Below are positions 1 to 64,000 of a stretch of DNA of 64,000 bases, piece by piece. The translations under genes and the position numbers were made by a program. Position 1 is the first letter of the stretch. Each line of letters opens with the position of its first letter. The stretch is from Singulisphaera acidiphila DSM 18658 (GTDB lineage: Bacteria > Planctomycetota > Planctomycetia > Isosphaerales > Isosphaeraceae), in NCBI RefSeq assembly GCF_000242455.2, contig NC_019892.1, positions 4,278,001-4,342,000 of the forward strand, given 5' to 3'. Below the pieces are notes generated by a model. That model worked only from the letters and a program-made list of their open reading frames with translations. It made no database searches and was not told the origin of the DNA.

Positions 1-2002
1 CGCGGACCTCGGGTTCGTGGTCATGAAGCAACGAGCGGAGCCGCTCGATCGCGCGGGGATCGTCGAGCGCGGCCAACGCATGGCAGACCTCGACGCGAGC
101 CCGCGCCTCGTCCTCCCGGCTCAGTTGGAGCAGCAGGCCGAACGCGCGCGGGTCGCCGAGCAAGGCCAGGCCCCGCGCCCCGCGCAGGCTCGTATCCAGG
201 GCCCGACTCGCCGTCGCCTGCAGGAGCGGTCCGTAGTCGTCATCCGTGAGAGCCAGGTCGGCCCTTTCCGGCTTCGCAGCTTTGGCCCGCGTTTTCGACG
301 GCTTTGCTTTCTTCTCGGCCGGCTCCTCCTCCGCAGGTGCTCCTTCCAGCTCGAGGAGCTGACGCTGCAAGTCTGGATCGCGACGGCGCAAGGCCTCGAG
401 CAACGACTCGCGGGTGGAGAGCAAGAGCAGGAAGGCCGTACGCCTGACCTCCGGGTCCACATCCTCCCCTCGGCGATGGAGGGCGGTTTGCACGCCTTGA
501 TCCTGAAGCAGCCCACGCTGAAAAAGGCGAATGATCGCAAGTCGCCTGACGTCGGCATACTTGGAATTGAGGGCAACCAGGCTCGCCTCGGGCGACTTGG
601 CGTCGTAGACCGTTTCGAGACTCGCCAGGGCCGCCTGCCGCACTTCCGCCGGGCTGGCGTTGAGCGTCTCCAGGAGCCGGGCGAAGGCGCGGTCGTCTTG
701 CTTCGCAAGCGTCTCCAGCGCCCGGACCGCCTCGCAGCCGACGTTGGCTTTCTCGACCTTCAGGGCCAGGTCGAGCGGCCTCAGGTCGGCCTCGCCCAGG
801 TGCCGGCGCAGGCCTTCGAGGGCCGCCAGCCGCACCGCCTCGCCCGACTCACCAAGCCAGGGTTCCAGGAGTTTCGCAGCGCGGGGATGCTTCGATGCGC
901 CGAGCTTCCGGACCGCCAGGAGCCGGAGCCCTGGATCCGCGTCCTGGCCGACCTGGGCGGAGATCAGTTCCAGCGAAGCGGCGTCGTCGAACGCCGCCAA
1001 TTCCTCGATCGCCGCCTCACGTCGACGCGATTCGGGTTGGGCCAGCTCATTCAAGGCCCTTCGCTGAGCACCTTCGACCCGGTGCAACGGATCGCCGAAC
1101 TTGCCCGCAGCGTCCAGCGTGAAGAACCTGAGCGTATTGTCTTCGCATGCCGCGACCAGACGCGTCCGATCGTGGACTTGCACCAGGGTGAGCGCCACCA
1201 CCTTGCCCACACCGTCCTTGAGCGTGGCAGGGCGGGCTCCGCCGGACCGCGGCCAGTTCTTGATCGTACCGTCGCGGCTCCCGGAGTAGAGCCGATCGCC
1301 GGGTCCCCAAATCAAGGCGTTGATCCGGTCGGTATGGCTCGCCCCTTTGCCTTTGTCCTCGGGCTCAAGCTTCCCTCGAGCATGGGTCGACAAGAGCTTC
1401 AAGTCGGCCCCGGCCGAGAGGAACCGCAGTTCCTCCGGCTCGAACAAAAGCGCGGTGACCGCCCCTTCGTGAAGCTTCTCCGAGGCACTCAGCAAAAACT
1501 CGGGCTTGTCCTCGACGTCGAAAACCGCAACCGTCCCCTGGGCCGTGCCGGCCGCCAGCCAGCGACCGGTCGGATCGGCCGCCAGCGCCGTGCCCGGTTC
1601 GGGCAGGGGCAAGGTTTGCAGCGTCTTGCCATCCTTCCGGGCCAAGATCACGACCTGCGCACCGGCGAGCACCGCCAGCCGGCCCTCGGCCAAGAGGGCG
1701 AGCGTCTTCGGAGCCGAGACGAGCGCCGACCCCAGCGGTTTCAGCGTGCCCCCCCGTACGGAGCCTCGATAAACGTGCCCATCCCCACCGCCGATCCAGA
1801 GCGTCTCCTCGTCGCCATCGCCGAGCACGACCAGGCCGCCGGTTGGGAGCGGGTCCAGTTCCAGGGTCAGCTTGTCGGCGTCGAGCCGGTAGACCCCGGT
1901 GGCTCGTCCTTCGGGATGGACGGTCACGAAGGCGACGATCTGGCCGACCCCGGCGATCGCTTTCACGTCTCCGCGATAGTTGAGGAATTTCTCGAGGCTC
2001 AA
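1..2002 (-). CDS. WD40-like/HEAT-repeat protein, 3' end outside window
   Basis: The minus strand stays open from 2002 to the window edge (667 codons, no stop). I chose the TTG at 2002 because its last two bases overlap the TGA of the upstream gene (TTGA) and a GAGGAGG lies 7 bases upstream. Residues about 1-300 read as short beta-propeller blades (for example RLYSGSRDGTIKNW and FLSAGADLKLL). Residues about 320-560 are HEAT-like helical repeats with paired alanine/leucine helices. A Lys/Ala-rich linker (EKKAKPSKTRAKAAK) follows, then more HEAT repeats up to the edge. There is no catalytic motif, so a protein-binding scaffold is the likely role. The stop-start overlap implies translational coupling and a physical partnership with the BRCT/HEAT protein upstream. 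Function is unknown, and a domain beyond the edge could change the picture. Confidence 0.8.
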   Translation of the reverse strand, partial: MSLEKFLNYRGDVKAIAGVGQIVAFVTVHPEGRATGVYRLDADKLTLELDPLPTGGLVVLGDGDEETLWIGGGDGHVYRGSVRGGTLKPLGSALVSAPKTLALLAEGRLAVLAGAQVVILARKDGKTLQTLPLPEPGTALAADPTGRWLAAGTAQGTVAVFDVEDKPEFLLSASEKLHEGAVTALLFEPEELRFLSAGADLKLLSTHARGKLEPEDKGKGASHTDRINALIWGPGDRLYSGSRDGTIKNWPRSGGARPATLKDGVGKVVALTLVQVHDRTRLVAACEDNTLRFFTLDAAGKFGDPLHRVEGAQRRALNELAQPESRRREAAIEELAAFDDAASLELISAQVGQDADPGLRLLAVRKLGASKHPRAAKLLEPWLGESGEAVRLAALEGLRRHLGEADLRPLDLALKVEKANVGCEAVRALETLAKQDDRAFARLLETLNASPAEVRQAALASLETVYDAKSPEASLVALNSKYADVRRLAIIRLFQRGLLQDQGVQTALHRRGEDVDPEVRRTAFLLLLSTRESLLEALRRRDPDLQRQLLELEGAPAEEEPAEKKAKPSKTRAKAAKPERADLALTDDDYGPLLQATASRALDTSLRGARGLALLGDPRAFGLLLQLSREDEARARVEVCHALAALDDPRAIERLRSLLHDHEPEVR

Positions 2003-5000
2003 GAGACGGCCTCCTCGTGGCGGCGGACGGAGTCAGGGCCGGTGAGTTCGGGATGCGTGTGGCGGATCCGGGTCACGGCGACCAGGCAGGCCGCCCGCTC
2101 GCTTGGCCCCCTCGAGGTCATGAACTCTTCCAGGAGCGGCAGGACCCCTCGGGCGAAACCGATCTCCTCCAGCGCAAGGTCTCTCATGACCTCGACCAGG
2201 GCCAGCTTGGCCTTCCGGGCAGGAAGCGGCTTGATCCGCTCGGCTCCCCCCGGTTCCTGGTCCTTCACCGCCTCGGGCCGTGCCGGTGGGATCTCGAAGA
2301 GGGTGCGTCTGAGGAACAGCCAGAGGTTCGACGGGGCGGAGGGCAAGTTCTCGGGACGGGCCGGCGCCCCTTGGCCACGAGACTCGGCCAGGCTGGCAGC
2401 CGCCTTCTTCGCCGCGGCGCCCACGGTCGACTGAGCCGGGACGACCGGCTTCCACCCCTCGGTGATCCCCCGATCGCGATAGAGCGACCAGAGCGATCGG
2501 ATCACAAAAGCGCGGATCTTGCGGTCGGGGCTCTCCGTCAGACGGAACAACTCCTCGGGGAGCCGGAGCCGGGGCGACCGCGCAATCAGTTGCATGCCAA
2601 GATCACGCGTGGATTCGTCGGCTGACTCACAGAAGCTGTAGACTGCGGACGGGGTCAGAACCTCGGGAGGAACACGAAACCGGCGATTCTCCGGCGCCTC
2701 GTCGGCCAGCAACGCCTTCGCCACGAACTGACGGACTTCGGGGTAGGGGACTTCCGCCAGGGCAATCAAGGCTTCGATCGGCGGCGCCCAGCGGGCGAAG
2801 TCCCACTTGGCCACCTCCAGCGCGAACTCGCGAAGCGGCTTGCGGCTCTCGGAGAAGAGCGGCTGCAACCGGCCGAGCGTCAAGAACTCGCCTGGGATCT
2901 CCCCCCCGGGGTCGACCGGCCTGTCCGTCTCCTCCAGGGCAATATCAGGATGATGACGTCTGAGATACTTGATGGCGAACTGAGCCAGCGGGGCATCCCC
3001 GGGCCCCGGCGCAGTCGCCATTTCCCAGAGTCGCTCGCAACCGGCGAGGGTCGCGTCGGCGGAGAAGGTTTGTTGCTCACCGGCCATCATCTTCAAAAAT
3101 GCCGTTTCCGAGATCACCTTGATGTTGGCCCCGGCATTGTTGAGATCCTCGGCCTTGAGTTGCTTCGATCCCTTCTTACCGCTCCCGTAAAGCGGTGACC
3201 CCTCGTCGCCGATGACGAGGTAATAGAGCTTCGCCGTGACCCCGGACGCGATCGCGCCTCCGGCTTGCCGGACCTTGGCTTCCGCCTCGTTGCGAGGCAT
3301 CGTCGCCATCTTCCCCGTGAAGAGAAACGAGGCCCCCTTCAAGTCGACGGCAACCGCCTCACTCACCTGGGCGGGTGCCGGCGCTGCCATAGCCTCGAGG
3401 GCGAAGTCGGCCGGGACGAACCCCCGAATCATCGTCTCGACGGCAAAATTGTGGTAGCGGGGCTCGCTTCGGACCACCAGCTTGAAAAGCCAGTCGAAGC
3501 CAAGATCGGCTGGAGCGAAGCGCCGGACATCCCGAAGCCAGCCCAGCACGCGATCGGCCAGCTCTTCGTTGAACTCGAGCGTACGGGCCCACTCGTGTTG
3601 CCGCTTCAGGGCAGCCACCCAGGGGTCGGCCTCCCAGACCGGGTGAAACGCAACGATCTTCAGAAAATCGAGCGGCAAGGTGCTCGCCTTGAGCGTGCCC
3701 TCGTCGATCCAATCGCCCACCGTCTTGCTCGTGAACGGATGAACGATCAACCATTCAAGAAATTGGGGATCAAGCGCATTCAGGTCGAAACGCGCAAGCT
3801 CGCCCATCGCATAGGACACCGCGCGCCAGGTCGAGGACGGCCGGTTCTCGATCTCCTCGACCATCCCTCGAAAAAAGTCCGCTCCGAGCTTCTGATAGGG
3901 ATGGACTTCGGGAAGTCGCTCCTGCGCGAACAGATACGCCAGGCGGCTCGGTGAGAAGAAGCGTTCTCGGAACCATTCGGGAGTCAGTTCGCGGTTTCCA
4001 AAATGCTTGCGCAACGCAGTCGCGGCCAGTTCAGAGCCGTAGTCCGTTTCGAGGAGTTGCCCCCAGGCCTCCAGTCCGACCTCCTTGCGCGGGTCGCGAG
4101 CGAGCAGCAAGTCGCCGGCCAGCATTCGGACGGGGCCATGAGTGTTGTTGACCAGGCGGATGAGGTCCGCGACCGGAAGGTCCCGCGCATGGGTCCGGGC
4201 ATAGTTGGCTGCATAGTCGCGAGCCTCGGACGAAGGGGAGTCGAACAGCCTGAGCACCGCATCGTGCAGGCCGAGCGTCCGAAAGGCGGCCTGTTCGAAC
4301 CGAGGCACGTTGTTGAGGATCCAGACCACGAACTCGTCAATCGACCGGCTCTCGACATCAATCAGTCGCGCCACCCACGCGGGCTCGATCTCGCGGATCG
4401 AGGCCCGAAAATCGGCCTTCAACGCGCTGGCCGCAAACTCTCTCACCCGATCGCTTCGCGCCCGCTCGAGCAGGCTAAACAAGGGGCGAGGGCTCCGCTT
4501 CCAGAGTTCGGCGAACGCCCGGTCCTTCAAGAGATCCTGGGAGCGTGACGCCAAGGAGAACCCGCTCCGGTTGTACTTGCCACTCTCGTGATGAAAAATC
4601 TGGTTGGCGACCCAGGTGTCCGACCACCTGGTTTCCTCGGAATAGCAGGCGAGGACTTCCCCCGCGAGGTCGGGGTAGCAGGCCGGGAGGGTGACCGCCG
4701 TCCGCCTGAGGTATCGCCAGGCGCGACGGCAGAGGTAGATCAGCGTGTCGCGGCTGACCTCGTAGTCTCGGCTGGCGTATGCGGCATCAAACCGCGCGGC
4801 CAGGGCGGCGAAGACCTCGGTATCGCCTCGAGCTTCGGCTTCCTTGAATATTCGCTTCAAAGCCCGCCAAGGACCGTACGTAAGCTTCACCCGGGCGATG
4901 ATCGCCAGCAGGCACGAGCGAGCATAGGGGCCATCGTCGCGCCAGAGCGCTTCGATGACCTCGTGCAAACGAAGGCGGTCTGGCAGAGGAACCTCGGCAT

Positions 5001-5325
5001 CCGCCGCCTCCAGGGCCTTGATCTGCTCAACGCGGTAGTGCGCTTGCTCGGCCCAAGGCTTGCGCCGAAACGGCTTGCTGTAAATCTCCGCCAGAAACTT
5101 GGCGAAGGTGGGAGCCCCCTCGCGCACGGGCGTTTCCGGCTCGTCGTCCGATTGTTCCGCCAGGCGTTCGACGAGCCGGACGAGGTCGGGATCCTGGGCC
5201 TCCCAGGCAAGTGTCACGTCGGCCAAGCGTAGGGAAATCGCCACGGTCGCCCAATCCCGCTGGAGGTAGGAGTTGATCGGGACGCAACCTCTCGACCCCA
5301 CCAGGCCGATGCCAGGCACAGTCAT
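1999..5325 (-). CDS. HEAT-like repeat protein with internal BRCT domain
   Basis: An 1108-residue alpha-helical protein with degenerate HEAT-like repeats on both sides of one BRCT domain (about residues 661-748). The BRCT shows the DNA-ligase-like pattern: LKGASFLFTGKM, an Arg-Asn-Glu-Ala helix, QAGGAIASGV, YYLVIGDEGS, GSKQLKAEDL and IKVISETAFLK. BRCT domains bind phosphopeptides, DNA ends or poly-ADP-ribose, but no ligase or nuclease domain is present here. The gene ends in a TGA that overlaps the TTG start of the WD40/HEAT gene, so the two are probably one translational unit. The ATG at 5325 has no clear Shine-Dalgarno. The first 27 residues look unlike the rest, so a GTG at 5244 is an alternative start. 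The architecture resembles MolR/YehF-type repeat proteins, but I saw no WGR domain. Confidence 0.85.
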   Translation of the reverse strand: MTVPGIGLVGSRGCVPINSYLQRDWATVAISLRLADVTLAWEAQDPDLVRLVERLAEQSDDEPETPVREGAPTFAKFLAEIYSKPFRRKPWAEQAHYRVEQIKALEAADAEVPLPDRLRLHEVIEALWRDDGPYARSCLLAIIARVKLTYGPWRALKRIFKEAEARGDTEVFAALAARFDAAYASRDYEVSRDTLIYLCRRAWRYLRRTAVTLPACYPDLAGEVLACYSEETRWSDTWVANQIFHHESGKYNRSGFSLASRSQDLLKDRAFAELWKRSPRPLFSLLERARSDRVREFAASALKADFRASIREIEPAWVARLIDVESRSIDEFVVWILNNVPRFEQAAFRTLGLHDAVLRLFDSPSSEARDYAANYARTHARDLPVADLIRLVNNTHGPVRMLAGDLLLARDPRKEVGLEAWGQLLETDYGSELAATALRKHFGNRELTPEWFRERFFSPSRLAYLFAQERLPEVHPYQKLGADFFRGMVEEIENRPSSTWRAVSYAMGELARFDLNALDPQFLEWLIVHPFTSKTVGDWIDEGTLKASTLPLDFLKIVAFHPVWEADPWVAALKRQHEWARTLEFNEELADRVLGWLRDVRRFAPADLGFDWLFKLVVRSEPRYHNFAVETMIRGFVPADFALEAMAAPAPAQVSEAVAVDLKGASFLFTGKMATMPRNEAEAKVRQAGGAIASGVTAKLYYLVIGDEGSPLYGSGKKGSKQLKAEDLNNAGANIKVISETAFLKMMAGEQQTFSADATLAGCERLWEMATAPGPGDAPLAQFAIKYLRRHHPDIALEETDRPVDPGGEIPGEFLTLGRLQPLFSESRKPLREFALEVAKWDFARWAPPIEALIALAEVPYPEVRQFVAKALLADEAPENRRFRVPPEVLTPSAVYSFCESADESTRDLGMQLIARSPRLRLPEELFRLTESPDRKIRAFVIRSLWSLYRDRGITEGWKPVVPAQSTVGAAAKKAAASLAESRGQGAPARPENLPSAPSNLWLFLRRTLFEIPPARPEAVKDQEPGGAERIKPLPARKAKLALVEVMRDLALEEIGFARGVLPLLEEFMTSRGPSERAACLVAVTRIRHTHPELTGPDSVRRHEEAVS

Positions 5326-5373
5326 CTTGCATACAGGTTATGAGAGGATCATTCCCCGATCGCCACAACCATG

Positions 5374-5417
5374 AGAAAAAAGCGGGCTGCCCGAAAAAGG
5401 ATTCGAGACAGCCCGCT
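5374..5417 (-). terminator. Rho-independent terminator candidate, minus strand
   Basis: AGCGGGCTG at 5381-5389 pairs perfectly with CAGCCCGCT at 5409-5417. Read on the minus strand, the hairpin is followed by six T residues (5380-5375). It would end transcripts coming from the right, such as the small frame at 5745-6140, and insulates the HEAT/BRCT gene that starts at 5325. Confidence 0.7.
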
Positions 5418-5470
5418 CTCCGAGTCTGGAAGATCGTCTACCACAAGACCTGGAACATCGAAGGCTCTCT

Positions 5471-5573
5471 GACTCGCCGCCCCGGTGCGGGGTTAGTTCT
5501 TCGCGGAACCGCGACCGGCGAGGTTGCTCCAGACCCGCGAAGAACTAACCCCGCACCGGGGCGAAAGCGAGTC
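5471..5573. repeat. long inverted repeat, two perfect 28-bp arms
   Basis: Positions 5479-5506 are the exact reverse complement of 5535-5562 (28 of 28 bases), separated by a 28-base spacer. A second 7-bp pair (GACTCGC at 5471-5477, GCGAGTC at 5567-5573) extends the stem across a small asymmetric bulge. No T-tract follows, so it is not a simple terminator. It could be a fold-back element, a recombination target, a structured RNA or a MITE remnant. Confidence 0.85.
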
Positions 5574-5744
5574 TGAAACAGCCTTCGTTGTGACGCATGA
5601 AAACCCAAACGCTCGAGCGGCGCAACGCCGCCCTGGTGCAGAGCACCGAGCTAGACCTGGTCTTCCAGACCCAATGCCCTTCAGCAGTCAAGGGCAAGTG
5701 AAACTCTTTTACAAGAACGTCCATGGGTATTCAAGAGGCTTGCA

Positions 5745-6140
5745 TCACAATTTCATCGCCTGGTGAGAAAGAAGCAACGGGGCCACCCCCGTTCGGCCAA
5801 TGTCGACCCGAACCAGAGGGAGTGGCGGGGTCCCAACCTCGGCTCGACGCTCCTCCTGAACCTCGAAGAAGGCGCAAGCCTCGGCCTCGCGCCAACCGAG
5901 GCCGGCCTCCTCGAGGTCATTGGCCCGATGCCCCCAGCGTTCCCGCCATTCGTCCGGCCAGTTCGCCAAGGCCGTGCGATAGGGGAACGCCTTCAGGTTC
6001 AAGTCGAGCGCCGGCAGCGGCTCCACAGCCTCGCCACCCAGGTCACTCAATGCCTCGAACGTCTTCTGAACCTTCCGGCTGCGACGCGATGTCGACCGAC
6101 GCGTCGTGGGATGCGAAAGCTTCAACGGGCGACCCTCCAA
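5745..6140 (-). CDS. small hypothetical protein, possibly a gene fragment
   Basis: A 131-residue frame whose central part has protein-like composition (PYRTALANWPDEWRERWGHR, then DLEEAGLGWREAEACAFFEV). This W-x(3)-W-G-x(2)-A-N-x-L-E pattern recalls short acidic modules that I associate with planctomycete accessory genes; that link is from memory, not a search. The only available start is TTG and the first 30 residues are Arg/Ser-rich and unconvincing, so the frame may be the 3' remnant of a longer gene. A terminator on the same strand lies 330 bases downstream. The bases just upstream (6180-6300) are AT-rich compared with the surroundings, which fits either a promoter or a junction with acquired DNA. 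Confidence 0.45.
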   Translation of the reverse strand: MEGRPLKLSHPTTRRSTSRRSRKVQKTFEALSDLGGEAVEPLPALDLNLKAFPYRTALANWPDEWRERWGHRANDLEEAGLGWREAEACAFFEVQEERRAEVGTPPLPLVRVDIGRTGVAPLLLSHQAMKL

Positions 6141-6435
6141 GCAAGTTGCTCAGACAGCGCAGATCCCGTCCGTGACGCAGATTCCCTACGTCTATCATAC
6201 GCACTAAAAAGACAGATTTGCCGACTTAACCAAGAAAACGCAGAACTTTCTTATGACAACCACAAGGCGATTCTCTTAAAAATCGACATAAATCCAGCTT
6301 GATCATCCCAACAAAACCCATAATAGAGAATAGGCTGGGAGAAGGGTGGGATACGAGCGGACGCTCACCCCAAAGGTAAGCGGGGAGCGTAAGCTCTCTG
6401 TCTTTGCGAAAGGAAACTGGTAGGCCATGCCCACT

Positions 6436-7956
6436 CTACGAGATCGGAGGGCCCGGGAGGTTGGAATCGCTCGGAGACTGGGCGCGACCGATGGGCCGGC
6501 GGATCGGCATCTGGATCCGGAACCGGGTCCCCGAGCCGACTTCGCTCTCGACGTCGACGCGGCCGCCATGCTCAGAGATGATGCCGTGGATGAGACTCAG
6601 ACCGAGTCCGGTGCCGCGACCGATCGGCTTGGTGGTGAAGAAGGGGTCGAAGATCTTGGAGAGGATTTCGGGGGGAATGCCGCAGCCGTCGTCCGTGAGC
6701 TCCACCAGGATGAGTTCTCCCTGGTGTCCGGTGACCACCTCGAGGCGGCCGGACGGTCGGCCGGACGCTTCAATGGCCTGCATGGCGTTCATCAGGAGGT
6801 TGAGAAAGACCTGGTTGATGTGCGCCGGAGCGCATTCGATCAGGGGGAGGTCGGCGAAGCGGCGGACCACCTCGATCTGGTTGCGGTTCAGCAGGTCGCC
6901 GAGCATGCTCAGGCTCTGGTCGATCGCGAGGTTGACGTCGATCTCACCGATCTCAGCGCGATCGAGCTGGGCGAACCCCCGCAGGTTCTGCACGGTCTGG
7001 GCGACCCGTTTCAACCCCTTGCGGGTCGATTGGGCCATGCTGAGCAGGTTCTCCTGAAGATAGGGCATGTCGACCTGCGCTTCGAGCTGAGCGATCTCAG
7101 CGGCCAGATCGGGGCGGGCCTGCTCCAAGATGTCCCAGCCCGATCGGTAGCGTTCGAGGAGCGTCAGGATCGCGCCAAGCTCGCGTTCGAGCACTTCGAC
7201 GTTGCTCGAGGCGAACGCCAGCGGATTGTTGATCTCGTGCGCCATGCCCGCCGCGAGCGTGCCCAGTGAGGCGAGCTTCTCGGAATGGATGAGCTGGCTC
7301 TGCGCTTCCTTGAGCTTCTCGTTGGCCTGGCGCAGCCGCTGGTTGGCGTCGGTCAACTGCTCGGTCCGTCTCCGCAGCTCTTGCTCAGCGCGGATCCGGT
7401 CGGTGACATCCTTGAGGTTGCAGCGAATGTGGTTGACCCGGCCGTCGCGCTCGTAGCGGGCCTGGGTATGGACGCGCAGGTAGTGCCACTCGCCCGAGGC
7501 CCCGCGAACCCTCAGCACGAAATCGTGCCGCTCCCCGAGCTCCAGGGCCTGGCGAAACTCATCCTCAGCCAGGGCCTGATCGTCGTGGTGGAGGTACTCC
7601 AGGAAGCTCTGCTTGCGGAGTTCGCCGAGGGACTGGCCGAGGAACGCGCCCAGGTTCTCGGTCACATCGAGCCAGCGGAGCGTGTTGGGCTCGAGACGGC
7701 AAATCAGGCCGGCCGGCGACCCGGTCCCCGCACCGGGGGCGGGCACCAGCATCGAACGACTCAACATATCATCACGGGTCGGCACCGAATGCGAGGACAA
7801 GGACGAGTGAGACTCTCGCTTGGGGGCCGGCCGCCCGAGATTCTCGGGAAGCACAAAACGGCCATTGCAGCTCGGGCACTGGACCGGTCGACCGGCCATC
7901 TGCCGCGGTGCCTTCAGCGGCCGCCCACAGTGGGCGCATTGAATGGTCACGTTCAT
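6436..7956 (-). CDS. zinc-ribbon/PAS sensor histidine kinase
   Basis: A cytosolic sensor kinase of 506 residues. Residues 7-30 hold a treble-clef-like zinc ribbon (CAHC ... CPSC), common at planctomycete protein N-termini. A PAS/PAC domain spans about 85-190 and a coiled-coil linker 190-225. The HisKA dimerisation domain has the phospho-acceptor His240 in LAAGMAHEINNPLAFAS. The ATPase domain (about 330-490) shows an N-box (HINQVFLNLLMNAMQA), a G1 box (DDGCGIPP), an F box (FDPFFTTKPIG) and a G2 box (GTGLGLSLIHGII). No transmembrane helix is visible, so the signal is probably internal and sensed by PAS or the ribbon. The sequence is closest in style to the NtrB/AtoS group. No cognate response regulator is adjacent. 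The ATG at 7956 has only a weak upstream GGCGG. Confidence 0.93.
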   Translation of the reverse strand: MNVTIQCAHCGRPLKAPRQMAGRPVQCPSCNGRFVLPENLGRPAPKRESHSSLSSHSVPTRDDMLSRSMLVPAPGAGTGSPAGLICRLEPNTLRWLDVTENLGAFLGQSLGELRKQSFLEYLHHDDQALAEDEFRQALELGERHDFVLRVRGASGEWHYLRVHTQARYERDGRVNHIRCNLKDVTDRIRAEQELRRRTEQLTDANQRLRQANEKLKEAQSQLIHSEKLASLGTLAAGMAHEINNPLAFASSNVEVLERELGAILTLLERYRSGWDILEQARPDLAAEIAQLEAQVDMPYLQENLLSMAQSTRKGLKRVAQTVQNLRGFAQLDRAEIGEIDVNLAIDQSLSMLGDLLNRNQIEVVRRFADLPLIECAPAHINQVFLNLLMNAMQAIEASGRPSGRLEVVTGHQGELILVELTDDGCGIPPEILSKIFDPFFTTKPIGRGTGLGLSLIHGIISEHGGRVDVESEVGSGTRFRIQMPIRRPIGRAQSPSDSNLPGPPIS

Positions 7957-8554
7957 GAGAAAAGCCTGACCGCCCCCCCGGCCTTACCGCAGGCGCAGGG
8001 CTCTCCAGGTGTTTTTATCCAAGGTCGACTGATTCCGTCAACGCCGGCCTGGGAGGGGGGGCCAGGAAGGTTGGATATCAAGGTCTGGTCCCGTCGAGTC
8101 CTCGATCGCTGCCGATCGCTCACCCGCTTGAAATCCTCAGCGGCTCAGTCCCGCTCCTCGCCTCTTTTGGAAAAAATCAGGCCAGGGTCAGAGCCGTCAT
8201 CGTTGAAACATCCCTGCGTACCTGTTTAACTCTAGCCGATCCTGGCCAGATTTGTCAGCAGGCGGCCACGACGGAATCCCAATCCTTTCCAATCGCCGCT
8301 TCGGATTTGCGGCGGCAGACACACACGCACTCGAGCGAACCTGGAACGGAGTCGGCATTCGCCCGGATCCCCAAAGGAGCGGCCCTCGAGATCGATGAAC
8401 CCCTGCAAGACATCATCCAAATCCATGTCGGGCATCGTTCCTCTCAAGAAGGAACGGCCCCTGGATTTGTTCGGGTTCCCGCTCATCAAGCCAAGCCGTA
8501 CATCGCAAATGTAACGGACGAAACACCCTTTGCCTGGTGCCGAGGTCCCAAACC
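7957..8554. other. divergent intergenic region
   Basis: This region separates the minus-strand kinase from the plus-strand secreted protein and should carry promoters in both directions. One small minus-strand frame (8232-8435) is listed separately with low confidence. I see no other gene or clear hairpin. Confidence 0.5.
8232..8435 (-). CDS. possible small protein of 67 residues
   Basis: The frame begins MPDMDLDDVLQGFIDLEG. Its ATG at 8435 is preceded by an AGAGGA with a 3- to 4-base spacer. The C-terminal half is Arg-rich (LRSRFARVRVCLPP, WKGLGFRRGR). The start signal is the only support; codon usage is ambiguous and I recognise no family. It may be spurious. Confidence 0.22.
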   Translation of the reverse strand: MPDMDLDDVLQGFIDLEGRSFGDPGECRLRSRFARVRVCLPPQIRSGDWKGLGFRRGRLLTNLARIG

Positions 8555-9865
8555 ATGAAAACTCGAGTGTTTGCCGCTGGGTTGTGTACGTTTCTCGTTC
8601 TTGTGATTTCTCGGCCCTCCCTGGGACAATTCGGGAACGCTTATCCTCCCCCGAACAACCCGAATGCCAACGCCCCCTACAACCCCAACTACAACCAATT
8701 CTATCCTCCGACCGGCGCGGTCACTCCGCAGCAGTTACCAGGGCTGGCCAACGCCCTGGCCACCGAGGCCCAGCAACTGCTCGACAACCTCCGCTATGAA
8801 CTCTACGGGACGTTCGCGGGCCGACAGCTCGAGATGCGGGCCGGAGCGGTGCTCAACGCGGCCAACCAGGTCGCGCAGAACGCCCAGTTGGGAATCGCGG
8901 GGCAGGCGCAAATCGCGGGTGCGATGAATCAGTTCGACGTAGCCTTCACTGAGTTGAACAGCGTCCTGCGCAGCGTGGGGGGCAACTCCCCGCGCAGTTC
9001 CGCGTCGGTTGACCGGCTCCAGAAAGTGGCCTTCCAAATCCGCAACATGATCGGCGCTTACGGCCCCCTCCCGGGCGGTCCGCCGCCGCTGACCGGTGTC
9101 CTGCCGATCCAGATTCCGGGGCTGCCGTGCTCGATCCGAAGCTTGACCGACGCGACCGCGAACCTCCGGATCGCGACGAACAATTATGCCAGCTTCGTCC
9201 AGAACGCATTCCGAACGCTGGCGGATTCGGCACAATCGCTGAACGAGCAGGTCCGCTACTTCCAGGGTCTGCAAAGTGCGCCGGTCCAATTCGTGGAGCT
9301 GCAACAGTCCTTCCAACAACTCCGCCTGGTTGCCAGCGACGTCAATACGCTCCTGGGACAAATCAATCCGCCGCCGCAGGTCATCCAGACGTGGGCTCCG
9401 GTTCTCGACTCCTTGAATCGGGTGGCCGCCCTGCTGAACATCCCGGGCCAACTTGTGCTCCCCAGGCCCGGGATTGGCGGTGGAGTGATCGTGAACCCTG
9501 GTTTTCCCCTCCCTGGCGGCGATCCTGGGCCCGGTCCGGCGTTCCTAGGCATGCTCAACCAGGCCCTGGCCGAAAGTGACGGCTTCCTCCAAGGCATCTC
9601 CGCCAATGCGAGCGCGGTGCCCGGCGGGTTCCAGTTCGTCGCCGACGCCCGTAACCTCCGTGGCAGCCTGCTCAACTTGAACCAGCAAGTGCGGGTCGGC
9701 GCACGTCGGCGCGACCTCATCCAGACAATGGCCGTGGCCCAGAACTACGCAAACTCGATCAACCGACGCATCGCCGCAGTCGCGCGCGGCCGGATCGGGC
9801 CCAACATCGCCCGGTTCCAAGACCTCGCCAACATGCTCAACCAACTCCAAGGGATGCTCAACTAA
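8555..9865 (+). CDS. secreted helical protein of unknown function
   Basis: A 436-residue exported protein. I start it at the ATG at 8555 (MKTRVFAAGLCTFLVLVIS...) because that gives a canonical signal peptide cleaved near SLG-QF; the in-frame GTG at 8537 would add a useless extension. After an Asn/Pro/Tyr-rich segment (residues 25-55) the protein is mostly amphipathic helix rich in Gln, Asn, Ala and Leu, interrupted by Pro/Gly linkers (PLPGGPPPLTG; a GGGVIVNPGFPLPGG stretch near residue 310). No catalytic motif or repeat family is evident. A 70-base gap with a good ribosome-binding site separates it from the next gene on the same strand, so the two may be cotranscribed. Probably periplasmic or surface-associated. 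Confidence 0.85.
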   Translation: MKTRVFAAGLCTFLVLVISRPSLGQFGNAYPPPNNPNANAPYNPNYNQFYPPTGAVTPQQLPGLANALATEAQQLLDNLRYELYGTFAGRQLEMRAGAVLNAANQVAQNAQLGIAGQAQIAGAMNQFDVAFTELNSVLRSVGGNSPRSSASVDRLQKVAFQIRNMIGAYGPLPGGPPPLTGVLPIQIPGLPCSIRSLTDATANLRIATNNYASFVQNAFRTLADSAQSLNEQVRYFQGLQSAPVQFVELQQSFQQLRLVASDVNTLLGQINPPPQVIQTWAPVLDSLNRVAALLNIPGQLVLPRPGIGGGVIVNPGFPLPGGDPGPGPAFLGMLNQALAESDGFLQGISANASAVPGGFQFVADARNLRGSLLNLNQQVRVGARRRDLIQTMAVAQNYANSINRRIAAVARGRIGPNIARFQDLANMLNQLQGMLN

Positions 9866-9935
9866 AACGGATCGGCCGAGGCCCCCTCGCATCGCAAGCG
9901 GATCGACTTATCCCAAAATAAGCAGGAGCAAAGCG

Positions 9936-11165
9936 ATGTTCTCTTGTTATGCTGTTCTGGGCCTGGTTGTGCTGACCCAGGCGCCCAAGGCCGAAGAGGC
10001 CCCGTTCAAGCCCTTGGCCGAGGCAAAGCGGATCGACCCGCGGTTCGATGAGATCCTGACGGCTTCGCAAGCCGTGATGAGGAACGCCAAGACGTTCAGC
10101 GTCGCGGTCGAGATGACCACCAAGTCGACCGTCGCCGGCGAGGTCGCCCCCGACACGGTCGTGACCCACAAGATCACGGTCCGGCGGCCCGATGCGGTCG
10201 CCATTGAGTCCGAGGCGGTCATCGACGACGTCAGGAAGCCCGTCCTTCGGGCGATCTGCGACGGCCGATCGCTGATCACGCTCTACGACCTGGACCCCAA
10301 GGTTTACTCCCGCTACGAGGGACCGAACCCCGCCGGCCAGATCGCCCGGACCCTGATCATCCCCAAGATCCTGGAAGGGTCGGGCCTGGAGATCCTCACC
10401 CGGAACGACATGCGCGACCATATTCTCCGCGAGACGTCCGAGGCAAAGCTCGTCGGCACCGAGGAGGTCGACGGCATCGCCACAGAACACTTTCAGGTCG
10501 ACTGGCACGGCGCAGTTCTCGATCTCTGGATCGGCCCGAAAGACCAGCCACTCGAGCGAAAGATGACCTCAACGCGCGTAACCCCGCTCAGCGGCGGCAA
10601 GGAGAGCACCGTCTTCCGCGAGGCCCGCTACACCTGGACGATCGACAAGCCAATCCCGGATCAAGCGTTCCGGGCCGAACTCCCCGAAGGAGCCAAGCGC
10701 GTCGAGGACGTGTTCGAGACCCTCTTTTACCAGGAGTCGGCCGAGCTCGTCGGCAAACCCAGCCCGGCCACCGCACTCAAGGTGCTCGACGGCAACGAGG
10801 TCAACCTCGCCAGCCTCAAGGGCAAGCCGGTCGTTCTCGTTTTCTGGGCGAGTTGGTCGGGCGAGTCGATGGCGGTCCTCGCCCCCTTGGCCGAGCTGGA
10901 GCCCCAATGCAAGGAGCACGGAATCGCCCTGTACACGGTGAGCGTCGGCGAGGAGCCCGAGGAGGTGCGGAAGGCCCTCGCATCGGCGAAGTTCCCTCTC
11001 CCCGTCTTGCTCGATTCCAAGGACTTGACCGCCGCGTCGTTCGGCATCCGTCGCTTGCCCACAACCGTCGTCATCGGCCCTGATGGAGTCATCCGCTCAA
11101 TCAGGCGGGAAACGAAGGAACTCCCCGTCGTCCGCGAGGCGATCGAGGAGTTTCCTACAAAATAA
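9936..11165 (+). CDS. DUF2092-like / thioredoxin-fold fusion with Ser-x-x-Ser
   Basis: The start is supported by AGCAGGAG 7 bases before ATG 9936. Residues about 30-270 match the DUF2092 pattern, a LolA-like beta structure (TFSVAVEMTTKSTV, then ITVRRPDAVAIES, ICDGRSLITLYDLDPKVYSR, VDWHGAVLDLWIGPKDQPL). Residues about 275-405 form a TlpA/AhpC-like thioredoxin fold: VGKPSPATALKVLDGNEVNL, VVLVFWASWSGESM, the cis-Pro loop IRRLPTTVVIGPDG. The redox motif WCxxC is replaced by W-Ser308-Gly-Glu-Ser311, so disulfide exchange is not possible at that site. Export is likely from the hydrophobic N-terminus (FSCYAVLGLVVLTQA), although the signal is short. Likely role: envelope protein that binds a lipidic ligand or partner through a redox-dead thioredoxin module. 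The function is inferred; the domain calls are firm. Confidence 0.85.
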   Translation: MFSCYAVLGLVVLTQAPKAEEAPFKPLAEAKRIDPRFDEILTASQAVMRNAKTFSVAVEMTTKSTVAGEVAPDTVVTHKITVRRPDAVAIESEAVIDDVRKPVLRAICDGRSLITLYDLDPKVYSRYEGPNPAGQIARTLIIPKILEGSGLEILTRNDMRDHILRETSEAKLVGTEEVDGIATEHFQVDWHGAVLDLWIGPKDQPLERKMTSTRVTPLSGGKESTVFREARYTWTIDKPIPDQAFRAELPEGAKRVEDVFETLFYQESAELVGKPSPATALKVLDGNEVNLASLKGKPVVLVFWASWSGESMAVLAPLAELEPQCKEHGIALYTVSVGEEPEEVRKALASAKFPLPVLLDSKDLTAASFGIRRLPTTVVIGPDGVIRSIRRETKELPVVREAIEEFPTK

Positions 11166-11194
11166 CCTGAAATTCAATTCATCTTCATGCAACA

Positions 11195-11857
11195 TCACCT
11201 GCATTCACCAACGATCACCAGCCGATAGGGGCGGACGGCGGAGGGTTGGAGGCTGGTGGCAAAGCTGACCTCGGAGCGCACTTCGGCCTTGAGGGGACCG
11301 ATCAGGCATTCGGCCAGGACCATACGATCGCCGGAGTAGGTGAGTCTCACGTCCTCACCTGAAGACAACTTGCGACGAACGGTATCGGCGTGGGTGCACC
11401 CCAGAGCCTGAGCGCGTTCGGTCCAGGTCGACGGGGCAGGATGGACATAGGTGACGGAGAGTTCGACGGCGGGAAGAATCGTCGGGGGTTCACCGCGATA
11501 GTGAAAATAGCCCAGGGCCAGGGCATCGCGGTAAATCGCGAACGGTTGGTGGTCCGCCTGCTGGAGCTTGCCGGTATCGAAGATGAGCGCGTGGGTATAG
11601 AGTTGCCGACCGCCGCGCCCGCTGTGCTCGGGGGGACCTTCGCAGGTCCTCGACAGCGCGTAGCGGTGGTTGGGCATCGGGTGAAAGTTGACGCTCACGC
11701 GGTTGGCCGCGTCCACGATCAAGGCGCCATGGGAAGGGGACCAGGTCGTGAGAATGATGGCGTCCGACTCAGACAGGCCCGGCGACCGAGCCACGACGTG
11801 GTAGCCCGATTTCCCAAGCCGGGTCATCGAAGTAAAGATCGCCTGCTCAGCCCACAC
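11195..11857 (-). CDS. GAP1-N-like (GTPase-associated) protein
   Basis: A 220-residue protein starting at GTG 11857, with GAGGAG 7 bases upstream. The layout fits the N-terminal domain of GTPase-associated protein 1: EQAIFTSM..., GYHVVARSPGLSESDA, RYALSRTCEGPPEHSGRGGR followed by LYTHALIFDTGKL, and a C-terminal beta-rich half. Longer family members have middle and C-terminal domains that this one lacks. It follows the zinc-ribbon GTPase gene by 23 bases and is the last gene of the chemosensory-like operon. The family was predicted from gene neighbourhoods (work on NTP-dependent conflict systems from the Aravind group) to partner GTPases; the biochemistry is unknown. Assignment rests on pattern recognition plus the adjacent GTPase. 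Confidence 0.72.
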   Translation of the reverse strand: MWAEQAIFTSMTRLGKSGYHVVARSPGLSESDAIILTTWSPSHGALIVDAANRVSVNFHPMPNHRYALSRTCEGPPEHSGRGGRQLYTHALIFDTGKLQQADHQPFAIYRDALALGYFHYRGEPPTILPAVELSVTYVHPAPSTWTERAQALGCTHADTVRRKLSSGEDVRLTYSGDRMVLAECLIGPLKAEVRSEVSFATSLQPSAVRPYRLVIVGECR

Positions 11858-11880
11858 GGCGCATCTCCTCGGCGATCCGA

Positions 11881-12735
11881 TCAGCGTAGTTGAGTCATCA
11901 TCCAGGCGAACGGCTCGATGATTCCGCGCGGCTCGACCCGTAAGGGGACGAGCGTCTCCTGACCGCTCCGATCGACGAGCTTACCCACCGAGCCCGCCAC
12001 CCCTGAGCAGAAGAACTTGTAGTGCTGGAGCCGCGTCTCGCAGAGCTTCCAGAGCGCGGGGGCGTTGGCCCTGGCGAAGTCTTCCGGATCCTTGATCGGC
12101 TCTTCGAACAGGTCGACCTTGGTGAAAACGAGGGCGACCGGAATCTCGACCTTTCGCTTCTTGGCGGTTTGCCGAAGCGTATCGAGATAGCTGATAAGCT
12201 GCATCGCGAACAGTTCTTGCCCCTGACCGTCGGCTACCACCTGGACGATGTCGGCGAGAACCACCAGGGCCGAGCATCTTCCGATCAGCGCCCGCACCGT
12301 CTTGTTCGACCTCGGGTTATCAAGCTCAGCCATGACGGCCTCGCCAGCGACGTCGGGCGTCACGACGTCGAACTCCTGGCCCCGCTTGGTCCCCGAGACC
12401 TCGCAATGGACCCACTGCCAGCGATCGGGTTCGTTCGGAGTTTTGTCCGGGAACCTCTGCTTCTCCAGCGCGAGGATCAGGCTCCGGTGAAGCGAAAGCG
12501 AGAACGGCGATCGGGCCATACCGTGCAGGCCGCCGACCCCGCGCGAGAGCAGGTCGAGGAGCATCCCAAGATAGACGGTCTTGCCGACGCCGCTCGGCCC
12601 GAGCACGCCAACGAACCGCGGCGGCTTCCCGCGTGCGGCAATCGACTCGATCAACTCGGCCGGAGCATAACAGCTCCGGCACACTTCCCCTTCATAGAGA
12701 TGGCCCGCGCAGAGAGGACAGAGAATATTGTACAT
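11881..12735 (-). CDS. zinc-ribbon TRAFAC-type GTPase (double-GTPase-2-like)
   Basis: A 284-residue protein. A zinc ribbon (C6-x2-C9 ... C19-x2-C22) is followed by a P-loop GTPase: G1 GPSGVGKT at 46-53, then VYLGMLLDLL; a G3-like DVAGE at 128-132; and G4 TKVD at 205-208. The insert carrying RWQWVHCEV and the helix after VYLGMLL resemble the DO-GTPase2/GAP1-associated GTPases rather than Ras-like or translation GTPases. It lies directly upstream of the GAP1-N-like gene and downstream of the FGE-like gene, all on one strand. It probably acts as a nucleotide switch in the cytosol. The ATG at 12735 has only a distant GAGG, and an AT-rich gap precedes it, so expression may be tuned separately. Confidence 0.83.
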   Translation of the reverse strand: MYNILCPLCAGHLYEGEVCRSCYAPAELIESIAARGKPPRFVGVLGPSGVGKTVYLGMLLDLLSRGVGGLHGMARSPFSLSLHRSLILALEKQRFPDKTPNEPDRWQWVHCEVSGTKRGQEFDVVTPDVAGEAVMAELDNPRSNKTVRALIGRCSALVVLADIVQVVADGQGQELFAMQLISYLDTLRQTAKKRKVEIPVALVFTKVDLFEEPIKDPEDFARANAPALWKLCETRLQHYKFFCSGVAGSVGKLVDRSGQETLVPLRVEPRGIIEPFAWMMTQLR

Positions 12736-12797
12736 AGTATAGCTAGCCTCATTAAATATTGCTTTATTCTATTTTATCCTGAAATTTTCGGAGCGAT
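12736..12797 (-). promoter_or_regulatory. AT-rich gap before the GTPase gene
   Basis: This 62-base interval is strikingly AT-rich (runs such as ATAAAATAGAATAAAG on the minus strand) inside an otherwise GC-rich operon. It could hold an internal promoter for the GTPase-GAP1 pair. I cannot point to confident -35/-10 boxes. Confidence 0.3.
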
Positions 12798-13814
12798 TCA
12801 GGCGTGCGGACGAATGCGGTCCACCGAGATCGCGCAACGGAAACCGATGTTGTCACACCGGTCGAGTTCGGGCTGGCCGGTGATGAACTGGCAGGTCGAC
12901 TCCGCCGGGAAGTAGGTGTTGAAGGCGCCACCGACGATCCGCCGTAAGGGCTTCCAGGACTGAAAAGTCTCGTGAGAGTGACAAGGGATGGATTCGAGGG
13001 GGTCGTTGATCCATTCCCAGACGTTGCCGGTCAACTGGTAAATTCCGTTGGGGGTCGCCCCCTTGGGAAACTCACGGACCGGAACAGTCTGCCCCCGCCC
13101 GGCGGCCCAGAGGTTGGCTCGGGTGGGGTCGAAGATATCACCCCAGGGGTATCGGTTACCGCAGCCGCCGCTGAGGTGCTCGGGCCAGCCGGCCGCCTTC
13201 TGCCACTCGGCGGCGCTCGCCAGCCGCTTGCCGACCCAATGAGCATAGGTAAGAGCCTCGTACCAGCAGACACCGACGACCGGGTGTTCGGCTTTGCCCA
13301 CGGGGAACTTGCTGCGTTCCCAGCCGCGCGGGCCGGCGAGGCCGGTCTGATCGGTGAACCGCATCAGGCTGGGCCAGACTTCTTGGGGCCAGATCTCCAG
13401 GTTGTCGTACCCCCCCGCGTTTACGAACCGCTGGAACTGCTGGTTCGTCACCGCACAGCGATCGAGGTAATAGCCCGTCAGTTCGGTCGGCTGGACGGCG
13501 CCATCGCTCCGGACCACCTGAACGACGCCGGCCGGCACGAGGGCCATCTGGTCGTCGAGTGCCTTCCAGGCCGGGCCGATTCCCTGATCTTCGATATTCT
13601 CAACCGCCTCACCCAGAAGTACGAAGATATAGCGATCGTCGGCCACCAGCCGCTGGGTCAAGCTCTGAATTTTCTTTTCGGCCGACCCGGCAAACCGTTG
13701 TTTCCCCCCTTTTTCCGACGCGGCTCCCCGGCCCCCTCCCAGCTTTCCGAACATGCGCGCCGCCCAACCTTGGGGAGCGGCCTCGGACGACGATACGATC
13801 AGATCCTTTGCCAT
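12798..13814 (-). CDS. FGE/SUMF1-like fold protein, probably not catalytic
   Basis: A 338-residue protein. The N-terminal 90 residues are charged and helical with no signal peptide. Residues about 95-330 carry the formylglycine-generating-enzyme fold: MALVPAGVVQV, YYLDRCAVTNQQFQRFVNAGG, HPVVGVCWYEALTYAHWVGKR, SAAEWQKAAG, RYPWGDIFDPTRANL, NGIYQLTGNVWEWINDP, RRIVGGAFNTYF, and a final NIGFRCAI. In true FGE the region after the GGS-F motif has two copper-binding cysteines (the C-x(4)-C-N-R-Y-R context). Here that site reads GGAFNTYFPAESTCQF, so the pair is not conserved. The fold often serves as a ligand-binding or effector-associated module beside conflict-system GTPases, which fits its position in this operon better than sulfatase maturation. 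AAGGA lies 11 bases before the ATG. Confidence 0.85.
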   Translation of the reverse strand: MAKDLIVSSSEAAPQGWAARMFGKLGGGRGAASEKGGKQRFAGSAEKKIQSLTQRLVADDRYIFVLLGEAVENIEDQGIGPAWKALDDQMALVPAGVVQVVRSDGAVQPTELTGYYLDRCAVTNQQFQRFVNAGGYDNLEIWPQEVWPSLMRFTDQTGLAGPRGWERSKFPVGKAEHPVVGVCWYEALTYAHWVGKRLASAAEWQKAAGWPEHLSGGCGNRYPWGDIFDPTRANLWAAGRGQTVPVREFPKGATPNGIYQLTGNVWEWINDPLESIPCHSHETFQSWKPLRRIVGGAFNTYFPAESTCQFITGQPELDRCDNIGFRCAISVDRIRPHA

Positions 13815-13894
13815 GGTCGTGTGGTCCTTGAATCGAGTCGCCGTACAAAGGTCGAGGCCGAAACATTCGCCGCACTACATTCGAGACAGAGGGC

Positions 13895-14455
13895 TCAGCC
13901 CTGTGGCCGACGTTCTTTGGCATTTCTTCGGACATCGCTCCGGAGCGTCTGGAACTGGCTGAGAACCGTGTGAGTAACCCCATCGTTCGACGAGGACGCA
14001 ACGGCCGGGCGGAATCCGGCGGACGGGGGAGCAAGAGCGGCAGGACTTGGACGCATGGCTTCCGTCGAGGAACTTCCACCGTCGATCCGCTCGCGTTCGA
14101 GTCGGTCCCAGGCGTCGGCAAGGAGCCGGCGGTCGTTTTCGATTTTCTCCATTCCGGCCTGCCACTCCTGCTCCATTCGAGTCGCCTCAGTGACCAGCCG
14201 GGCTTGCCGCTCCTCGAGTTCCGCGATCGTCTTGCGGAGTTCGAGTTCGCGTCGAGAGGAATCAGGCGGTGGGGCGTCGTCCCGTTCGAGGACCATGGCC
14301 TCGATCCGGTCGAGTTGCTGATGAACGAAGGCGCGGAATCGCTCCAAACCTTGGTGGAGTGGACGCAGGTCGGGCCGCGAAGCCTCCCCCTTCGGCGAAG
14401 GGGGCTGGAGACTGTTCGAGGAGGTGGGAGGATCACTGTTCATTTGGAATGTCAT
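13895..14455 (-). CDS. coiled-coil protein of the chemosensory-like operon
   Basis: I start at ATG 14455 (MTFQMNSDPP), which has GGAGGAG 8 bases upstream, giving 186 residues. Upstream in-frame codons overlap the preceding gene. After a Pro/Ser-rich head, residues about 45-125 form a long charged helix with heptad character (FRAFVHQQLDRIEAMVLER, LRKTIAELEERQARLVTEA, WDRLERERI). A Ser/Ala/Pro linker follows, and the tail ends TVLSQFQTLRSDVRRNAKER. There is no membrane segment or catalytic motif. It probably works as an adaptor or scaffold linking the response-regulator side of the operon to the FGE/GTPase side. No family recognised. Confidence 0.75.
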   Translation of the reverse strand: MTFQMNSDPPTSSNSLQPPSPKGEASRPDLRPLHQGLERFRAFVHQQLDRIEAMVLERDDAPPPDSSRRELELRKTIAELEERQARLVTEATRMEQEWQAGMEKIENDRRLLADAWDRLERERIDGGSSSTEAMRPSPAALAPPSAGFRPAVASSSNDGVTHTVLSQFQTLRSDVRRNAKERRPQG

Positions 14456-14514
14456 TCCCCTTGCTCCTCCGCCCGGCTCAGGCGGGGTCGGACGACCCTC
14501 GACAAGGCAGACAC

Positions 14515-15468
14515 TTATCCACGGGGTCCCGTGTGCCACCAGAGCCGGGAAAGCCGCGCGGAGAGCGTGCGCTGGGCGCGTTCCTCGGCTTCCTTCTCGT
14601 GGATCTCGTTGAGGTGCAGGCGGAGGACGCGGATCCGCTCGTCGGGCGACATCGTCGCACCGTCGGGTTTGCCCCCCGGCACCACGGCGGTCAAGACCTG
14701 CGTTTCCTGGCGTTTGAGCGTCTCGTGCGCCAACTGGCTGCGAAGCTCGGCCACCATTGCCTCGTACTCGTTCCGCTCACGCTTCTGGTCGTCGACGATC
14801 CCCTGGAGCTCACGCGCAGTCTTGGCGAGTTCCTGTTCAGTCGTCACAAGCCGATCACGCAGCAATTCGACCTCGGCGGCCACTGCGGAAACCCGCGCCA
14901 GCTCGCTCGCGACCGAGCGAAGCCGACGGTTCTCCTGCTCGAGCGCCTCGAGCACCGAGTCGTTCGCCGCCACCGCCGGCTGCCGCGCCGCCTGGCCCAG
15001 CAATCCCCTGAGCTTCTCCACTTCGGACTCCATGGCCGTCCGCTGCGCGTCCCACGACCGCCGCTCGACTTGAAAGGTCTCCCTCTCCAGCCTGGTTTTG
15101 CGGCGTTCCTCCTCGAGTTCCTGCTTCAAGGGCCCGGTCGACCCGCCGCCAGCCTCGACACGCCGCTCGAGCTCTTGCACCCATTGGTTGAGCTGTTCCC
15201 AGTTGGCTTGATCGGCCGACTCGGCCTCCTCGAACAACCTCGATTGGTCCAAGAGCAGGTTGATCGTCTCATCACGGTTCGCCAACTCGCCGATCAACGA
15301 GGCGATCTGCCGGTTCGCCTCCTCCTCGGCCGCCGTGTCACCAATCTGATCGTCAACCGCGCCGGCCTCCTCCTCGCCACGCAAGCGAAGTTCGTTCTCA
15401 AGGCGAACGACCTCCTCCTGGAGCAGAGCGATCGTTTCCTGGTATTCCAGTTCTTCACTGACACTCAT
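14515..15468 (-). CDS. long coiled-coil scaffold protein
   Basis: A 317-residue protein starting at ATG 15468 (MSVSEELEYQETIALLQEEV), with GGAGGAGG upstream. It is almost continuous coiled coil (LENELRLRGEEEAG, EQENRRLRSVASELARVSA, DRLVTTEQELAKTARELQG), broken by a Pro/Gly segment near 290. It ends in a compact conserved-looking motif, DERIRVLRLHLNEIHEKEA followed by SRLWWHTGP. It contains no enzyme motif. Spacing of 94 bases from the response regulator and 59 from the next coiled-coil gene supports one transcript. Likely a cytosolic filament-like or spacer protein. A Trp-Trp C-terminus may be a docking site. Confidence 0.78.
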   Translation of the reverse strand: MSVSEELEYQETIALLQEEVVRLENELRLRGEEEAGAVDDQIGDTAAEEEANRQIASLIGELANRDETINLLLDQSRLFEEAESADQANWEQLNQWVQELERRVEAGGGSTGPLKQELEEERRKTRLERETFQVERRSWDAQRTAMESEVEKLRGLLGQAARQPAVAANDSVLEALEQENRRLRSVASELARVSAVAAEVELLRDRLVTTEQELAKTARELQGIVDDQKRERNEYEAMVAELRSQLAHETLKRQETQVLTAVVPGGKPDGATMSPDERIRVLRLHLNEIHEKEAEERAQRTLSARLSRLWWHTGPRG

Positions 15469-15562
15469 ATCAGCCCCTCCTCCCGCGTCTGGTCCCCCAC
15501 CCATCGATCTTGACGACAGCGGAAACCGGTGTTGTCGAGTGGGCAAGGCCCACCGGCCCCAT

Positions 15563-17095
15563 TCAGACCACGGCCAACTGACCGGCCGCCAGCAGGTGCT
15601 TGACGACCGCCTTGAGGTCCGCCTCGGTCACGGGACGCTGGAGAACTCCGTCGAGTCCCATCGCGTCGAGGCTGTTGAGCTCGCTCTCGTCTTCGATCCC
15701 GACGATGCCGACGAAGCAAGTGGATGCGGCGACTTGCGGCTTCACGCTCAGGAAAAAGGCCTCATGCTCCTTGTGGTCGAGCGAGAGCAGGACCAGGGCA
15801 TACTGTTGCCTGCGAAGTAGAAGCTGAGCGGCGATCCGGTCGCGGACCACCTTGAGCTGATAGCCTTCCCCCTCGGGACCGAGAACTTTTTGTACCACCC
15901 GCACGGTCTCAGGCTCGTCCTCGAGCAGCAGGATCGCGTCGGAAGAGACGGGGGCGCGGCGTTCGGCCAGGCCGGTCCGCTCGAAGCCTCGAATGGTGTC
16001 GACCACCGCGGCAAGCTCTTGGCCGCTCCGCTCGGCGATGGTCGCCAGGTCCATGGTGCCATCGAGCAAAGCGTGGATCTTGATATCGGCCGGGGACAGG
16101 CCGGCCCGGTCGAGGTTCCCGCCCCGTGGGTTCCGCCGCGCGATCACCAACGGCGCCCAGTCCCGAAGGTTGACAGCAAGCCCGCAACGGCGCACCCCTT
16201 CGACGGAGAGGGCTGGGAGGCTGGTCTGAAGCGGGAACGCCTGGAACATCGGGGGAAGCGTTCCGCCAGGCTCGAACCGGAAATCTCCAGTCTCCCCCGA
16301 CAGGCTCCAGTGCGTCAGGACGGCCGCCTGGAACCGAAGCAAGGTTCGCAATCGGCGCGGGTCGGCCAGGCTCTTCTCGAGTAGTTTGACCAGGCCGGCC
16401 ATCGAGGCGTCCTGAGTCTCGCCCAGGGTGATCGCCAGCAAAGGGGCGAGATCGGCCAAGTCTTCGGGGAGGAACTCGAGAAGGCGGTCGGGAGAAACGG
16501 TGGACGCGACAACCGCCTGGATCCGCCCGCCGGACAGGGAGAAGCGGATCCGGTCGTTGCCAAGCTCGACGGTCAGGCGACCACTCTGTTCGGAGTTGTT
16601 GAGGAAGTCGATCACCGCGCGGACCGGGAAGACCCGCGTGTTCCCTTCGAGTGCGGAGTCGTGATCTTCGCCGACCATCTCGGGCATCGTGCTGCCCGTG
16701 CGCTGGGCCTGAACGACCAGCTTCCCCATCTGGAGCGCATTGGCCACGCCGCTCTTGAGCAGTTCGGAGGTGAACGGCTTGGGGATCTGGTCGACGACGT
16801 TGGAGAACTCCGTGTAGAGCGCGAACGCCCTGTTCCTCATGGCCGAGCTGATGACCACGGGAATCGAGGCGGTGTCCTCCACGCTGAGGAGTTTGCGACA
16901 GACTTCGTCGCCGGTGGTTCCCGGAAGTTGGTGGTCCAGAATGATCAGGTTCGGCCTGGTCGTCTGGGCGGCCACGATCCCGCTCTCGGCGTCGTGCGCG
17001 ATGGCGACCCGATAGCCGGCCTGCGAAAGATGGCACTCGACCATCTTGCGGATCGTCGGGCTGTCATCAATGACCAGGATCAGCGGGTTTTCCAT
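15563..17095 (-). CDS. double-receiver response regulator with DUF4388/PATAN-type middle
   Basis: A 510-residue protein. The N-terminal receiver (5-120) is complete: acidic pair D10-D11, phospho-acceptor D54 (IILDHQLPG), switch Ser83, and K106 (PKPF). Residues about 140-350 resemble DUF4388/PATAN (VIDFLNNSEQSGRLTVELG, IRFSLSGGRIQAVV), a module that transmits regulator output by protein contact rather than DNA binding. A short helical region with a winged-helix-like segment (DLATIAERSGQELAAVVDTI) follows. The C-terminal 120 residues are a second receiver that has lost its aspartate (LVLLSLDHKE) and its lysine (LQRPVTEAD). Placed just after CheA, it is the probable phosphotarget. AGGG lies 6 bases before the ATG. 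Confidence 0.88.
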   Translation of the reverse strand: MENPLILVIDDSPTIRKMVECHLSQAGYRVAIAHDAESGIVAAQTTRPNLIILDHQLPGTTGDEVCRKLLSVEDTASIPVVISSAMRNRAFALYTEFSNVVDQIPKPFTSELLKSGVANALQMGKLVVQAQRTGSTMPEMVGEDHDSALEGNTRVFPVRAVIDFLNNSEQSGRLTVELGNDRIRFSLSGGRIQAVVASTVSPDRLLEFLPEDLADLAPLLAITLGETQDASMAGLVKLLEKSLADPRRLRTLLRFQAAVLTHWSLSGETGDFRFEPGGTLPPMFQAFPLQTSLPALSVEGVRRCGLAVNLRDWAPLVIARRNPRGGNLDRAGLSPADIKIHALLDGTMDLATIAERSGQELAAVVDTIRGFERTGLAERRAPVSSDAILLLEDEPETVRVVQKVLGPEGEGYQLKVVRDRIAAQLLLRRQQYALVLLSLDHKEHEAFFLSVKPQVAASTCFVGIVGIEDESELNSLDAMGLDGVLQRPVTEADLKAVVKHLLAAGQLAVV

Positions 17096-17127
17096 GGCGT
17101 CCCTTCAGAGAGAGAGAGGTGGAACCC

Positions 17128-19953
17128 TCAAGTCCTTGCTTCCGTCGGGAAACGGTCCAGCGAACAGGTTGTGGCTGAGGCCTGAGGGTCGAGGAGCGGA
17201 CGGATGACACGAGCCAAAGTCTCCGGATCGACAGGTTTGCTCAGAAAAGCACATGCTCCTAAGTCGAGAACCCGTCGGCGTGTTTCCGAGTCGCACTTGG
17301 TGCTGGCCACGACGACCGGAAGCGCACGGAGGGACGGCGATTGAGCGAGCTCCGCCAGAAGCTCGAAACCGTCGAGTTGAGGCATCTCCAGGTCGGTGAG
17401 AATCAAACGATACGTCTGATTCCGCAGCCTTCCCAGCGCTTCCAGCCCGTGTGAGACTTCTTCGACTTCGTAGCCGAGCGAGTGCAACTGGCGAGCGACC
17501 ACCTTGCGAACGCTGATGGAATCGTCGACGACGAGGATCGGTGCCTGCCGAATGGCGGCCTTCTTATTGAGGACCAGGCGGGGGATCCCACCGGCCCGGA
17601 GCCAGCGGGAGAGTCCCGCCGGATTCAGCGCGAGGATCGGCTCGCCGCTGGCGGAGAAGCCGGCCCCCGAGATCAACGGGTGGCCCGCCAGAAGCGGCCC
17701 CAGCGGCCTGAGCACCAGCTCGCGAGTGCCATCGATCGCATCAACCAGCAGAGCCAGCGAATCCTCCTGGGTGCGGACCAGGAGAAGCTTAGGTTTCGAA
17801 GCCGGCGGCGTTGTCGAGAAACCGAGCACATCGCGGGCGTCGACCAAACGGACCGGTTCGCCCCGAACCCGCACAGTCGTCTCGGTGCCGTCCCCCTCGT
17901 CTTGATCCCCCGGTTCGAACGGTTGAGCGAGGTCGACCAGGGCAAGCGGGAGAGCAAACGCCTGGCCGTCGACTCGCACGATCATGACCTGTTCCAAGGC
18001 GAGACGGACGGGCAGGCGGATCGTCAGCGTCGTGCCCTGGCCGGGCTGCGACGCCAGGTCGATCGTGCCGTGGAGCCGGGCCACCTCCTGGCTGACGACA
18101 TCCATGCCGACGCCTCGACCCGAGATCGAGTTCGCCTCTTCACGTGTGGAAAACCCCGACTGAAAGACGATGGCGTTCAGACGGTTGAGGTTGGTCGTCT
18201 CATTGGAAGCAATGAGACCGAGACGACGCCCTTTGGCCTCAATCGCCGCGTAGTCGAGCCCGCGCCCGTCGTCGTTCACCGTCAGGACCAGGGTGTTGCC
18301 CTCGCGCCTGGCGCCCAGAGTCACCCGCCCTGTGGCCGGCTTACCGGCATTGATCCGATCGGCGACAGCCTCGATGCCATGCCCCACAGCGTTGCGGATC
18401 ATGTGGAGCATCGGCTCGAACGCCTTGTCCTGAACCGCGCGGTCGAGCCCGTTCTCCTCGCCGACCATGACGACCTCGACCTGCCGCCCTTCCACCCGAG
18501 CCGCGTCGTGCGCCACGCGAGCCAGACGCTGAAAAAGGCCTCGGACGGGGGTGATCCGGATCGCCTGGAGCGACTCCCAGAGCTGGAGAGTCAGGCGTGT
18601 AATCGCGTCGCGCTGGTCCGACAGAACGAGGGCCGCCGCCTGGGCCGTCTCGGTCAAGACGGCAAGATCCTCCGCCTGCTCCGAGAGCCGGCGAACGAGC
18701 CAGGGGAAGTCGGCCTGGGAGTCGCGATTCGGCACGGGGGCCAGGCCGGCCTCGCGGGACAAGCCAAGGTCGTGGAACCGATCGATACTCGCGATTAGGC
18801 GGCCGCGACATGCCTTAGCTTGCGCGGCGAAATCTTTCATGGCGTCGGCCTGGTTGATCCAGAGGCCGCGTCGCGTGATGAGCTCCGAGACGATGTCCAG
18901 CAAGTCATCGACCTTGGCAGAGGGAACCCGGAGCGGCCCCTCGCCGGCCACCCCGGCCGATGGGGCCGGACTTGGCTCCTCGCCGCGCATCTCCTTCGGC
19001 GTCACTTGCGGAGCGCCCGGCCGAGGCTCCTCGACTGTGGGCGACACCCCTTGGCGGAGTACGCCGAGCAGCTCTTCGAGATCCTTGAGAGCCCCATAAA
19101 AATCGTCGATCAACTCGGGAGCCGCCGGGGCCGAAGCACCGTCAAGGCGCTCCTCCAACGAATGGACCAAAGCGGCGAATTCCCTCAGACCGACGCTCCC
19201 GGCAGCCCCCTTCAAGGTATGGAAGCACCGGCCCAGCTCGCCCAGCGCCTCGGCCTGATCGGTCGCCCCTTCAAGACCCAGGACCAACGGCTCGATCCGA
19301 TCGAACAGGTCGGTCGCCTCGGCAAGGAAGGCTTCGCGCAGCTCCTCGTCCATCGTGTTGTTTCGAGGCGCCGCCAGGCTTGGCACCACATCCTTCCTCA
19401 TCGTCGAGGGGGTGGTCATCAGGGCAGGGGCGGGAATATCCTCGGCCGCCGAACCGATCAGCATCCGGAGCAGGTTCGCGGAGTCTATGCCCGCCGGTTC
19501 GTCGTCGTAAACCGGCTCGTCCATCAGCGGCTCGGGGCCAGGCTCGGAGAAGTCCTCATCCGACAGGCCGAGATACTGGCCCCAGCGGACCTTCGACTCC
19601 TCAACGATCCAGTCGAGCTCGCCGTCGCCCCCCGCCATGCCGGTGCCGGGCTGGGCGCAAGCGTGAACGAGATCCCCGAGGGCCCGGTCGCAGAAGCCCG
19701 CGATCTCGCGGGCCGATCGCGGGTCATCGGCCACGAGACAGTCCCAGACTTCCACGAGCATTCCCACCCGGTCCAGGATCAGGGCTCGGCCGCCCATGCC
19801 GGCTGCGTCGAACTCGGCCCGAGCCGACTGCAAGTCGAGCAGAAACGCTTCGACGTCGGCCCGCTGGGCTTGACCGATCGCCTGAACGTGACGACGAAGC
19901 CGCTCGACCCGGCCGTCAAACGCCTCAGCCTCCTGCGCGCTGCGTGGACTCAT
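17128..19953 (-). CDS. cheA: hybrid chemotaxis-type histidine kinase CheA-receiver
   Basis: A 941-residue kinase in the CheA/FrzE class. A helical N-terminus (1-190) precedes the Hpt domain, whose phospho-acceptor is His245 in [11 protein letters not shown]. The H-kinase dimerisation region follows at about 345-480. The ATPase domain has N-box [30 protein letters not shown] and [11 protein letters not shown] CheW-like regulatory domain follows ([19 protein letters not shown]...). The C-terminal receiver (about 805-930) is intact: VVDDS, phospho-acceptor in ILTDLEMPQ, and SKPV. The gene overlaps the MCP gene by 4 bases (ATGA) and precedes the double response regulator by 32 bases. Signals from the array should flow through His245 to its own receiver and to the neighbouring regulator. 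No CheR or CheB gene is in the window. The symbol marks the family only. Confidence 0.92.
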
Positions 19954-21341
19954 GAGTTTCGCTCGCCAGCGGCAAGGGACCGGCGCAATCGCGGTCGGAA
20001 AGCCGAAGTCCCCACGGCCGCTTCGTCGCCATTAGGAGGGGCCGCGTTCGCAGTGCCCTGTGCGGAAAGGGGCTGTAAGCGTTCACAGCAGACCGAGATC
20101 CCCCGAAGCGATTCGCGGGTCTGGTTCGTCCCCTCGAGTGTCAGGTGGGAAACCTCGGAGATTCGCTGCATCGCCCGGACCATCTCATGGGCCGAATGGA
20201 CCTGGTCGTTGGACGAGCGAGAGATCCCCTCGACCAGGACCGCGGATTGTTCGGCCACCTTGCTGATCCGATCCAGGGCCGATCCGGTCTCGCGGATCCG
20301 CTGGACCTCCTGTTCCATCTCGCCTTGCTCCTCACCCAGGGCGCGTAGGCTCTCGTGGGCGTCGGCCTGAATGGCCTCGACCAGCGTCCCGATCTCGCCG
20401 GTCGCTGCGGCGGTGCGCTCGGCCAGCTTGCGGATCTCCTCGGCGACAACGGCGAAGCCACGCCCGTGCTCCCCCGCCCGAACCGATTCGATGGTCGCAT
20501 TCAGGGCGAGCATATCGGTCCGGCCGGAAATGCCCCGGATCAGCTCGACGATCGTGCCGATCTCGACCGATCGATCTCCGAGCCGCCTCGCCTTGCGTCC
20601 ACTCGACTCGATGCGGTGGAGGAGACGCTCCATCCCTTCGATGACCCGGTGGACCTGCTCGAGGCCGCGACGGGCCTCCTGACGGGTCCTCTCGCACGCC
20701 TCGTTCGCGTTCTCGGCGTTGTGCGAGATCCGGTCGATCTTTTCGGAGAGCGTTTCCACGTTGAACGTCGCCCGCGCGACCGTCTCCGACTGGTCGATCG
20801 CCCCCGAGGCGACCTGTTCGTTCGCCTCTTCGAGCGCGGCGGTGTGCCGCATGAGCTGCGCGGTGGTCTGGTGGAGTTCGTCCAGAAGCCCCACAACGCA
20901 TTGCTTGACGCTCCACCCCGCCAAGTTCCCATCCTGGATCATCGACGCCCGAGTACCGAGGGTTAGTCGTTCGAGCTCGACCCCTTCGACCTGGAGCCGC
21001 CTGAAGCTTTCGAGCGATTGCGTCAGAGAACCGACCAGGGCGTCGAGTTCCTCATGACCGAGGGGCGGGGCGCTGGGCATCGAGGAGTACCCGCGCGGAT
21101 CGACCGGCGCGGCCAAGGCCTCGATCATCCGCGTCTGGAAGGCGCGGACCGCCAACCAGGCGCCGGTCCCCCCCGCCAACGCCCCGACAATCAGGCCAAG
21201 GGGACCACCAAGGCGCAAATCAAGCCGGGCCACCGCTCCGATCGACAGGGCCGCGCCAATGGCACCCGCAACCGCTCCGATCACGAAAGGACGGTGGCTG
21301 ATCTTGAATAAAGCAAAACTCATCGTGGTGGCGTTCTCCAT
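19950..21341 (-). CDS. methyl-accepting chemotaxis protein without sensor domain
   Basis: I start at ATG 21341 ([12 protein letters not shown]; 463 residues), with ATG 21323 as an alternative; any earlier start would lie inside the CheW gene. Two adjacent transmembrane helices (about residues 15-35 and 42-62: [41 protein letters not shown] in outline) are joined by only about ten residues, so there is no periplasmic ligand domain. The long coiled-coil signalling region has the hairpin tip [17 protein letters not shown] followed by [19 protein letters not shown], which is where CheA and CheW bind. The last 40 residues are Ala/Arg-rich with no CheR-docking pentapeptide. It presumably clusters CheA at the membrane and senses membrane state or a partner. 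Confidence 0.9.
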
Positions 21342-21393
21342 CAGCAGTCTTGAGTCTTGCCATCCATCTTTTTTTTTGATGCGATCCAATCCG

Positions 21394-21921
21394 TTAGCGC
21401 TGATACCAGGCTTCAACCAACGCTCTGACGTTCCTCCAGGTGCGGTCCGGGTTGATGACCGCATGGGCCAGATCGCCGCGCTGAACCGAGCCAACGACCT
21501 CCGCCCCTCCGGACGCCGGCTCGCCCTGAGCCGAGGCATTGAGCACCCCATCACTGACGGCCGTCCCTTCACGATCGATCCGGATCCCCCACATCCCCTG
21601 GTCCGAGCGAAGGACGAGCACGACAACCGAGGTCTCCGGCTCCACGCCCGACGCTCCTGGGTTGAGCGAAAGCACCGGAACGATGTCGCGCCTGACGGTG
21701 CAGAGACCGAGAATCTGGGGAGGACAGTGCGCGAGCCGGATCAATCGATCGGCCTGAACAACCTCAGCCACCGCCTCGAGCGCAACGGCGAACGGCCGCG
21801 AATCGCTTCGGAAAAGGCACCAGGGAGGAGGCTGAACGGCGGCGGACGTTGGCAAAGCCGAAACTCCAAACGGGTGCGAATACGACGAAAAAAAGGGGAG
21901 TGAAGGCTCGTTCGTCTCCAA
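21394..21921 (-). CDS. cheW: CheW-like coupling protein
   Basis: A 175-residue CheW-domain protein (core about 30-165): [66 protein letters not shown]. CheW proteins bridge MCP signalling tips and CheA. The typical I-N-L-R-G motif is altered to [14 protein letters not shown], which is common in divergent Frz-like systems. The first 25 residues are Ser/Pro-rich extra sequence. It sits 52 bases upstream of the MCP start and 23 bases after the operon's first gene. The symbol reflects the family only. Confidence 0.88.
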
Positions 21922-21944
21922 GCCCCGAAGGAGGAAATCCAGAT

Positions 21945-22427
21945 TCAGGAAGGTGGCCCGGATCCGGACGAGGGGCCTCCCGACCGCTTCAGCTTCTGGT
22001 CGAAGTGTTTGATGAGCGCGTCGAGCCGTTCCCTGGGGTCGTCCGATCGAGCGTCGGCCGCCGGTTCGTGCGCGACCGACGACACGGAGCCGTGAGCCTC
22101 GTCGGCCGGATTCGAGGAAGCCTCCGGAACCACCAGTCGTCTCGGCTTCGGAGCGGGCTCGGCCACGCGATTTCCCTCAACATTCTTCGGGGCTGAGACT
22201 TGCAGCGAGCGGAGCAGGGGGGTCGAAGCCTCTTCCACAGCGAGAGCCGACCGATCGGCCATGTTCCGATCTCCGTCGAGCCCGCTCGCAAATCCATCAA
22301 GGGCCACCTGCTGCTCGTCGATCAGGCGATCAATCTGGTCGCGCAACTCGGCAACCGCTCTCAGCAAGGGATCGCTGCTCCCGAGTTTGTTGTGGCTGGT
22401 GGCCCCACGCAACGGAATCTCCTCCAT
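21945..22427 (-). CDS. coiled-coil protein, first gene of the chemosensory-like operon
   Basis: A 160-residue soluble protein. An N-terminal amphipathic helix (LLRAVAELRDQIDRLIDEQQ) is followed by a disordered Pro/Ala/Glu linker and a C-terminal helix (RERLDALIKHFDQKLKR). No known domain. The 23-base gap to cheW makes it the promoter-proximal gene of the run from 22427 to 11195. It may be an array adaptor, since short helix-linker-helix proteins often accompany divergent CheW sets. Confidence 0.72.
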   Translation of the reverse strand: MEEIPLRGATSHNKLGSSDPLLRAVAELRDQIDRLIDEQQVALDGFASGLDGDRNMADRSALAVEEASTPLLRSLQVSAPKNVEGNRVAEPAPKPRRLVVPEASSNPADEAHGSVSSVAHEPAADARSDDPRERLDALIKHFDQKLKRSGGPSSGSGPPS

Positions 22428-22676
22428 AATTGGCTAGGTACGAGGTCTTGATTCCGCTTAACCATAGGTCAGCCTTTCGAACGGGGTCGGCCAAATCCCG
22501 ACACCCGTCGGCGGCATGGCGCAAGCCGACCAATCCGACCCAAGCCCGGGACGGCTTTTCCGCATTCGTCACCCTACTCAAAGGGAAAAGAAGAGAGGGG
22601 GCTGAGGCGCCCCCGCATGGAGCCGAATCAGGGCCAGCCTGCTCGTTTGGCTGACCCTTGCCATCGATTTGGATTG

Positions 22677-23195
22677 TCAGTCGATGGCAACGCGACGGTG
22701 GGAAACGGACAGGGTGGGTGCGTTCTTCAGGGTCTGATAGACCACGCAATAGCGTTCAGTCAGCTTCAAGAGCGTTTCCAACTGCTCCGCCGACGCGTCG
22801 GTCTCGAGGTCGAACTGGAGTCGAATCTCCTTGAAACCGACAGGCACCTGCTTGTCGATGGCAAGGGTTCCCCGAAAGTCGAGATCGCCCTGGGCGCTCA
22901 CGATGCCGCCGCGAACGGTCAATTCCAGGGCAGTGGCGACAGCGCGTAAGGTCACCCCAGCGCAGGCGACGAGTGACTCCAGCAGCAGGTCGCCCGAGCA
23001 AAGAGCCAGCCCATCGCCACCGGTCGCCGGGTGCAGACCGGACTCAACAAGGCCCCGAGCCGTGTCCAACCGACACGTGAGCCCCGTCCCATCCAGGGTT
23101 CCCCGGGCGCTCAAAGTCACCATCGCCGTGGCCGGATCGTCACGATATCGGGCTTTCAACGGCGCCTGCACGGCGCGAAGCTCCTTGGCATCCAT
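22677..23195 (-). CDS. OsmC/Ohr-family peroxiredoxin-like protein
   Basis: I start at ATG 23195 (MDAKELRAVQAPLK), with GGAGG 7 bases upstream, giving 172 residues; earlier starts lack a ribosome-binding site. The fold is OsmC-like. It has a beta-rich N-terminal half with GDGLALCSGDLLLESLVACA (the first active-site Cys in the long central helix) and a second helix KLTERYCVVYQTLKNA carrying the second Cys. This pair reduces organic hydroperoxides in characterised relatives. The extra segment around GLVESGLHPATGGDG is typical of the OsmC rather than Ohr branch. It stands alone, divergent from the hemolysin III gene, and 249 bases separate it from the chemosensory operon. Confidence 0.88.
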   Translation of the reverse strand: MDAKELRAVQAPLKARYRDDPATAMVTLSARGTLDGTGLTCRLDTARGLVESGLHPATGGDGLALCSGDLLLESLVACAGVTLRAVATALELTVRGGIVSAQGDLDFRGTLAIDKQVPVGFKEIRLQFDLETDASAEQLETLLKLTERYCVVYQTLKNAPTLSVSHRRVAID

Positions 23196-23773
23196 CGACA
23201 TCCCTCCGTTTGAGACCGGCCGCAACGTCCCCAACGATTCCGAAGACTCACTCCACGGCCGAACGCACGATTCGTTCAAGGCCGGGTGCGATCCCTGCCG
23301 ACCAGATCGATATCAGCGCTCAGCACAAATGGGAGTTCGGCCTGAAACGATCGTGAGCCAGACTCTGAACGGCCCACCGAGCAAAAAGCTTCCCCAGCAG
23401 GAATCGGATTTGCATAAGATAAAAATACGAAATGCGGTTTTGCGGGACAAGCACCGCCCACTTCTCCCGCAAGGGTAGACCTAGGCTTCAGCCTTGCCGT
23501 TCTTCAAAGGTGATGGCCGACTCAAGTCTACTCTACCCGGCAGCGACTGACACAAGCACGCGAACCAAGAGGGAGTGGAATCGTCGCTCAGCCGGGCCGG
23601 CCGAAACTCAACAGGGAGTGCGCAAGCTCAGGGGATTATCAGGAATCCGAGGGATATGCGGCCGTGGTTCGGGTGAACCCAGCCGGAATTTAGGACTTTA
23701 CGGCGAATTGCAAAAAAAAAGGCGAGTGGAAGTCCCGATCTCACATCGGCTCCCACCCGGATGAAATGATCGC
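23196..23773. other. divergent intergenic region
   Basis: This region lies between osmC-like (minus) and hemolysin III (plus) and must carry promoters for both. It contains a run of nine A residues near 23707-23715. No gene or obvious hairpin is visible. Confidence 0.5.
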
Positions 23774-24538
23774 ATGAATTTCTTCGACTTACGCGAACCT
23801 GTCAGCGCCGGGAGCCATGGGGCATGGCTCTTGTTAGCGATTGCGGGATCGCTCCTGCTCTGGCGGCGTGCGAACGGCCATCGTGCGCGTCAGATCATCC
23901 TGCTGGGATATGCGATCTGCTTGGTCTTGTGTGCGACGGCCAGCACGATCTACCACAGCGTCCATGGGGAGGCCAACGCCCTCTCGACCTATCTGCTCTT
24001 TGACCACATCGGGATCTACCTGCTCATCGCAGGGACGTATACCCCGATCGCCTGGACCCTGATGCGCGGGCGTTGGCGATTCGGCACCCTCGCCTTCGCC
24101 TGGGTTTCGGCGATTTTGGGGATCACGCTCCACCTCGCGTGCGCCAACCTCCCGAAGTGGTTGCCGACCGGGCTCTATCTGATGATGGGTTGGGGATCCA
24201 TCCTCTGCTACATCGAGCTCGCCCGGAATTTGACTTTCCGACTTCTCCGCCCACTCGTTCTCGGTGGCGCCTTCTACAGCGTGGGCGCGATCATCAACGT
24301 GGTCGGTTGGCCCATCCTCTGGCCAGGGGTCGTCGGCGCGCACGAAGTCTTCCACGTTTTCGTGGTCGCGGGAAGTGCGGTTCACTTCCAGTTTATGCTT
24401 CGGGTCATCGCCCCGTGGAGTTCAGACGACCCGACGGCGGAAGCCTTCATGAAGCAGGTTCCAGAGCCAGCCCGGTCGAGTCTCACGCGGCACCCCGTTT
24501 CTGGCTTCGGCCAAGGGAGAATGGTCGATAGCCATTAA
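23774..24538 (+). CDS. hemolysin III / PAQR-family membrane protein
   Basis: A 254-residue integral membrane protein with seven predicted helices. The PAQR/HlyIII metal-site signature is complete: Ser and His in TASTIYHSVHG, Asp-His in YLLFDHIGIYLLIAGTYTP, and the C-terminal HEVFHVFVVAGSAVHFQ. Relatives (YqfA, adiponectin receptors) are metal-dependent hydrolases or regulators of membrane fluidity; the hemolysin name is historical. A 40-residue polar tail follows the last helix. The start ATG has only a weak Shine-Dalgarno. Confidence 0.92.
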   Translation: MNFFDLREPVSAGSHGAWLLLAIAGSLLLWRRANGHRARQIILLGYAICLVLCATASTIYHSVHGEANALSTYLLFDHIGIYLLIAGTYTPIAWTLMRGRWRFGTLAFAWVSAILGITLHLACANLPKWLPTGLYLMMGWGSILCYIELARNLTFRLLRPLVLGGAFYSVGAIINVVGWPILWPGVVGAHEVFHVFVVAGSAVHFQFMLRVIAPWSSDDPTAEAFMKQVPEPARSSLTRHPVSGFGQGRMVDSH

Positions 24539-24686
24539 CGGAAAGGGCTCCACCAACGCCCCTGAGCGTGTTGCCTCCGCAAAGACGACGGGCGCGGAAG
24601 TCCTGCCTCAGAAGCCAAGGCATTCTTACTCTGGGCCAAGCCATTCCGTGCTGTGCCATGCCCATACCGTTGCCGTTGCGGATCGA

Positions 24687-25052
24687 TCAGGTCGATGCGT
24701 CGCGCCGAGCCTTCCGCTGTTCGGTCTGGCGGTCGTGACGGGCCAGAAGGAACTGCGCGGCTTTCATGTCGCCGTTGAGGGCGGCATCATAAAGAAGTGC
24801 GAACATGCGTTCGGCGCGAACCAATTCGATCTGCTTGACCGCGTGGCGGAAGCCAGCGCTGTCCGCAATCGCTCGCTTCATCTCCCGAACGCCAATGCCA
24901 AGCCGAGCACAGGCCATCGTATAGCCCAGCCCATCGTGCAAAAGCTTGAGGAATTCGACCCGCTGCTTGTGGGTCAGCGTCTCCCGGACCGGCCTCGTGT
25001 GTGGCACCTTCGGGAGCCAGGTATTACCTTCGTCATCGAGTCGGAAGCGCAA
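24687..25052 (-). CDS. small helix-turn-helix protein, terminase-small-subunit-like
   Basis: A 121-residue protein starting at TTG 25052, with GGGGAG 7 bases upstream. LTHKQRVEFLKLLHDGLGYT followed by MACARLGIGVREMKRAIADS reads as a homeodomain-like HTH. The helix FRHAVKQIELVRAERMFALL and DMKAAQFLLARHDR follow. This order is seen in phage small terminase subunits and in stand-alone planctomycete homologues. No phage genes are adjacent, so it is probably a domesticated or orphan DNA-binding protein. It is the only gene between the converging hemolysin III and mtfA regions. Confidence 0.65.
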   Translation of the reverse strand: MRFRLDDEGNTWLPKVPHTRPVRETLTHKQRVEFLKLLHDGLGYTMACARLGIGVREMKRAIADSAGFRHAVKQIELVRAERMFALLYDAALNGDMKAAQFLLARHDRQTEQRKARRDAST

Positions 25053-25233
25053 GGTGACTCTCCCCAGAACGGCTGGAATTCGGGATCAATGGCGATGAGC
25101 GGTGCGCGACGAGCGGGAAGGGAGTCGGGCGTCCTTCGTTGCCCCGAGGACCTCTGAACGCTCGGCACACTCCATGATAGGCCATGTTTTTCCAGGTTGT
25201 CCGGCGGAGTCGCGGAGACCCGATCAACCGTCG

Positions 25234-25260
25234 AAAAAAAAGCCGGATTCCGCGCGGGCT
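25234..25260 (-). terminator. terminator candidate after mtfA
   Basis: On the minus strand an imperfect hairpin (AGCC...GGCT, with an internal mismatch) is followed by eight T residues (25241-25234). It lies 55 bases downstream of the mtfA stop. The stem is short, so this is tentative. Confidence 0.4.
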
Positions 25261-25314
25261 GAACGAGAGTCTGGGGTTTGCCCCCTTCGATGAGGGCGCA
25301 GGGCTGGCGGCCCT

Positions 25315-26130
25315 TTATGGGAGGGGCGACTTGGGGAACCGATCTGGGGGCTCGGCGGCCGCGAGCAAGAGTTGCTCGGGATCCTGGCGGTAGTATTCCT
25401 TCAGTTCTTCGTAGAGCGCGGGATGTTTCTTCCTGAGCTGAACCGGCTTCTCGAAAAAGCACTCGGTGGCCACCGCGAAGAATTCGGCCGGATTGGTCGC
25501 GCCATACGTGTCGAGGACCGTCTTGCGCTGCTGCGCCTCGTCCTCGCGGAGCTGTTCATATTCGGCCCCGAGAGCGCGAGCCCAAGCCACATAGGAACTG
25601 CGACGCTCAAGGATCGGGGCGCCGTCGGCCACGCCGTCTTCCTGATCGAGCTGGTGTGCAAATTCGTGGAGCACGACATTCTGGCCATCCTGAATGTCGG
25701 CCGCGCCCCTCAGGACATCGTCCCAGGAGAGGACCACAACGCCGTCCGTCCAGGCTTCCCCGAGTCGAGCTTGGGGGCCCTCAAGGACGACGCCACCTCC
25801 CAGCGACTCGACCCCGTGGGCCATGTAGGCGCTGGGATAAACCAGGATCGTGATCAGCCGCTTGTAATAGTCCGTCTCGCGATGGAGCAGGAGGAGGCAA
25901 GCTTGCGCGGCGATCGTCAGCTTGATCTCATCAGTCAGCTCAAGGCCGCCGCAGCCCTCGAAATGCTTTTCATGGAGAAAAACCAGGACATGTCCTTGCA
26001 ACTCCCGGCGGTCGGGCTCGGGCAGCCTACCGTAGAGCGGCACGTTTCGCTCGATGATCTCAAGCCATCCGGCCGGGAAGGGCTCCCCGCGCAGTTGGTC
26101 GCGCCGTCGTTGCTTGAAGAAGCCGAACAT
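25315..26130 (-). CDS. mtfA: MtfA-family zinc peptidase
   Basis: I start at ATG 26130 (MFGFFKQRRR), 6 bases after AGGAG, giving 271 residues; the ATG two codons upstream overlaps that site. The zincin motif HEFAHQLDQEDG supplies the metal ligands and the catalytic Glu; a downstream Glu (NPAEFFAVATECFFEKP) is the third ligand, as in E. coli MtfA/Mlc-titration factor and anthrax lethal factor-like folds. The N-terminal helical half (WLEIIERNVPLYGRLPEPDR, FEGCGGLELTDEIKLTIAAQ in outline) is the family signature. E. coli MtfA regulates the PTS by binding Mlc; no Mlc homologue is seen here, so the substrate is unknown. Cytosolic. Confidence 0.92.
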   Translation of the reverse strand: MFGFFKQRRRDQLRGEPFPAGWLEIIERNVPLYGRLPEPDRRELQGHVLVFLHEKHFEGCGGLELTDEIKLTIAAQACLLLLHRETDYYKRLITILVYPSAYMAHGVESLGGGVVLEGPQARLGEAWTDGVVVLSWDDVLRGAADIQDGQNVVLHEFAHQLDQEDGVADGAPILERRSSYVAWARALGAEYEQLREDEAQQRKTVLDTYGATNPAEFFAVATECFFEKPVQLRKKHPALYEELKEYYRQDPEQLLLAAAEPPDRFPKSPLP

Positions 26131-26393
26131 CCGCATCTCCTGGCCATTGATCGGCGAATCAGTAGGGTCTGCTCTCGGAATCGTACCGCTCGATGACCGC
26201 AGCCCAAAGTCTCATCAAAACGATCCCGTTGCCAAGTTATAAGCCGAATCAGCCACGAGTCGAGCCGCACAGGCCTTGCGGAAGTTCGAAGCCCTTTGTT
26301 CGATACCGATGCCCCTCGCGATTGGTCGAATTCGGAGTGGCTGAAGTCTCGCCTTCGAGACCCCAGCCACCCAGGCGAACCACATCCGACGGC

Positions 26394-27380
26394 TTATTTC
26401 TTCTCTTCGGCCTTCTTCTCTTCAGGCTTCTTCTCTTCGGCCTTCGGCGTTTCGACCTTCTTGGCCTCTTCCTCGGCCTTCTTGCTCGCCTCTTCGGCCT
26501 TCTGCGCTTCTTCGCCCTTCTTCTTAGCCTCTTCCTCGGCCTTCACCTTGGCCTCGACGGCCTTCTTCGCTTCTTCGCCCTTCACCTTGGCCTCTTGATC
26601 GGCTTTCTTGCTCGCCTCTTCGGCCTTCTGTGCTTCCTCGCCCTTCTTCTTGGCCTCTTCCTCAGCCTTTACCTTGGCCTCGACGGCCTTCTTCGCTTCC
26701 TCCGCCTTCTTCTTGGCCTCTTCCTCGGCCTTCTTCTTCATTTCCTCAGCCTTCTTCTCCTCCTCGGCCTTCTTCCTGGCCGCCTCTTCGGCCATCTTGG
26801 CCGCGAGGTCGATCCTGGTCTTGGGCAAGGCTTCGACGGCCTTCTTCGTTCCCTCGTCGGTGACCTTCGAGCCCAGCAGGAAGAGGGTCTGGAGGTTGGG
26901 CAAGTCCTTCAGCGAGTCCACCCCGGCGTCACCAACCTGGGTACCGACCAGGCTGAGCACTTCCAGGTTCTTCAAGCCCTTGAGGTGCGCAAGGCCGGCG
27001 TCGGTCACCTTGGTGTCGACGAGGTAGAGCTTCTTGAGTTCGGTCAGCCCCTTGAGGTGCTCGAGGCCCGCGTCGGTGACGGGGGTGCCGACCAGCGACA
27101 ACCGCGTGAGCTTGCCGAGTTTCTCGAGGACGACCAGATCGGAGTCGCTTACCTTGGTGATGGCGAGGCTGACATTCGTCACCGGCTTGCCCGGCGCCTT
27201 GTCGTCACGGTCGACCTTTCCGCCCAACTTCTGAATATCAGCCACCGCCTTGTCCTGGTCCGCGGCATCGTCCTCCGCCCGGGCGGGCCAAGCGGCCAAG
27301 GCCGACGCCAACCCGAGGAAAAGCACGAACCGTCGAGACGAGAACCCGAAACGACGTACCTGTGATTGGGAATCCATCAT
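26394..27380 (-). CDS. exported LRR protein with Lys/Glu/Ala-rich coiled-coil tail
   Basis: Three adjacent ATGs (27383, 27380, 27377) follow GGAAGG; I take the middle one for a 6-base spacer. A signal peptide with an Arg-rich head ends near WPARA-ED. Residues about 50-185 are cysteine-containing-subfamily leucine-rich repeats (LTRLSLVGTPVTDAGLEHL, LKKLYLVDTKVTDAGLAHL, LEVLSLVGTQVGDAG). Residues about 200-335 are almost only Lys, Glu, Ala and Gln, forming a long charged single helix or coiled coil with a 42-residue internal duplication. LRR exported proteins are abundant in Planctomycetes and usually function unknown. The tail resembles TolA-like spacers and could span the periplasm. Confidence 0.85.
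   Translation of the reverse strand: MMDSQSQVRRFGFSSRRFVLFLGLASALAAWPARAEDDAADQDKAVADIQKLGGKVDRDDKAPGKPVTNVSLAITKVSDSDLVVLEKLGKLTRLSLVGTPVTDAGLEHLKGLTELKKLYLVDTKVTDAGLAHLKGLKNLEVLSLVGTQVGDAGVDSLKDLPNLQTLFLLGSKVTDEGTKKAVEALPKTRIDLAAKMAEEAARKKAEEEKKAEEMKKKAEEEAKKKAEEAKKAVEAKVKAEEEAKKKGEEAQKAEEASKKADQEAKVKGEEAKKAVEAKVKAEEEAKKKGEEAQKAEEASKKAEEEAKKVETPKAEEKKPEEKKAEEKK
26430..26690 (-). repeat. tandem repeat in coding sequence, 126-bp period
   Basis: The segment coding EAQKAEEASKKA...VEAKVKAEEEAKKKG occurs twice with a 126-bp (42-residue) period: the motif ctcgcctcttcggcctt recurs at 26485 and 26611. It lies wholly inside the coiled-coil tail and keeps frame, so copy number could vary without breaking the gene. 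Confidence 0.7.
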
Positions 27381-27679
27381 CATCAACCTTCCTTCGTCGT
27401 AAACTCTCAAGGCCGTCCCAAATCGTCGGTCATTGGTCGAACCCGGCGGGCGGCGAACCGGACGTTATCAAGATCATGCCCGTGAAGGGGACCGAGATGC
27501 CAGAGATTTTCTTTCTCGACCGGGTGCCTGCGTCCTAGACCACCTGCTCTTGGCCCACTTCGAGTTCCGCTCCCCAGCGCACGAAAAGGCGCGGGGATCG
27601 TGTACTCTGAGCAAAAGGTAGACGGCACCTCTGCTCCTGAAGCGAGAACATCGCGGACACGACAAACTCGAGGCCACCA

Positions 27680-29872
27680 TTGCCGCTCTTGTTCGCCCTG
27701 ACGCTCCTCCTTAGCGCGGTCCTCCTCTTCTCAGCGCAACCGATGATCGCCAAGGCGGTCCTGCCGCAGTTCGGTGGTGCGCCCGCCGTCTGGACGACTT
27801 GCATGGTCTTTTTCCAGGCGGTCCTGCTCGCCGGGTATGTCTACGCGCATGCGATGACAGGCTGGCTGGGAATCCGCCGCCAGGCTGTGGTGCATGCGGC
27901 CCTGCTCCTCGTGACTTGGTTCTTCCTGCCGATCGGGATCGTCGAAGAAGTGACAGGCAGTTCTCCGGCAACGGGCACGAGCACAACGGGCAGCCTGCTC
28001 ACAATGCTCTTCCTGTCGGCGGGCGTTCCGTTCTTCGCGGTCGCAACCACAGCACCACTGCTCCAGCGCTGGTTTGCCGGAACCGGGCACCGCGCCGCGA
28101 CCGACCCCTATTTTCTCTACGGGGCCAGCAACTTCGGAAGCCTGACGGCATTGCTCGCCTATCCGTTCGTCATCGAGCCGAATATCGCACTCGCCAGGCA
28201 AGGCGGACTCTGGTCCACAGGCTACGTCATCCTCGCGGCCCTGATCGTCGGTTGCGCGGTTGTCGCCGAAAGGTCATCGCCCCCCGGGTTCCACAAGGCC
28301 GAAGGCCCGATCCGACCCGAGGCGGGTCGCTGGTGGCGCTGGGTCTGGCTCGCGTTCATCCCCTCGAGTTTGCTGCTTGGGGTGACCACCTATCTGTCGA
28401 CCGACATTGCCCCGATCCCGCTCCTCTGGGTGATCCCCCTGGCGCTCTACCTGCTGACGTTCATCGTCGTCTTCGCTCACAAGCCGATCGTCCCCCATTG
28501 GGGTCTGGTTCGAGCGCTCCCCCTGGAGGTCATGGCGCTTGCCCTCGTGCTTGGGTTCGGGCTCGTCCAACCCTGGTTGATCCCGCTCCACCTACTCACC
28601 TTCATCACCGCCGCCCTGGTCTGCCACGGCGAACTGGCGCGAGACCGCCCGACGACGCAACACCTGACGGAATTCTACCTGGCGATCGCATTCGGCGGGC
28701 TCCTGGGAGGAACCTTCAATGCCCTGGTCGCTCCGGTCATCTTCAACCGCGTGGCCGAATATCCAATCGCCCTCGTTCTGGCCTGCCTCGTCGTGCCAGT
28801 GACCAAGCCAGACGGCCGGCCGACCCGAGGACTCGGCATCGGGGACGTCGCGATTCCGTTGGTCGTGTTCGGGCTCACGGCCGCATTGATCAGAGATGAT
28901 CAAGGCTGGACCGGCCCTCTCGGCACAATGCTCGTCTCGGGCCTGGTGACCCTGGTTTCCTGGACCCACCGGGCTCGCCCCGTTCGCTTCGCCCTCACAA
29001 TCGGCGCGGCCTTGATGGCGAGCGGACTGACGGCCGGGATCAACGGACGCGTGCTCCATCAGGAACGAAACTTCTTCGGCGTCTTGCAAGTCACCGAAGA
29101 CCTCCGAAGCCAAAGTCATCGCCTATTCCACGGCCGCACCCTCCATGGCCAGCAGAGCCTCGACCCCGCGCGACGGCGTGAGCCGCTCAGCTACTTCCAC
29201 CGCAGTGGGCCGATCGGGCAGGTCTTCGACGAATTCCAGGCCCGCCCCTCGGAGGCGGAGAGGACCGTTGCGGTCGTCGGCCTGGGCGTAGGTTCCTTGG
29301 CGGCCTACGCCCAGCCTGGGGAGCGCTGGACGTTCTACGAGATTGACCCGGCCGTCCTGCGGATTGCGTCCGACCCTCGCGACTTCACGTTTCTCCGCGA
29401 CTGCCGGGCGGAGTCGCTCAACGTCATCATCGGCGACGCGCGGCTCAGGCTCCGCGAGGCGCCGGACCACCACTACGCGTTGATCGTCCTCGACGCCTTC
29501 AGCGCCGACGCGATCCCGATGCATTTGCTGACACGCGAAGCCTTGGCGATTTATCGCCGGAAACTGGCAGGGCAGGGGATTCTCGCCTTCCACATCTCGA
29601 ACCGCTCCATCGAGCTCGAGTCGGTGTTGGGGGCCTTGGCACGCGACGCAGGCCTCGCCTGCCGGATTCGTTCCGATCGAAATCTCAGGCCCGAGGAAAG
29701 GCTCGCCGGCAAACAGGAATCGATCTGGGCCATGATGGCCGACCGCGAGTCGGACCTGGGGGGAATGGCGACCGACCCGAAATGGGCGCCGCCAAGGCCG
29801 CGCGGCGGATCGGTCTGGACGGACGACTTCTCCAGCATCACAGGGCACATCATCCTCAGAAGGACGCCCTGA
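27680..29872 (+). CDS. fused membrane / spermidine synthase-like protein
   Basis: A 730-residue protein starting at TTG 27680, 6 bases after GAGG. The N-terminal 460 residues contain about ten to twelve hydrophobic helices (LLFALTLLLSAVLLFSAQPM, the MFS-like half; AVWTTCMVFFQAVLLAGYVY). The C-terminal part is a Rossmann spermidine-synthase-like fold: VAVVGLGVGSLAAYAQPGE, FYEIDPAVLRIA, VIIGDARLRLREA, LIVLDAFSADAIPMHLLTRE. The Gly-rich loop and the acidic residue for decarboxylated-SAM binding are present, but polyamine-binding residues are not obvious. Similar planctomycete and proteobacterial fusions are annotated fused MFS/spermidine synthase; the real substrate is unknown. It stands alone. 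Confidence 0.88.
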   Translation: MPLLFALTLLLSAVLLFSAQPMIAKAVLPQFGGAPAVWTTCMVFFQAVLLAGYVYAHAMTGWLGIRRQAVVHAALLLVTWFFLPIGIVEEVTGSSPATGTSTTGSLLTMLFLSAGVPFFAVATTAPLLQRWFAGTGHRAATDPYFLYGASNFGSLTALLAYPFVIEPNIALARQGGLWSTGYVILAALIVGCAVVAERSSPPGFHKAEGPIRPEAGRWWRWVWLAFIPSSLLLGVTTYLSTDIAPIPLLWVIPLALYLLTFIVVFAHKPIVPHWGLVRALPLEVMALALVLGFGLVQPWLIPLHLLTFITAALVCHGELARDRPTTQHLTEFYLAIAFGGLLGGTFNALVAPVIFNRVAEYPIALVLACLVVPVTKPDGRPTRGLGIGDVAIPLVVFGLTAALIRDDQGWTGPLGTMLVSGLVTLVSWTHRARPVRFALTIGAALMASGLTAGINGRVLHQERNFFGVLQVTEDLRSQSHRLFHGRTLHGQQSLDPARRREPLSYFHRSGPIGQVFDEFQARPSEAERTVAVVGLGVGSLAAYAQPGERWTFYEIDPAVLRIASDPRDFTFLRDCRAESLNVIIGDARLRLREAPDHHYALIVLDAFSADAIPMHLLTREALAIYRRKLAGQGILAFHISNRSIELESVLGALARDAGLACRIRSDRNLRPEERLAGKQESIWAMMADRESDLGGMATDPKWAPPRPRGGSVWTDDFSSITGHIILRRTP

Positions 29873-29914
29873 GAGTCCCATCCCGCTTCAACTCAAAAAA
29901 GAGGAGGAATCGGC

Positions 29915-30334
29915 TCATTCACGATCGAGCCGAGACCCTCCCGACTCAAGTCCGGACCCCTCAACAATTTCGCGGCCGACCCGGTGTAGTTCGGCATAGA
30001 CGCGCCAGTAGACTTCAGCAAGTTTGGTCTTCAGGAGTGGGCGGAGCCGCTCCTCGGCGAACTGAAGCTGCTCGTAACGCCTGCGACGGCGGTGGATCGC
30101 GTCCCGATCCTCGGCCGGCCGGCTCGGAAACATCTCCCTCGAACCCGCCGAAGGTCGCCGTTCACGGTCGCCCCGGCTGTTCTCCACCGTCTGACTCCCA
30201 CTCCACCTGAAATCGGCTCGAAGCCCGCGCAACACGGCCCGCCTCCTCCCACGACTCGGACATTCAACGGCCGCCCCCCAATGCCCCTCGGACGCAACCA
30301 TGGTCCCCGACACCTCTTGGGTGCTCTCTCTCAT
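29915..30334 (-). CDS. hypothetical basic protein, 139 residues
   Basis: I start at ATG 30334 (MRESTQEVSGTMVASEGH), 9 bases after GGAGGAGG; the open frame extends 73 codons further upstream but that extension is compositionally poor. The N-terminal half is Arg/Gly/Ser-rich and probably disordered. The C-terminal half is a convincing helical region (YEQLQFAEERLRPLLKTKLA followed by EVYWRVYAELHRVGREIV). No family is recognised. It converges with the spermidine synthase-like gene (42 bases apart). Confidence 0.6.
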   Translation of the reverse strand: MRESTQEVSGTMVASEGHWGAAVECPSRGRRRAVLRGLRADFRWSGSQTVENSRGDRERRPSAGSREMFPSRPAEDRDAIHRRRRRYEQLQFAEERLRPLLKTKLAEVYWRVYAELHRVGREIVEGSGLESGGSRLDRE

Positions 30335-30790
30335 CGTGATGAACCTCCTCCAGGTCTCCCAACACGCTCGTCGGGCCCACCAGCCGTGCTCTCGGCCGTC
30401 AACCGAGGTGATTTCGCGGAACTGTTGAAAGGCCCGACAAGCCGAACACCTCTGGGTCCCATCCCTCCCCCACCCACCGTGATCTCTGGTTTCGAAACCA
30501 TGGTGTTTCCCCAGCACAAGGAGCCCAAAGAAGCTCAAAAACACCCCCACCATCGATCCTCATTCCAAGAACCCAATCGATACATCCGTACACTATCCAT
30601 AGCCGACGCGGCTGTCAACAAAAAAAAGCAACCAAACGGGAATAATGGCATCAATCGCGGGGCCACTCCTTTCGTCCACAAAACTGTAAATATAAATCAT
30701 GAGAATGTTTGCAATTTTTAGATTTCTCGCAAATCTAACATTTCCCGTTTTGCTGTACTTTTTTTCTTGACGCAAATTCGACCCCGACCT

Positions 30791-30937
30791 CTAATGCATT
30801 ATGCAACGGCAAATGCTGAGATGCTGACTGACTCGCGATTGTTTTGGGATCGTTTCGGCGTAGTGCACATACCAAGCCTCGTCATCGATCTTGCCGGTAT
30901 TGATGAATCTTTTCTGAAACGTCAACCTCAACTCCAT
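30791..30937 (-). pseudogene. possible small ORF or protein remnant
   Basis: A minus-strand frame open from 30991 to the TAG at 30791. The part after ATG 30937 reads MELRLTFQKRFINTGKIDDE, then AWYVHYAETIPKQS. Just upstream in the same frame lies RQVCEDCAFRIEP, with a CxxC. The amino-acid pattern looks protein-like, but no ribosome-binding site precedes the ATG and the frame is short. I read it as a decayed gene fragment. I cannot name the family. Confidence 0.25.
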
Positions 30938-31059
30938 TGACGAGGGCTCGATTCTGAATGCGCAGTCTTCACAGACCTGACGCCAAGAATCTCAATGGCG
31001 AAGCATGAACCGTCTCGTGTTGCGTTGATCCATCAAACGAGGATCGATCATCGAAAATC

Positions 31060-31256
31060 CGCGTGAACGGCCTCCTCTGCTCCCCCAGATCACGGGGAAA
31101 TTCCGTGAGAATGGCTCGTCACAATGCCTGCCTCATGGCATTCGCGGTTGCCAACCGTGGAGTGGCCAAGCTTGGTGCAAAATACCGCGACTCCAGAACT
31201 CACCTCGAAAGCTCTCGACCAAGGGTGGAAACCCACGGCTCGAGAGCTTTTTTTTT
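31060..31256 (+). ncRNA. candidate structured non-coding RNA ending in a terminator
   Basis: Three local hairpins precede a strong terminator: CACGG...CCGTG around 31091-31108, AATGCC...GGCATT around 31124-31143, and a GGTTGCCAACC element near 31146. No coding frame fits. It could be a small RNA or an attenuator leader for the hydrolase gene at 31369. No known RNA family is recognised. Confidence 0.4.
31208..31256 (+). terminator. strong Rho-independent terminator, plus strand
   Basis: AAAGCTCTCGA pairs with TCGAGAGCTTT (11 bp), an inner GGGT/ACCC stem extends it, and nine T residues follow (31248-31256). No protein gene on the plus strand lies upstream within a kilobase, so it must end a non-coding transcript or attenuate the downstream gene. 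Confidence 0.85.
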
Positions 31257-31368
31257 ACGAGACTCCCGACTCATCCACGAGAGGGACTGACCATACGACC
31301 ACGCAATTCCATAAATAAAAAATTGATTTTCATACAACGCCGTATCACGAACACTTAGCGAGTATCCG

Positions 31369-32454
31369 ATGCCAAATAACTCGACCAAGATTCGACAAGA
31401 GATGATCGCCTTACTCGGCAAAATCATAGGTGAAGGCCCGATCACTCCTGAACTCCAGAGCCAGTCCTTGAAAATGTTTACAACGATCATAGAACATTCT
31501 GGTGATCTGGAAACCGGAACCGCACTTGCAGCAGAGGCGGCCCCCGACTTCACGGCGACCGCCGCAGTCGGGAACCGTCGCCTCGTTTACGTCCACGGCA
31601 TCTGTCCACACGCCAGCGGATTTTCTTCCCCGTGGTGGAACGCCCTTCAACCGTTCGTCCCCACCGCGTTTGGTCCCGGGGCGTTAGGGAGCACTCGGCT
31701 CGAAGTGCTCTGGAGCAATCTTGTGAATCAAGGGCTTGCCGTCATGGCGGCGGTCGGCGGAATCGACGGACCCACGGGCGTCGCCGAGTTGGAGCAAGCG
31801 CGTTTGCAGGCTGCCGCGGAAATCAAGGATGCGCTCCGCGACCGAGCCGATCAGCACATGCCCATTAACCCTACTCCAGCCAATGCTCTGGGCGCAGCCC
31901 CAACCGCCGGAGCCCCCCCTTTGGGTGACATCAGCATCCCCGGCTTCAACTGCATCGACGATTTCTCGATCTATCTGACCAACAGCCATGTCCGCCAACT
32001 GATTATCGACCGCTTCACTGCCGTGGTTCGCCCTGAGTTGGTCGCAGGACATGAACTCGACATCATCAGCCACAGTTGGGGCACCGTGGTGGCTTACGAG
32101 GGCTTACGGCAGTTGGAGGACGAAGGGCAGATCGCACCCCGGGTGCGTAATTTCTTCACCGTCGGTGCCGCCCTCTCCATCGGCCCCGTGAAGCTACGGC
32201 TCCGACCGGCCAACAAAGACGGGAGAAAGCCCTCGAGCGTTCAACGCTGGATCAACCTTGATGCCTATTGCGACCTCGTCGGCGGAGCGATCCAGGGACG
32301 CCCCTACGCCGTCGACAATGAATTCCTCAACCTCGACCCCTTTGGCTGCCAGAACATTCTGGGACTCGTCAACCCGCAGTGTTCGCATAGCTCTTACTTC
32401 CAGAGCGGCAATACGACGGTCAATCGCGATATTTTCGCACGATTCATTAATTGA
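31369..32454 (+). CDS. alpha/beta hydrolase, lipase-like
   Basis: A 361-residue cytosolic hydrolase with no signal peptide. RLVYVHGICPH (residues 71-81) provides the oxyanion loop. The nucleophile elbow is S-H-Ser236-W-G in LDIISHSWGTVVAYEGL. The acid is probably the Asp in INLDAYCDLVGG, and the histidine the one in CSHSSYF near 345. A large insert (about 110-200) rich in Ala and Pro separates the oxyanion strand from the nucleophile and probably forms a lid. Substrate unknown; esterase or lipase is the conservative call. Downstream of a terminator-ended RNA candidate. Confidence 0.85.
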   Translation: MPNNSTKIRQEMIALLGKIIGEGPITPELQSQSLKMFTTIIEHSGDLETGTALAAEAAPDFTATAAVGNRRLVYVHGICPHASGFSSPWWNALQPFVPTAFGPGALGSTRLEVLWSNLVNQGLAVMAAVGGIDGPTGVAELEQARLQAAAEIKDALRDRADQHMPINPTPANALGAAPTAGAPPLGDISIPGFNCIDDFSIYLTNSHVRQLIIDRFTAVVRPELVAGHELDIISHSWGTVVAYEGLRQLEDEGQIAPRVRNFFTVGAALSIGPVKLRLRPANKDGRKPSSVQRWINLDAYCDLVGGAIQGRPYAVDNEFLNLDPFGCQNILGLVNPQCSHSSYFQSGNTTVNRDIFARFIN

Positions 32455-32522
32455 TCCGTCGGGAGCGGTGCAGCGCAGACGGCCTTGGCCCGTTCCGTCC
32501 CCCCCCCTCGGATCAGCACGCA

Positions 32523-35500
32523 TCAGGGTATCGCCAGCGCCTTGGAGACGGCATCCTTGATCTGGTCCCCTCGCAAATTCATGGCGATCACCTTGCCATC
32601 GGGCCCGATCAACCAGATCGACGGGATCCCTTCCACACCATACTCCGCCGGAAGCGTGGCCTCCGACCAGGCGCCGAGGAATCCCTGGCCCCAGGGCAAT
32701 CCTTGCTTGGCGACGTACTCCCGCGGCTCGTCTTTTGATGCGTCCAGGCTCAGGCCGATCATCGCGAACCGCTCATCCTTGCCGAACGCCTCGAAAGTCG
32801 CCTTCAGATGCGGCGTCTCGGCAAGACAAGGAGCGCACCAGGTCGCCCAGAAGTCGAGCAGGACGTACTTGCCCCGATAGTCGGCCAGGGCAACGGTCTT
32901 ACCGTTGAGAGCGGGAACCTGAAAGGCTGGCGCAAGGTCGCCCACGCGCTTGTTCAGATTCAGAGGGATCTCACCCAGGTCGAGCGGTTCATCACTTCGC
33001 CCACCCTGTAGTTCGGGCACAACGAACTTCCGAGTAGCCATGCCCACAATCTTGGCGGCGGCAGACCGATCGTTGCCCGAGGGGGGCTCGTACACCTGGA
33101 TCGACAGCCGATACGGGGCAGAGGGCACGTCGTCCACGTGGAACGAGCCATCGGGACCGATCCGGAGCGGGAAGCGGTGGAAGGCCCGCGAATACGCCTT
33201 GCTCTCCTCTGACTCCCACCACCAGCGCGACTGCTCTTTGGCGTTCAGGCCCTTGGGCGGCGTGGGACACTCCAGCGCCGTCTCGAACTGAAAGGAACCG
33301 TACGACCAATCCACCTGTCGGTCGAATCCCTTGGGGATGACGATCCGCCCGACGACGGGTTGCCCCTTCCCTCCGAGGGCCACGCTTCGCGTCTCACCAG
33401 ACCGAACCTCAACCGTGGCGCTCTGGCCCGACGCCGTGGTCAAGCCTCTGGGCTCATGAAAAACGGGAGCAACCAGATAGAGGCCGGGGGGAACACGATC
33501 CAAGGCGAACTGCCCCTGGTCGTCGGCCAAGTCGTGGAACAGGTAGTACAGTTCCGTCCCCGGTCCGAAGGTCGGTTTCAGATCCCGCCCGATGGCCGGG
33601 CGTTGGCGATTCGCTTGGATCGCTTGACGCCCTCCCGGCATGGAGCCGATCCGGTAGGTCCCCTGGATGCGGCCCCAAGGACGAACGGTAACAACGGGAT
33701 CGGCGGCCAGGTCCTGCGATGACAGTTCGCCAAAACCACGGTCGTGGAAGACGGCAATGGAGTAGTCCTCACTCTGGGCAGGGAATGAGAAGCGGCCATC
33801 GGGGCCGGTCTCCACCCATGGGTTTCGATCCCGCTGAGTGATCCGGCCATTGTTGATCGTCGGGGACAGTCCAGGCGTCACCAAGATAACTTCCGCCCCT
33901 GTAAGAGGGGTCCCATCAGGTAGGCGAACGATTCCGGCAATCGTCGTCCCCTTCTGAAGTTTGAAGTCGTAGACGGTATCTCCTTCGTCAACCTGGAAGG
34001 GTCGCGACACAGCCGGTTGATAACCCTCCGCCTCGATGCGGACGTGAGGCGTCCTCGGGTCATCGAGACTGATCTCGTATCGTCCCCCGGTCGCCGACCT
34101 GAGGTCACCGTACAACCAGTGCGGTGGCTTCGCGCCGTCGATCACAATTCCCGGGACCACCTTGAAAGCCTCGACCGGCTGGCCGGTCCCGGCATCGACG
34201 ACCGAGCCATGGACGTGCAGCATCGGCGACAAGGTGATCTCGTCCCCTTGGGGGGAAGCCGTCATCGGCTTTCTCCGGATGGGCATGTAGTCCCCCATCG
34301 CAATGTCGACGAGAACCTCGTCGGCCGGAGCATCTTCCCAGCGGTAGCGTCCTTTGGCGTCAGAGGTGACCTTGACCTCCAGCGTGCGATAGCCACGCCA
34401 GGTGTCGACGACAACCCGCGCTCCGGCGACCGGCCGCCCTTGCCGATCGACAATTCGCCCGAAGAACGGCTGGGCGGGGGGGAGTTGGAAGTCGACCCGC
34501 TCGCGGCCCTGAACGGCCGGGAGCCGTTTCAGGTCGGGCGCATGCCCCTTGGCCTGAACGGTCAGTACCTGGCTCCCGGGCTTCACATGGAATTGGTAGT
34601 GCCCCTCGGCATCGGTCCGAGTGCTCGGAGGCTGGGGGGCCGAGAATCGATCGAGGCCGAGCTTCACGTGAGCATTGGGGATCGGCCGACCTTCGGCATC
34701 GGTTACCGTCCCGCTCAGCGTCGCTCCGCGTGTCATGACCATGACTGCGGACCGGGCCCTGAGTTGCTCGGGAGACGGCACTGGGGTATCGCCATACGAT
34801 TGGTCGCTGACATACTCGGGGTGGACCAGCCGTGTGGAAACAGAAGAGGTGTCCGCAGGGACCAGGTTACACCGCCAGCGTCCTTGGGCGTCGGTCTTGG
34901 CCGGGAACTCGAAGACGTCGGTGACCGGCACGCCGTCGCCACGCTTAGAGTCGGCCCTGATGTAGACGGTCGCCCCCTCGATCGGCTCGCCCGTCTCGTC
35001 TCGGATCAGGCCGCCGATCGTCGCGGCCGGCTCCATCGGCAACGAGTACGACTCGGGAAGTCGCGTGTTCGCGGAGTCGTTCCACCACGTGATCGACTTG
35101 GGGACAAGCCCGTCCTTCCTTGCCCAGATCGCAACTGACGACACCACCTTGGGGGGAATCCCCTCAATCAGGTATCGACCGGTCTCATCGGTCATCGCCT
35201 TGGTCTGCAAGTCGCCGGCGCGAACTGTGAGTTGGACGCCGGGAATCCCTCGGTCAGTCCCAGGCTCAACGGCGCGAAACTCCATCGACCGCCCCACCAC
35301 CGGGCTCGGCTTGGGAACCACCGTTTTCTCAGGCAAAGGGGTGGCCACGGCCTGGTTTTTTTCGCCGGTCTGCGCCAGGGCGAAGGCGCAAGCCGCCAGC
35401 ATCAGCGTGCCAACGGCCAGCACCGAGGCCGCCGCTTTGAGCTTGGTGAACAGCATCGTCCGGATCGCCCCTTCCGCAAGGGCGAGGATTGAAGCGGAAG

Positions 35501-36206
35501 CAGCCGTCGCGATGTGGGCAGCGACTTCAGCCGTTCGGGTGGCCAACGCCTGGGGGACCGTCGTCGGGAAACCCCAAGGACCAGCCAACCCGACAGAGGG
35601 GGCCAAGCCTCGCGTGGTCAGCCGACGCCGCAACTGCTCCCGCGCCTGGGTCAGGCGGCCCTTGACCATCCCGGTCGTCCACTGGAGTTGCCGTGCGGCC
35701 TCCTCGTACGTCAAACCCTCAAGGTGACAGAGGACGACGGGCCTGCGATACTTCTCTGGGAGCCGGTTGACCTCCTCATCAATCACATCCCGCAGTCCGT
35801 CGACGTCCCGGAAGACGTCGGAGTCAACGGCCTCCGGCCTGGCAACCCGCCCTTCTTTCTCGCGGCGCCGCGCGGGGTCGGACCGGACGCGCGAGGCAAC
35901 CCGGAAGGCAACCCCATAGAGCCAGGGGCTGAGTTGGCCCGGTTCCCGGAGCGTACCGGCCTTGCGCAGCAAGACGAGGAATGTCGCCTGAAAGGCATCC
36001 TCCGCGTCATGCGGGTCGTGCAGCAATCGACGACAGAGTCCCCAGACCATCGGGCCATGCCGGGCAATCAACGCCTCGAAGGCTGCCTCGTCGTGCCGGG
36101 CGGCGAAGTGCTCGAGAAGTTGCTCCTCGGTCATCCCCGAGAGAGTCCCCAAGCTGAAGACGCGCTCGATCTGCCGAAGAACCGCGCCGCGGTGTCCACT
36201 TGCCAT
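32523..36206 (-). CDS. ECF sigma factor fused to membrane, carboxypeptidase-regulatory and TlpA domains
   Basis: A 1227-residue fusion. Residues 26-105 are sigma region 2 (LLEHFAARHDEAAFEALIAR, DAEDAFQATFLVLLRKAG) and 140-195 are region 4 (LPEKYRRPVVLCHLEGLTYE, then MVKGRLTQAREQLRRRL). A transmembrane helix lies at about 256-279 (AAASVLAVGTLMLAACAFAL). About 800 residues of carboxypeptidase-regulatory/Ig-like beta repeats follow (for example GATVYIRADSKRGDG, GRPVAGARVVVDTW). The C-terminus is a TlpA-like thioredoxin with an intact W1123-CAPC redox motif and the cis-Pro loop EGIPSIWLIG. If the helix spans the membrane, the sigma head is cytosolic and the redox tail periplasmic. Planctomycete ECF factors with long C-terminal extensions are known; this exact set is one such arrangement. 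No anti-sigma gene is adjacent. A single long open frame with no frameshift supports a true fusion. Confidence 0.93.
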   Translation of the reverse strand: MASGHRGAVLRQIERVFSLGTLSGMTEEQLLEHFAARHDEAAFEALIARHGPMVWGLCRRLLHDPHDAEDAFQATFLVLLRKAGTLREPGQLSPWLYGVAFRVASRVRSDPARRREKEGRVARPEAVDSDVFRDVDGLRDVIDEEVNRLPEKYRRPVVLCHLEGLTYEEAARQLQWTTGMVKGRLTQAREQLRRRLTTRGLAPSVGLAGPWGFPTTVPQALATRTAEVAAHIATAASASILALAEGAIRTMLFTKLKAAASVLAVGTLMLAACAFALAQTGEKNQAVATPLPEKTVVPKPSPVVGRSMEFRAVEPGTDRGIPGVQLTVRAGDLQTKAMTDETGRYLIEGIPPKVVSSVAIWARKDGLVPKSITWWNDSANTRLPESYSLPMEPAATIGGLIRDETGEPIEGATVYIRADSKRGDGVPVTDVFEFPAKTDAQGRWRCNLVPADTSSVSTRLVHPEYVSDQSYGDTPVPSPEQLRARSAVMVMTRGATLSGTVTDAEGRPIPNAHVKLGLDRFSAPQPPSTRTDAEGHYQFHVKPGSQVLTVQAKGHAPDLKRLPAVQGRERVDFQLPPAQPFFGRIVDRQGRPVAGARVVVDTWRGYRTLEVKVTSDAKGRYRWEDAPADEVLVDIAMGDYMPIRRKPMTASPQGDEITLSPMLHVHGSVVDAGTGQPVEAFKVVPGIVIDGAKPPHWLYGDLRSATGGRYEISLDDPRTPHVRIEAEGYQPAVSRPFQVDEGDTVYDFKLQKGTTIAGIVRLPDGTPLTGAEVILVTPGLSPTINNGRITQRDRNPWVETGPDGRFSFPAQSEDYSIAVFHDRGFGELSSQDLAADPVVTVRPWGRIQGTYRIGSMPGGRQAIQANRQRPAIGRDLKPTFGPGTELYYLFHDLADDQGQFALDRVPPGLYLVAPVFHEPRGLTTASGQSATVEVRSGETRSVALGGKGQPVVGRIVIPKGFDRQVDWSYGSFQFETALECPTPPKGLNAKEQSRWWWESEESKAYSRAFHRFPLRIGPDGSFHVDDVPSAPYRLSIQVYEPPSGNDRSAAAKIVGMATRKFVVPELQGGRSDEPLDLGEIPLNLNKRVGDLAPAFQVPALNGKTVALADYRGKYVLLDFWATWCAPCLAETPHLKATFEAFGKDERFAMIGLSLDASKDEPREYVAKQGLPWGQGFLGAWSEATLPAEYGVEGIPSIWLIGPDGKVIAMNLRGDQIKDAVSKALAIP

Positions 36207-36502
36207 ACCGGTTGCCCCCAGAGTGGTCTCGTCATCTCCGAGAGATACTGCACGGGAGAGCCGGAGCGGAACGACTTTTTCTCAAAGTGGCTGAATATCC
36301 AATGCTTGGATCCCCCGGGGCCCCAGGTTCCCGCAGTCCCAAGAGAGGCGGTTCGTCCCGAGAGCAGGGCTGTACCCTCGATTTTCTCAGGCGAGCGGGT
36401 CAATGACGCGAAGGACAGAAAGCGATCCGTTCCCCGCTCGCCTTACGGACATGACTCCAAATCACCCACCGAATCGATCACCCAATAAAATTATCCACAA
36501 AA

Positions 36503-36973
36503 TCAAATATAACAGGACGACTTGCCTCGCTTTTCGAGGTAGCGTTGATGATACTCTTCGGCCCGATAGAACGTGGAAGCCGGGGTAACCTCGGTCACGA
36601 CCGGACGGCGGAAGCGGCCGCTCTCGCGGAGTCGCTCTCGGGATGCCAGTGCGGCCTTTTTCTGTTCTTCATCGTGGTAGAAGACGGCGGAGCGATACTG
36701 GGTGCCGACATCGGGTCCTTGGCGGTTGAGAGTCGTCGGGTCGTGGATTTTCCAGAAGAGGTCGAGGAGTTGGTCGTATGAGACCTTGAGCGGGTCGTAA
36801 CTCACCTCGACCACCTCGGCATGGCCGGTGGTTCCCGTGCAGACATCCTGATAGGTGGGGTTTTCCAAGGTCCCGCCGAGATAGCCGACCGCGGCGTCGA
36901 CCACCCCTTCGACCTGGCGAAAGGCGGTCTCGACTCCCCAGAAGCAGCCCGCCCCGAATGTTGCCTTCTTCAT
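36503..36973 (-). CDS. msrA: peptide-methionine (S)-S-oxide reductase MsrA
   Basis: I start at ATG 36973 ([15 protein letters not shown]), 6 bases after GAGGAG, giving 156 residues. The catalytic motif GCFWG is present, as are [51 protein letters not shown] and [12 protein letters not shown]. The enzyme repairs methionine-S-sulfoxide in proteins. The C-terminus [18 protein letters not shown] ends with a Cys near the tail that could resolve the sulfenic acid. Stand-alone gene. Confidence 0.97.
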
Positions 36974-37074
36974 CGTGGTCTCCTCGTCCCTCAAGCTCAA
37001 ATGCGAGGGGTTGATCGATTGATCCCATCCCTCCGTTGTACGCCCGGTGGGTTGTCTGGGACAATCCCAAGCGA

Positions 37075-39594
37075 TCAGCCGGCCGCTGTGCTCTCGGAAT
37101 TGGCGAGAAGAATCTCAAGATCGTTGGGCGCGATCGGCTTGACCAGGTGATGGTCGATCCCGGCCTCGCGCGATTTGCGGCGATCTTCCTCACGGCCCCA
37201 GCCGCTCATGGCCACCAGGAGGGTCGTCCGGAACCCAGGACGCTCACGCAGCCGCCGGGCCAGCTCATAGCCACTTGGGCCAGGCAGGCCGATGTCGAGC
37301 AGGACGACGTCGGGGTGGAACGAGTCGGCCAGCACTAGCGCGGAGGCCGCGTCGTAGGCCACGGCGACGTCCTGGTTCCAGAGCCTCGATAATAGCGAGG
37401 CCATCGACCGCGCGGAGTCCGTATTGTCGTCGACCACAAGGATGCGCCGCCGAAGCCTCGGACCGGGCGTCGCTCGCGATTTCGCGGCCGGTGGGTGGAA
37501 CGATTCAGGCAGAGCGGGGATCCGGACGAGAAACTCACTCCCCAGACCAGGGCCAGCGCTCGAGGCCGTGACGCCCCCACCGTGCATCTCGACCAGGCGG
37601 CGGACCAAGTTCAAGCCAATCCCAAGCCCCCCTTGCGACTGGACGAGAATCCGCTCGGCCTGATTGAAAAGGTCAAAGACATGAGGAAGCATCTCGGCCG
37701 CGATGCCAATGCCCGTGTCAGAGACCCGGACCGTCGCCAGGCCGGCTTCGCGGCCAACCTCCACGTGGATCGTCCCCCCCGGCTTCGTGTACTTGTTGGC
37801 GTTGTCGAGCAGGTTGTCGAAAACCTGTTCGAGCCGGACGGCGTCCCCCTCGACCAGCAGGGGGCCGTCGGGCATCGTCACCGTGAGCACGGGTCCACCT
37901 TGTTCCCAGTGGGAGGTGAGGCTCTCCACAGCCCGTTGCACGGGTTCGGTGAGGTCGACAACCTCCTTGCGCAGCTCGATCTTCCCCCGGGTGATCCGGG
38001 AGACGTCGAGCAGGTCGTCGAGCAGTCGCGCCAGCCGGTCGACTTGCCGCTCCATCATCGCCTGGACCGGTTCGATCGCCGTGCCGGCGACCTCGGGCTT
38101 GAGCGTATGAAGTGCGTTGCGAAGCGGCGCCAGGGGGTTGCGAAGCTCGTGGGCGAGCATGGCGAGAAACTCGTCCTTGCGGCGTTCCGCCTCCTTGAGC
38201 GCATCTTCGGCCAACCGCCGCTCGGTCACATCCTGCCCCGCGCCGACGAAACGCACCACACGTTCGTGCGTTTCGTCCCAGATCGGCCGGCTGCTGTAGC
38301 GGATCCAACGGACCGTTCCATCCTGGGTCACGTTGCGGATCTCTTGCACCTCGGATTGCCCAGCCACCAGCCTTCGATGACTCTCCAAAACCAGGGCCCG
38401 ATCGTCGGCGTGTACGAAGTCGGCCCATCCTCGGGCGTTCATCTCTTCGAGCGTTGTCCCGAGGATCCGGAAATACCCCGGACTCACGGCCTCGGCCGTA
38501 AGAGAACCGTCCAGGCCGATTCCCACGGTGTAAGTGAAGCCGGCCGTCAGGTCAGAGATCAGGCGAAGCTGTTCCTCGCTGGCTCGAAGCTCCTCCTCAG
38601 TCCGCTTACGGGCCGTGATGTCATGGGTATGAACGATGAGGCCGAACCGGGAAGGCTGGACATGGGCGGCATGCCAGGCATCCCGTTCCGGGAAAAAGAG
38701 TTCGAAGTCGACGGCCTGGCCGGTTTCCTTGACCTCTTGAAACTTGCGATCAAAGATCGAGCCAACGACCTCGGAAAAGACGTCACAAGCCAGTTGCCCC
38801 ATCAGTTCCTCGCGAGTTCGCCCCAAAAGGCGCTCGGCCTCTCGGTTGAGCGCGACGAACCGCCACTGCTCATCCAAAAGACAGAATGGGCCGGCGATCA
38901 CCTCGAGAATCTCCGATTCCGCCACAACGGCGGCCGACAACGGGAGACATTGACTCGGTTTCGCATATTTTGAGGCAAGATCCTGCTCGATGAGCTGAGC
39001 GAGGTAGGCAGTCAGGATCAGTCGGTCGGGCGTGCCGTCCTCGGCACACGTCGTGAGGCCGATCGCACCGATGAGCGGGCCGTCGGGAGTGTGGAGCGGC
39101 GCACCGGTCCAGGTGCAGTCGTCGAGGGGATGGGTGAGGTGGTCCGGTCCCACGACAGCCACCGGTCGGTCCTCGGCCAAAGCGGTGCCGGCCCCGTTCC
39201 TCCCTTTCGATGCTTCAGACCAGTCTGAACCGGGGAGGAGCCCCAACTTCGCCATCTTGGACGGGTCGTTGCCGACCGCGTGCAAGACAATGCCTTCGTG
39301 GTCGATCAGGTAGACGAGATGGGCGATGTGGCCAAGCGCCCGGTCGGCCCATGCAATGATGGGGCGGGCCGCCTCCAAGAACGCGCGGTTCTTGTCGAGG
39401 CGTTCGTGAAGGTCGGCGGAATCGAGGAGGGGCTTCCCGGGCGGCTTGTCCGAACCACAGACGTCCTCCTCAACCTCGACCTGAACACCCCGCCAGGATT
39501 CGAGGAAAACCTGACCCAGGCGACTATCGACGGGAAGCCCGTCGATAAATTGCCTCCAGCCAGTCTGCTGCCTCGGATCCATCTGATTTCGCAT
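37075..39594 (-). CDS. hybrid sensor histidine kinase GAF-PAS-PAS-HisKA-HATPase-receiver
   Basis: An 839-residue cytosolic hybrid kinase. Residues about 55-215 form a GAF-like domain resembling the sensor of AcoR/DhaR-type regulators ([20 protein letters not shown], then [20 protein letters not shown]). Two PAS domains follow (about 225-335 and 350-470; [22 protein letters not shown]). HisKA has the phospho-His in [20 protein letters not shown]. The ATPase boxes are [32 protein letters not shown] and [20 protein letters not shown]. The C-terminal receiver (about 715-830) has [17 protein letters not shown] and VKPI. No transmembrane helix, so the signal is likely a small intracellular molecule bound by GAF or PAS. 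No output regulator is adjacent. Confidence 0.94.
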
Positions 39595-39790
39595 CGCCGG
39601 CCACCCGGTCGTGATACCCGTCTCCTGCGACGGCCGGTCATCACCTGTCCCGCAGTGGTTCTTGCTGCGAATTCTGGGCCGTTCACACGAATTTCTTCAT
39701 CAACTCCCTTTTTGAAGGGTTGTCCTTCTGAGAATGGATCCGATGACCGAGACGGCGAAGTCGGAGCCGCCTCGGCCTTCGGGTACCCAT

Positions 39791-39818
39791 CAAAAAAAGC
39801 GGGTGCAAAGCCGACGCT
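39791..39818 (-). terminator. terminator candidate
   Basis: On the minus strand, AGCG...CGCT with an additional GG/CC pair across a 2-base bulge is followed by seven T residues. It abuts the stop codon of the small secreted protein gene (39818). Confidence 0.55.
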
Positions 39819-40147
39819 CAGCGAACGGGGGGATAGTAATAACGAGCGAGGACCCCGTTGCCATTCGTGCTCATGGCCGCCCAACTCCAGCGGTCTGACG
39901 GACCGCCGTAGGGCCGGCCGTAGAAAGGAAAGTCGCTGGTCCCGTAGCCCACGTAGCCCCGTGCAGGGCCGGGATAGGCTGCGTAGTAGCTATAGGGGGG
40001 CACGTAGAACGGGTCGGCGAATGTCGGGCCGGCCACCACCGGCGCGGTTCCCCAGCTCCCCCCATACACGACGGTCTGGGCCTTGGCAGACGAGCCAAGG
40101 GCCAGAGACAGAGCCGCGACGGCAAGCGCGGCGACGGGCGTCTTCAT
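39818..40147 (-). CDS. small secreted Tyr/Pro/Gly-rich protein
   Basis: I start at ATG 40147 (MKTPVAALAVAALSLALGSS), preceded by AGAGG, giving 109 residues. A signal peptide ends near AKA-QT. The mature part is rich in Tyr, Pro, Gly and Phe (YVPPYSYYAAYPGPARGYVG). It has no cysteine and no recognised domain. Low-complexity secreted proteins like this are common in Planctomycetes and may be cell-wall or matrix components. Confidence 0.75.
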   Translation of the reverse strand: MKTPVAALAVAALSLALGSSAKAQTVVYGGSWGTAPVVAGPTFADPFYVPPYSYYAAYPGPARGYVGYGTSDFPFYGRPYGGPSDRWSWAAMSTNGNGVLARYYYPPVR

Positions 40148-40278
40148 CGGTCTGCCTCTTTTGTGTCGGTCAAACCCAGTTGCAATGCCGGTCCGCATCG
40201 GATCGACAAATCCTGCGCAGAGAACCTAATCTAGCAAATCCGATTCCGCAGGGGAGAGCTTAACCTGGCAAAGAGGAG

Positions 40279-41193
40279 TCAAACTGGGGAATTCGCGTTG
40301 TGTCGGGTCCCGATCCGGTGTGGGTTCGCACGGAAGGGGGAGGGGGCTTGCCTCCCTGACTCGCTCCCCATCGCGTACGAGGAGTCGGTGCGAGGGATGA
40401 TTGTCCGCGTGCCGTCGAGATCCTCGTCGCGGGCCGAAAGCGGAACGGGGGCCTGAATCACGACGTGAGTGGTCCCCACGAAGAAGAGCATGTAGGGCAT
40501 GGGAGCCTCGTCGTCGACCCGCCGCACCAGCGCCGTCCAGGGCTCAGGCTGGATCGAAGGCAGGACGTGCAAACCGCAACCCAGCTCTCCGAACAGGCGC
40601 AAGTCAAAATCGTGGTCGGGGTTGACCACCCATTCCCTTGTGTCCTCGAACGAATGGAGCTCCGTTGCGGGCATGATCGAGAGAGCCATCTTGGCCAGGC
40701 CCTTCAGGGCCGCGATCGAAGTGCGTGACAGCGAGTTCAGCCCCGGCCCGATCCGCAATTGAGCGAGGAACGTCTTGAGGTCGGCCTCGACGCTCGACGC
40801 GAAGTGCGCGTGGCAATCGTCGCACTCCTCGTAGGTGAACAACGACCGGTTCTCCAGAAACGAGGGAAGCGCGAGCGGCGTCGCCGAAAACGTCGTAATC
40901 GGGGCCGCTTGCTCGCAGAACCGGCAAACCCGACGCACCTTGGAGCCAACGTATTGCGACTCGGGGGCCTGCAACGGGTAGAACGCGGCGACCTCGTAGT
41001 TCAGCGTCAGGAGAAGGTCCTGCTCGGCGGCGCACCAGTCCCCACGGTCGTTGCCGTGGCTGCCTCCTCGCCGCTCCCACCGAAGGTAGGCTTCATGTTC
41101 AATCTGGTCGGCAGTCGGAAACATGTCGGGGCTATCCTGCGATTCGATCGCCGAATGATGATTCATCCCTGGAGCCGAGACATCCGGTCTCAT
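40279..41193 (-). CDS. DUF2934 protein with zinc-finger-like CxxC pairs
   Basis: Start uncertain; ATG 41193 (MRPDVSAPGMNHH) and ATG 41166 are both possible and neither has a good Shine-Dalgarno. From 41193 the product is 304 residues. IEHEAYLRWERRGGSHGNDR followed by GDWCAAEQDLL is a DUF2934 motif. Then VCRFCEQAAP and YEECDDCHAHF form two CxxC knuckles about 30 residues apart, consistent with one zinc site. The rest is alpha/beta with no enzyme motif, and the last 40 residues are Ser/Arg/Pro-rich. Function unknown; a nucleic-acid- or protein-binding role is only a guess. Confidence 0.75.
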   Translation of the reverse strand: MRPDVSAPGMNHHSAIESQDSPDMFPTADQIEHEAYLRWERRGGSHGNDRGDWCAAEQDLLLTLNYEVAAFYPLQAPESQYVGSKVRRVCRFCEQAAPITTFSATPLALPSFLENRSLFTYEECDDCHAHFASSVEADLKTFLAQLRIGPGLNSLSRTSIAALKGLAKMALSIMPATELHSFEDTREWVVNPDHDFDLRLFGELGCGLHVLPSIQPEPWTALVRRVDDEAPMPYMLFFVGTTHVVIQAPVPLSARDEDLDGTRTIIPRTDSSYAMGSESGRQAPSPFRANPHRIGTRHNANSPV

Positions 41194-41333
41194 CGCAAAC
41201 GATTTTAACGCCCAACCCCTCGAGCCAACAGATGGCCGATTGTTTCGGTTGCGTGGGCAGAGCACCCGGGGTCCCCAAAAACGCAAACGGAGGCGAAAAC
41301 CGCTCCCATAACGGCCTCTGACCTCATCCCCCC

Positions 41334-41383
41334 CAAAAAAGAATCTCCGAGGCCCTACGGCAAAGGCCGCAAGGCTCCGGAGA
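41334..41383 (-). terminator. Rho-independent terminator after the STN/Gly-Met gene
   Basis: On the minus strand TCTCCG(G)AGCCT pairs with AGGG(C)CTCGGAGA around a GC-rich loop, then a TTC and six T residues. It begins 63 bases after the stop at 41446, correctly placed and oriented. Confidence 0.8.
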
Positions 41384-41445
41384 CATCTTTACGTAGATCC
41401 GGGTGAGCGTCCGTCACTTCGTGGCAAACGGTCGGCAGACTGCAC

Positions 41446-43071
41446 TCAGCGGGGGGAAGAACCGCGAATCGCTCGCGGCGGGACCGACATCATCCCCCCC
41501 ATACCACCCATGCCACCGCCCATACCGCCACCCATGCCGCCGCCCATGCCACCACCCATACCACCGCCCATTCCGCCACCCATACCTCCCATACCACCGC
41601 CCATACCACCACCACCGCCGGCACCCATGAGCGAGAGCGGGATGATCGCGAGGTCGGCGACCGGGTAGACGCGAATTTCGGTCGGCTGGTCTTCGGAGTC
41701 TTCATTGGTGATCGTCAGCAAGCCGTCCTTCACCGTGTAGGTCAGGCCGAGTTGCTTGAGCATGAGCCGAAGCGTCGTCTTGAGCGGCACACCTTCCAAG
41801 TCCAACGTCACGGGCGAAGTCATCGTCTTCTCGGCCTCTTGTAGGCCGACCGGGTCGACGTAGATCGGGATCCCGTTGTCGTTCGCGCCTGTGGTCGCGC
41901 TCTTGATATACTTCAGGACGTCTTCCAGCGGGGTCTCGTTGCCGAACGACATCGAGATCGGGTCATCCAGCTTGGCCAGGATCGACTTCGTCTTCGGGTC
42001 GCGATCAAGCAAGTCGACCGCGTGACCGTAGCGGCGGATCCGCTTCTCGGACAACGCCCGCCAATGGTCGGCGTCGGGATACTCGAGGGTAATCGTGTCG
42101 GGGAACGGCACGGCACCGCGGTCCACATCCTGAAGCGAGAGCATGAAGCGGAACTCTTTGAGCTGCTCGAATGCCAGCTCCTGGGCCAGGAAGCCCACAG
42201 TCCCAGCCACGAACACGCCTGCGCGGGGGGTCGGATCGTTGGGGACCAAGGCCCGCGCATTCTGAGCCAGCATCCGCGCCTCGTAGAAAGGGGCTGTGGC
42301 GGTCACGATGTCGCCCAGGCCGCCGTTGTAGAGGATGTTGTAGGTCCCCTGCGCCATCAGGCTGTCGAACTGGATCATCATCACATTGACAGTCGCCTGA
42401 TTGCGTTCGACGAGGTCGAGCGCCCGGATCCGCTGTTCGGCCGAAGCCTCGCGACGGAGTTGCTCGGCCTGCTCCTGGACGATCCGCTCTTCAGCGCGGA
42501 CGGTGGAGAGGAGTTGCGACTGGATCCGGCGATCGAGGTCGTTGCGGACCGCTTCGGGGACGTCGGTGGCCGATCGCGCAACAGTCTGCGCCAGGCGGAG
42601 CGTGGTGAGCGCGGCCTCGGGTTGCTTGGCGTTGACCAGGTCGCGGGCGGTTTGCAGGCGTTGGTTGATGTCGGCGACGAGTTGCTGGCGAACGACGTCG
42701 GAGACGCGGGCCGCTTCCTCGAGCGTAGCCTGGGGCTGGCGGTCGGCGGCAGGCGCAGTGCCGGCCGGGACCGGATCGGCAGGCGGGATCGCTTCGGCAG
42801 CCGGCGGCGCATCCGTCGGGGCCTGGAAGGCGACCTGGATCAGATCCAGGGCCCGCTTCGCTTCGCCGTTGCCGGAGTCGAGATCAACCGCCTTGCGGAA
42901 GAATGTCCTGGCCTGCCCGGACTGGCCCTGAGCGAGCGCCTGGCGGCCAAGGTCGGTCAGTTGCTGCGTCAAGGAGAGGGGCTCAGCGGAGCGGGCGGGG
43001 GTCCCCAAGAAAAGCGGGCCACCCAGCGCCAGGACTCCAACTGCCTTGCAGGAGCGGAGGCCGCGTAACAT
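41446..43071 (-). CDS. exported TPR/STN-domain protein with Gly-Met-rich tail
   Basis: I start at ATG 43071 (MLRGLRSCKAVGVLALGGPL), 9 bases after GGAG; earlier ATGs have no better site. The product is 541 residues. A signal peptide ends near PARS-AEP. A TPR-like pair (LGRQALAQGQSGQARTFFRK) is followed by a long helical region (VVRQQLVADINQRLQTARDL, EQRIRALDLVERNQATVN). Residues about 400-495 match the secretin/TonB short N-terminal (STN) domain: SFGNETPLEDVLKYIKSATT, GVPLKTTLRLMLKQLGLTYT, LLTITNED. There is no secretin pore domain. The C-terminus (about 505-530) is a GGGMGGGM repeat. Planctomycetes encode many such STN/Gly-rich proteins; an envelope role is likely. A terminator follows. Confidence 0.85.
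   Translation of the reverse strand: MLRGLRSCKAVGVLALGGPLFLGTPARSAEPLSLTQQLTDLGRQALAQGQSGQARTFFRKAVDLDSGNGEAKRALDLIQVAFQAPTDAPPAAEAIPPADPVPAGTAPAADRQPQATLEEAARVSDVVRQQLVADINQRLQTARDLVNAKQPEAALTTLRLAQTVARSATDVPEAVRNDLDRRIQSQLLSTVRAEERIVQEQAEQLRREASAEQRIRALDLVERNQATVNVMMIQFDSLMAQGTYNILYNGGLGDIVTATAPFYEARMLAQNARALVPNDPTPRAGVFVAGTVGFLAQELAFEQLKEFRFMLSLQDVDRGAVPFPDTITLEYPDADHWRALSEKRIRRYGHAVDLLDRDPKTKSILAKLDDPISMSFGNETPLEDVLKYIKSATTGANDNGIPIYVDPVGLQEAEKTMTSPVTLDLEGVPLKTTLRLMLKQLGLTYTVKDGLLTITNEDSEDQPTEIRVYPVADLAIIPLSLMGAGGGGGMGGGMGGMGGGMGGGMGGGMGGGMGGGMGGGMGGMGGMMSVPPRAIRGSSPR
41490..41630 (-). repeat. Gly-Met codon repeat at the gene's 3' end
   Basis: A short-period tandem repeat encoding GGGMGGGM units (12-bp period, GGNGGNGGNATG) about nine units long, in frame. 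Likely hypervariable by slippage. Confidence 0.85.
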
Positions 43072-43547
43072 ATTGAGCATCTCCAACGGGATAAAAGGGG
43101 AGTGCATATAAGGCGTGCGATAAGATCGATCGTGAGCGGCTTTGGATCGCGGTGCGCATTTGACAGCCCGCGTGAAGGAAAAGAGGGCACGGGAAGCGGC
43201 CTTCCCTCCGCGGTGAGCACACCTACGAATTCCATCGAAAAGAGACGTCCCCGCAGCGGCCAAGACTTCTGGCAGTTCTCACCCTCTCAGAAAGCGAAAG
43301 GCTTGCCATGCTCGGGCGGGAGCGATCGATCCGAAAGACCAGCACTTATCCCCGACAAGATGGAGAAGCTGGTGAAGCGAGGTGACGGCTTCGATTATGC
43401 GCCCTGGTTCATGAGGGGTCAAGCGCTCGTGGTCCGTCACCCTCGACAATCAACAAAAGAGGGGCTGGGCGACTTCACTCTGTCTTTTTCAAGAACGGCT
43501 TTTTTCGAGCGATTTTGAGAGAAAAAGGGAATCAGCGGCGAACCACC
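43072..43547. other. intergenic region upstream of the STN gene
   Basis: It lies between the ends of two minus-strand genes. Only short spurious frames are seen. It should include the STN-gene promoter; I cannot assign boxes. Confidence 0.5.
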
Positions 43548-45455
43548 TCAAGCATCCACCCAGGAAAGCGACAGCCGGAACTCTCCCGAAGGAGCTTGGA
43601 TCGTCGCTTCATACTTCGCCAAGTCGTCGATCGGATGCCGGGCGACGAAGTCCGGGATCGTCCGCAGGCAGCCTTGCATCAACTCGAGTTCCCAACCGAA
43701 CGGAGGTCGCATCGACAATCCGCGTTCCTTTCGAAAAATCGAAGGATAGGCTTCGGGGCTCACCACTTCCCATTCGTACGCTTCAATGGCGTCCAGGTCA
43801 CCGTCGGAGATCCCCGAGTCGTCGTCATAAGTGACGGTCAGGGCGACCGTCTCGCGGGCGTTCGCTTCATCGGACATGCGGCCCGACCAGAGTTTCTTGA
43901 GGACCTTGAGGTCATCGTAGAGCGCCAGCCCAAAGGTCAGGCCGCTCTGTCCCATAACGACGGCAAAGCGGGGGCCACTTTCGAGCCGGTCACATTCCAC
44001 CTGGATCGCCGTCTCATAACCCAGCTTTCGCCAGGGCGCACTCCGGTAGAATTCGGCCGCCGCCTGATAGAAACCGGCGACCTGCTCAGGGGTGACCCCA
44101 GGCATGTCGAGCAAACTCGGGGGCTGATCGCCGGCCAGGTCGCGCTCGAGTTCCTCAAAGACGTGATCGATCTGGTCGAGCATGTCCAAGGCCTCGATTT
44201 CGACTTCGATCGCATTGAGGTGAGGCGTGAGTGCTCCCCACGGTTCACCGGTGTGAACTTGCAGCTCCGTCGGGCGATGCGCTTCGCCCATGATCGGCGA
44301 CTGCATGGCGGAAACAAGCTGATCCCAGAGCAACTCCGCCGTGGGAGCGTCTTCGACGAGGGTTTGAGAGAGGATCAGGTCGTGAGTCCGGCTGGTGACG
44401 AGCACAACCCAGGGATGAATGAGCACACCCCCGAGTTCGGTCCGGGAACGAAGTTGACGGGCGTCGGCCTGCCAGACATCGAACGCTTGCCGAAGGCCCA
44501 AGAGACGTTTCTGGGCCAAGGGGGATGGCCCTTCCCACTTTGACCGCCGCGTCTTGGGCGCCTTCGGTTTCGGTCCTGCCCCTTTGAGCCAGGCCAGGGC
44601 CCCGGGCGTCGACTTCCACCCCCCCATGGCCGAACCGGCGTAAAGGATCGCCTCATTGACATCGCCAAGGCCATAGAAGGCAGGCTGTTCGCGCGGCATC
44701 GGCTTTTTGCCAAGCAGGAAGTCGGGGACGTGCTTGTTGATTCGCTGGGCCGCTTCGAGCTCTTTTTGGGCGGAAGGCGCATCGCCATCCCGACGGAACG
44801 CCAGCAATGCCTTGGTGTAGACCCAGGCGGCCGTCGCCTCATCGTACGCATCAAGGAGGCGGGCGAGTTCGTCGAACCGATCCATGTTGAGCAGCCAGCC
44901 CGAGAGGACGTAACGCAACCCTTGGTTGTCGCCCGGGTTGAGCTGGAGCATCGCCTGGAGGTGCGTGATCGCCTCATCGCGATGCCCCAAGGTCCAGAGG
45001 ACATCCGCGAGGCCAAATCGGGCGCGCATGTACGGGCGGGTCTCGAGGAGACCCCAGAAGTGCCCCGCATGCGTCTCGAAGGAATCAGGACCCAGGGAGC
45101 GCTCGCCGGCCGCGACCCCTTGGCGGTAGAACTCCAGCGCGTCCTTGCGGGTCCTGGCAAGCTCGGCAAGCAGGATGTAAGCGTCGGTACAGTCGGGCGA
45201 AATCTCGAGCGCCTTCCGGGCAAGCTCAGCACGCTTCCGTTTATCGGTGATGTCCAGCGCCTGGAGCACGAGTTCCTCAGCCTGCCCCTGGGGCGTGTCG
45301 AGCGCGTTGGCGTGGGTGCCGGTCGCTCGACCCAGGAAGTCCCGCATGGCCGCTTCCAGAGCAATGGGGTCAGGAAACCCGGGCACAGACTCCTCCGTTT
45401 GCCCAGTTCGAGGGAGCTTTTTCGAAAGCTTCTTGCCTGGTCGCTTCTTGGCCAT
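43548..45455 (-). CDS. ST7-like tetratricopeptide-repeat protein
   Basis: A 635-residue soluble protein with a basic head (MAKKRPGKKLSKKLPRTG). Residues about 60-240 are TPR-like helices (RKALEISPDCTDAYILLAEL, MRARFGLADVLWTLGHRDEA, then ITHLQAMLQLNPGDNQGLRY). This last motif and its surroundings resemble the TPR core of the ST7 family, known in animals as a putative tumour-suppressor protein. The C-terminal half (about 330-630) is alpha/beta of the DUF6930/DUF7309 type (VLIHPWVVLVTSRTHDLILS). No membrane helices, unlike animal ST7. Function unknown; a protein-binding scaffold is plausible. Confidence 0.8.
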   Translation of the reverse strand: MAKKRPGKKLSKKLPRTGQTEESVPGFPDPIALEAAMRDFLGRATGTHANALDTPQGQAEELVLQALDITDKRKRAELARKALEISPDCTDAYILLAELARTRKDALEFYRQGVAAGERSLGPDSFETHAGHFWGLLETRPYMRARFGLADVLWTLGHRDEAITHLQAMLQLNPGDNQGLRYVLSGWLLNMDRFDELARLLDAYDEATAAWVYTKALLAFRRDGDAPSAQKELEAAQRINKHVPDFLLGKKPMPREQPAFYGLGDVNEAILYAGSAMGGWKSTPGALAWLKGAGPKPKAPKTRRSKWEGPSPLAQKRLLGLRQAFDVWQADARQLRSRTELGGVLIHPWVVLVTSRTHDLILSQTLVEDAPTAELLWDQLVSAMQSPIMGEAHRPTELQVHTGEPWGALTPHLNAIEVEIEALDMLDQIDHVFEELERDLAGDQPPSLLDMPGVTPEQVAGFYQAAAEFYRSAPWRKLGYETAIQVECDRLESGPRFAVVMGQSGLTFGLALYDDLKVLKKLWSGRMSDEANARETVALTVTYDDDSGISDGDLDAIEAYEWEVVSPEAYPSIFRKERGLSMRPPFGWELELMQGCLRTIPDFVARHPIDDLAKYEATIQAPSGEFRLSLSWVDA

Positions 45456-45589
45456 TGACCGATCCCCAAGCTTCGTATCGCCATCGGAATGGACCGCCCC
45501 ATCCCCCTGATCTTAGCCGGAACAGCGACGATCCGTCAGGCCTAGAGTCCGCCCTTTTGAATCGATCCGCCGCCGAATCGTCGACGGAA

Positions 45590-46156
45590 TCATGGGTTCC
45601 GTTCCGCGACGACGCGGCCGGGGCAGACGAACGAGATCCCTTGGGTGCTCGCCGTCCCGATCATGACGGCCTCGGCCACGGGGGCGCTGACGGGCCGCTC
45701 GGCCACCCACTCGAGCACGTAGCTTGCCGAATAGCCGCCGGTCGAGTCGCTCTCTTCGACGAAGAAGTCCATCGATGCCAGGGGAGCGATCCGCAACGGC
45801 TTCTTGAGCGCGTCTCGGACCAGGCGGCCATCTCGGTCGTGATACTTCACTGAGACAAGGATGATCGGCTGAACCCGATCGGTGTTCCGCACGCTAAGCG
45901 TCACGGCCAGGCCGAACGGACGCGCATCATTTGACGTGAAGACGTGAGAATAGACAGGAACATAGACCGTTTGCCCCGCCACGGCCTGGAAGTCAGGGCC
46001 GATCACAAACTCGGCCACCCCCGGGCGAGGCAGACCGCCAAGCGGGGAAGCCGGGCCGGGAGCTCCGGCTCCAGGGCCTCCCCCTGGGCCGCACGAAGTG
46101 CCTGAGACAAGAAGACTCGCCAGAACAATCGCGGCGCCGACGACGGTTCTTCGCAT
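45590..46156 (-). CDS. DUF3124 exported protein, candidate lipoprotein
   Basis: A 188-residue protein. The N-terminus MRRTVVGAAIVLASLLVSGT ends at Cys22; the lipobox (GTSC) is weak, so lipidation is only probable. After a Gly/Pro linker the DUF3124 core is clear: AGQTVYVPVYSHVFTSNDAR, LAVTLSVRNTDRVQPIILVS, VKYHDRDGRLVRD, YVLEWVAERPVSAPVAEAVM and STQGISFVCPGR. Function of the family is unknown. The next gene (membrane protein at 46203) is 46 bases upstream on the same strand, so the pair may be an operon. Confidence 0.9.
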   Translation of the reverse strand: MRRTVVGAAIVLASLLVSGTSCGPGGGPGAGAPGPASPLGGLPRPGVAEFVIGPDFQAVAGQTVYVPVYSHVFTSNDARPFGLAVTLSVRNTDRVQPIILVSVKYHDRDGRLVRDALKKPLRIAPLASMDFFVEESDSTGGYSASYVLEWVAERPVSAPVAEAVMIGTASTQGISFVCPGRVVAERNP

Positions 46157-46202
46157 GCGACATTCCGAAGCACTCGAGTCAAGCGGGAGAGGGACCTGAC
46201 TC

Positions 46203-46700
46203 TCAGGATACCACAGGTGCTCCCGCCATCGACTCTGCCGCCCCCGTTGGCCCCGATCTTTCGCCGGTCCTGAGTGCTCGGGCCACTGTGGTTAACATCC
46301 CGAGGTCCAGGACCGCCAGGCTCAACGACCCGACCGCGAGCACACCGAGAGTGACCTGGGCCGGCGAACCGCCGATCGTCGCCAGGGACTGGATCCCTCT
46401 GAGCAACACGCCAACACTGGCAAGATAACAAAGGAACTCCGCCCAACGCGCACGGACGGGAATCTTGAGCAAGTCCACATGCCGGGCGAGCGTCCCCAGC
46501 ATGAGCAAGAGCAAGGCCATCACGAAGGCCAGCACAAGCCCCACGAAAAAGTCAGACCGGGTGCCCGGATGCCGAACCAAGGCCACAATTGCCATCGGCA
46601 GAATGGCGACTCCCCCGAGGCAGCAAACCCACTGTCCCAGTTTGGCGTCGAACCCGGCTTCGCTGATTTGACGCCCGAGCACGGCCGGCAAGAAGGTCAT
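46203..46700 (-). CDS. four-helix integral membrane protein of unknown function
   Basis: I start at ATG 46700 (MTFLPAVLGRQISEAG), 7 bases after GGGGAG, giving 165 residues. Four hydrophobic segments are visible: WVCCLGGVAILPMAIVALV, FFVGLVLAFVMALLLLMLG, FLCYLASVGVLLRGIQSLA, and LGVLAVGSLSLAVLDLGML. The C-terminal 30 residues are polar. No conserved functional motif. It is probably cotranscribed with the DUF3124 gene downstream. Confidence 0.8.
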   Translation of the reverse strand: MTFLPAVLGRQISEAGFDAKLGQWVCCLGGVAILPMAIVALVRHPGTRSDFFVGLVLAFVMALLLLMLGTLARHVDLLKIPVRARWAEFLCYLASVGVLLRGIQSLATIGGSPAQVTLGVLAVGSLSLAVLDLGMLTTVARALRTGERSGPTGAAESMAGAPVVS

Positions 46701-47016
46701 CGGAGTTCTCCCCTTTTCGACAAGGTCGCACACGAATGATCGTCGCCTTCACAAACTCGCCACGCAATCCTACGACATTTGCCAGAGGCAAACAAGCGGC
46801 ATTCGGTGGTCGAGGTAAAATCACCCTCGCTCGTGCCTGGGCGACACCTGCGGAAGGGGAGCCGCGATAGAATGAGAGAAGCAGGCGGTTTCCGGAGGTC
46901 CGGGACACAAGCCTTTGCAGATGGCCCCCCCAAAAAAAAGATGCGGGCGGGGCGTCCGCGGTCCCAGGGAACGCAAACGAGCCGGAGCCAGTAAATCTCG
47001 TTGCGAGGGCAGAGTT

Positions 47017-47787
47017 GTGAGGACGAAGGAAGAGATCGTCAGAGACTGGCTGCCTCGGTACACGGGGCGTCCCTTGGAGGAGTTTGGCCAGTACATCCTA
47101 CTGACAAATTTCACAAACTATATCGACCTGTTTTCTCGTCGATTTGGCGTCGAGGTCATTGGACGCGACAAGCCGATGCCGTCAGCCACCGCCGAGAACA
47201 TCACGATCCTGAATTTTGGGATGGGAAGCGCCAACGCGGCCACCGCGATGGATCTCCTCTCGGCGATCGCTCCCAAAGCGGTCCTCTTCCTGGGGAAATG
47301 CGGCGGCCTCAAGAAGGCGAAGGTCGGCGACTACATCCTGCCGATCGCCGCGATCCGCGGAGAGGGAACGAGTAACGACTACCTCCCTGCCGAGATCCCC
47401 GCCTTGCCCTCGTTCCGGCTTCAGCGGGCCGTCTCGGCCATGATCGTCAAGCACAGCCTCGACTACTGGACCGGCACCGTCTACACCACCAACCGGCGAA
47501 TCTGGGAACACGACGACACCTTCAAGGAGTACCTTCGCAAAAGCAGGGCCGCGGGAATCGACATGGAAACGGCCACCATTTACGTGGTCGGGTTCGTGAA
47601 CCACATTCCCAAAGGGGCTCTTCTCCTGGTCTCCGACAGCCCGATGACCCCCGAAGGCGTCAAAACGGGACTGAGTGATGTCACCGTCACAGCCCAATAT
47701 ATGGAGAAGCACCTTCAGATCGGCGTCGACTCGCTCATCGAACTGCGCGACTCCGGAGAGTCGGTCGAGCATCTTCGCTTTGAATAA
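47017..47787 (+). CDS. AMP nucleosidase
   Basis: I start at GTG 47017 (VRTKEEIVRDWLPRYTG), 8 bases after GAGG, giving 256 residues, the usual size for this stand-alone form; the upstream in-frame part (from 46915) is Lys/Arg-rich junk. The protein is of the nucleoside-phosphorylase/hydrolase fold: ITILNFGMGSANAATAMDLL, VLFLGKCGGLKKAKVGDYIL, PIAAIRGEGTS, then the catalytic-site segment GIDMETATIYVVGF and LLLVSDSPMTPEGVKT. It hydrolyses AMP to adenine and ribose-5-phosphate, balancing the adenylate pool. E. coli Amn has an extra N-terminal domain that is absent here. The cobalamin riboswitch begins 118 bases downstream. Confidence 0.9.
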   Translation: MRTKEEIVRDWLPRYTGRPLEEFGQYILLTNFTNYIDLFSRRFGVEVIGRDKPMPSATAENITILNFGMGSANAATAMDLLSAIAPKAVLFLGKCGGLKKAKVGDYILPIAAIRGEGTSNDYLPAEIPALPSFRLQRAVSAMIVKHSLDYWTGTVYTTNRRIWEHDDTFKEYLRKSRAAGIDMETATIYVVGFVNHIPKGALLLVSDSPMTPEGVKTGLSDVTVTAQYMEKHLQIGVDSLIELRDSGESVEHLRFE

Positions 47788-47904
47788 GTGGAAGGGAGGA
47801 AGATGCAAAACAAGCTAGCAAACACGAACAATCAACAAGAAACGTTTTGACCGACGTATCGACACTTCACTTGACCGAGGCCCAGTCAACCGGTTCTAAT
47901 CGCC

Positions 47905-48090
47905 GTCGCTTGACAGGTTCCCCTGGCCTGACAACAGGTCGGGGGATAATAGGGAAGACGGTGTAAATCCGTCGCGGGGCCGCCGCTGTAATCGGCCAGG
48001 CCCCCGGACCAACCAAAGCCACTGCCGCAAGGCGGGAAGGCGGTCCGGGTGCCGTGATGAGCCGAGAGCCAGAAGACCTGCCCGTCGAGC
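47905..48090 (+). promoter_or_regulatory. cobalamin (B12) riboswitch
   Basis: The conserved AdoCbl aptamer elements occur in order: GACAGGTTCCCCTGG (P1/P2 start), ATAATAGGGAAGACGGTGTA, AATCCGTCGCGGGGCCGCCG, CTGTAATCGG, GCCACTG, GGGAAGGCGG, GATGAGCCGAGAGCCAGAAG, and the B12 box AGCCAGAAGACCTGCC at 48067-48082 (one change from AGCCAGGAGACCTGCC). It precedes the DUF1559 and PepSY-TM genes on the same strand and should repress them when cobalamin is high. Confidence 0.93.
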
Positions 48091-48133
48091 TTCTGTTCCG
48101 ATGCTTCGGCCACAAGCATCCGGGCGGGCATTT

Positions 48134-48211
48134 TTGCAGACCGTCTGCAACGAGCCATGCGCCGGAGGGCCGAAGGAAACCCTCTTGCCCGGCCCGGCAG
48201 CAAGGTCTGCA
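48134..48211 (+). promoter_or_regulatory. possible riboswitch expression platform with SD sequestration
   Basis: TGCAGACC (48135-48142) is the exact reverse complement of GGTCTGCA (48204-48211), which overlaps the Shine-Dalgarno AAGG of the DUF1559 gene. The same segment can instead form a tight local hairpin, TTGCAGA-CCG-TCTGCAA (48134-48150). Two exclusive pairings of one strand fit translational control by the aptamer. No good T-tract terminator is seen. Confidence 0.5.
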
Positions 48212-48214
48212 CTC

Positions 48215-49303
48215 ATGATATCTCGTCTTCGTCCTCGCCCTCAGCCTCAGCCTCAGAACCGCCCCTCCGGCTTCACGCTCATCGAACTGCTGGTCGTGAT
48301 CGCGATCATCGCCGTCCTGATCGCCCTGCTTTTACCCGCCGTTCAAGCGGCCCGCGAGGCCGCCCGGCGAGCTCAGTGCACCAACAACCTCAAGCAGATC
48401 GCGCTCGGGGCGATGAATTACGAGGCCTCCAATGGCGTGCTACCGTCAGGGAGCTATCCCCGGGTCGGCGACCCGACCGCGGCCAAGCCCTGGCCCGACC
48501 ACAGCGTTTTCGAGCGGATCTTGGGCTACATGGAGCAGCAGCCCGCCTATAACACGATCAACTTCAGCCTGACGATCTACGACAACGACAACCTCACCAT
48601 CGAGAAGATGGCCATCTCGACCCTCATGTGCCCGAGCGACCCGACGGTCGCCAACGCAACGCCCCTGGTCCGAGTAGCGGCCGCAGCCAACGGCGTGCCG
48701 GGTGTCTCGTTCTGGAATCCCGACCCACTCCCTCCGGGCGTCTGGACCCAGGCGCACACCAGTTACCGCGGGGTGGCCGGTCTCTGGATCAATCCGCCGA
48801 AAAACCTCGCCCCCGCCGAACTCCAGCGTGCGGCCGCCTCGCAGAACGGCCTGATCTTCATGGACAGCAACGTCCGCCTCGCCGCGGTCACCGACGGCAC
48901 CAGCATGACGATGTTGTTTGACGAGCGAGCCCACGGTTATTACCCGGCCTCGGTCGCAACCACCCCGGCCTACAAAGATTACTACCCGGCAATCTACGGA
49001 GCGTGGACTTACGGCTACTACGCTGCGCAGGGGATCTATAACTCCGCCCCGAATCGATTCCTCAGCCCGTACTACCCGTCAAGTTTTCATCCCGGCGGGA
49101 TCAACGTTGCCTTCTGCGATGGTTCGGTCCACTTCCTCAAGAACTCGATTGACGCGTTCCCGGAAGCGAATGACTTCCGTGGAGCCGGGCCCATGCTCAA
49201 TGGGCCGGACGGCTATAGCATGGCTCCCGGAGCAAGAATCCCGGTCTACCCAGCCCTGGCCACCCGAAGCGGTGGCGAAGTCATTTCGGCCGACTCTTAT
49301 TGA
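48215..49303 (+). CDS. DUF1559 prepilin-like protein
   Basis: I start at ATG 48215 (MISRLRPRPQPQPQ), with AAGG upstream, giving 362 residues; the frame continues upstream into the riboswitch leader and is not coding there. The class III prepilin signal is typical: GFTLIELLVVIAIIAVLIAL, cleaved after Gly, Glu at +5. The DUF1559 body follows (AARRAQCTNNLKQIALGAMN, YEASNGVLPSG). The C-terminal H-X9-DG motif is HPGGINVAFCDGSVHFLKNS. Planctomycetes have many copies of this family, thought to be pilin- or envelope-related, with no proven function. Being under a B12 riboswitch is unusual for the family and suggests a role in cobalamin or metal acquisition. Next gene follows by 57 bases. Confidence 0.93.
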   Translation: MISRLRPRPQPQPQNRPSGFTLIELLVVIAIIAVLIALLLPAVQAAREAARRAQCTNNLKQIALGAMNYEASNGVLPSGSYPRVGDPTAAKPWPDHSVFERILGYMEQQPAYNTINFSLTIYDNDNLTIEKMAISTLMCPSDPTVANATPLVRVAAAANGVPGVSFWNPDPLPPGVWTQAHTSYRGVAGLWINPPKNLAPAELQRAAASQNGLIFMDSNVRLAAVTDGTSMTMLFDERAHGYYPASVATTPAYKDYYPAIYGAWTYGYYAAQGIYNSAPNRFLSPYYPSSFHPGGINVAFCDGSVHFLKNSIDAFPEANDFRGAGPMLNGPDGYSMAPGARIPVYPALATRSGGEVISADSY

Positions 49304-49360
49304 TTGCCACCGATCCGCATTTGACGTGACGCCTTGGGAATCACTCCACCTTCCTCAGGA

Positions 49361-50470
49361 ATGGCTCATCTCTTGATGGCACCTTATCGGATCGTCCGCA
49401 TTTCCCACCTCATCCTCGGCCTCGGGGCCGGTGTGTTGGTCGCTTTGACGGGCCTGACCGGCGGCATCTTGGCCTTCCAGCGTGAGATCGATCGCGCACT
49501 CAACCCCGCGCTCTGGCGTGTTGAGCGAGCGAGCCAAACCGCAAGCCTGGAGCGAATCCGGGCTGCCGTCGAGGCGACCGGCGGCCCGCCGCCCCGGATG
49601 TTCCTCATGCCGAACCGGGCGGATCAGGCCCTGCTCGCCCTCTTGGTAGGTCGAGGGCCGACAGATCGCTGGGAGGTCTTCGTCAACCCCTACGATGCCC
49701 ACGTCCTCGGTCGGCGACGATTCGGATCGGCCTGGACCGAGCGAGTGAAGCAGTGGCATACCGAACTCTTCTTCGGTCGTCCTGGCCGACTCATCGTGGG
49801 GGCAGGGGGGTTAGCCTCGCTTGCGCTGAGCGTGAGCGGGTTCTGGCTCTGGTGGCGGACCCGCCCTGCCAAGTCGCCCGCCACCACGGGCCGACGACTT
49901 GCCTTGGATCTTCATCGTCGCGTCGGAATCATCAGCCTGATCCCTCTGACTCTGCTGGCGACAACCGGAGCCATCCTGATCTTCCGCCCATACCTCACCC
50001 CGGTGCTGAACCGGATCACCGGCCCGATGCCGCTGGAGGTCATCCCCAAGTCGCAGCCTGATCGCACCCTCACGCCGCCAACCTTGGATCAGATCCGTGA
50101 CAAGGCGCTCCTCGCCTATCCCGATGCACAGGTCACGCGGATCTACCTGCCCGAGGGTCCAGAAGGCACCTTCGCCGTTCGGCTCCGCTTGCCTGAAGAC
50201 GGAAACCCTCACGGCAATACGGCGATAAGGTTCGACCAGTACAGGGGAAATGTCCTCCAAGCCCACAGTTCGCGGATGACCTCGGCCGTTCAGAAAGTTC
50301 TCTGGTATGCGCCCTACCCATGGCATACCGGCGATGCGATGGGCCCCCTCGGTCGTGGCCTCGCCAGCTTGAGCGGCCTCTTTTCCGCGTTTCTCATGGC
50401 AACCGGACTGATCTGGTGGACACGTCGTTGGACGCGCGGGAAAACGCGCGATCGTTCGGACATTCCCTGA
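49361..50470 (+). CDS. PepSY-associated transmembrane protein
   Basis: The start is uncertain (ATG 49361 or ATG 49376); from 49361 it has 369 residues. PepSY-TM layout: first helix ISHLILGLGAGVLVALTGLT; an exposed PepSY-like loop (GGPPPRMFLMPNRADQALLA); a central helix pair (LIVGAGGLASLALSVSGFWL, ISLIPLTLLATTGAILIFR) with conserved His in LHRRVGI; a second PepSY segment; and a final WYAPYPWHTGDAMGPLGRGL followed by a helix ending IWWTRRW. Members usually sit beside TonB-dependent siderophore or metal receptors and are thought to act in iron reduction or uptake. Its place behind the cobalamin riboswitch fits a metal/corrinoid transport link. I see no TonB receptor in the window. Confidence 0.88.
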   Translation: MAHLLMAPYRIVRISHLILGLGAGVLVALTGLTGGILAFQREIDRALNPALWRVERASQTASLERIRAAVEATGGPPPRMFLMPNRADQALLALLVGRGPTDRWEVFVNPYDAHVLGRRRFGSAWTERVKQWHTELFFGRPGRLIVGAGGLASLALSVSGFWLWWRTRPAKSPATTGRRLALDLHRRVGIISLIPLTLLATTGAILIFRPYLTPVLNRITGPMPLEVIPKSQPDRTLTPPTLDQIRDKALLAYPDAQVTRIYLPEGPEGTFAVRLRLPEDGNPHGNTAIRFDQYRGNVLQAHSSRMTSAVQKVLWYAPYPWHTGDAMGPLGRGLASLSGLFSAFLMATGLIWWTRRWTRGKTRDRSDIP

Positions 50471-50745
50471 CCGCCCACTCGATTCTTTATGGGGTCAGGT
50501 TCCCGTCCGACCGGCGAAGAATCGACTTGATTCTCATGTCTCCCACGCATGGCCGTGCTTCGCTCAAGGCCCCGGCTCGCGCGATGACGCTCGAGTAGCC
50601 GATTGCGACACCATCATCGTGCAGGCTAAACTGTGGCGTACTTTCGACGGACCGGTGACATCCGTCGCCAACCTCAAAGAGAGCCCTCGCTTGTGAGGCG
50701 TTCGCTCTCCTCTTTCCGAGTCGTCATCATCGAGCTTGGAATCGC

Positions 50746-51378
50746 ATGACGTTCGACTCGCCCCGACAGGAACGCCTGGCTTCAATCGTGAGCCACGTCG
50801 CCTTGATCGCTTCGATCACGGTGTTCATCACGTTCCTCTGCCGCATCGCCGAACATACCCTCCACCGGAGGGCGACCTCCGCGATCCCGACCGAACGGCC
50901 GAATGAGGGGCGTCGGATCTTCCATCCCGCCGGATTCTCCATCATCCGGCCCGATTTCTGGAAGTCGAAGGTTATTGAGGACCGGGATCACCCGGGCCTG
51001 GGAGGCATCAAACTCTGGTCCCCCTCCAACCTCCCGCCTGGCGCCTCCCTGGAGGTCGCAAAACTCCGAAGTGAGCCCACGCTCCAAAGCCATGCGCATG
51101 AGGTCCGATTCCAAGGTCAGCCCGCCTGGTTGACGATCACGCACCATGACCAGGAAGACTTCGAACAACCCGGCCAGCTCACCGTTGAACTCACCTTCTC
51201 TCGCGACGATTCCTACTGGCTGGTCCGTTATGATTTGCAACGCGACCAGCCAGCCATACCGAAACGCGTCTGGGAATACATGGAGACCTTCTTGTCTCGC
51301 GTTCCCAAAAGAAAACCGCTAGGCAACGGTGGCGTCCGAAATCTCCCCAGTAGAGTCGAGGGGTGGCGCGGTGGCTGA
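50746..51378 (+). CDS. single-pass membrane protein, 3' end altered by intron insertion
   Basis: A 210-residue protein with a helix at about 15-37 (IVSHVALIASITVFITFLCR) and a polar C-terminal region that looks globular (RIFHPAGFSIIRPDFWKSKV, WLTITHHDQEDFEQPGQ, YWLVRYDLQRDQPAIPKRVW). Family unrecognised. The last ten codons come from the group II intron inserted at 51350. If the intron is removed in silico the frame runs NLP-KHNKL and stops at TAA 55268-55270, the likely ancestral end. The intron is antisense to this gene, so splicing from its mRNA cannot restore the old end. The missing tail is only five residues, so function may survive. Confidence 0.8.
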   Translation: MTFDSPRQERLASIVSHVALIASITVFITFLCRIAEHTLHRRATSAIPTERPNEGRRIFHPAGFSIIRPDFWKSKVIEDRDHPGLGGIKLWSPSNLPPGASLEVAKLRSEPTLQSHAHEVRFQGQPAWLTITHHDQEDFEQPGQLTVELTFSRDDSYWLVRYDLQRDQPAIPKRVWEYMETFLSRVPKRKPLGNGGVRNLPSRVEGWRGG

Positions 51379-51405
51379 CGCTCCGTTTCCACTCCCCCGC
51401 TCATC

Positions 51406-51438
51406 GAACCGGACGGGCCATTTTCTGGCATCCGGCTC
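51406..51438 (-). ncRNA. domain V of the outer group II intron
   Basis: A 33-base hairpin GAGCCGGATGCCAGAAAATG... closing with ...CGTCCGGTTC: 5' AGC catalytic triad, two-base GU-type bulge, GNRA-like loop. It lies 12 bases after the outer RT stop codon and is followed by the domain VI stem. Confidence 0.85.
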
Positions 51439-51450
51439 TCGGACAAGAAC

Positions 51451-51971
51451 TCACGCTTTCGCCCACGGAAAGCTTCGGGGTCGCTCGCTCAAGCGGACCA
51501 GGCCCAGCACGTCGTGCAGGTACTGATCGGGGAACCGTGACGTCCCCCGACTCTTCAGCTTGTGCTTCCGCCGAAGCCACTGGCGGAGCCGATCCCGCGC
51601 GTGGCGGTCCACGGCTCGATACGCGGGACTGACCGGGCCGAGACAGAAATAGTTCGACCAACCCAAAAGCATCCGGTTCAGTCGGGCCACTCGGTCTTCG
51701 ACGTCCGTCCAGAACCATCTCCGGCTCGTCTGGTCGCTGATCTCCCGTTTCAGGCGGTCGATCTTCTTCGCCGAGGGACGCGTCCCGATGTAGGACTGGC
51801 CCGTCTTCGGCGACCAGCATCGCCCGATCGTATACCCCAGGAAGTCGAACGTTTCCTCAGGGACACGGCACAACCGCGTCTTCGTCTCGTTCACCGTCAG
51901 CCGCAGCTTCAACATCATGCTCCGCATCGTGGCCATCGCTTCGGCAGCGGTGCCACGACAGCAGATCACAA
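51451..51971 (-). CDS. outer intron RT/maturase, 3' part (second exon)
   Basis: This is the C-terminal part of the reverse transcriptase that begins at 54720. Joined to 53916-54720 it gives 1326 nt (442 codons) and reads YADD-FVICCRGTAAEA across the junction. The part contains the RT palm/thumb segment (LTVNETKTRLCRVPEETFDF followed by LGYTIGRCW) and maturase domain X (VEDRVARLNRMLLGWSNYFC, then DRHARDRLRQWLRRKHKLKS). No HNH endonuclease domain is present. Without removal of the inner intron this half cannot be expressed as part of the RT. Confidence 0.88.
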
Positions 51972-52011
51972 GTCGAGTAGCCCGGGGGAATTGCACCCCC
52001 AGGCCCTCTCG

Positions 52012-52045
52012 GATCCGGACGGGAGGCTCTCGCCTCATCCGGCTC
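52012..52045 (-). ncRNA. domain V of the inner group II intron
   Basis: A 34-base hairpin GAGCCGGATGAGGCGAGAGC... ending ...CCCGTCCGGATC, with the AGC triad, GAGA-type tetraloop and CGU bulge. It begins at the base after the RT stop codon. Confidence 0.85.
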
Positions 52046-53299
52046 TTATGATCCAGTCGCTGGTCGAATCCCGATCTGCCAGAGAACCAGCAGATTCGGA
52101 TCGCGTCGCGCCACTTGACCCAGCCAGTGGGCTGCGTTGATGGAGTGACGCCTCAACCGTTTGTATTTCCGCTGCGCCCATTTGACCAAGACACGCTCCA
52201 GGTGTCGGAGAACCGGAGTGAGCGCCGACCGGTAAAACCGACCGTAGTAGTTCACCCACCCTCGTACCGAAGGATTCACAAGCCCCGCGATCTCCTCCAG
52301 AGACTGATTGTTCCGGATGGCGGCCAGCCGCCAGTCTCGGATCGTCTCGCGGATCGCATTGGCGGCCTTGTGGCTGATCGCTGGGATGAAGCTCACGAAG
52401 AACTTCCCCCATCGATTCTTGGCCCGCCGGGGCCGAAAGGTGTAGCCGAGGAAGTCGAACTTGATGTGTTCATGCTGGCCCCTCCGGTCATCGTCCTGGC
52501 AGTACACGATCTTGGTCTTCTCAGGGTGAAGCTCAAGACGGCACTCCTTCAGACGTGCCCGGACCGCTTCGAGCACGTGTTCCGCTTGAGCCCGGCTCTT
52601 CGCGTGAATGATCACATCGTCCGCATAACGCGCGAAGTGGATGTCCGGAAAGCTCCGGGCCATCCAGAGATCGAACGCATAGTGCATGAAGAGATTGGCC
52701 AACAAGGGCGAAACAATCGACCCCTGGGGCGAGCCCTTCGTACGCTCTTCTCGACGACCGTCCTGCTTCTGAACGGGGGCTTTCAGCCACCGCTCGATGT
52801 ACAGCAGGACCCATGGTTCGTTCACGTGATGACAGACTGCCTTCATGACTAGTTCATGATCGAGATTGTCAAAGAAACCTTTGATATCCAGATCAATCAC
52901 CCAGTCGGACCGCCAGCACCGCTCCCGCGCGGCGGCCACCGCATCCAGCGCCGATCGTCCGGGTCGATACCCGTAGGAGTCGGGATGGAAGTGCGGCTCC
53001 ACCAGCGGCTCCAGATGCATCTTGACGACCATCTGAGCCACGCGATCGCCGACCGTGGGAATCCCCAGCGGCCTTGAACCCCCATCGGCTTTCGGGATCT
53101 CCACGAGCCGCACCGGCGGTGGAAAGTAGCTGCCCGAGGACATCCGATTCCAGATCTTGTAGAGGTTACCCTTCAAGTCGGTCTCGAACGCCTCGATCGA
53201 CTGCCCGTCCACCCCGGCCGCCCCGTGGTTCGCCTTGACCTTCAGGTAGGCCTCGTAGACCACCTGTTTGGAAATCGCGTAAGGCTTCGCTTCAGGCAT
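52046..53299 (-). CDS. ltrA: inner intron reverse transcriptase/maturase
   Basis: I start at ATG 53299 (MPEAKPYAISKQVVYEAYLK), 5 bases after GGGAGG, giving 417 residues. RT motifs are complete: RT0/1 GAAGVDGQSIEAFE, LVEIPKADGGSRPLGIPTVG, RT3 VIDLDIKGFFDNLDHELVMK, RT4 KGSPQGSIVSPLLANLFMHY, RT5 FARYADDVIIHA, and a thumb/X domain (VNPSVRGWVNYYGRFYRSAL, VKWAQRKYKRLRRH). The active site YADD is intact. No endonuclease domain follows. It assists splicing and retrohoming of the inner intron. The sequence is not close to the outer RT, so the two introns come from different lineages. A 38-bp duplication of its start region lies just upstream (53285-53392). Confidence 0.94.
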   Translation of the reverse strand: MPEAKPYAISKQVVYEAYLKVKANHGAAGVDGQSIEAFETDLKGNLYKIWNRMSSGSYFPPPVRLVEIPKADGGSRPLGIPTVGDRVAQMVVKMHLEPLVEPHFHPDSYGYRPGRSALDAVAAARERCWRSDWVIDLDIKGFFDNLDHELVMKAVCHHVNEPWVLLYIERWLKAPVQKQDGRREERTKGSPQGSIVSPLLANLFMHYAFDLWMARSFPDIHFARYADDVIIHAKSRAQAEHVLEAVRARLKECRLELHPEKTKIVYCQDDDRRGQHEHIKFDFLGYTFRPRRAKNRWGKFFVSFIPAISHKAANAIRETIRDWRLAAIRNNQSLEEIAGLVNPSVRGWVNYYGRFYRSALTPVLRHLERVLVKWAQRKYKRLRRHSINAAHWLGQVARRDPNLLVLWQIGIRPATGS

Positions 53300-53392
53300 C
53301 GGTTCCTCCCATCGCTGGTTGACTTTTGCCTCTCGCGTGGGCCTTGACGCACGACTTCGCTTCCGGCATGAATTCCTCCCATCGCTGGTTGA
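53285..53392 (-). repeat. duplicated translation-start region of the inner RT
   Basis: Two 38-bp direct copies (53285-53322 and 53355-53392, period 70) differ at four positions. Each contains an SD-like GGGAGGAA, an ATG and codons beginning MPEAK. The proximal copy is the real RT start. The distal copy begins a 25-residue frame (MPEAKSCVKAHARGK...) that continues in phase into the RT, so translation from it would give an N-terminally extended product. Confidence 0.8.
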
Positions 53393-53915
53393 TCCATCCC
53401 TTGGCTGAACCATTCAACCCCTTCGCTCCACCCGCATTACCAGGCTTCAACGCTACTACGGGTTGATCCGCCCCTGTGCCACGCATCGGGACTTTGACCT
53501 CGTGGGGCCTCCACTTGGGCATCTCCCTTGGCATCGTGACGACAGGTTCCCACGTTCCCCGCGAGAGCCTGAACCGAGCTCGCGCCACCTTTACGCCGGT
53601 CACCATCAAGGCCGTAAGCAGGTCCCGCCTTGACTGCATCCCAGGCCAACGACTGGAGCCTGGTTTCGATGACGTCCCTACGCTTTCGACGCCTCATCGG
53701 TGGTTCACTTGCGTTCGCCTTCTCGGTTCTTATCTGACCGGTTCAGACCGGCCTTTTCCCGAACGCTCACGACCAGGACTCTTAATCCAAGCCGCTTCGG
53801 GTGATTTGGAATCTGGTCCTGCAACCCGATCCCGAGGGACCTACCCTCATCTCTCACGCAGCATGGCGTTCCGGGACGCTCCTGAAAGTCGTCCTTTCAC
53901 ACCTTCGTGGCGCAC

Positions 53916-54720
53916 AGTCATCCGCATAGTTGACGACATGAGCGTCGAGCCGTTGTTCGTGTCCGAGGAGCTTCCAGCCCACAATGAACCGACGCATATA
54001 AATGTTAGCGAGTAACGGTGACAGAGGAGACCCTTGCGGGCTGCCCCGGCCCTCATCCTTGTTCCGAGTCGTTCGGCGCGTCCGACCCCGATCGTCGGTC
54101 TCTTCCACCGGGGCCACCAGCCACATCTTGATCAGCCCCAGGAGGTGCCGGTCGCTGATGCGTCGTGACAGCGATTTCAGGAGCTCCGAGTGCGGGATAC
54201 TGTCGAAATAGCCGGACAAATCGGCGTCCACCACATCATTATGCCCCATGCTCACATGCCCATGGACCTGCCTCACAGCGTCCAGGGCACTGCGGCCCGC
54301 CCGGTAAGCGTGTTGTTCCGGAGGCAGGTCGGCCTCGAAGATCGGCTCCAAGACCAGAACCACCGCCATCTGCACCACGCGGTCCCGGATCGTTGCGATC
54401 CCCAGCGGCCTTTGCTTCCCATCCGGTTTAGGGATCAGGACGCGGCGCACTGGAGACGGTTGATACGTACGATCCCTCACCTCGGTCGTCAGTTCGTCGA
54501 GCCATCGGTCGCGGCCGTACGCCTCAATGTCCTCGAAGGTCTGGCCGTCCACCCCCGGGGCGCCGTCGTTGGAGCGACAACGCAGGTAGGCAAACTCCAG
54601 GATATCCTGCCGATACACCTTGTCGTACAACCGATAAAACCGATACCCCGGCGATTCCTTCGCTTTGGCATGCAGCGTCGTCTGGAGTTTCTGAACCTTC
54701 GGTGGAGGTGTGAGGCTCAT
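53916..54720 (-). CDS. outer intron RT/maturase, 5' part (first exon)
   Basis: ATG 54720 has CGGGAG 6-7 bases upstream. RT motifs: GAPGVDGQTFEDIEAYG, VRRVLIPKPDGKQRPLGIAT, VVDADLSGYFDSIPHSELLK, RGSPQGSPLSPLLANIYMRR, and VVNYADD where the inner intron begins. Reading on without splicing gives a short wrong tail (CAPRRCERTTFRSV) and a stop. The true product requires joining to 51451-51971. Confidence 0.9.
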
Positions 54721-55313
54721 GCCAATCTCCCGGCTCTCATGCTCTTTGTGACGCTGGTCTTGAACTCAGGCCCCTTCCCTCGACCGGCGTTACCCGGCGT
54801 CCACGGTAGTACGGGCCTGTCCGCCACCCCAGTCGGCCCGGCCAGTCCCTCGCGGGCGTCCGGTTGGAGGTCACGCGCCTCCGCCAAGTGGGGTTTCCCG
54901 TGTTGCAGGCGTCTCCCGTTTGTCGACATGCCGTTGCCATTACCCCGGTGGGATCGCTGGGTCAGATCGCTCATGGGACGGCCTATTCCACCCGTTTCCC
55001 TGTTCATCAGCGACGACGGCCTTCCCCGATGTATTGGCGGGTCGGCTCCCACGTTAAACCTTTCGAGGCCTGCTCAGCATTCACTCGCGTTACGGCCTGT
55101 CGACTCGCTGCGCCGCCAGGCGGCACATTTGTCTCGAAGGCTCCGACGGCTTCGTTACCTCCACCGCCGCTCCGATAGCTTCCGGCCGGAGCGATTCAGT
55201 TGGCCGGGCGGGACTTGCACCCGCTGGGAAGACACTGCCTTATCACGGCGCACAACACAACAAGCTTTAATTTATCGACAATATCATAACAAATTCTCCC
55301 GAGGCTGAGTCAC

Positions 55314-57968
55314 TTGATAAGCCTTCTGCCCCTCATCGCGATCCTCCTGGCAACGGCTCAGGAAGTGCCAGTCTCGGCCCCTGTGTTTCCCCCTCCGGTT
55401 TCCGAGCGGGACGTGGCGAGGCTGCTTCAAGCCACGGCATTCGTGCGCGGGCTCGACGAATCGGCGCTGGTCAAGCTGGTGCCACGGCAGTCAGGGTTGA
55501 ACTTTGTCGGCTGCCCGAACTGCGATCAGGGGCGGCAGGAGAATCAGCTCGACTGGTCGCCCGAGCAGATCGACGAGGTCTCTTGTCGATACTGCAAGCA
55601 TCGCTACCCCAGCGCCCAATATCCGATGAACAAGGCCGTGACCGTGCGCAACCCGCGAGGGGAACCCCAGCGCTATCCGTACTGGGAAAACGCACAAGGC
55701 TATCGCTACTTCTTCGCCGCGAAGCGTGACGACCAGATGCGTGAATACCTCGCGGCCAGAGCGCGGGACCTGGCCTTGCTCTCCGTTGCGACCGGAGAGA
55801 AGGCCCACGCACGACGAGCCGCCTTGCTCCTCGACCAGTTCGCGCAGGTCTTCCCCGGCTGGTGTTATCACTACGACTATCCGTTCCGCCAGAAGGAGAT
55901 CGACGACGGCAACGTCCCCCCCGCGCAGTTCCGACGCGGCTACCGCACCGCGCGCTGGACCTGGTGGGCCTACAGCGACATCCCCACGCAACTCGTCGAG
56001 ACCTACGACTGGATTCGCCCCAGCGGCGTCCTGGCCGACCTCTCCCGTTCGCGGGGTGTCGACGTTCCCCAGAGGATCGAGCACGACCTGTTTCGCAACG
56101 CGGCCGATCAGGTGATGGCGAACCGCGAAGAATCGAGCAACATGGACCCCACCGCCTGGCATGCACTCGTCACGGCCGGTCGGGTCATCGGGGAACCACG
56201 CTACATCCACGAGGTGACTCGTAAGCTTCGCCACCTGATCCAGACGCGGTTCTACTACGACGGCTTTTGGTACGAAGGCGCTCCCAGCTATGGGGCCCAG
56301 ACGCTCGGAGGGCTGACCAACGTGCTTGGCCTCCTGCACGGTTACAGCGACCCGGCAAACTACAAGGACGCGGACGGGACGAGGTTCGACAACCTCGACC
56401 TCGCCCGTGAACTGCCCGAGCTCGAGCGTACACGAACGGCTCTGGCGACGCTGCGATTACCCAACGGTCGCCCCGTCCCGGTCCACGACACCTGGAGGAC
56501 GGACAGGGTGCGCGCCCGGTCTTCCCGAGACACGTCGACCCCCTACCTGCTTCCCGCCCTCGGCCACGCGAGCCTGGGAGGCGGAACCGGAGCGGAGCAG
56601 ACTCAGTTTCACCTGACCTGGTCGGGCGGCTACGGTCACGCCCATGCCGATAACCTCAGCCTCTTGCTCTTCTCCCAAGGCCGCGAGCTGCTCTCCGACC
56701 TGGGGTATACCCACACGCGATACCGCGCCTGGACACTCGCGACCGCAGCGCACAACACCGTCGTGATCGACGGCAAGAGCCAGTCGTTCGGCAGCCTCAA
56801 CGCCCCCTCGGATGGCAGCTTGCAGTACTTTGATGCGGGCGATCCCCACGTGCAGGTCGTTAGCGTCGACGGCACTCGCGGCTATCCCGGTCTGGCGAAG
56901 ACCTACCGTCGCACCCTGATCGTCGTCGATGCCGGCGAGGGCCGCCGATATGCGGCCGATCTCTTCGACGTGGCTGGGGGCCGAATCCACGACTACTTCC
57001 TGCACGGGGACGCCGATGAGCCCACCACCGTCGCCCTGGATTTGCCGTGCGCCCCCCTCGCGAACCTGCTCCCCCCTGGCTTTGACTGGCAGCCCACCCG
57101 CAACGAAGGGGAGACCGGCCGGGCCAGCGAGCCAGACTATGCCTACGGATTCCTCCGCAACCTCAAGTCGGCCCCTGCGCCCGCCGACGTGGCCTTGCCC
57201 CTGACGTTTCGGCCCGCCGCAAGTTCGGGCCCTGCGCTTCGCGTCACGCTCTTTCCGGAAGCGGGGTCACGACTGGTCGTCGGCGAGAACCCAGCCATCA
57301 GTCGAGCGGGTGAGGACGACGCTCAACTGGATCAATTCATGCGATCGTTCATCGCCCTTCGGCATGAGTCGAGCGAAGGCCATAGCCGCTTCGCTACCAT
57401 CCTCGAGCCGTATGCGAAAGCCGCGTTCATTGACTCCGTCGAGCGGGTCGCGAATACCGGAGCTGCGATGGTGCTCAAGGTCCGCATCGGCGATCGCACC
57501 GACCTCATCGTCTGCGGAGCCGACGAACCAGTGAGCGTCGCGCAAGGTGCAAGTCACGCAACCTTCACCGGAGCCGTGGGCGTTCTCTCGCTCCGAGGCG
57601 AGCGAATCGAACATGCCTTCGCACTAGGCAAGGGGGGCTGGACGCGCGGGGATGACGCGTTGCAGGCGACCGGCCCACAAAGTCTTTCGCTTCGGGCCGT
57701 GGAGGGAGACACCTTGATCCTGAGCGGGCCGAGCGAGAATCTGCCGGGGGCAGGGGAGGTTGTCCGCGTACTCACCGCCGATGATTGGGTCTACCCTTAC
57801 ACGGTTGTTGCCTCCGAGCGCCAGGGCGAAACAGTCCGCCTTCGCGTTGCGGAGGGTCCTGGTTTCACATTCGACGCAGCGGCGGGAAAACTCCACCTGA
57901 CCGCCTTCCCCCAGCGCGAGCACACCGGGGCCGTCCGTTTGGAATGGACGACCCGAGCGTCGCGCTGA
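55314..57968 (+). CDS. heparinase II/III-like polysaccharide lyase
   Basis: An 884-residue exported protein starting at TTG 55314 (GAGG about 9 bases upstream). A short signal sequence (LLPLIAILLATAQ) precedes a Cys-x2-Cys pair set, CPNC (67-70) and CRYC (91-94), a probable structural zinc knuckle. An alpha/alpha toroid (about 110-440) contains SSNMDPTAWHALVTAGRVIG and FYYDGFWYEGAPSYGAQTLG with the catalytic-type His/Tyr. The heparinase II/III beta-domain shows HLTWSGGYGHAHADNLSLLL, FSQGRELLSDLGY and TAAHNTVVIDGKSQ. A beta-rich C-terminus follows. The enzyme likely depolymerises an acidic polysaccharide by beta-elimination; the exact substrate is not predictable. Two sulfatases converge on it. 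The outer group II intron ends 60 bases upstream and may have replaced its native promoter or separated it from the gene at 50746. Confidence 0.9.
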   Translation: MISLLPLIAILLATAQEVPVSAPVFPPPVSERDVARLLQATAFVRGLDESALVKLVPRQSGLNFVGCPNCDQGRQENQLDWSPEQIDEVSCRYCKHRYPSAQYPMNKAVTVRNPRGEPQRYPYWENAQGYRYFFAAKRDDQMREYLAARARDLALLSVATGEKAHARRAALLLDQFAQVFPGWCYHYDYPFRQKEIDDGNVPPAQFRRGYRTARWTWWAYSDIPTQLVETYDWIRPSGVLADLSRSRGVDVPQRIEHDLFRNAADQVMANREESSNMDPTAWHALVTAGRVIGEPRYIHEVTRKLRHLIQTRFYYDGFWYEGAPSYGAQTLGGLTNVLGLLHGYSDPANYKDADGTRFDNLDLARELPELERTRTALATLRLPNGRPVPVHDTWRTDRVRARSSRDTSTPYLLPALGHASLGGGTGAEQTQFHLTWSGGYGHAHADNLSLLLFSQGRELLSDLGYTHTRYRAWTLATAAHNTVVIDGKSQSFGSLNAPSDGSLQYFDAGDPHVQVVSVDGTRGYPGLAKTYRRTLIVVDAGEGRRYAADLFDVAGGRIHDYFLHGDADEPTTVALDLPCAPLANLLPPGFDWQPTRNEGETGRASEPDYAYGFLRNLKSAPAPADVALPLTFRPAASSGPALRVTLFPEAGSRLVVGENPAISRAGEDDAQLDQFMRSFIALRHESSEGHSRFATILEPYAKAAFIDSVERVANTGAAMVLKVRIGDRTDLIVCGADEPVSVAQGASHATFTGAVGVLSLRGERIEHAFALGKGGWTRGDDALQATGPQSLSLRAVEGDTLILSGPSENLPGAGEVVRVLTADDWVYPYTVVASERQGETVRLRVAEGPGFTFDAAAGKLHLTAFPQREHTGAVRLEWTTRASR

Positions 57969-57982
57969 GCGGCAAGAAGTCA

Positions 57983-59491
57983 TCAGGGCATTGGGTGCCC
58001 CTTCCCTTCGTACGTGCGAATCGTCGCGGCCTCGCCGTTGGCGCGAGCAGGATCCATGCGGAGGCGCAGGGCCTCATCGGGTCCGCCGCCGAACTGCTTC
58101 CAGTAGCGTTCCTTGAACGGGTTGACCTTGGGCCCGACGGCCGCTTCGTTCTCGAGACAGGGGAAAACCTCCTGCCACCAAACGTCGTAGGCGGCCCGGA
58201 GGCTGGCAACAACCTCGGGGTGCTCGGCGATGATGTTCTTCGTCTCGCCCGGATCGGCCTTGAGGTCATAGAGCTCTGTATCATTCACAAGCGTGAAACG
58301 CCCGTTGCGGATCGAGCTGTTGACGTACTTTGCCTGCTCAACCTGCCCTCGATTCCAGCGGCCGACGTGGGTAATTAGGGTTCGGTCGGGCCATTCGGCC
58401 TGGGGATCCTTCAGAAGCGGCAGAAAACTGCGTCCTTCAACCTGCGAGCGCAACGGCTCGGAGAGCGGTGATCCGACAATCTCGGCCAGCGTCGGGAGGA
58501 TGTCGAGATGAGCCGTGAGCGCTCCCACCTCCACATCCCCCTTGAATCCTGACGGCCAGCGCCAGAAGGAAGGGACGCGCGTCCCCCCTTGGTACGGTGT
58601 CCCTTTGGTGCCACGCATTCCGGCGTTATACGTCCGGGTCCCGGCAGTGCCGCCGTTGTCGGTCATGAAGATGACCAGAGTGTCGTTCTCGATCCCCCAA
58701 TCCTTGAGCTTTGCGACAAGTGTGCCGAAGTTATCGTCGATGTTCTCGATCATCCCATAAAACTTCGCCACGTTTTCCGGCACCTGGCCGGCGTGCCGCT
58801 TGGCATACTCCTCGGGGCAATCGAGCGGGGAATGGGCGGCGTTGGGCGTGATGTAAGCGAAGAAGGGCTCGTCCCCCTTCCGCTCCTGGTCGATCCATGT
58901 GAGCGCCTGGCGGAAAAAGACGTCGGTGCAATAGCCGGTCGTCTTCTCGAAAGTGCCATTATGCAGGATGGCGGGGTTGAAGTACGAATTGCCAGGCGCA
59001 TCGCCGCCGCTGCCCGCATAGGTCTGGCCAATGCCGCCGGCCCCGTGAATGAAGACCTCGTCGAACCCACGCTGGCCTGGCTGATAGGCATCCTCATCGC
59101 CGAGGTGCCACTTGCCGAAGACACCGGTGGCGTACCCCTTGGATTTGAGGACCTGGGCGAGGGTCGTCGCCTTCAGGCTCAGTCGCTCCCGCTCGAGGAT
59201 CGTATGCGTCACCCCCGACTTGAACTCGTGGCGGCCGGTCAACAGGGCGGCGCGGGTCGGGGCACACGTCGGGCTGACATGGAAGTCGGTGAAGCGAACA
59301 GCCTGCTTGGCGAAGGCATCCACGTTGGGTGTCTGGATGATCGGATTGCCCAGGCAGGAGAAGTCGCCGTAGCCAACGTCGTCGGCCATCACGAGGACGA
59401 TGTTCGGGCGTGGAGGACTGGCGGCGTGGACGCGGCTGCCGATCACCAACACCAAGGATGCAACGACAAACCATTCACGTTGTTTCATCAA
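57983..59491 (-). CDS. arylsulfatase-family sulfatase (CxPxR type)
   Basis: A 502-residue exported sulfatase. Signal peptide to about VHAAS. The formylglycine signature is C76-A-P-T-R in SPTCAPTRAALLTGR, with metal ligands in NIVLVMADDVGYGDFSCLG and IFMTDNGGTAGTR. The rest matches the arylsulfatase-A-like family (GVFGKWHLGDEDAYQPGQRG, YFNPAILHNG). Activity requires oxidation of Cys76 by a sulfatase-maturing enzyme; the FGE-like protein at 12798 lacks the copper cysteines and is unlikely to do this. It ends 14 bases from the lyase stop (convergent) and follows the second sulfatase by 44 bases, so the two sulfatases are probably one operon. Confidence 0.95.
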   Translation of the reverse strand: MMKQREWFVVASLVLVIGSRVHAASPPRPNIVLVMADDVGYGDFSCLGNPIIQTPNVDAFAKQAVRFTDFHVSPTCAPTRAALLTGRHEFKSGVTHTILERERLSLKATTLAQVLKSKGYATGVFGKWHLGDEDAYQPGQRGFDEVFIHGAGGIGQTYAGSGGDAPGNSYFNPAILHNGTFEKTTGYCTDVFFRQALTWIDQERKGDEPFFAYITPNAAHSPLDCPEEYAKRHAGQVPENVAKFYGMIENIDDNFGTLVAKLKDWGIENDTLVIFMTDNGGTAGTRTYNAGMRGTKGTPYQGGTRVPSFWRWPSGFKGDVEVGALTAHLDILPTLAEIVGSPLSEPLRSQVEGRSFLPLLKDPQAEWPDRTLITHVGRWNRGQVEQAKYVNSSIRNGRFTLVNDTELYDLKADPGETKNIIAEHPEVVASLRAAYDVWWQEVFPCLENEAAVGPKVNPFKERYWKQFGGGPDEALRLRMDPARANGEAATIRTYEGKGHPMP

Positions 59492-59535
59492 GAATCACCC
59501 GTTGGCCTGCTTGCTCCGAGCGGACCTCAGCCTGC

Positions 59536-60963
59536 TTACGGCTTGGGGAAATCCGCATAGCTTGGATAGGTGTACCCGACCGCCTCTTTCTGGCGTTCGA
59601 ATTCGGCTTCCATCTTCTGGCGAAGGTCTTTGCGGGCAGGATCGCCAGCGAGGTTCGACATCTCGTAGGGATCCGCCTTCAGATCAAATAGCTCCGTCCA
59701 GTCCGGATGGCCCGGATAGGTAATGAGCTTGGCGTCCTCGGTCCGGACGGCCAGGATCGTGGGAGTGTTTGGAAAAGGCCGCTCCTGGAAATACTCGTAG
59801 AACCAGGCCGTACGCCAAGTGTCAGGCTTCTCCTCGAGCAACGGCCGCCAGCTCCGGCCTTGCATCGCCCTGGGAACAGGGACGCCAGCGAGGTCAAGGA
59901 ACGTGGACGCAACGTCGATGTTGAGAACCATCTGATCGACGAGCTTGCCCTTCTTGGCGAGTCTCGGGTAGCGCAAAAGCAAGGGAACGCGCAGGCTCGC
60001 TTCGTAGGCGGATCGCTTGTCGCCCAAACCGTGTTCGCCCAGGTAGAAGCCATTATCGCTGGAGAAGACCAGGACGGTATCCTCGGCCAGGCCAAGCTCG
60101 TCGAGCGTGGTCATCAGCCGCCCGAGGTTGTCGTCGACGGCGGAGACACATCGAAAATACCCGATGTTCCCCTCTGGCCGCGTTGCCCCTTTCTTCTTCT
60201 TGGCAACGGCCGGAGCGGCTGCGGCCTTGCTGAAGATGGGGCGTACTCCTTGGTTGGCCGCCGGCCTGGGCGTCTCGCCGGCAAACCGATCGCGGGCGCG
60301 TTCGGGAGGATCAAACGGTCCGTGGGCCGCCTTGAAGCCGACGACCAGGGCGAACGGCTTGGCCTGGTTCTTCTTGAGGAAGTCGATGGCGAAATCGGTT
60401 GAGCGATCGTCCACCCAGCCCTGGGTCGGCGTCAGCTCGCCATTGACCTCAAACGGGCAGTCGACATATTTCCCCTGGCCGATGAAGCTTACCGACTCAT
60501 CGAAGCCGGGCCGTTTCCCCTTCTGGCCATCCATGTGCCACTTGCCGACATAACCGGTCGTATAACCAGCCTCGCGAAGGAGCGAGGCATAAGTCACGCT
60601 GTCGGTCGGAAATGGTGTCTGGTTGTCGGCGATCCCATTGTGGTGGCTGTACCGACCCGTGAGCATGCAGGCACGACTCGGAGCGCAGAGCGAGTTGACC
60701 ACGAACGCGTTGCGGAACCGCACCCCTTCGGAAGCGAGCCGGTCCATGTTCGGCGTCTGGAACCAGGGGAACCGAGCGCGGTCGCCCTGCTCGCGCTGAA
60801 CGACGCCCATGGCGTCGTAACGCTGGTCGTCGGTGAAAACGAATAGGAAGTTCGGCCGCCCCGGCGCCGGCTCGGCCGCACGGGCCGCATCAGGGGCAGG
60901 GCTTAGCCCGAGCATCAGCAAGGAAAAGGTGACAGCTCGGAGCGCAAGCGTCGAACAATGCAT
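59536..60963 (-). CDS. second sulfatase, iduronate-2-sulfatase/choline-sulfatase-like
   Basis: A 475-residue exported sulfatase. Signal peptide cleaved near ARA-AEP. The formylglycine site is C93-A-P-S-R (NSLCAPSRACMLTGR). Metal residues lie in FLFVFTDDQRYDAMG and VLVFSSDNGFYLGEHGLGDK. DIVSATFLDLAGVPVP-type text (here NIDVASTFLDLAGVPVP) and the C-terminal ELFDLKADPYEMSNLAGDPA are typical. A basic insert KAAAAPAVAKKKKGATR is an unusual loop. It is the first gene of the sulfatase pair; both should act outside the cell on sulfated glycans alongside the lyase at 55314. Confidence 0.95.
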   Translation of the reverse strand: MHCSTLALRAVTFSLLMLGLSPAPDAARAAEPAPGRPNFLFVFTDDQRYDAMGVVQREQGDRARFPWFQTPNMDRLASEGVRFRNAFVVNSLCAPSRACMLTGRYSHHNGIADNQTPFPTDSVTYASLLREAGYTTGYVGKWHMDGQKGKRPGFDESVSFIGQGKYVDCPFEVNGELTPTQGWVDDRSTDFAIDFLKKNQAKPFALVVGFKAAHGPFDPPERARDRFAGETPRPAANQGVRPIFSKAAAAPAVAKKKKGATRPEGNIGYFRCVSAVDDNLGRLMTTLDELGLAEDTVLVFSSDNGFYLGEHGLGDKRSAYEASLRVPLLLRYPRLAKKGKLVDQMVLNIDVASTFLDLAGVPVPRAMQGRSWRPLLEEKPDTWRTAWFYEYFQERPFPNTPTILAVRTEDAKLITYPGHPDWTELFDLKADPYEMSNLAGDPARKDLRQKMEAEFERQKEAVGYTYPSYADFPKP

Positions 60964-61603
60964 CGTGTGATCGCCCTTGAAACATCGGAGGTCAAGCGAA
61001 GCGGCCGCTGGTCCGCCCGAGCCGACGGATCTCCGTCGGCAGCGACGACCTTAACACGGGCCGTGCGCCTGGGCAATCGTCGGCGAAACGCTCCGCAAGT
61101 GCCATTCCTGATGGCCCCTGCATCTCAATCTCATTTTCCTGACGGGCGGCCCCCCTCCACGGCGAAAGACCAAGACGCACGAACAGGCTAAACTAGGCAA
61201 AAACCGAGGAAATGCGATGAACCCAGGTAGACTCATTGGGTAGAATGACGTTGGATACCCTCGGCTCGGTCGTCCTCTTTGAAGTCGATTTCCCTCCTCC
61301 TGCCCCCCCAGGACGATGCAAAACCGCGATTCGGTCAAGCGTCGATCGCCTTTGCGTGGCGACAGATCCGTCCAGTCGCCCCAGAGAGTCGGCGTTCCAG
61401 AGCACCTTGAGTTTCCGAACGATGGTGGGATGACACACGGGAACCGCGCCCGTCTGGGACGCGAATTGAGCCCTGAGTCATGAATTGCTGAGCGAACCTT
61501 GGGGACCTGTTCTTGTGTCGTCGCCTTTGAACGACCGAACGGCGACGCGATCAGGAAAAAGGATGGCCGACCTTTCTCGGCCAACGGAATGGGGTCTGAG
61601 TTG
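60964..61603. other. divergent intergenic region
   Basis: This lies between the sulfatase pair (minus) and the MFS gene (plus). Frames within it are short and inconsistent. Promoters in both directions are expected but no clear boxes or hairpins were recognised. Confidence 0.5.
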
Positions 61604-62848
61604 ATGGCGACCAGTAGTAATAGCGTGAGCCTAGCGGAGACGGAAACGAGTCGAGCCGAGGGGACAGCGTTCGCCATCCTGGCGGCGCTCAGCGTCTCGC
61701 ACATGCTCAACGACATCATGCAGTCGCTGATCCAGGCGGTCTATCCGCTCCTCAAAGAACAGTATCACCTGACCTTCACCCAGGTGGGGCTGATCACGTT
61801 CACCTTCCAGTTGACCGCCTCACTCCTTCAGCCGATCATCGGCCTCTCCACCGACCGCAGGCCGCGCCCGTACTCGCTGGCGACCGGGATGGTCTTCACC
61901 TTCGTCGGCCTGATTCTCCTGTCGGTGGCGCACCACTTCGTGCTGATCCTGATCGCCGCTGCCCTGGTGGGCATCGGGTCGTCGGTGTTTCACCCGGAGG
62001 CCTCCCGAGTCGCCCGGATGGCCTCGGGCGGGCGCCACGGGTTTGCCCAATCGTTGTTCCAGGTCGGGGGGAATGCCGGTTCGGCGATCGGCCCGCTTCT
62101 GGCCGCCTTCGTCGTTGTCCCTTGGGGCCAGGCAAGCATCGCCTGCTTCTCGATCGCCGCCGTGATTGCGATGGTCGTCTTGTTCGCGGTAGGCCGGTGG
62201 TATGAAGCCTATTTGAAGGCTAGGCAGGCAGGCCGGTTCACCTCAGGGCATGCCAGTCACCGAACTGGTCCCTCGCGCGCCCGCGTCATCTCGGCCATTA
62301 CGATTCTGCTCCTGCTCATCTTCTCGAAGTACTTCTACATGGCCAGCCTGAGCAGCTATTACACCTTCTACCTGATCAACCGGTTCGGGGTTTCCATCCC
62401 GACCGCCCAGATCTATCTGTTCATCTTCCTGGGATCTGTGGCGGCCGGCACCATCGCCGGCGGCCCCGTGGGAGACCGGATCGGATTCAAGGCGGTCATC
62501 TGGGTGTCGATCCTCGGAGTGCTGCCGTTCACTCTCGTCTTGCCTTATGCGAACCTGTTCTGGACGGGAGTGCTCACCGTTCCGATCGGCGTGATCCTGG
62601 CCTCCGCCTTCTCAGCGATCATGGTCTACGCCCAGGAGCTCATGCCCAGTCGCGTCGGGCTCGTCGCCGGCCTGTTCTTCGGATTCGCATTCGGCATGGG
62701 CGGCCTGGGCGCAGGCGTCCTGGGCTGGCTGGCGGACAAGACGAACATTCAATTCGTCTACCACGTCTGCTCGTTCCTCCCGCTGGTCGGCCTCCTGGCC
62801 GGGTTCTTGCCCAACCTGGAAAGGAAGACGTCTCACGTGAAAGCGTGA
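61604..62848 (+). CDS. fsr: MFS exporter, fosmidomycin-resistance (Fsr) type
   Basis: I start at ATG 61604 (MATSSNSVSLAETETSRAEG), preceded by GGAATGGGG; upstream in-frame sequence is not protein-like. The product has 414 residues and 11-12 helices. Fsr-family hallmarks: LAALSVSHMLNDIMQSLIQA, then VYPLLKEQYHLTFTQVGLIT, IGLSTDRRPRPYSLATGM (the MFS loop 2-3 motif), and GIGSSVFHPEASRVARMASG. The C-terminal half has YFYMASLSSYYTFYLI and GDRIGFKAVIWVSILG. It probably exports small hydrophilic drugs or metabolites by proton antiport. Stand-alone. Confidence 0.92.
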   Translation: MATSSNSVSLAETETSRAEGTAFAILAALSVSHMLNDIMQSLIQAVYPLLKEQYHLTFTQVGLITFTFQLTASLLQPIIGLSTDRRPRPYSLATGMVFTFVGLILLSVAHHFVLILIAAALVGIGSSVFHPEASRVARMASGGRHGFAQSLFQVGGNAGSAIGPLLAAFVVVPWGQASIACFSIAAVIAMVVLFAVGRWYEAYLKARQAGRFTSGHASHRTGPSRARVISAITILLLLIFSKYFYMASLSSYYTFYLINRFGVSIPTAQIYLFIFLGSVAAGTIAGGPVGDRIGFKAVIWVSILGVLPFTLVLPYANLFWTGVLTVPIGVILASAFSAIMVYAQELMPSRVGLVAGLFFGFAFGMGGLGAGVLGWLADKTNIQFVYHVCSFLPLVGLLAGFLPNLERKTSHVKA

Positions 62849-62872
62849 ACCGATCCCACCTAAGGAACCCCA

Positions 62873-62984
62873 CCACGGAAAAGCACGGAAAAGCCAAAAG
62901 CCAACCCAACGAAAACGCTTCCCTCTTCTCAAACATCCAATTTCTCGACTCTTTCGTTTCCGTGCTTTTCCATCTGTTCCGTGG
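62873..62984. repeat. intergenic inverted repeat
   Basis: GGAAAAGCACGGAA (62877-62890) pairs exactly with TTCCGTGCTTTTCC (62958-62971), and the outer CCACGGAA (62873-62880) pairs with TTCCGTGG (62977-62984). The spacer is 67 bases. The CACGGAAAAGCC-type sequence has the look of a dispersed intergenic element; copies elsewhere cannot be checked here. Confidence 0.7.
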
Positions 62985-63207
62985 CGCATCCCCCTCTTTC
63001 CCAAAGTAGGCCAAGGCGTACCACTTCGCCTTGGGGTGAGAACGGCGGACCGACCTGATTCGGCCATCCAGGGGTCTCAAGATCCTTGAGCATGGGTTCC
63101 GCCTCGGCTATCCTCGCGCGAGTGGAGTGGCCGTCCCATGTCGATTTACCTTCGATGTGAGACGGTTCACGACCTCGATCGAAACCGACTCATCAAAAGG
63201 TGGTGGC

Positions 63208-64000
63208 ATGGTACGTAACACCTGGGCCGCGAACTCGTCGCTGTTCCTCCGAGGCTCACTCGCCATCGGCTTCATCGGGTTCGCCCTCTCCGGTGTCTCC
63301 CGCGCGGAGGAGGAAAAAGAGCTGCGCGTGCGGTCAATCGCCCCGGACGACTCCACACGGACCTCGACAGCAGTCATCGTCCCGAGCGGGATGAACCTGG
63401 CCCATACCGCCCAGTTCCTGCCACTCGATGAGCGTGGCTCGATCATCGGTCCCGAGCGGGCGGCCGAACAGGCCGAGGTCGTGCTCGATCGACTCGAGTC
63501 GGCCCTGAAAGCGGCCGGCACGGGACTTGACCGGGTGGTCAAAGTCAATGTCTACGCCGCGCGGACCGACGTCCTCCCGGCCTTTCGAACCGCCTTCAGC
63601 GCTCGGATGACTGGGCAGGCCCGGCCGGCCCTCACCGTCGTCGTCGGGATCCTGGCCCATCCCGAGGCGCTGGTGGCGATCGACGCGGTGGCGGTCACAA
63701 GCGAGCCGGTCCGGCCGCTCGCGTCAGCTCCGGCCGGGCAACGCTCGGGGGCCGCGCTAGCGATCCTGCCGGCGGAGGCCAGGGTCTACGTCTCCGGACA
63801 GGCGGAACCGAGCACCGACCTGGCCGAAGCAACCCGGGGAACGCTCAAGAGTCTGGACAAGACCCTGGCATATCTGGGTCTGGACAAGTCACACGTGGTC
63901 CAGCTCAAGGCCTTTCTCGAGCCGATGTCGGCGGCGGCCGTGGTCGAGCGTGAGATGACCACATTCTTTGGAGCAGGGGCCGTCCCCCCGTTGGTCTACG
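63208..64000 (+). CDS. exported tandem RidA-like protein, 3' end outside window
   Basis: The frame is open from ATG 63208 (MVRNTWAANSSLFLRGSLAI), 3 bases after AGGTGGT, to the right edge (264 codons). A signal peptide ends near SRA-EEE. Residues about 50-175 are a RidA/YjgF domain (IVPSGMNLAHTAQFLPLDER, AEVVLDRLESALKAAGTGLD, RVVKVNVYAARTDVLPAFRT, GQARPALTVVVGILAHPEAL, then VAIDAVAV). A second RidA-like domain begins about 190 (ARVYVSGQAEPSTDLAEATR, LKSLDKTLAYLGLDKSHVVQ). The typical reactive-enamine Arg appears as the Arg in GQARPALT. RidA enzymes are usually single-domain and cytosolic, so an exported tandem form is distinctive. Confidence 0.85.
   Translation, partial: MVRNTWAANSSLFLRGSLAIGFIGFALSGVSRAEEEKELRVRSIAPDDSTRTSTAVIVPSGMNLAHTAQFLPLDERGSIIGPERAAEQAEVVLDRLESALKAAGTGLDRVVKVNVYAARTDVLPAFRTAFSARMTGQARPALTVVVGILAHPEALVAIDAVAVTSEPVRPLASAPAGQRSGAALAILPAEARVYVSGQAEPSTDLAEATRGTLKSLDKTLAYLGLDKSHVVQLKAFLEPMSAAAVVEREMTTFFGAGAVPPLVY

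Follow-up and report, generated by a model that had tools for sequence, protein, structure and literature searches.

An ECF57-like sigma factor of Singulisphaera acidiphila with a predicted membrane helix and an exported module shared with BlaR1-type proteins

The window analysed here, a 64,000-nucleotide stretch of DNA from Singulisphaera acidiphila DSM 18658, holds a single open reading frame (32523..36206, minus strand) that joins an ECF sigma factor, a predicted membrane helix, long carboxypeptidase-regulatory repeats and a TlpA/ResA-type thioredoxin domain. The most interesting aspect of this protein is that its exported module is traded with the BlaR1/BlaI system, such that related modules are found under either a sigma head or an M56 (BlaR1) head. 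We lean slightly towards reading it as a single-protein receptor from envelope to promoter, in which an ECF57-like sigma factor would be tethered under an exchangeable exported sensor or docking module.

Domain content and conservation

The open reading frame starts with ATG and runs for 1227 codons with no internal stops. Its content was assigned from the ORF listing, Pfam, NCBIfam and a full-length ortholog; NCBIfam gave sigma70-ECF and ResA-like matches in agreement with Pfam. All of the features described below lie on the minus strand. Alignment of paralogs places C58 and C160 in sigma-70 region 2 (residues 46-104; 35895..36071; Pfam Sigma70_r2, E 4.9e-12) and region 4 (residues 141-192; 35631..35786; Pfam Sigma70_r4_2, E 4.6e-13), respectively. 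These are followed by a juxtamembrane region defined by alignment (residues 201-258; 35433..35606), with predicted helices at 219-230 and 238-280, the C-terminal end of which is the motif GxxRxMLFTKLK common to the paralogs. Beyond the predicted membrane helix (residues 259-280; 35367..35432), carboxypeptidase-regulatory-like beta repeats occupy residues ~316-1080 (32967..35261; Pfam CarboxypepD_reg, E 4.9e-56, six stretches). This region has about six repeats over ~765 residues, close to the 800 or so given by the initial annotation. The TlpA/ResA-type domain comes last (residues 1088-1208; 32583..32945; Pfam AhpC-TSA, 8.3e-17) and includes the active-site motif C1124-A-P-C1127 (WCAPC; 32826..32837), which was read from the sequence and varies across homologs. 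The initial annotation had described one polypeptide made up of these four parts with an intact CAPC-bearing TlpA domain. The uninterrupted reading frame and the profile matches confirm the first point, and the two cysteines, the modelled fold and the Foldseek and Pfam matches confirm the second.

The ortholog in Singulisphaera sp. GP187 is 81% identical across residues 1 to 1227. In wider searches, one of them made at class level, full sigma-helix-repeats-TlpA proteins were found in Planctomycetales bacterium 71-10 (G053; L132/L103), in Aquisphaera insulae (L140) and in several MAGs, as well as in genomes G005, G017, G024, G043, G046 and G057 and, beyond the family, in G035 and G076. Because the full-length fusion is kept in the congener and recurs in several other genera, a fusion by chance is ruled out. 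Some sigma-headed homologs stop short of TlpA. There are also sigma-TlpA fusions without detected carboxypeptidase-regulatory repeats (L153, L164 and, in the same genome, L057), which suggests more than one joining event between sigma and TlpA. A protein of 1711 aa (L128; G043:C1075) has a sigma head and two repeat modules in one frame, with an internal TlpA.

We modelled both ends of the protein with AlphaFold2. The model of residues 1-310, built on 33 homologs (mean pLDDT 80), has helices across sigma2 and sigma4 and an unbroken helix at 238-280, and Foldseek matched it to the structures of SigW, AlgU and SigE. The C-terminal TlpA model (mean pLDDT 90) matched Bacteroides TlpA-like proteins and ResA (3fw2, 3fkf, 4grf and ResA 1su9). 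Between the two Singulisphaera orthologs, dN/dS is 0.08 for the sigma part, 0.27 for the repeats and 0.19 for the TlpA part. Given the great expansion of the paralogs and the enzyme fold of the TlpA part itself, it could be argued that the head is inactive as a sigma factor and is merely the cytosolic portion of a structural protein or enzyme in the envelope. However, regions 2 and 4 give good Pfam matches, they are the most conserved part of the protein and under strong purifying selection, and the structural matches are to sigma factors. We therefore regard a head that is not a sigma factor as highly improbable.

Predicted membrane topology

The hydrophobic segment AASVLAVGTLMLAACAFAL starts at residue 259 and has a mean hydropathy of 2.18 over 19 residues. 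Three lysine or arginine residues are found in the 15 residues on its N side versus one in the 15 residues on its C side. From these data the helix at 259-280 is predicted to span the membrane with its N-terminal side in and its C-terminal side out. A cytosolic sigma factor, one helix and an exported C-terminal part, as initially annotated, is thus the prediction favoured by charge, hydropathy and AlphaFold2.

The Singulisphaera genome (9.76 Mb, with a chromosome of 9,629,675 bp), which is congeneric with strain GP187, has ~38 paralogous sigma heads that can be aligned over the sigma part, the juxtamembrane region and the helix, and C58 and C160 are invariant in the alignment (38 of 38). In 35 of 37 paralogs tested, a helix with a hydropathy of at least 1.6 lies at about the same position, and lysine and arginine around the helices in this set number 93 on the N side versus 55 on the C side. 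The bodies past the helix vary. CarboxypepD_reg occurs in about nine, and bodies seen singly are Big_5, DUF1559, Poly_export/SLBB, trypsin-like, HlyD, PD40 (L074), M16 peptidase (HMVEH), TlpA (L057) and di-haem oxidoreductase. Maturation of cytochrome c, with its CXXCH haem sites, requires export. Since it does, and since the bodies are mostly of exported type, the C-out topology of this class of paralogs gains support.

Among the paralogs, L081:226-2988 (G000:C1 about 3110525-3113287) carries two CXXCH motifs in a di-haem oxidoreductase/cytochrome c part behind its sigma head, and so joins a sigma factor to a cytochrome predicted to be periplasmic. L060, L073, L063, L080 and L056 have sigma heads on polysaccharide-export/SLBB, HlyD-like, trypsin-like, M16 and DUF1559 parts. 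Two sigma-helix-repeat paralogs (L076/L082; G000:C1 about 5527000-5533500) lie close by each other on the same strand.

The helix might instead be a cleaved internal signal sequence. Signal peptidase would then sever the body in the course of export, leaving sigma and body as separate proteins, and release of the sigma factor (perhaps through cleavage of the stub by a site-2 protease) would signal export and not a ligand. The stretch MLFTKLKAAASVLAVGTLMLAACAFALAQ (252-280) resembles a signal peptide, with a lipobox-like LAAC (LSAC in GP187) and ALA/Q sites, and a Met preceding the helix is common among the paralogs. By contrast, inspection of the sequence showed no well-placed Shine-Dalgarno ahead of Met252, and post-helix [AVLIST]xA[QDE] sites occur in the paralogs of this genome 12 times versus 7.7 expected (sd 2.3), a mild excess, and in other genomes 16 times versus 16.1 expected, which is no excess. 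Because these counts are near expectation, cleavage is not a family trait, and we set aside a cleaved signal peptide as the rule for the family. For the present protein an internal signal peptide is a possible reading of the sequence, but we consider it unlikely that sigma and body are separated in this way.

Exchange of the exported module with BlaR1-type proteins

Many of the best matches to the exported part bear an M56 (BlaR1) head instead of a sigma factor (Pfam Peptidase_M56, 1.5e-25). At L034/L097, a BlaI gene (Pfam Penicillinase_R, 1.1e-28) lies upstream, its end two bases away from the start of the M56 gene. Among the loci examined, a BlaI homolog was upstream in 14 of 16 that are M56-headed versus none of 15 that are sigma-headed. 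Adjacency of blaI is not universal for M56-headed loci, since none was found next to L044. The M56 proteins with blaI upstream at L034/L097, L104, L107, L047, L039 and other loci have CarboxypepD_reg repeats and TlpA, not a penicillin-binding domain, as their extracytoplasmic part.

We built a tree of 41 modules (23 sigma-headed and 18 M56-headed), and it requires five head changes. The tree rebuilt without the TlpA part again requires five (5-5 across bootstraps), of which at least four are forced by well-supported branches. None of the bootstrap trees of the modules has a single head origin. The head changes on both trees indicate that the modules moved several times between two unrelated output heads.

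Head swapping demonstrates modularity, not sensing itself. In BlaR1-type proteins, the sensor sits in the extracytoplasmic part. Because these proteins hold their sensor in the same position, an exchangeable sensor is the simplest reading of the module, and the exported repeat and TlpA module is probably an interchangeable sensor. The proposal in the initial annotation that the protein senses the state of the envelope thus gains from the occurrence of the same exported module on BlaR1-type receptors, but CAPC redox sensing as its main job is not supported. No description of module exchange with BlaR1/BlaI was found in the full-text literature searched, a scope that excludes the primary ECF classification and the Planctomycetes ECF papers, and we provisionally regard the exchange as previously undescribed.

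Redox sensing and the TlpA domain

A thioredoxin motif that ends a regulator is by itself no evidence of redox sensing. Were the protein a direct redox sensor, oxidation or reduction of the periplasmic CAPC would be relayed to the sigma factor. The present protein and 10 others with a sigma head have an intact CAPC/CGPC motif and thioredoxin fold, the TlpA part is constrained between the Singulisphaera orthologs, and msrA adjoins the gene in both Singulisphaera genomes, all of which would fit such a sensor. However, the GP187 ortholog has an in-frame TAG and TGA within TlpA (L031:4680-5190) and ends at about residue 1090. This loss looks recent, since the surrounding sequence is still constrained (dN/dS 0.19). 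We also considered whether the TGA encodes selenocysteine and rejected this, as the residue lost to the TGA is the Trp of DFWAT and no Cys, and the TAG is 24 codons earlier.

Loss of the cysteines or of the domain is widespread. In sigma-headed L032 and L130 the Cys motif is replaced (by YHGPT and PANDQS, respectively) with the domain kept. The 23 sigma-headed modules comprise 11 with CxxC (10 besides the present protein), 2 that are Cys-less and 10 in which TlpA was undetected, this last count including the GP187 ortholog and L137, possibly a broken reading frame. The 18 M56-headed modules comprise 6 with CxxC, 7 that are Cys-less and 5 that lack the domain, so that 7 of 13 M56-headed TlpA domains are without CxxC. 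On the module tree, the Cys/domain state changes 12 times and presence of the domain changes 8 times. Together, the stops in GP187, the Cys-less versions, the domain losses and the many state changes indicate that CAPC sensing cannot be the general mechanism, which counts against redox sensing as the main job of the protein. CAPC-based sensing may operate in the present copy, since its domain is intact and under purifying selection. As an account of what the protein does, direct redox sensing appears quite unlikely to us.

Five Cys-less TlpA domains (L037, L047, L109, L112 and L113) form a subfamily with a conserved LLDFGxxWDxQS-like stretch where FWATWCxPC stands elsewhere. The thioredoxin fold is probably reused for binding in the subfamily.

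Upstream of the gene in the window are msrA (36503-37000) and a PAS/histidine-kinase/receiver gene (37075-39594), both on the minus strand and in identical order in GP187. A redox operon with msrA and the PAS histidine kinase was set aside, and the neighbourhood was not used as evidence, because the pair is upstream in both Singulisphaera genomes but in none of the other genera we looked at, where msrA was not found adjoining the gene.

Comparison with known systems

The representative of ECF57, a group of the Planctomycetes, is WP_015250107.1 from Singulisphaera acidiphila, and the published traits of the group are a Cys in both sigma2 and sigma4, a long C-terminal extension, a prevalence of WD40-like repeats and protein interaction (PMC8999054). 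The present protein is like ECF57 in having regions 2 and 4 only, a Cys in each (C58 and C160), a long C-terminal extension and a Singulisphaera host. Unlike the WD40-like extensions of that description, its extension consists of a helix, exported repeats and TlpA, and Pfam gave no WD40/PD40 match in the 1227-aa protein. Judging by the published description, in which the WD40 trait is given as a prevalence and is not strictly defining, we therefore call the sigma head ECF57-like rather than ECF57.

A sigma factor, helix and periplasmic part in one chain are also found in IutY of Pseudomonas putida (ECF243), where proteolytic activation is shown, and in SCO4117 of Streptomyces coelicolor (ECF52), where it is supported (PMC8999054); IutY is fused to an anti-sigma domain, and SCO4117 is from a group that has a zinc-finger anti-sigma segment. 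The present protein shares this order, with its periplasmic part predicted, but its exported part is unrelated, and Pfam gave no match to a FecR-type or zinc-finger anti-sigma segment in the 1227 residues. The only cysteines in the protein are at 58, 160, 273, 446, 980, 1124 and 1127, a spacing that leaves the sigma factor with no zinc-site cluster nearby.

The likeness to BlaR1/MecR1-BlaI is in the exported repeat and TlpA module, which is the extracytoplasmic part of related planctomycete M56 proteins beside blaI. Unlike these systems, the present protein has a sigma head with no M56 match in Pfam, and its locus has msrA and a histidine kinase as neighbours and no BlaI. It resembles the TlpA/ResA/DsbE oxidoreductases in its thioredoxin fold, WCxPC, IP (cis-Pro region) motif and predicted periplasmic location; it differs in that the domain ends a signalling fusion and in that the Cys or the entire domain is missing in many homologs. 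An ECF57-like sigma factor with a C-terminal extension is of a kind already known, and the sigma-TlpA fusion is provisionally regarded as new.

Proposed mechanism

ECF sigma factors normally learn the state of the envelope through separate anti-sigma proteins. The single reading frame, its domains and their recurrence, the swapping of heads, the position of blaI beside the M56 versions and the loss of cysteines are direct observations, whereas sensing, tethering in vivo, release of sigma and a regulon are inferred for the 1227-aa protein. In the receptor that we favour, the ECF57-like sigma factor would be kept at the cytoplasmic face of the inner membrane by the one predicted helix, and the exported repeat and TlpA part would serve as a module for sensing or docking, exchangeable between signalling heads. 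The trigger at the module could be a ligand, a partner or a damage event. The output could then be an IutY-like stepwise proteolysis that liberates the sigma head, or relief of a tethered sigma factor from an inhibited conformation. TlpA would be an accessory and dispensable end domain that in some copies could have a redox or binding role.

If sensor and sigma factor are one chain, any exported domain could be wired straight to promoter choice in a planctomycete. A broader idea, which we offer tentatively as possible rather than probable, is that each genome of these planctomycetes encodes dozens of transmembrane initiation factors made of one protein, the sigma factor itself being the receptor, with periplasmic sensors traded with BlaR1-type proteases. 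If true, one sensor would be wired to either promoter activation or repressor destruction. Because the module also occurs on BlaR1-type proteases, there is a way into the function of the many uncharacterised sigma extensions of planctomycetes, as one could look for its ligand in either system.

We also looked at the region upstream of the gene. No upstream motif common to the paralogs was found, with dyad and k-mer tests at the shuffled level. An autoregulated promoter was rejected, as a candidate seen at three close paralogs did not hold as a motif across the genome; the word GCAGTA recurs at a few close paralogs, and the combined pattern has only five sites genome-wide. A role in a defence system was likewise dropped, there being no PADLOC match. 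A block upstream of the start codon is conserved with GP187.
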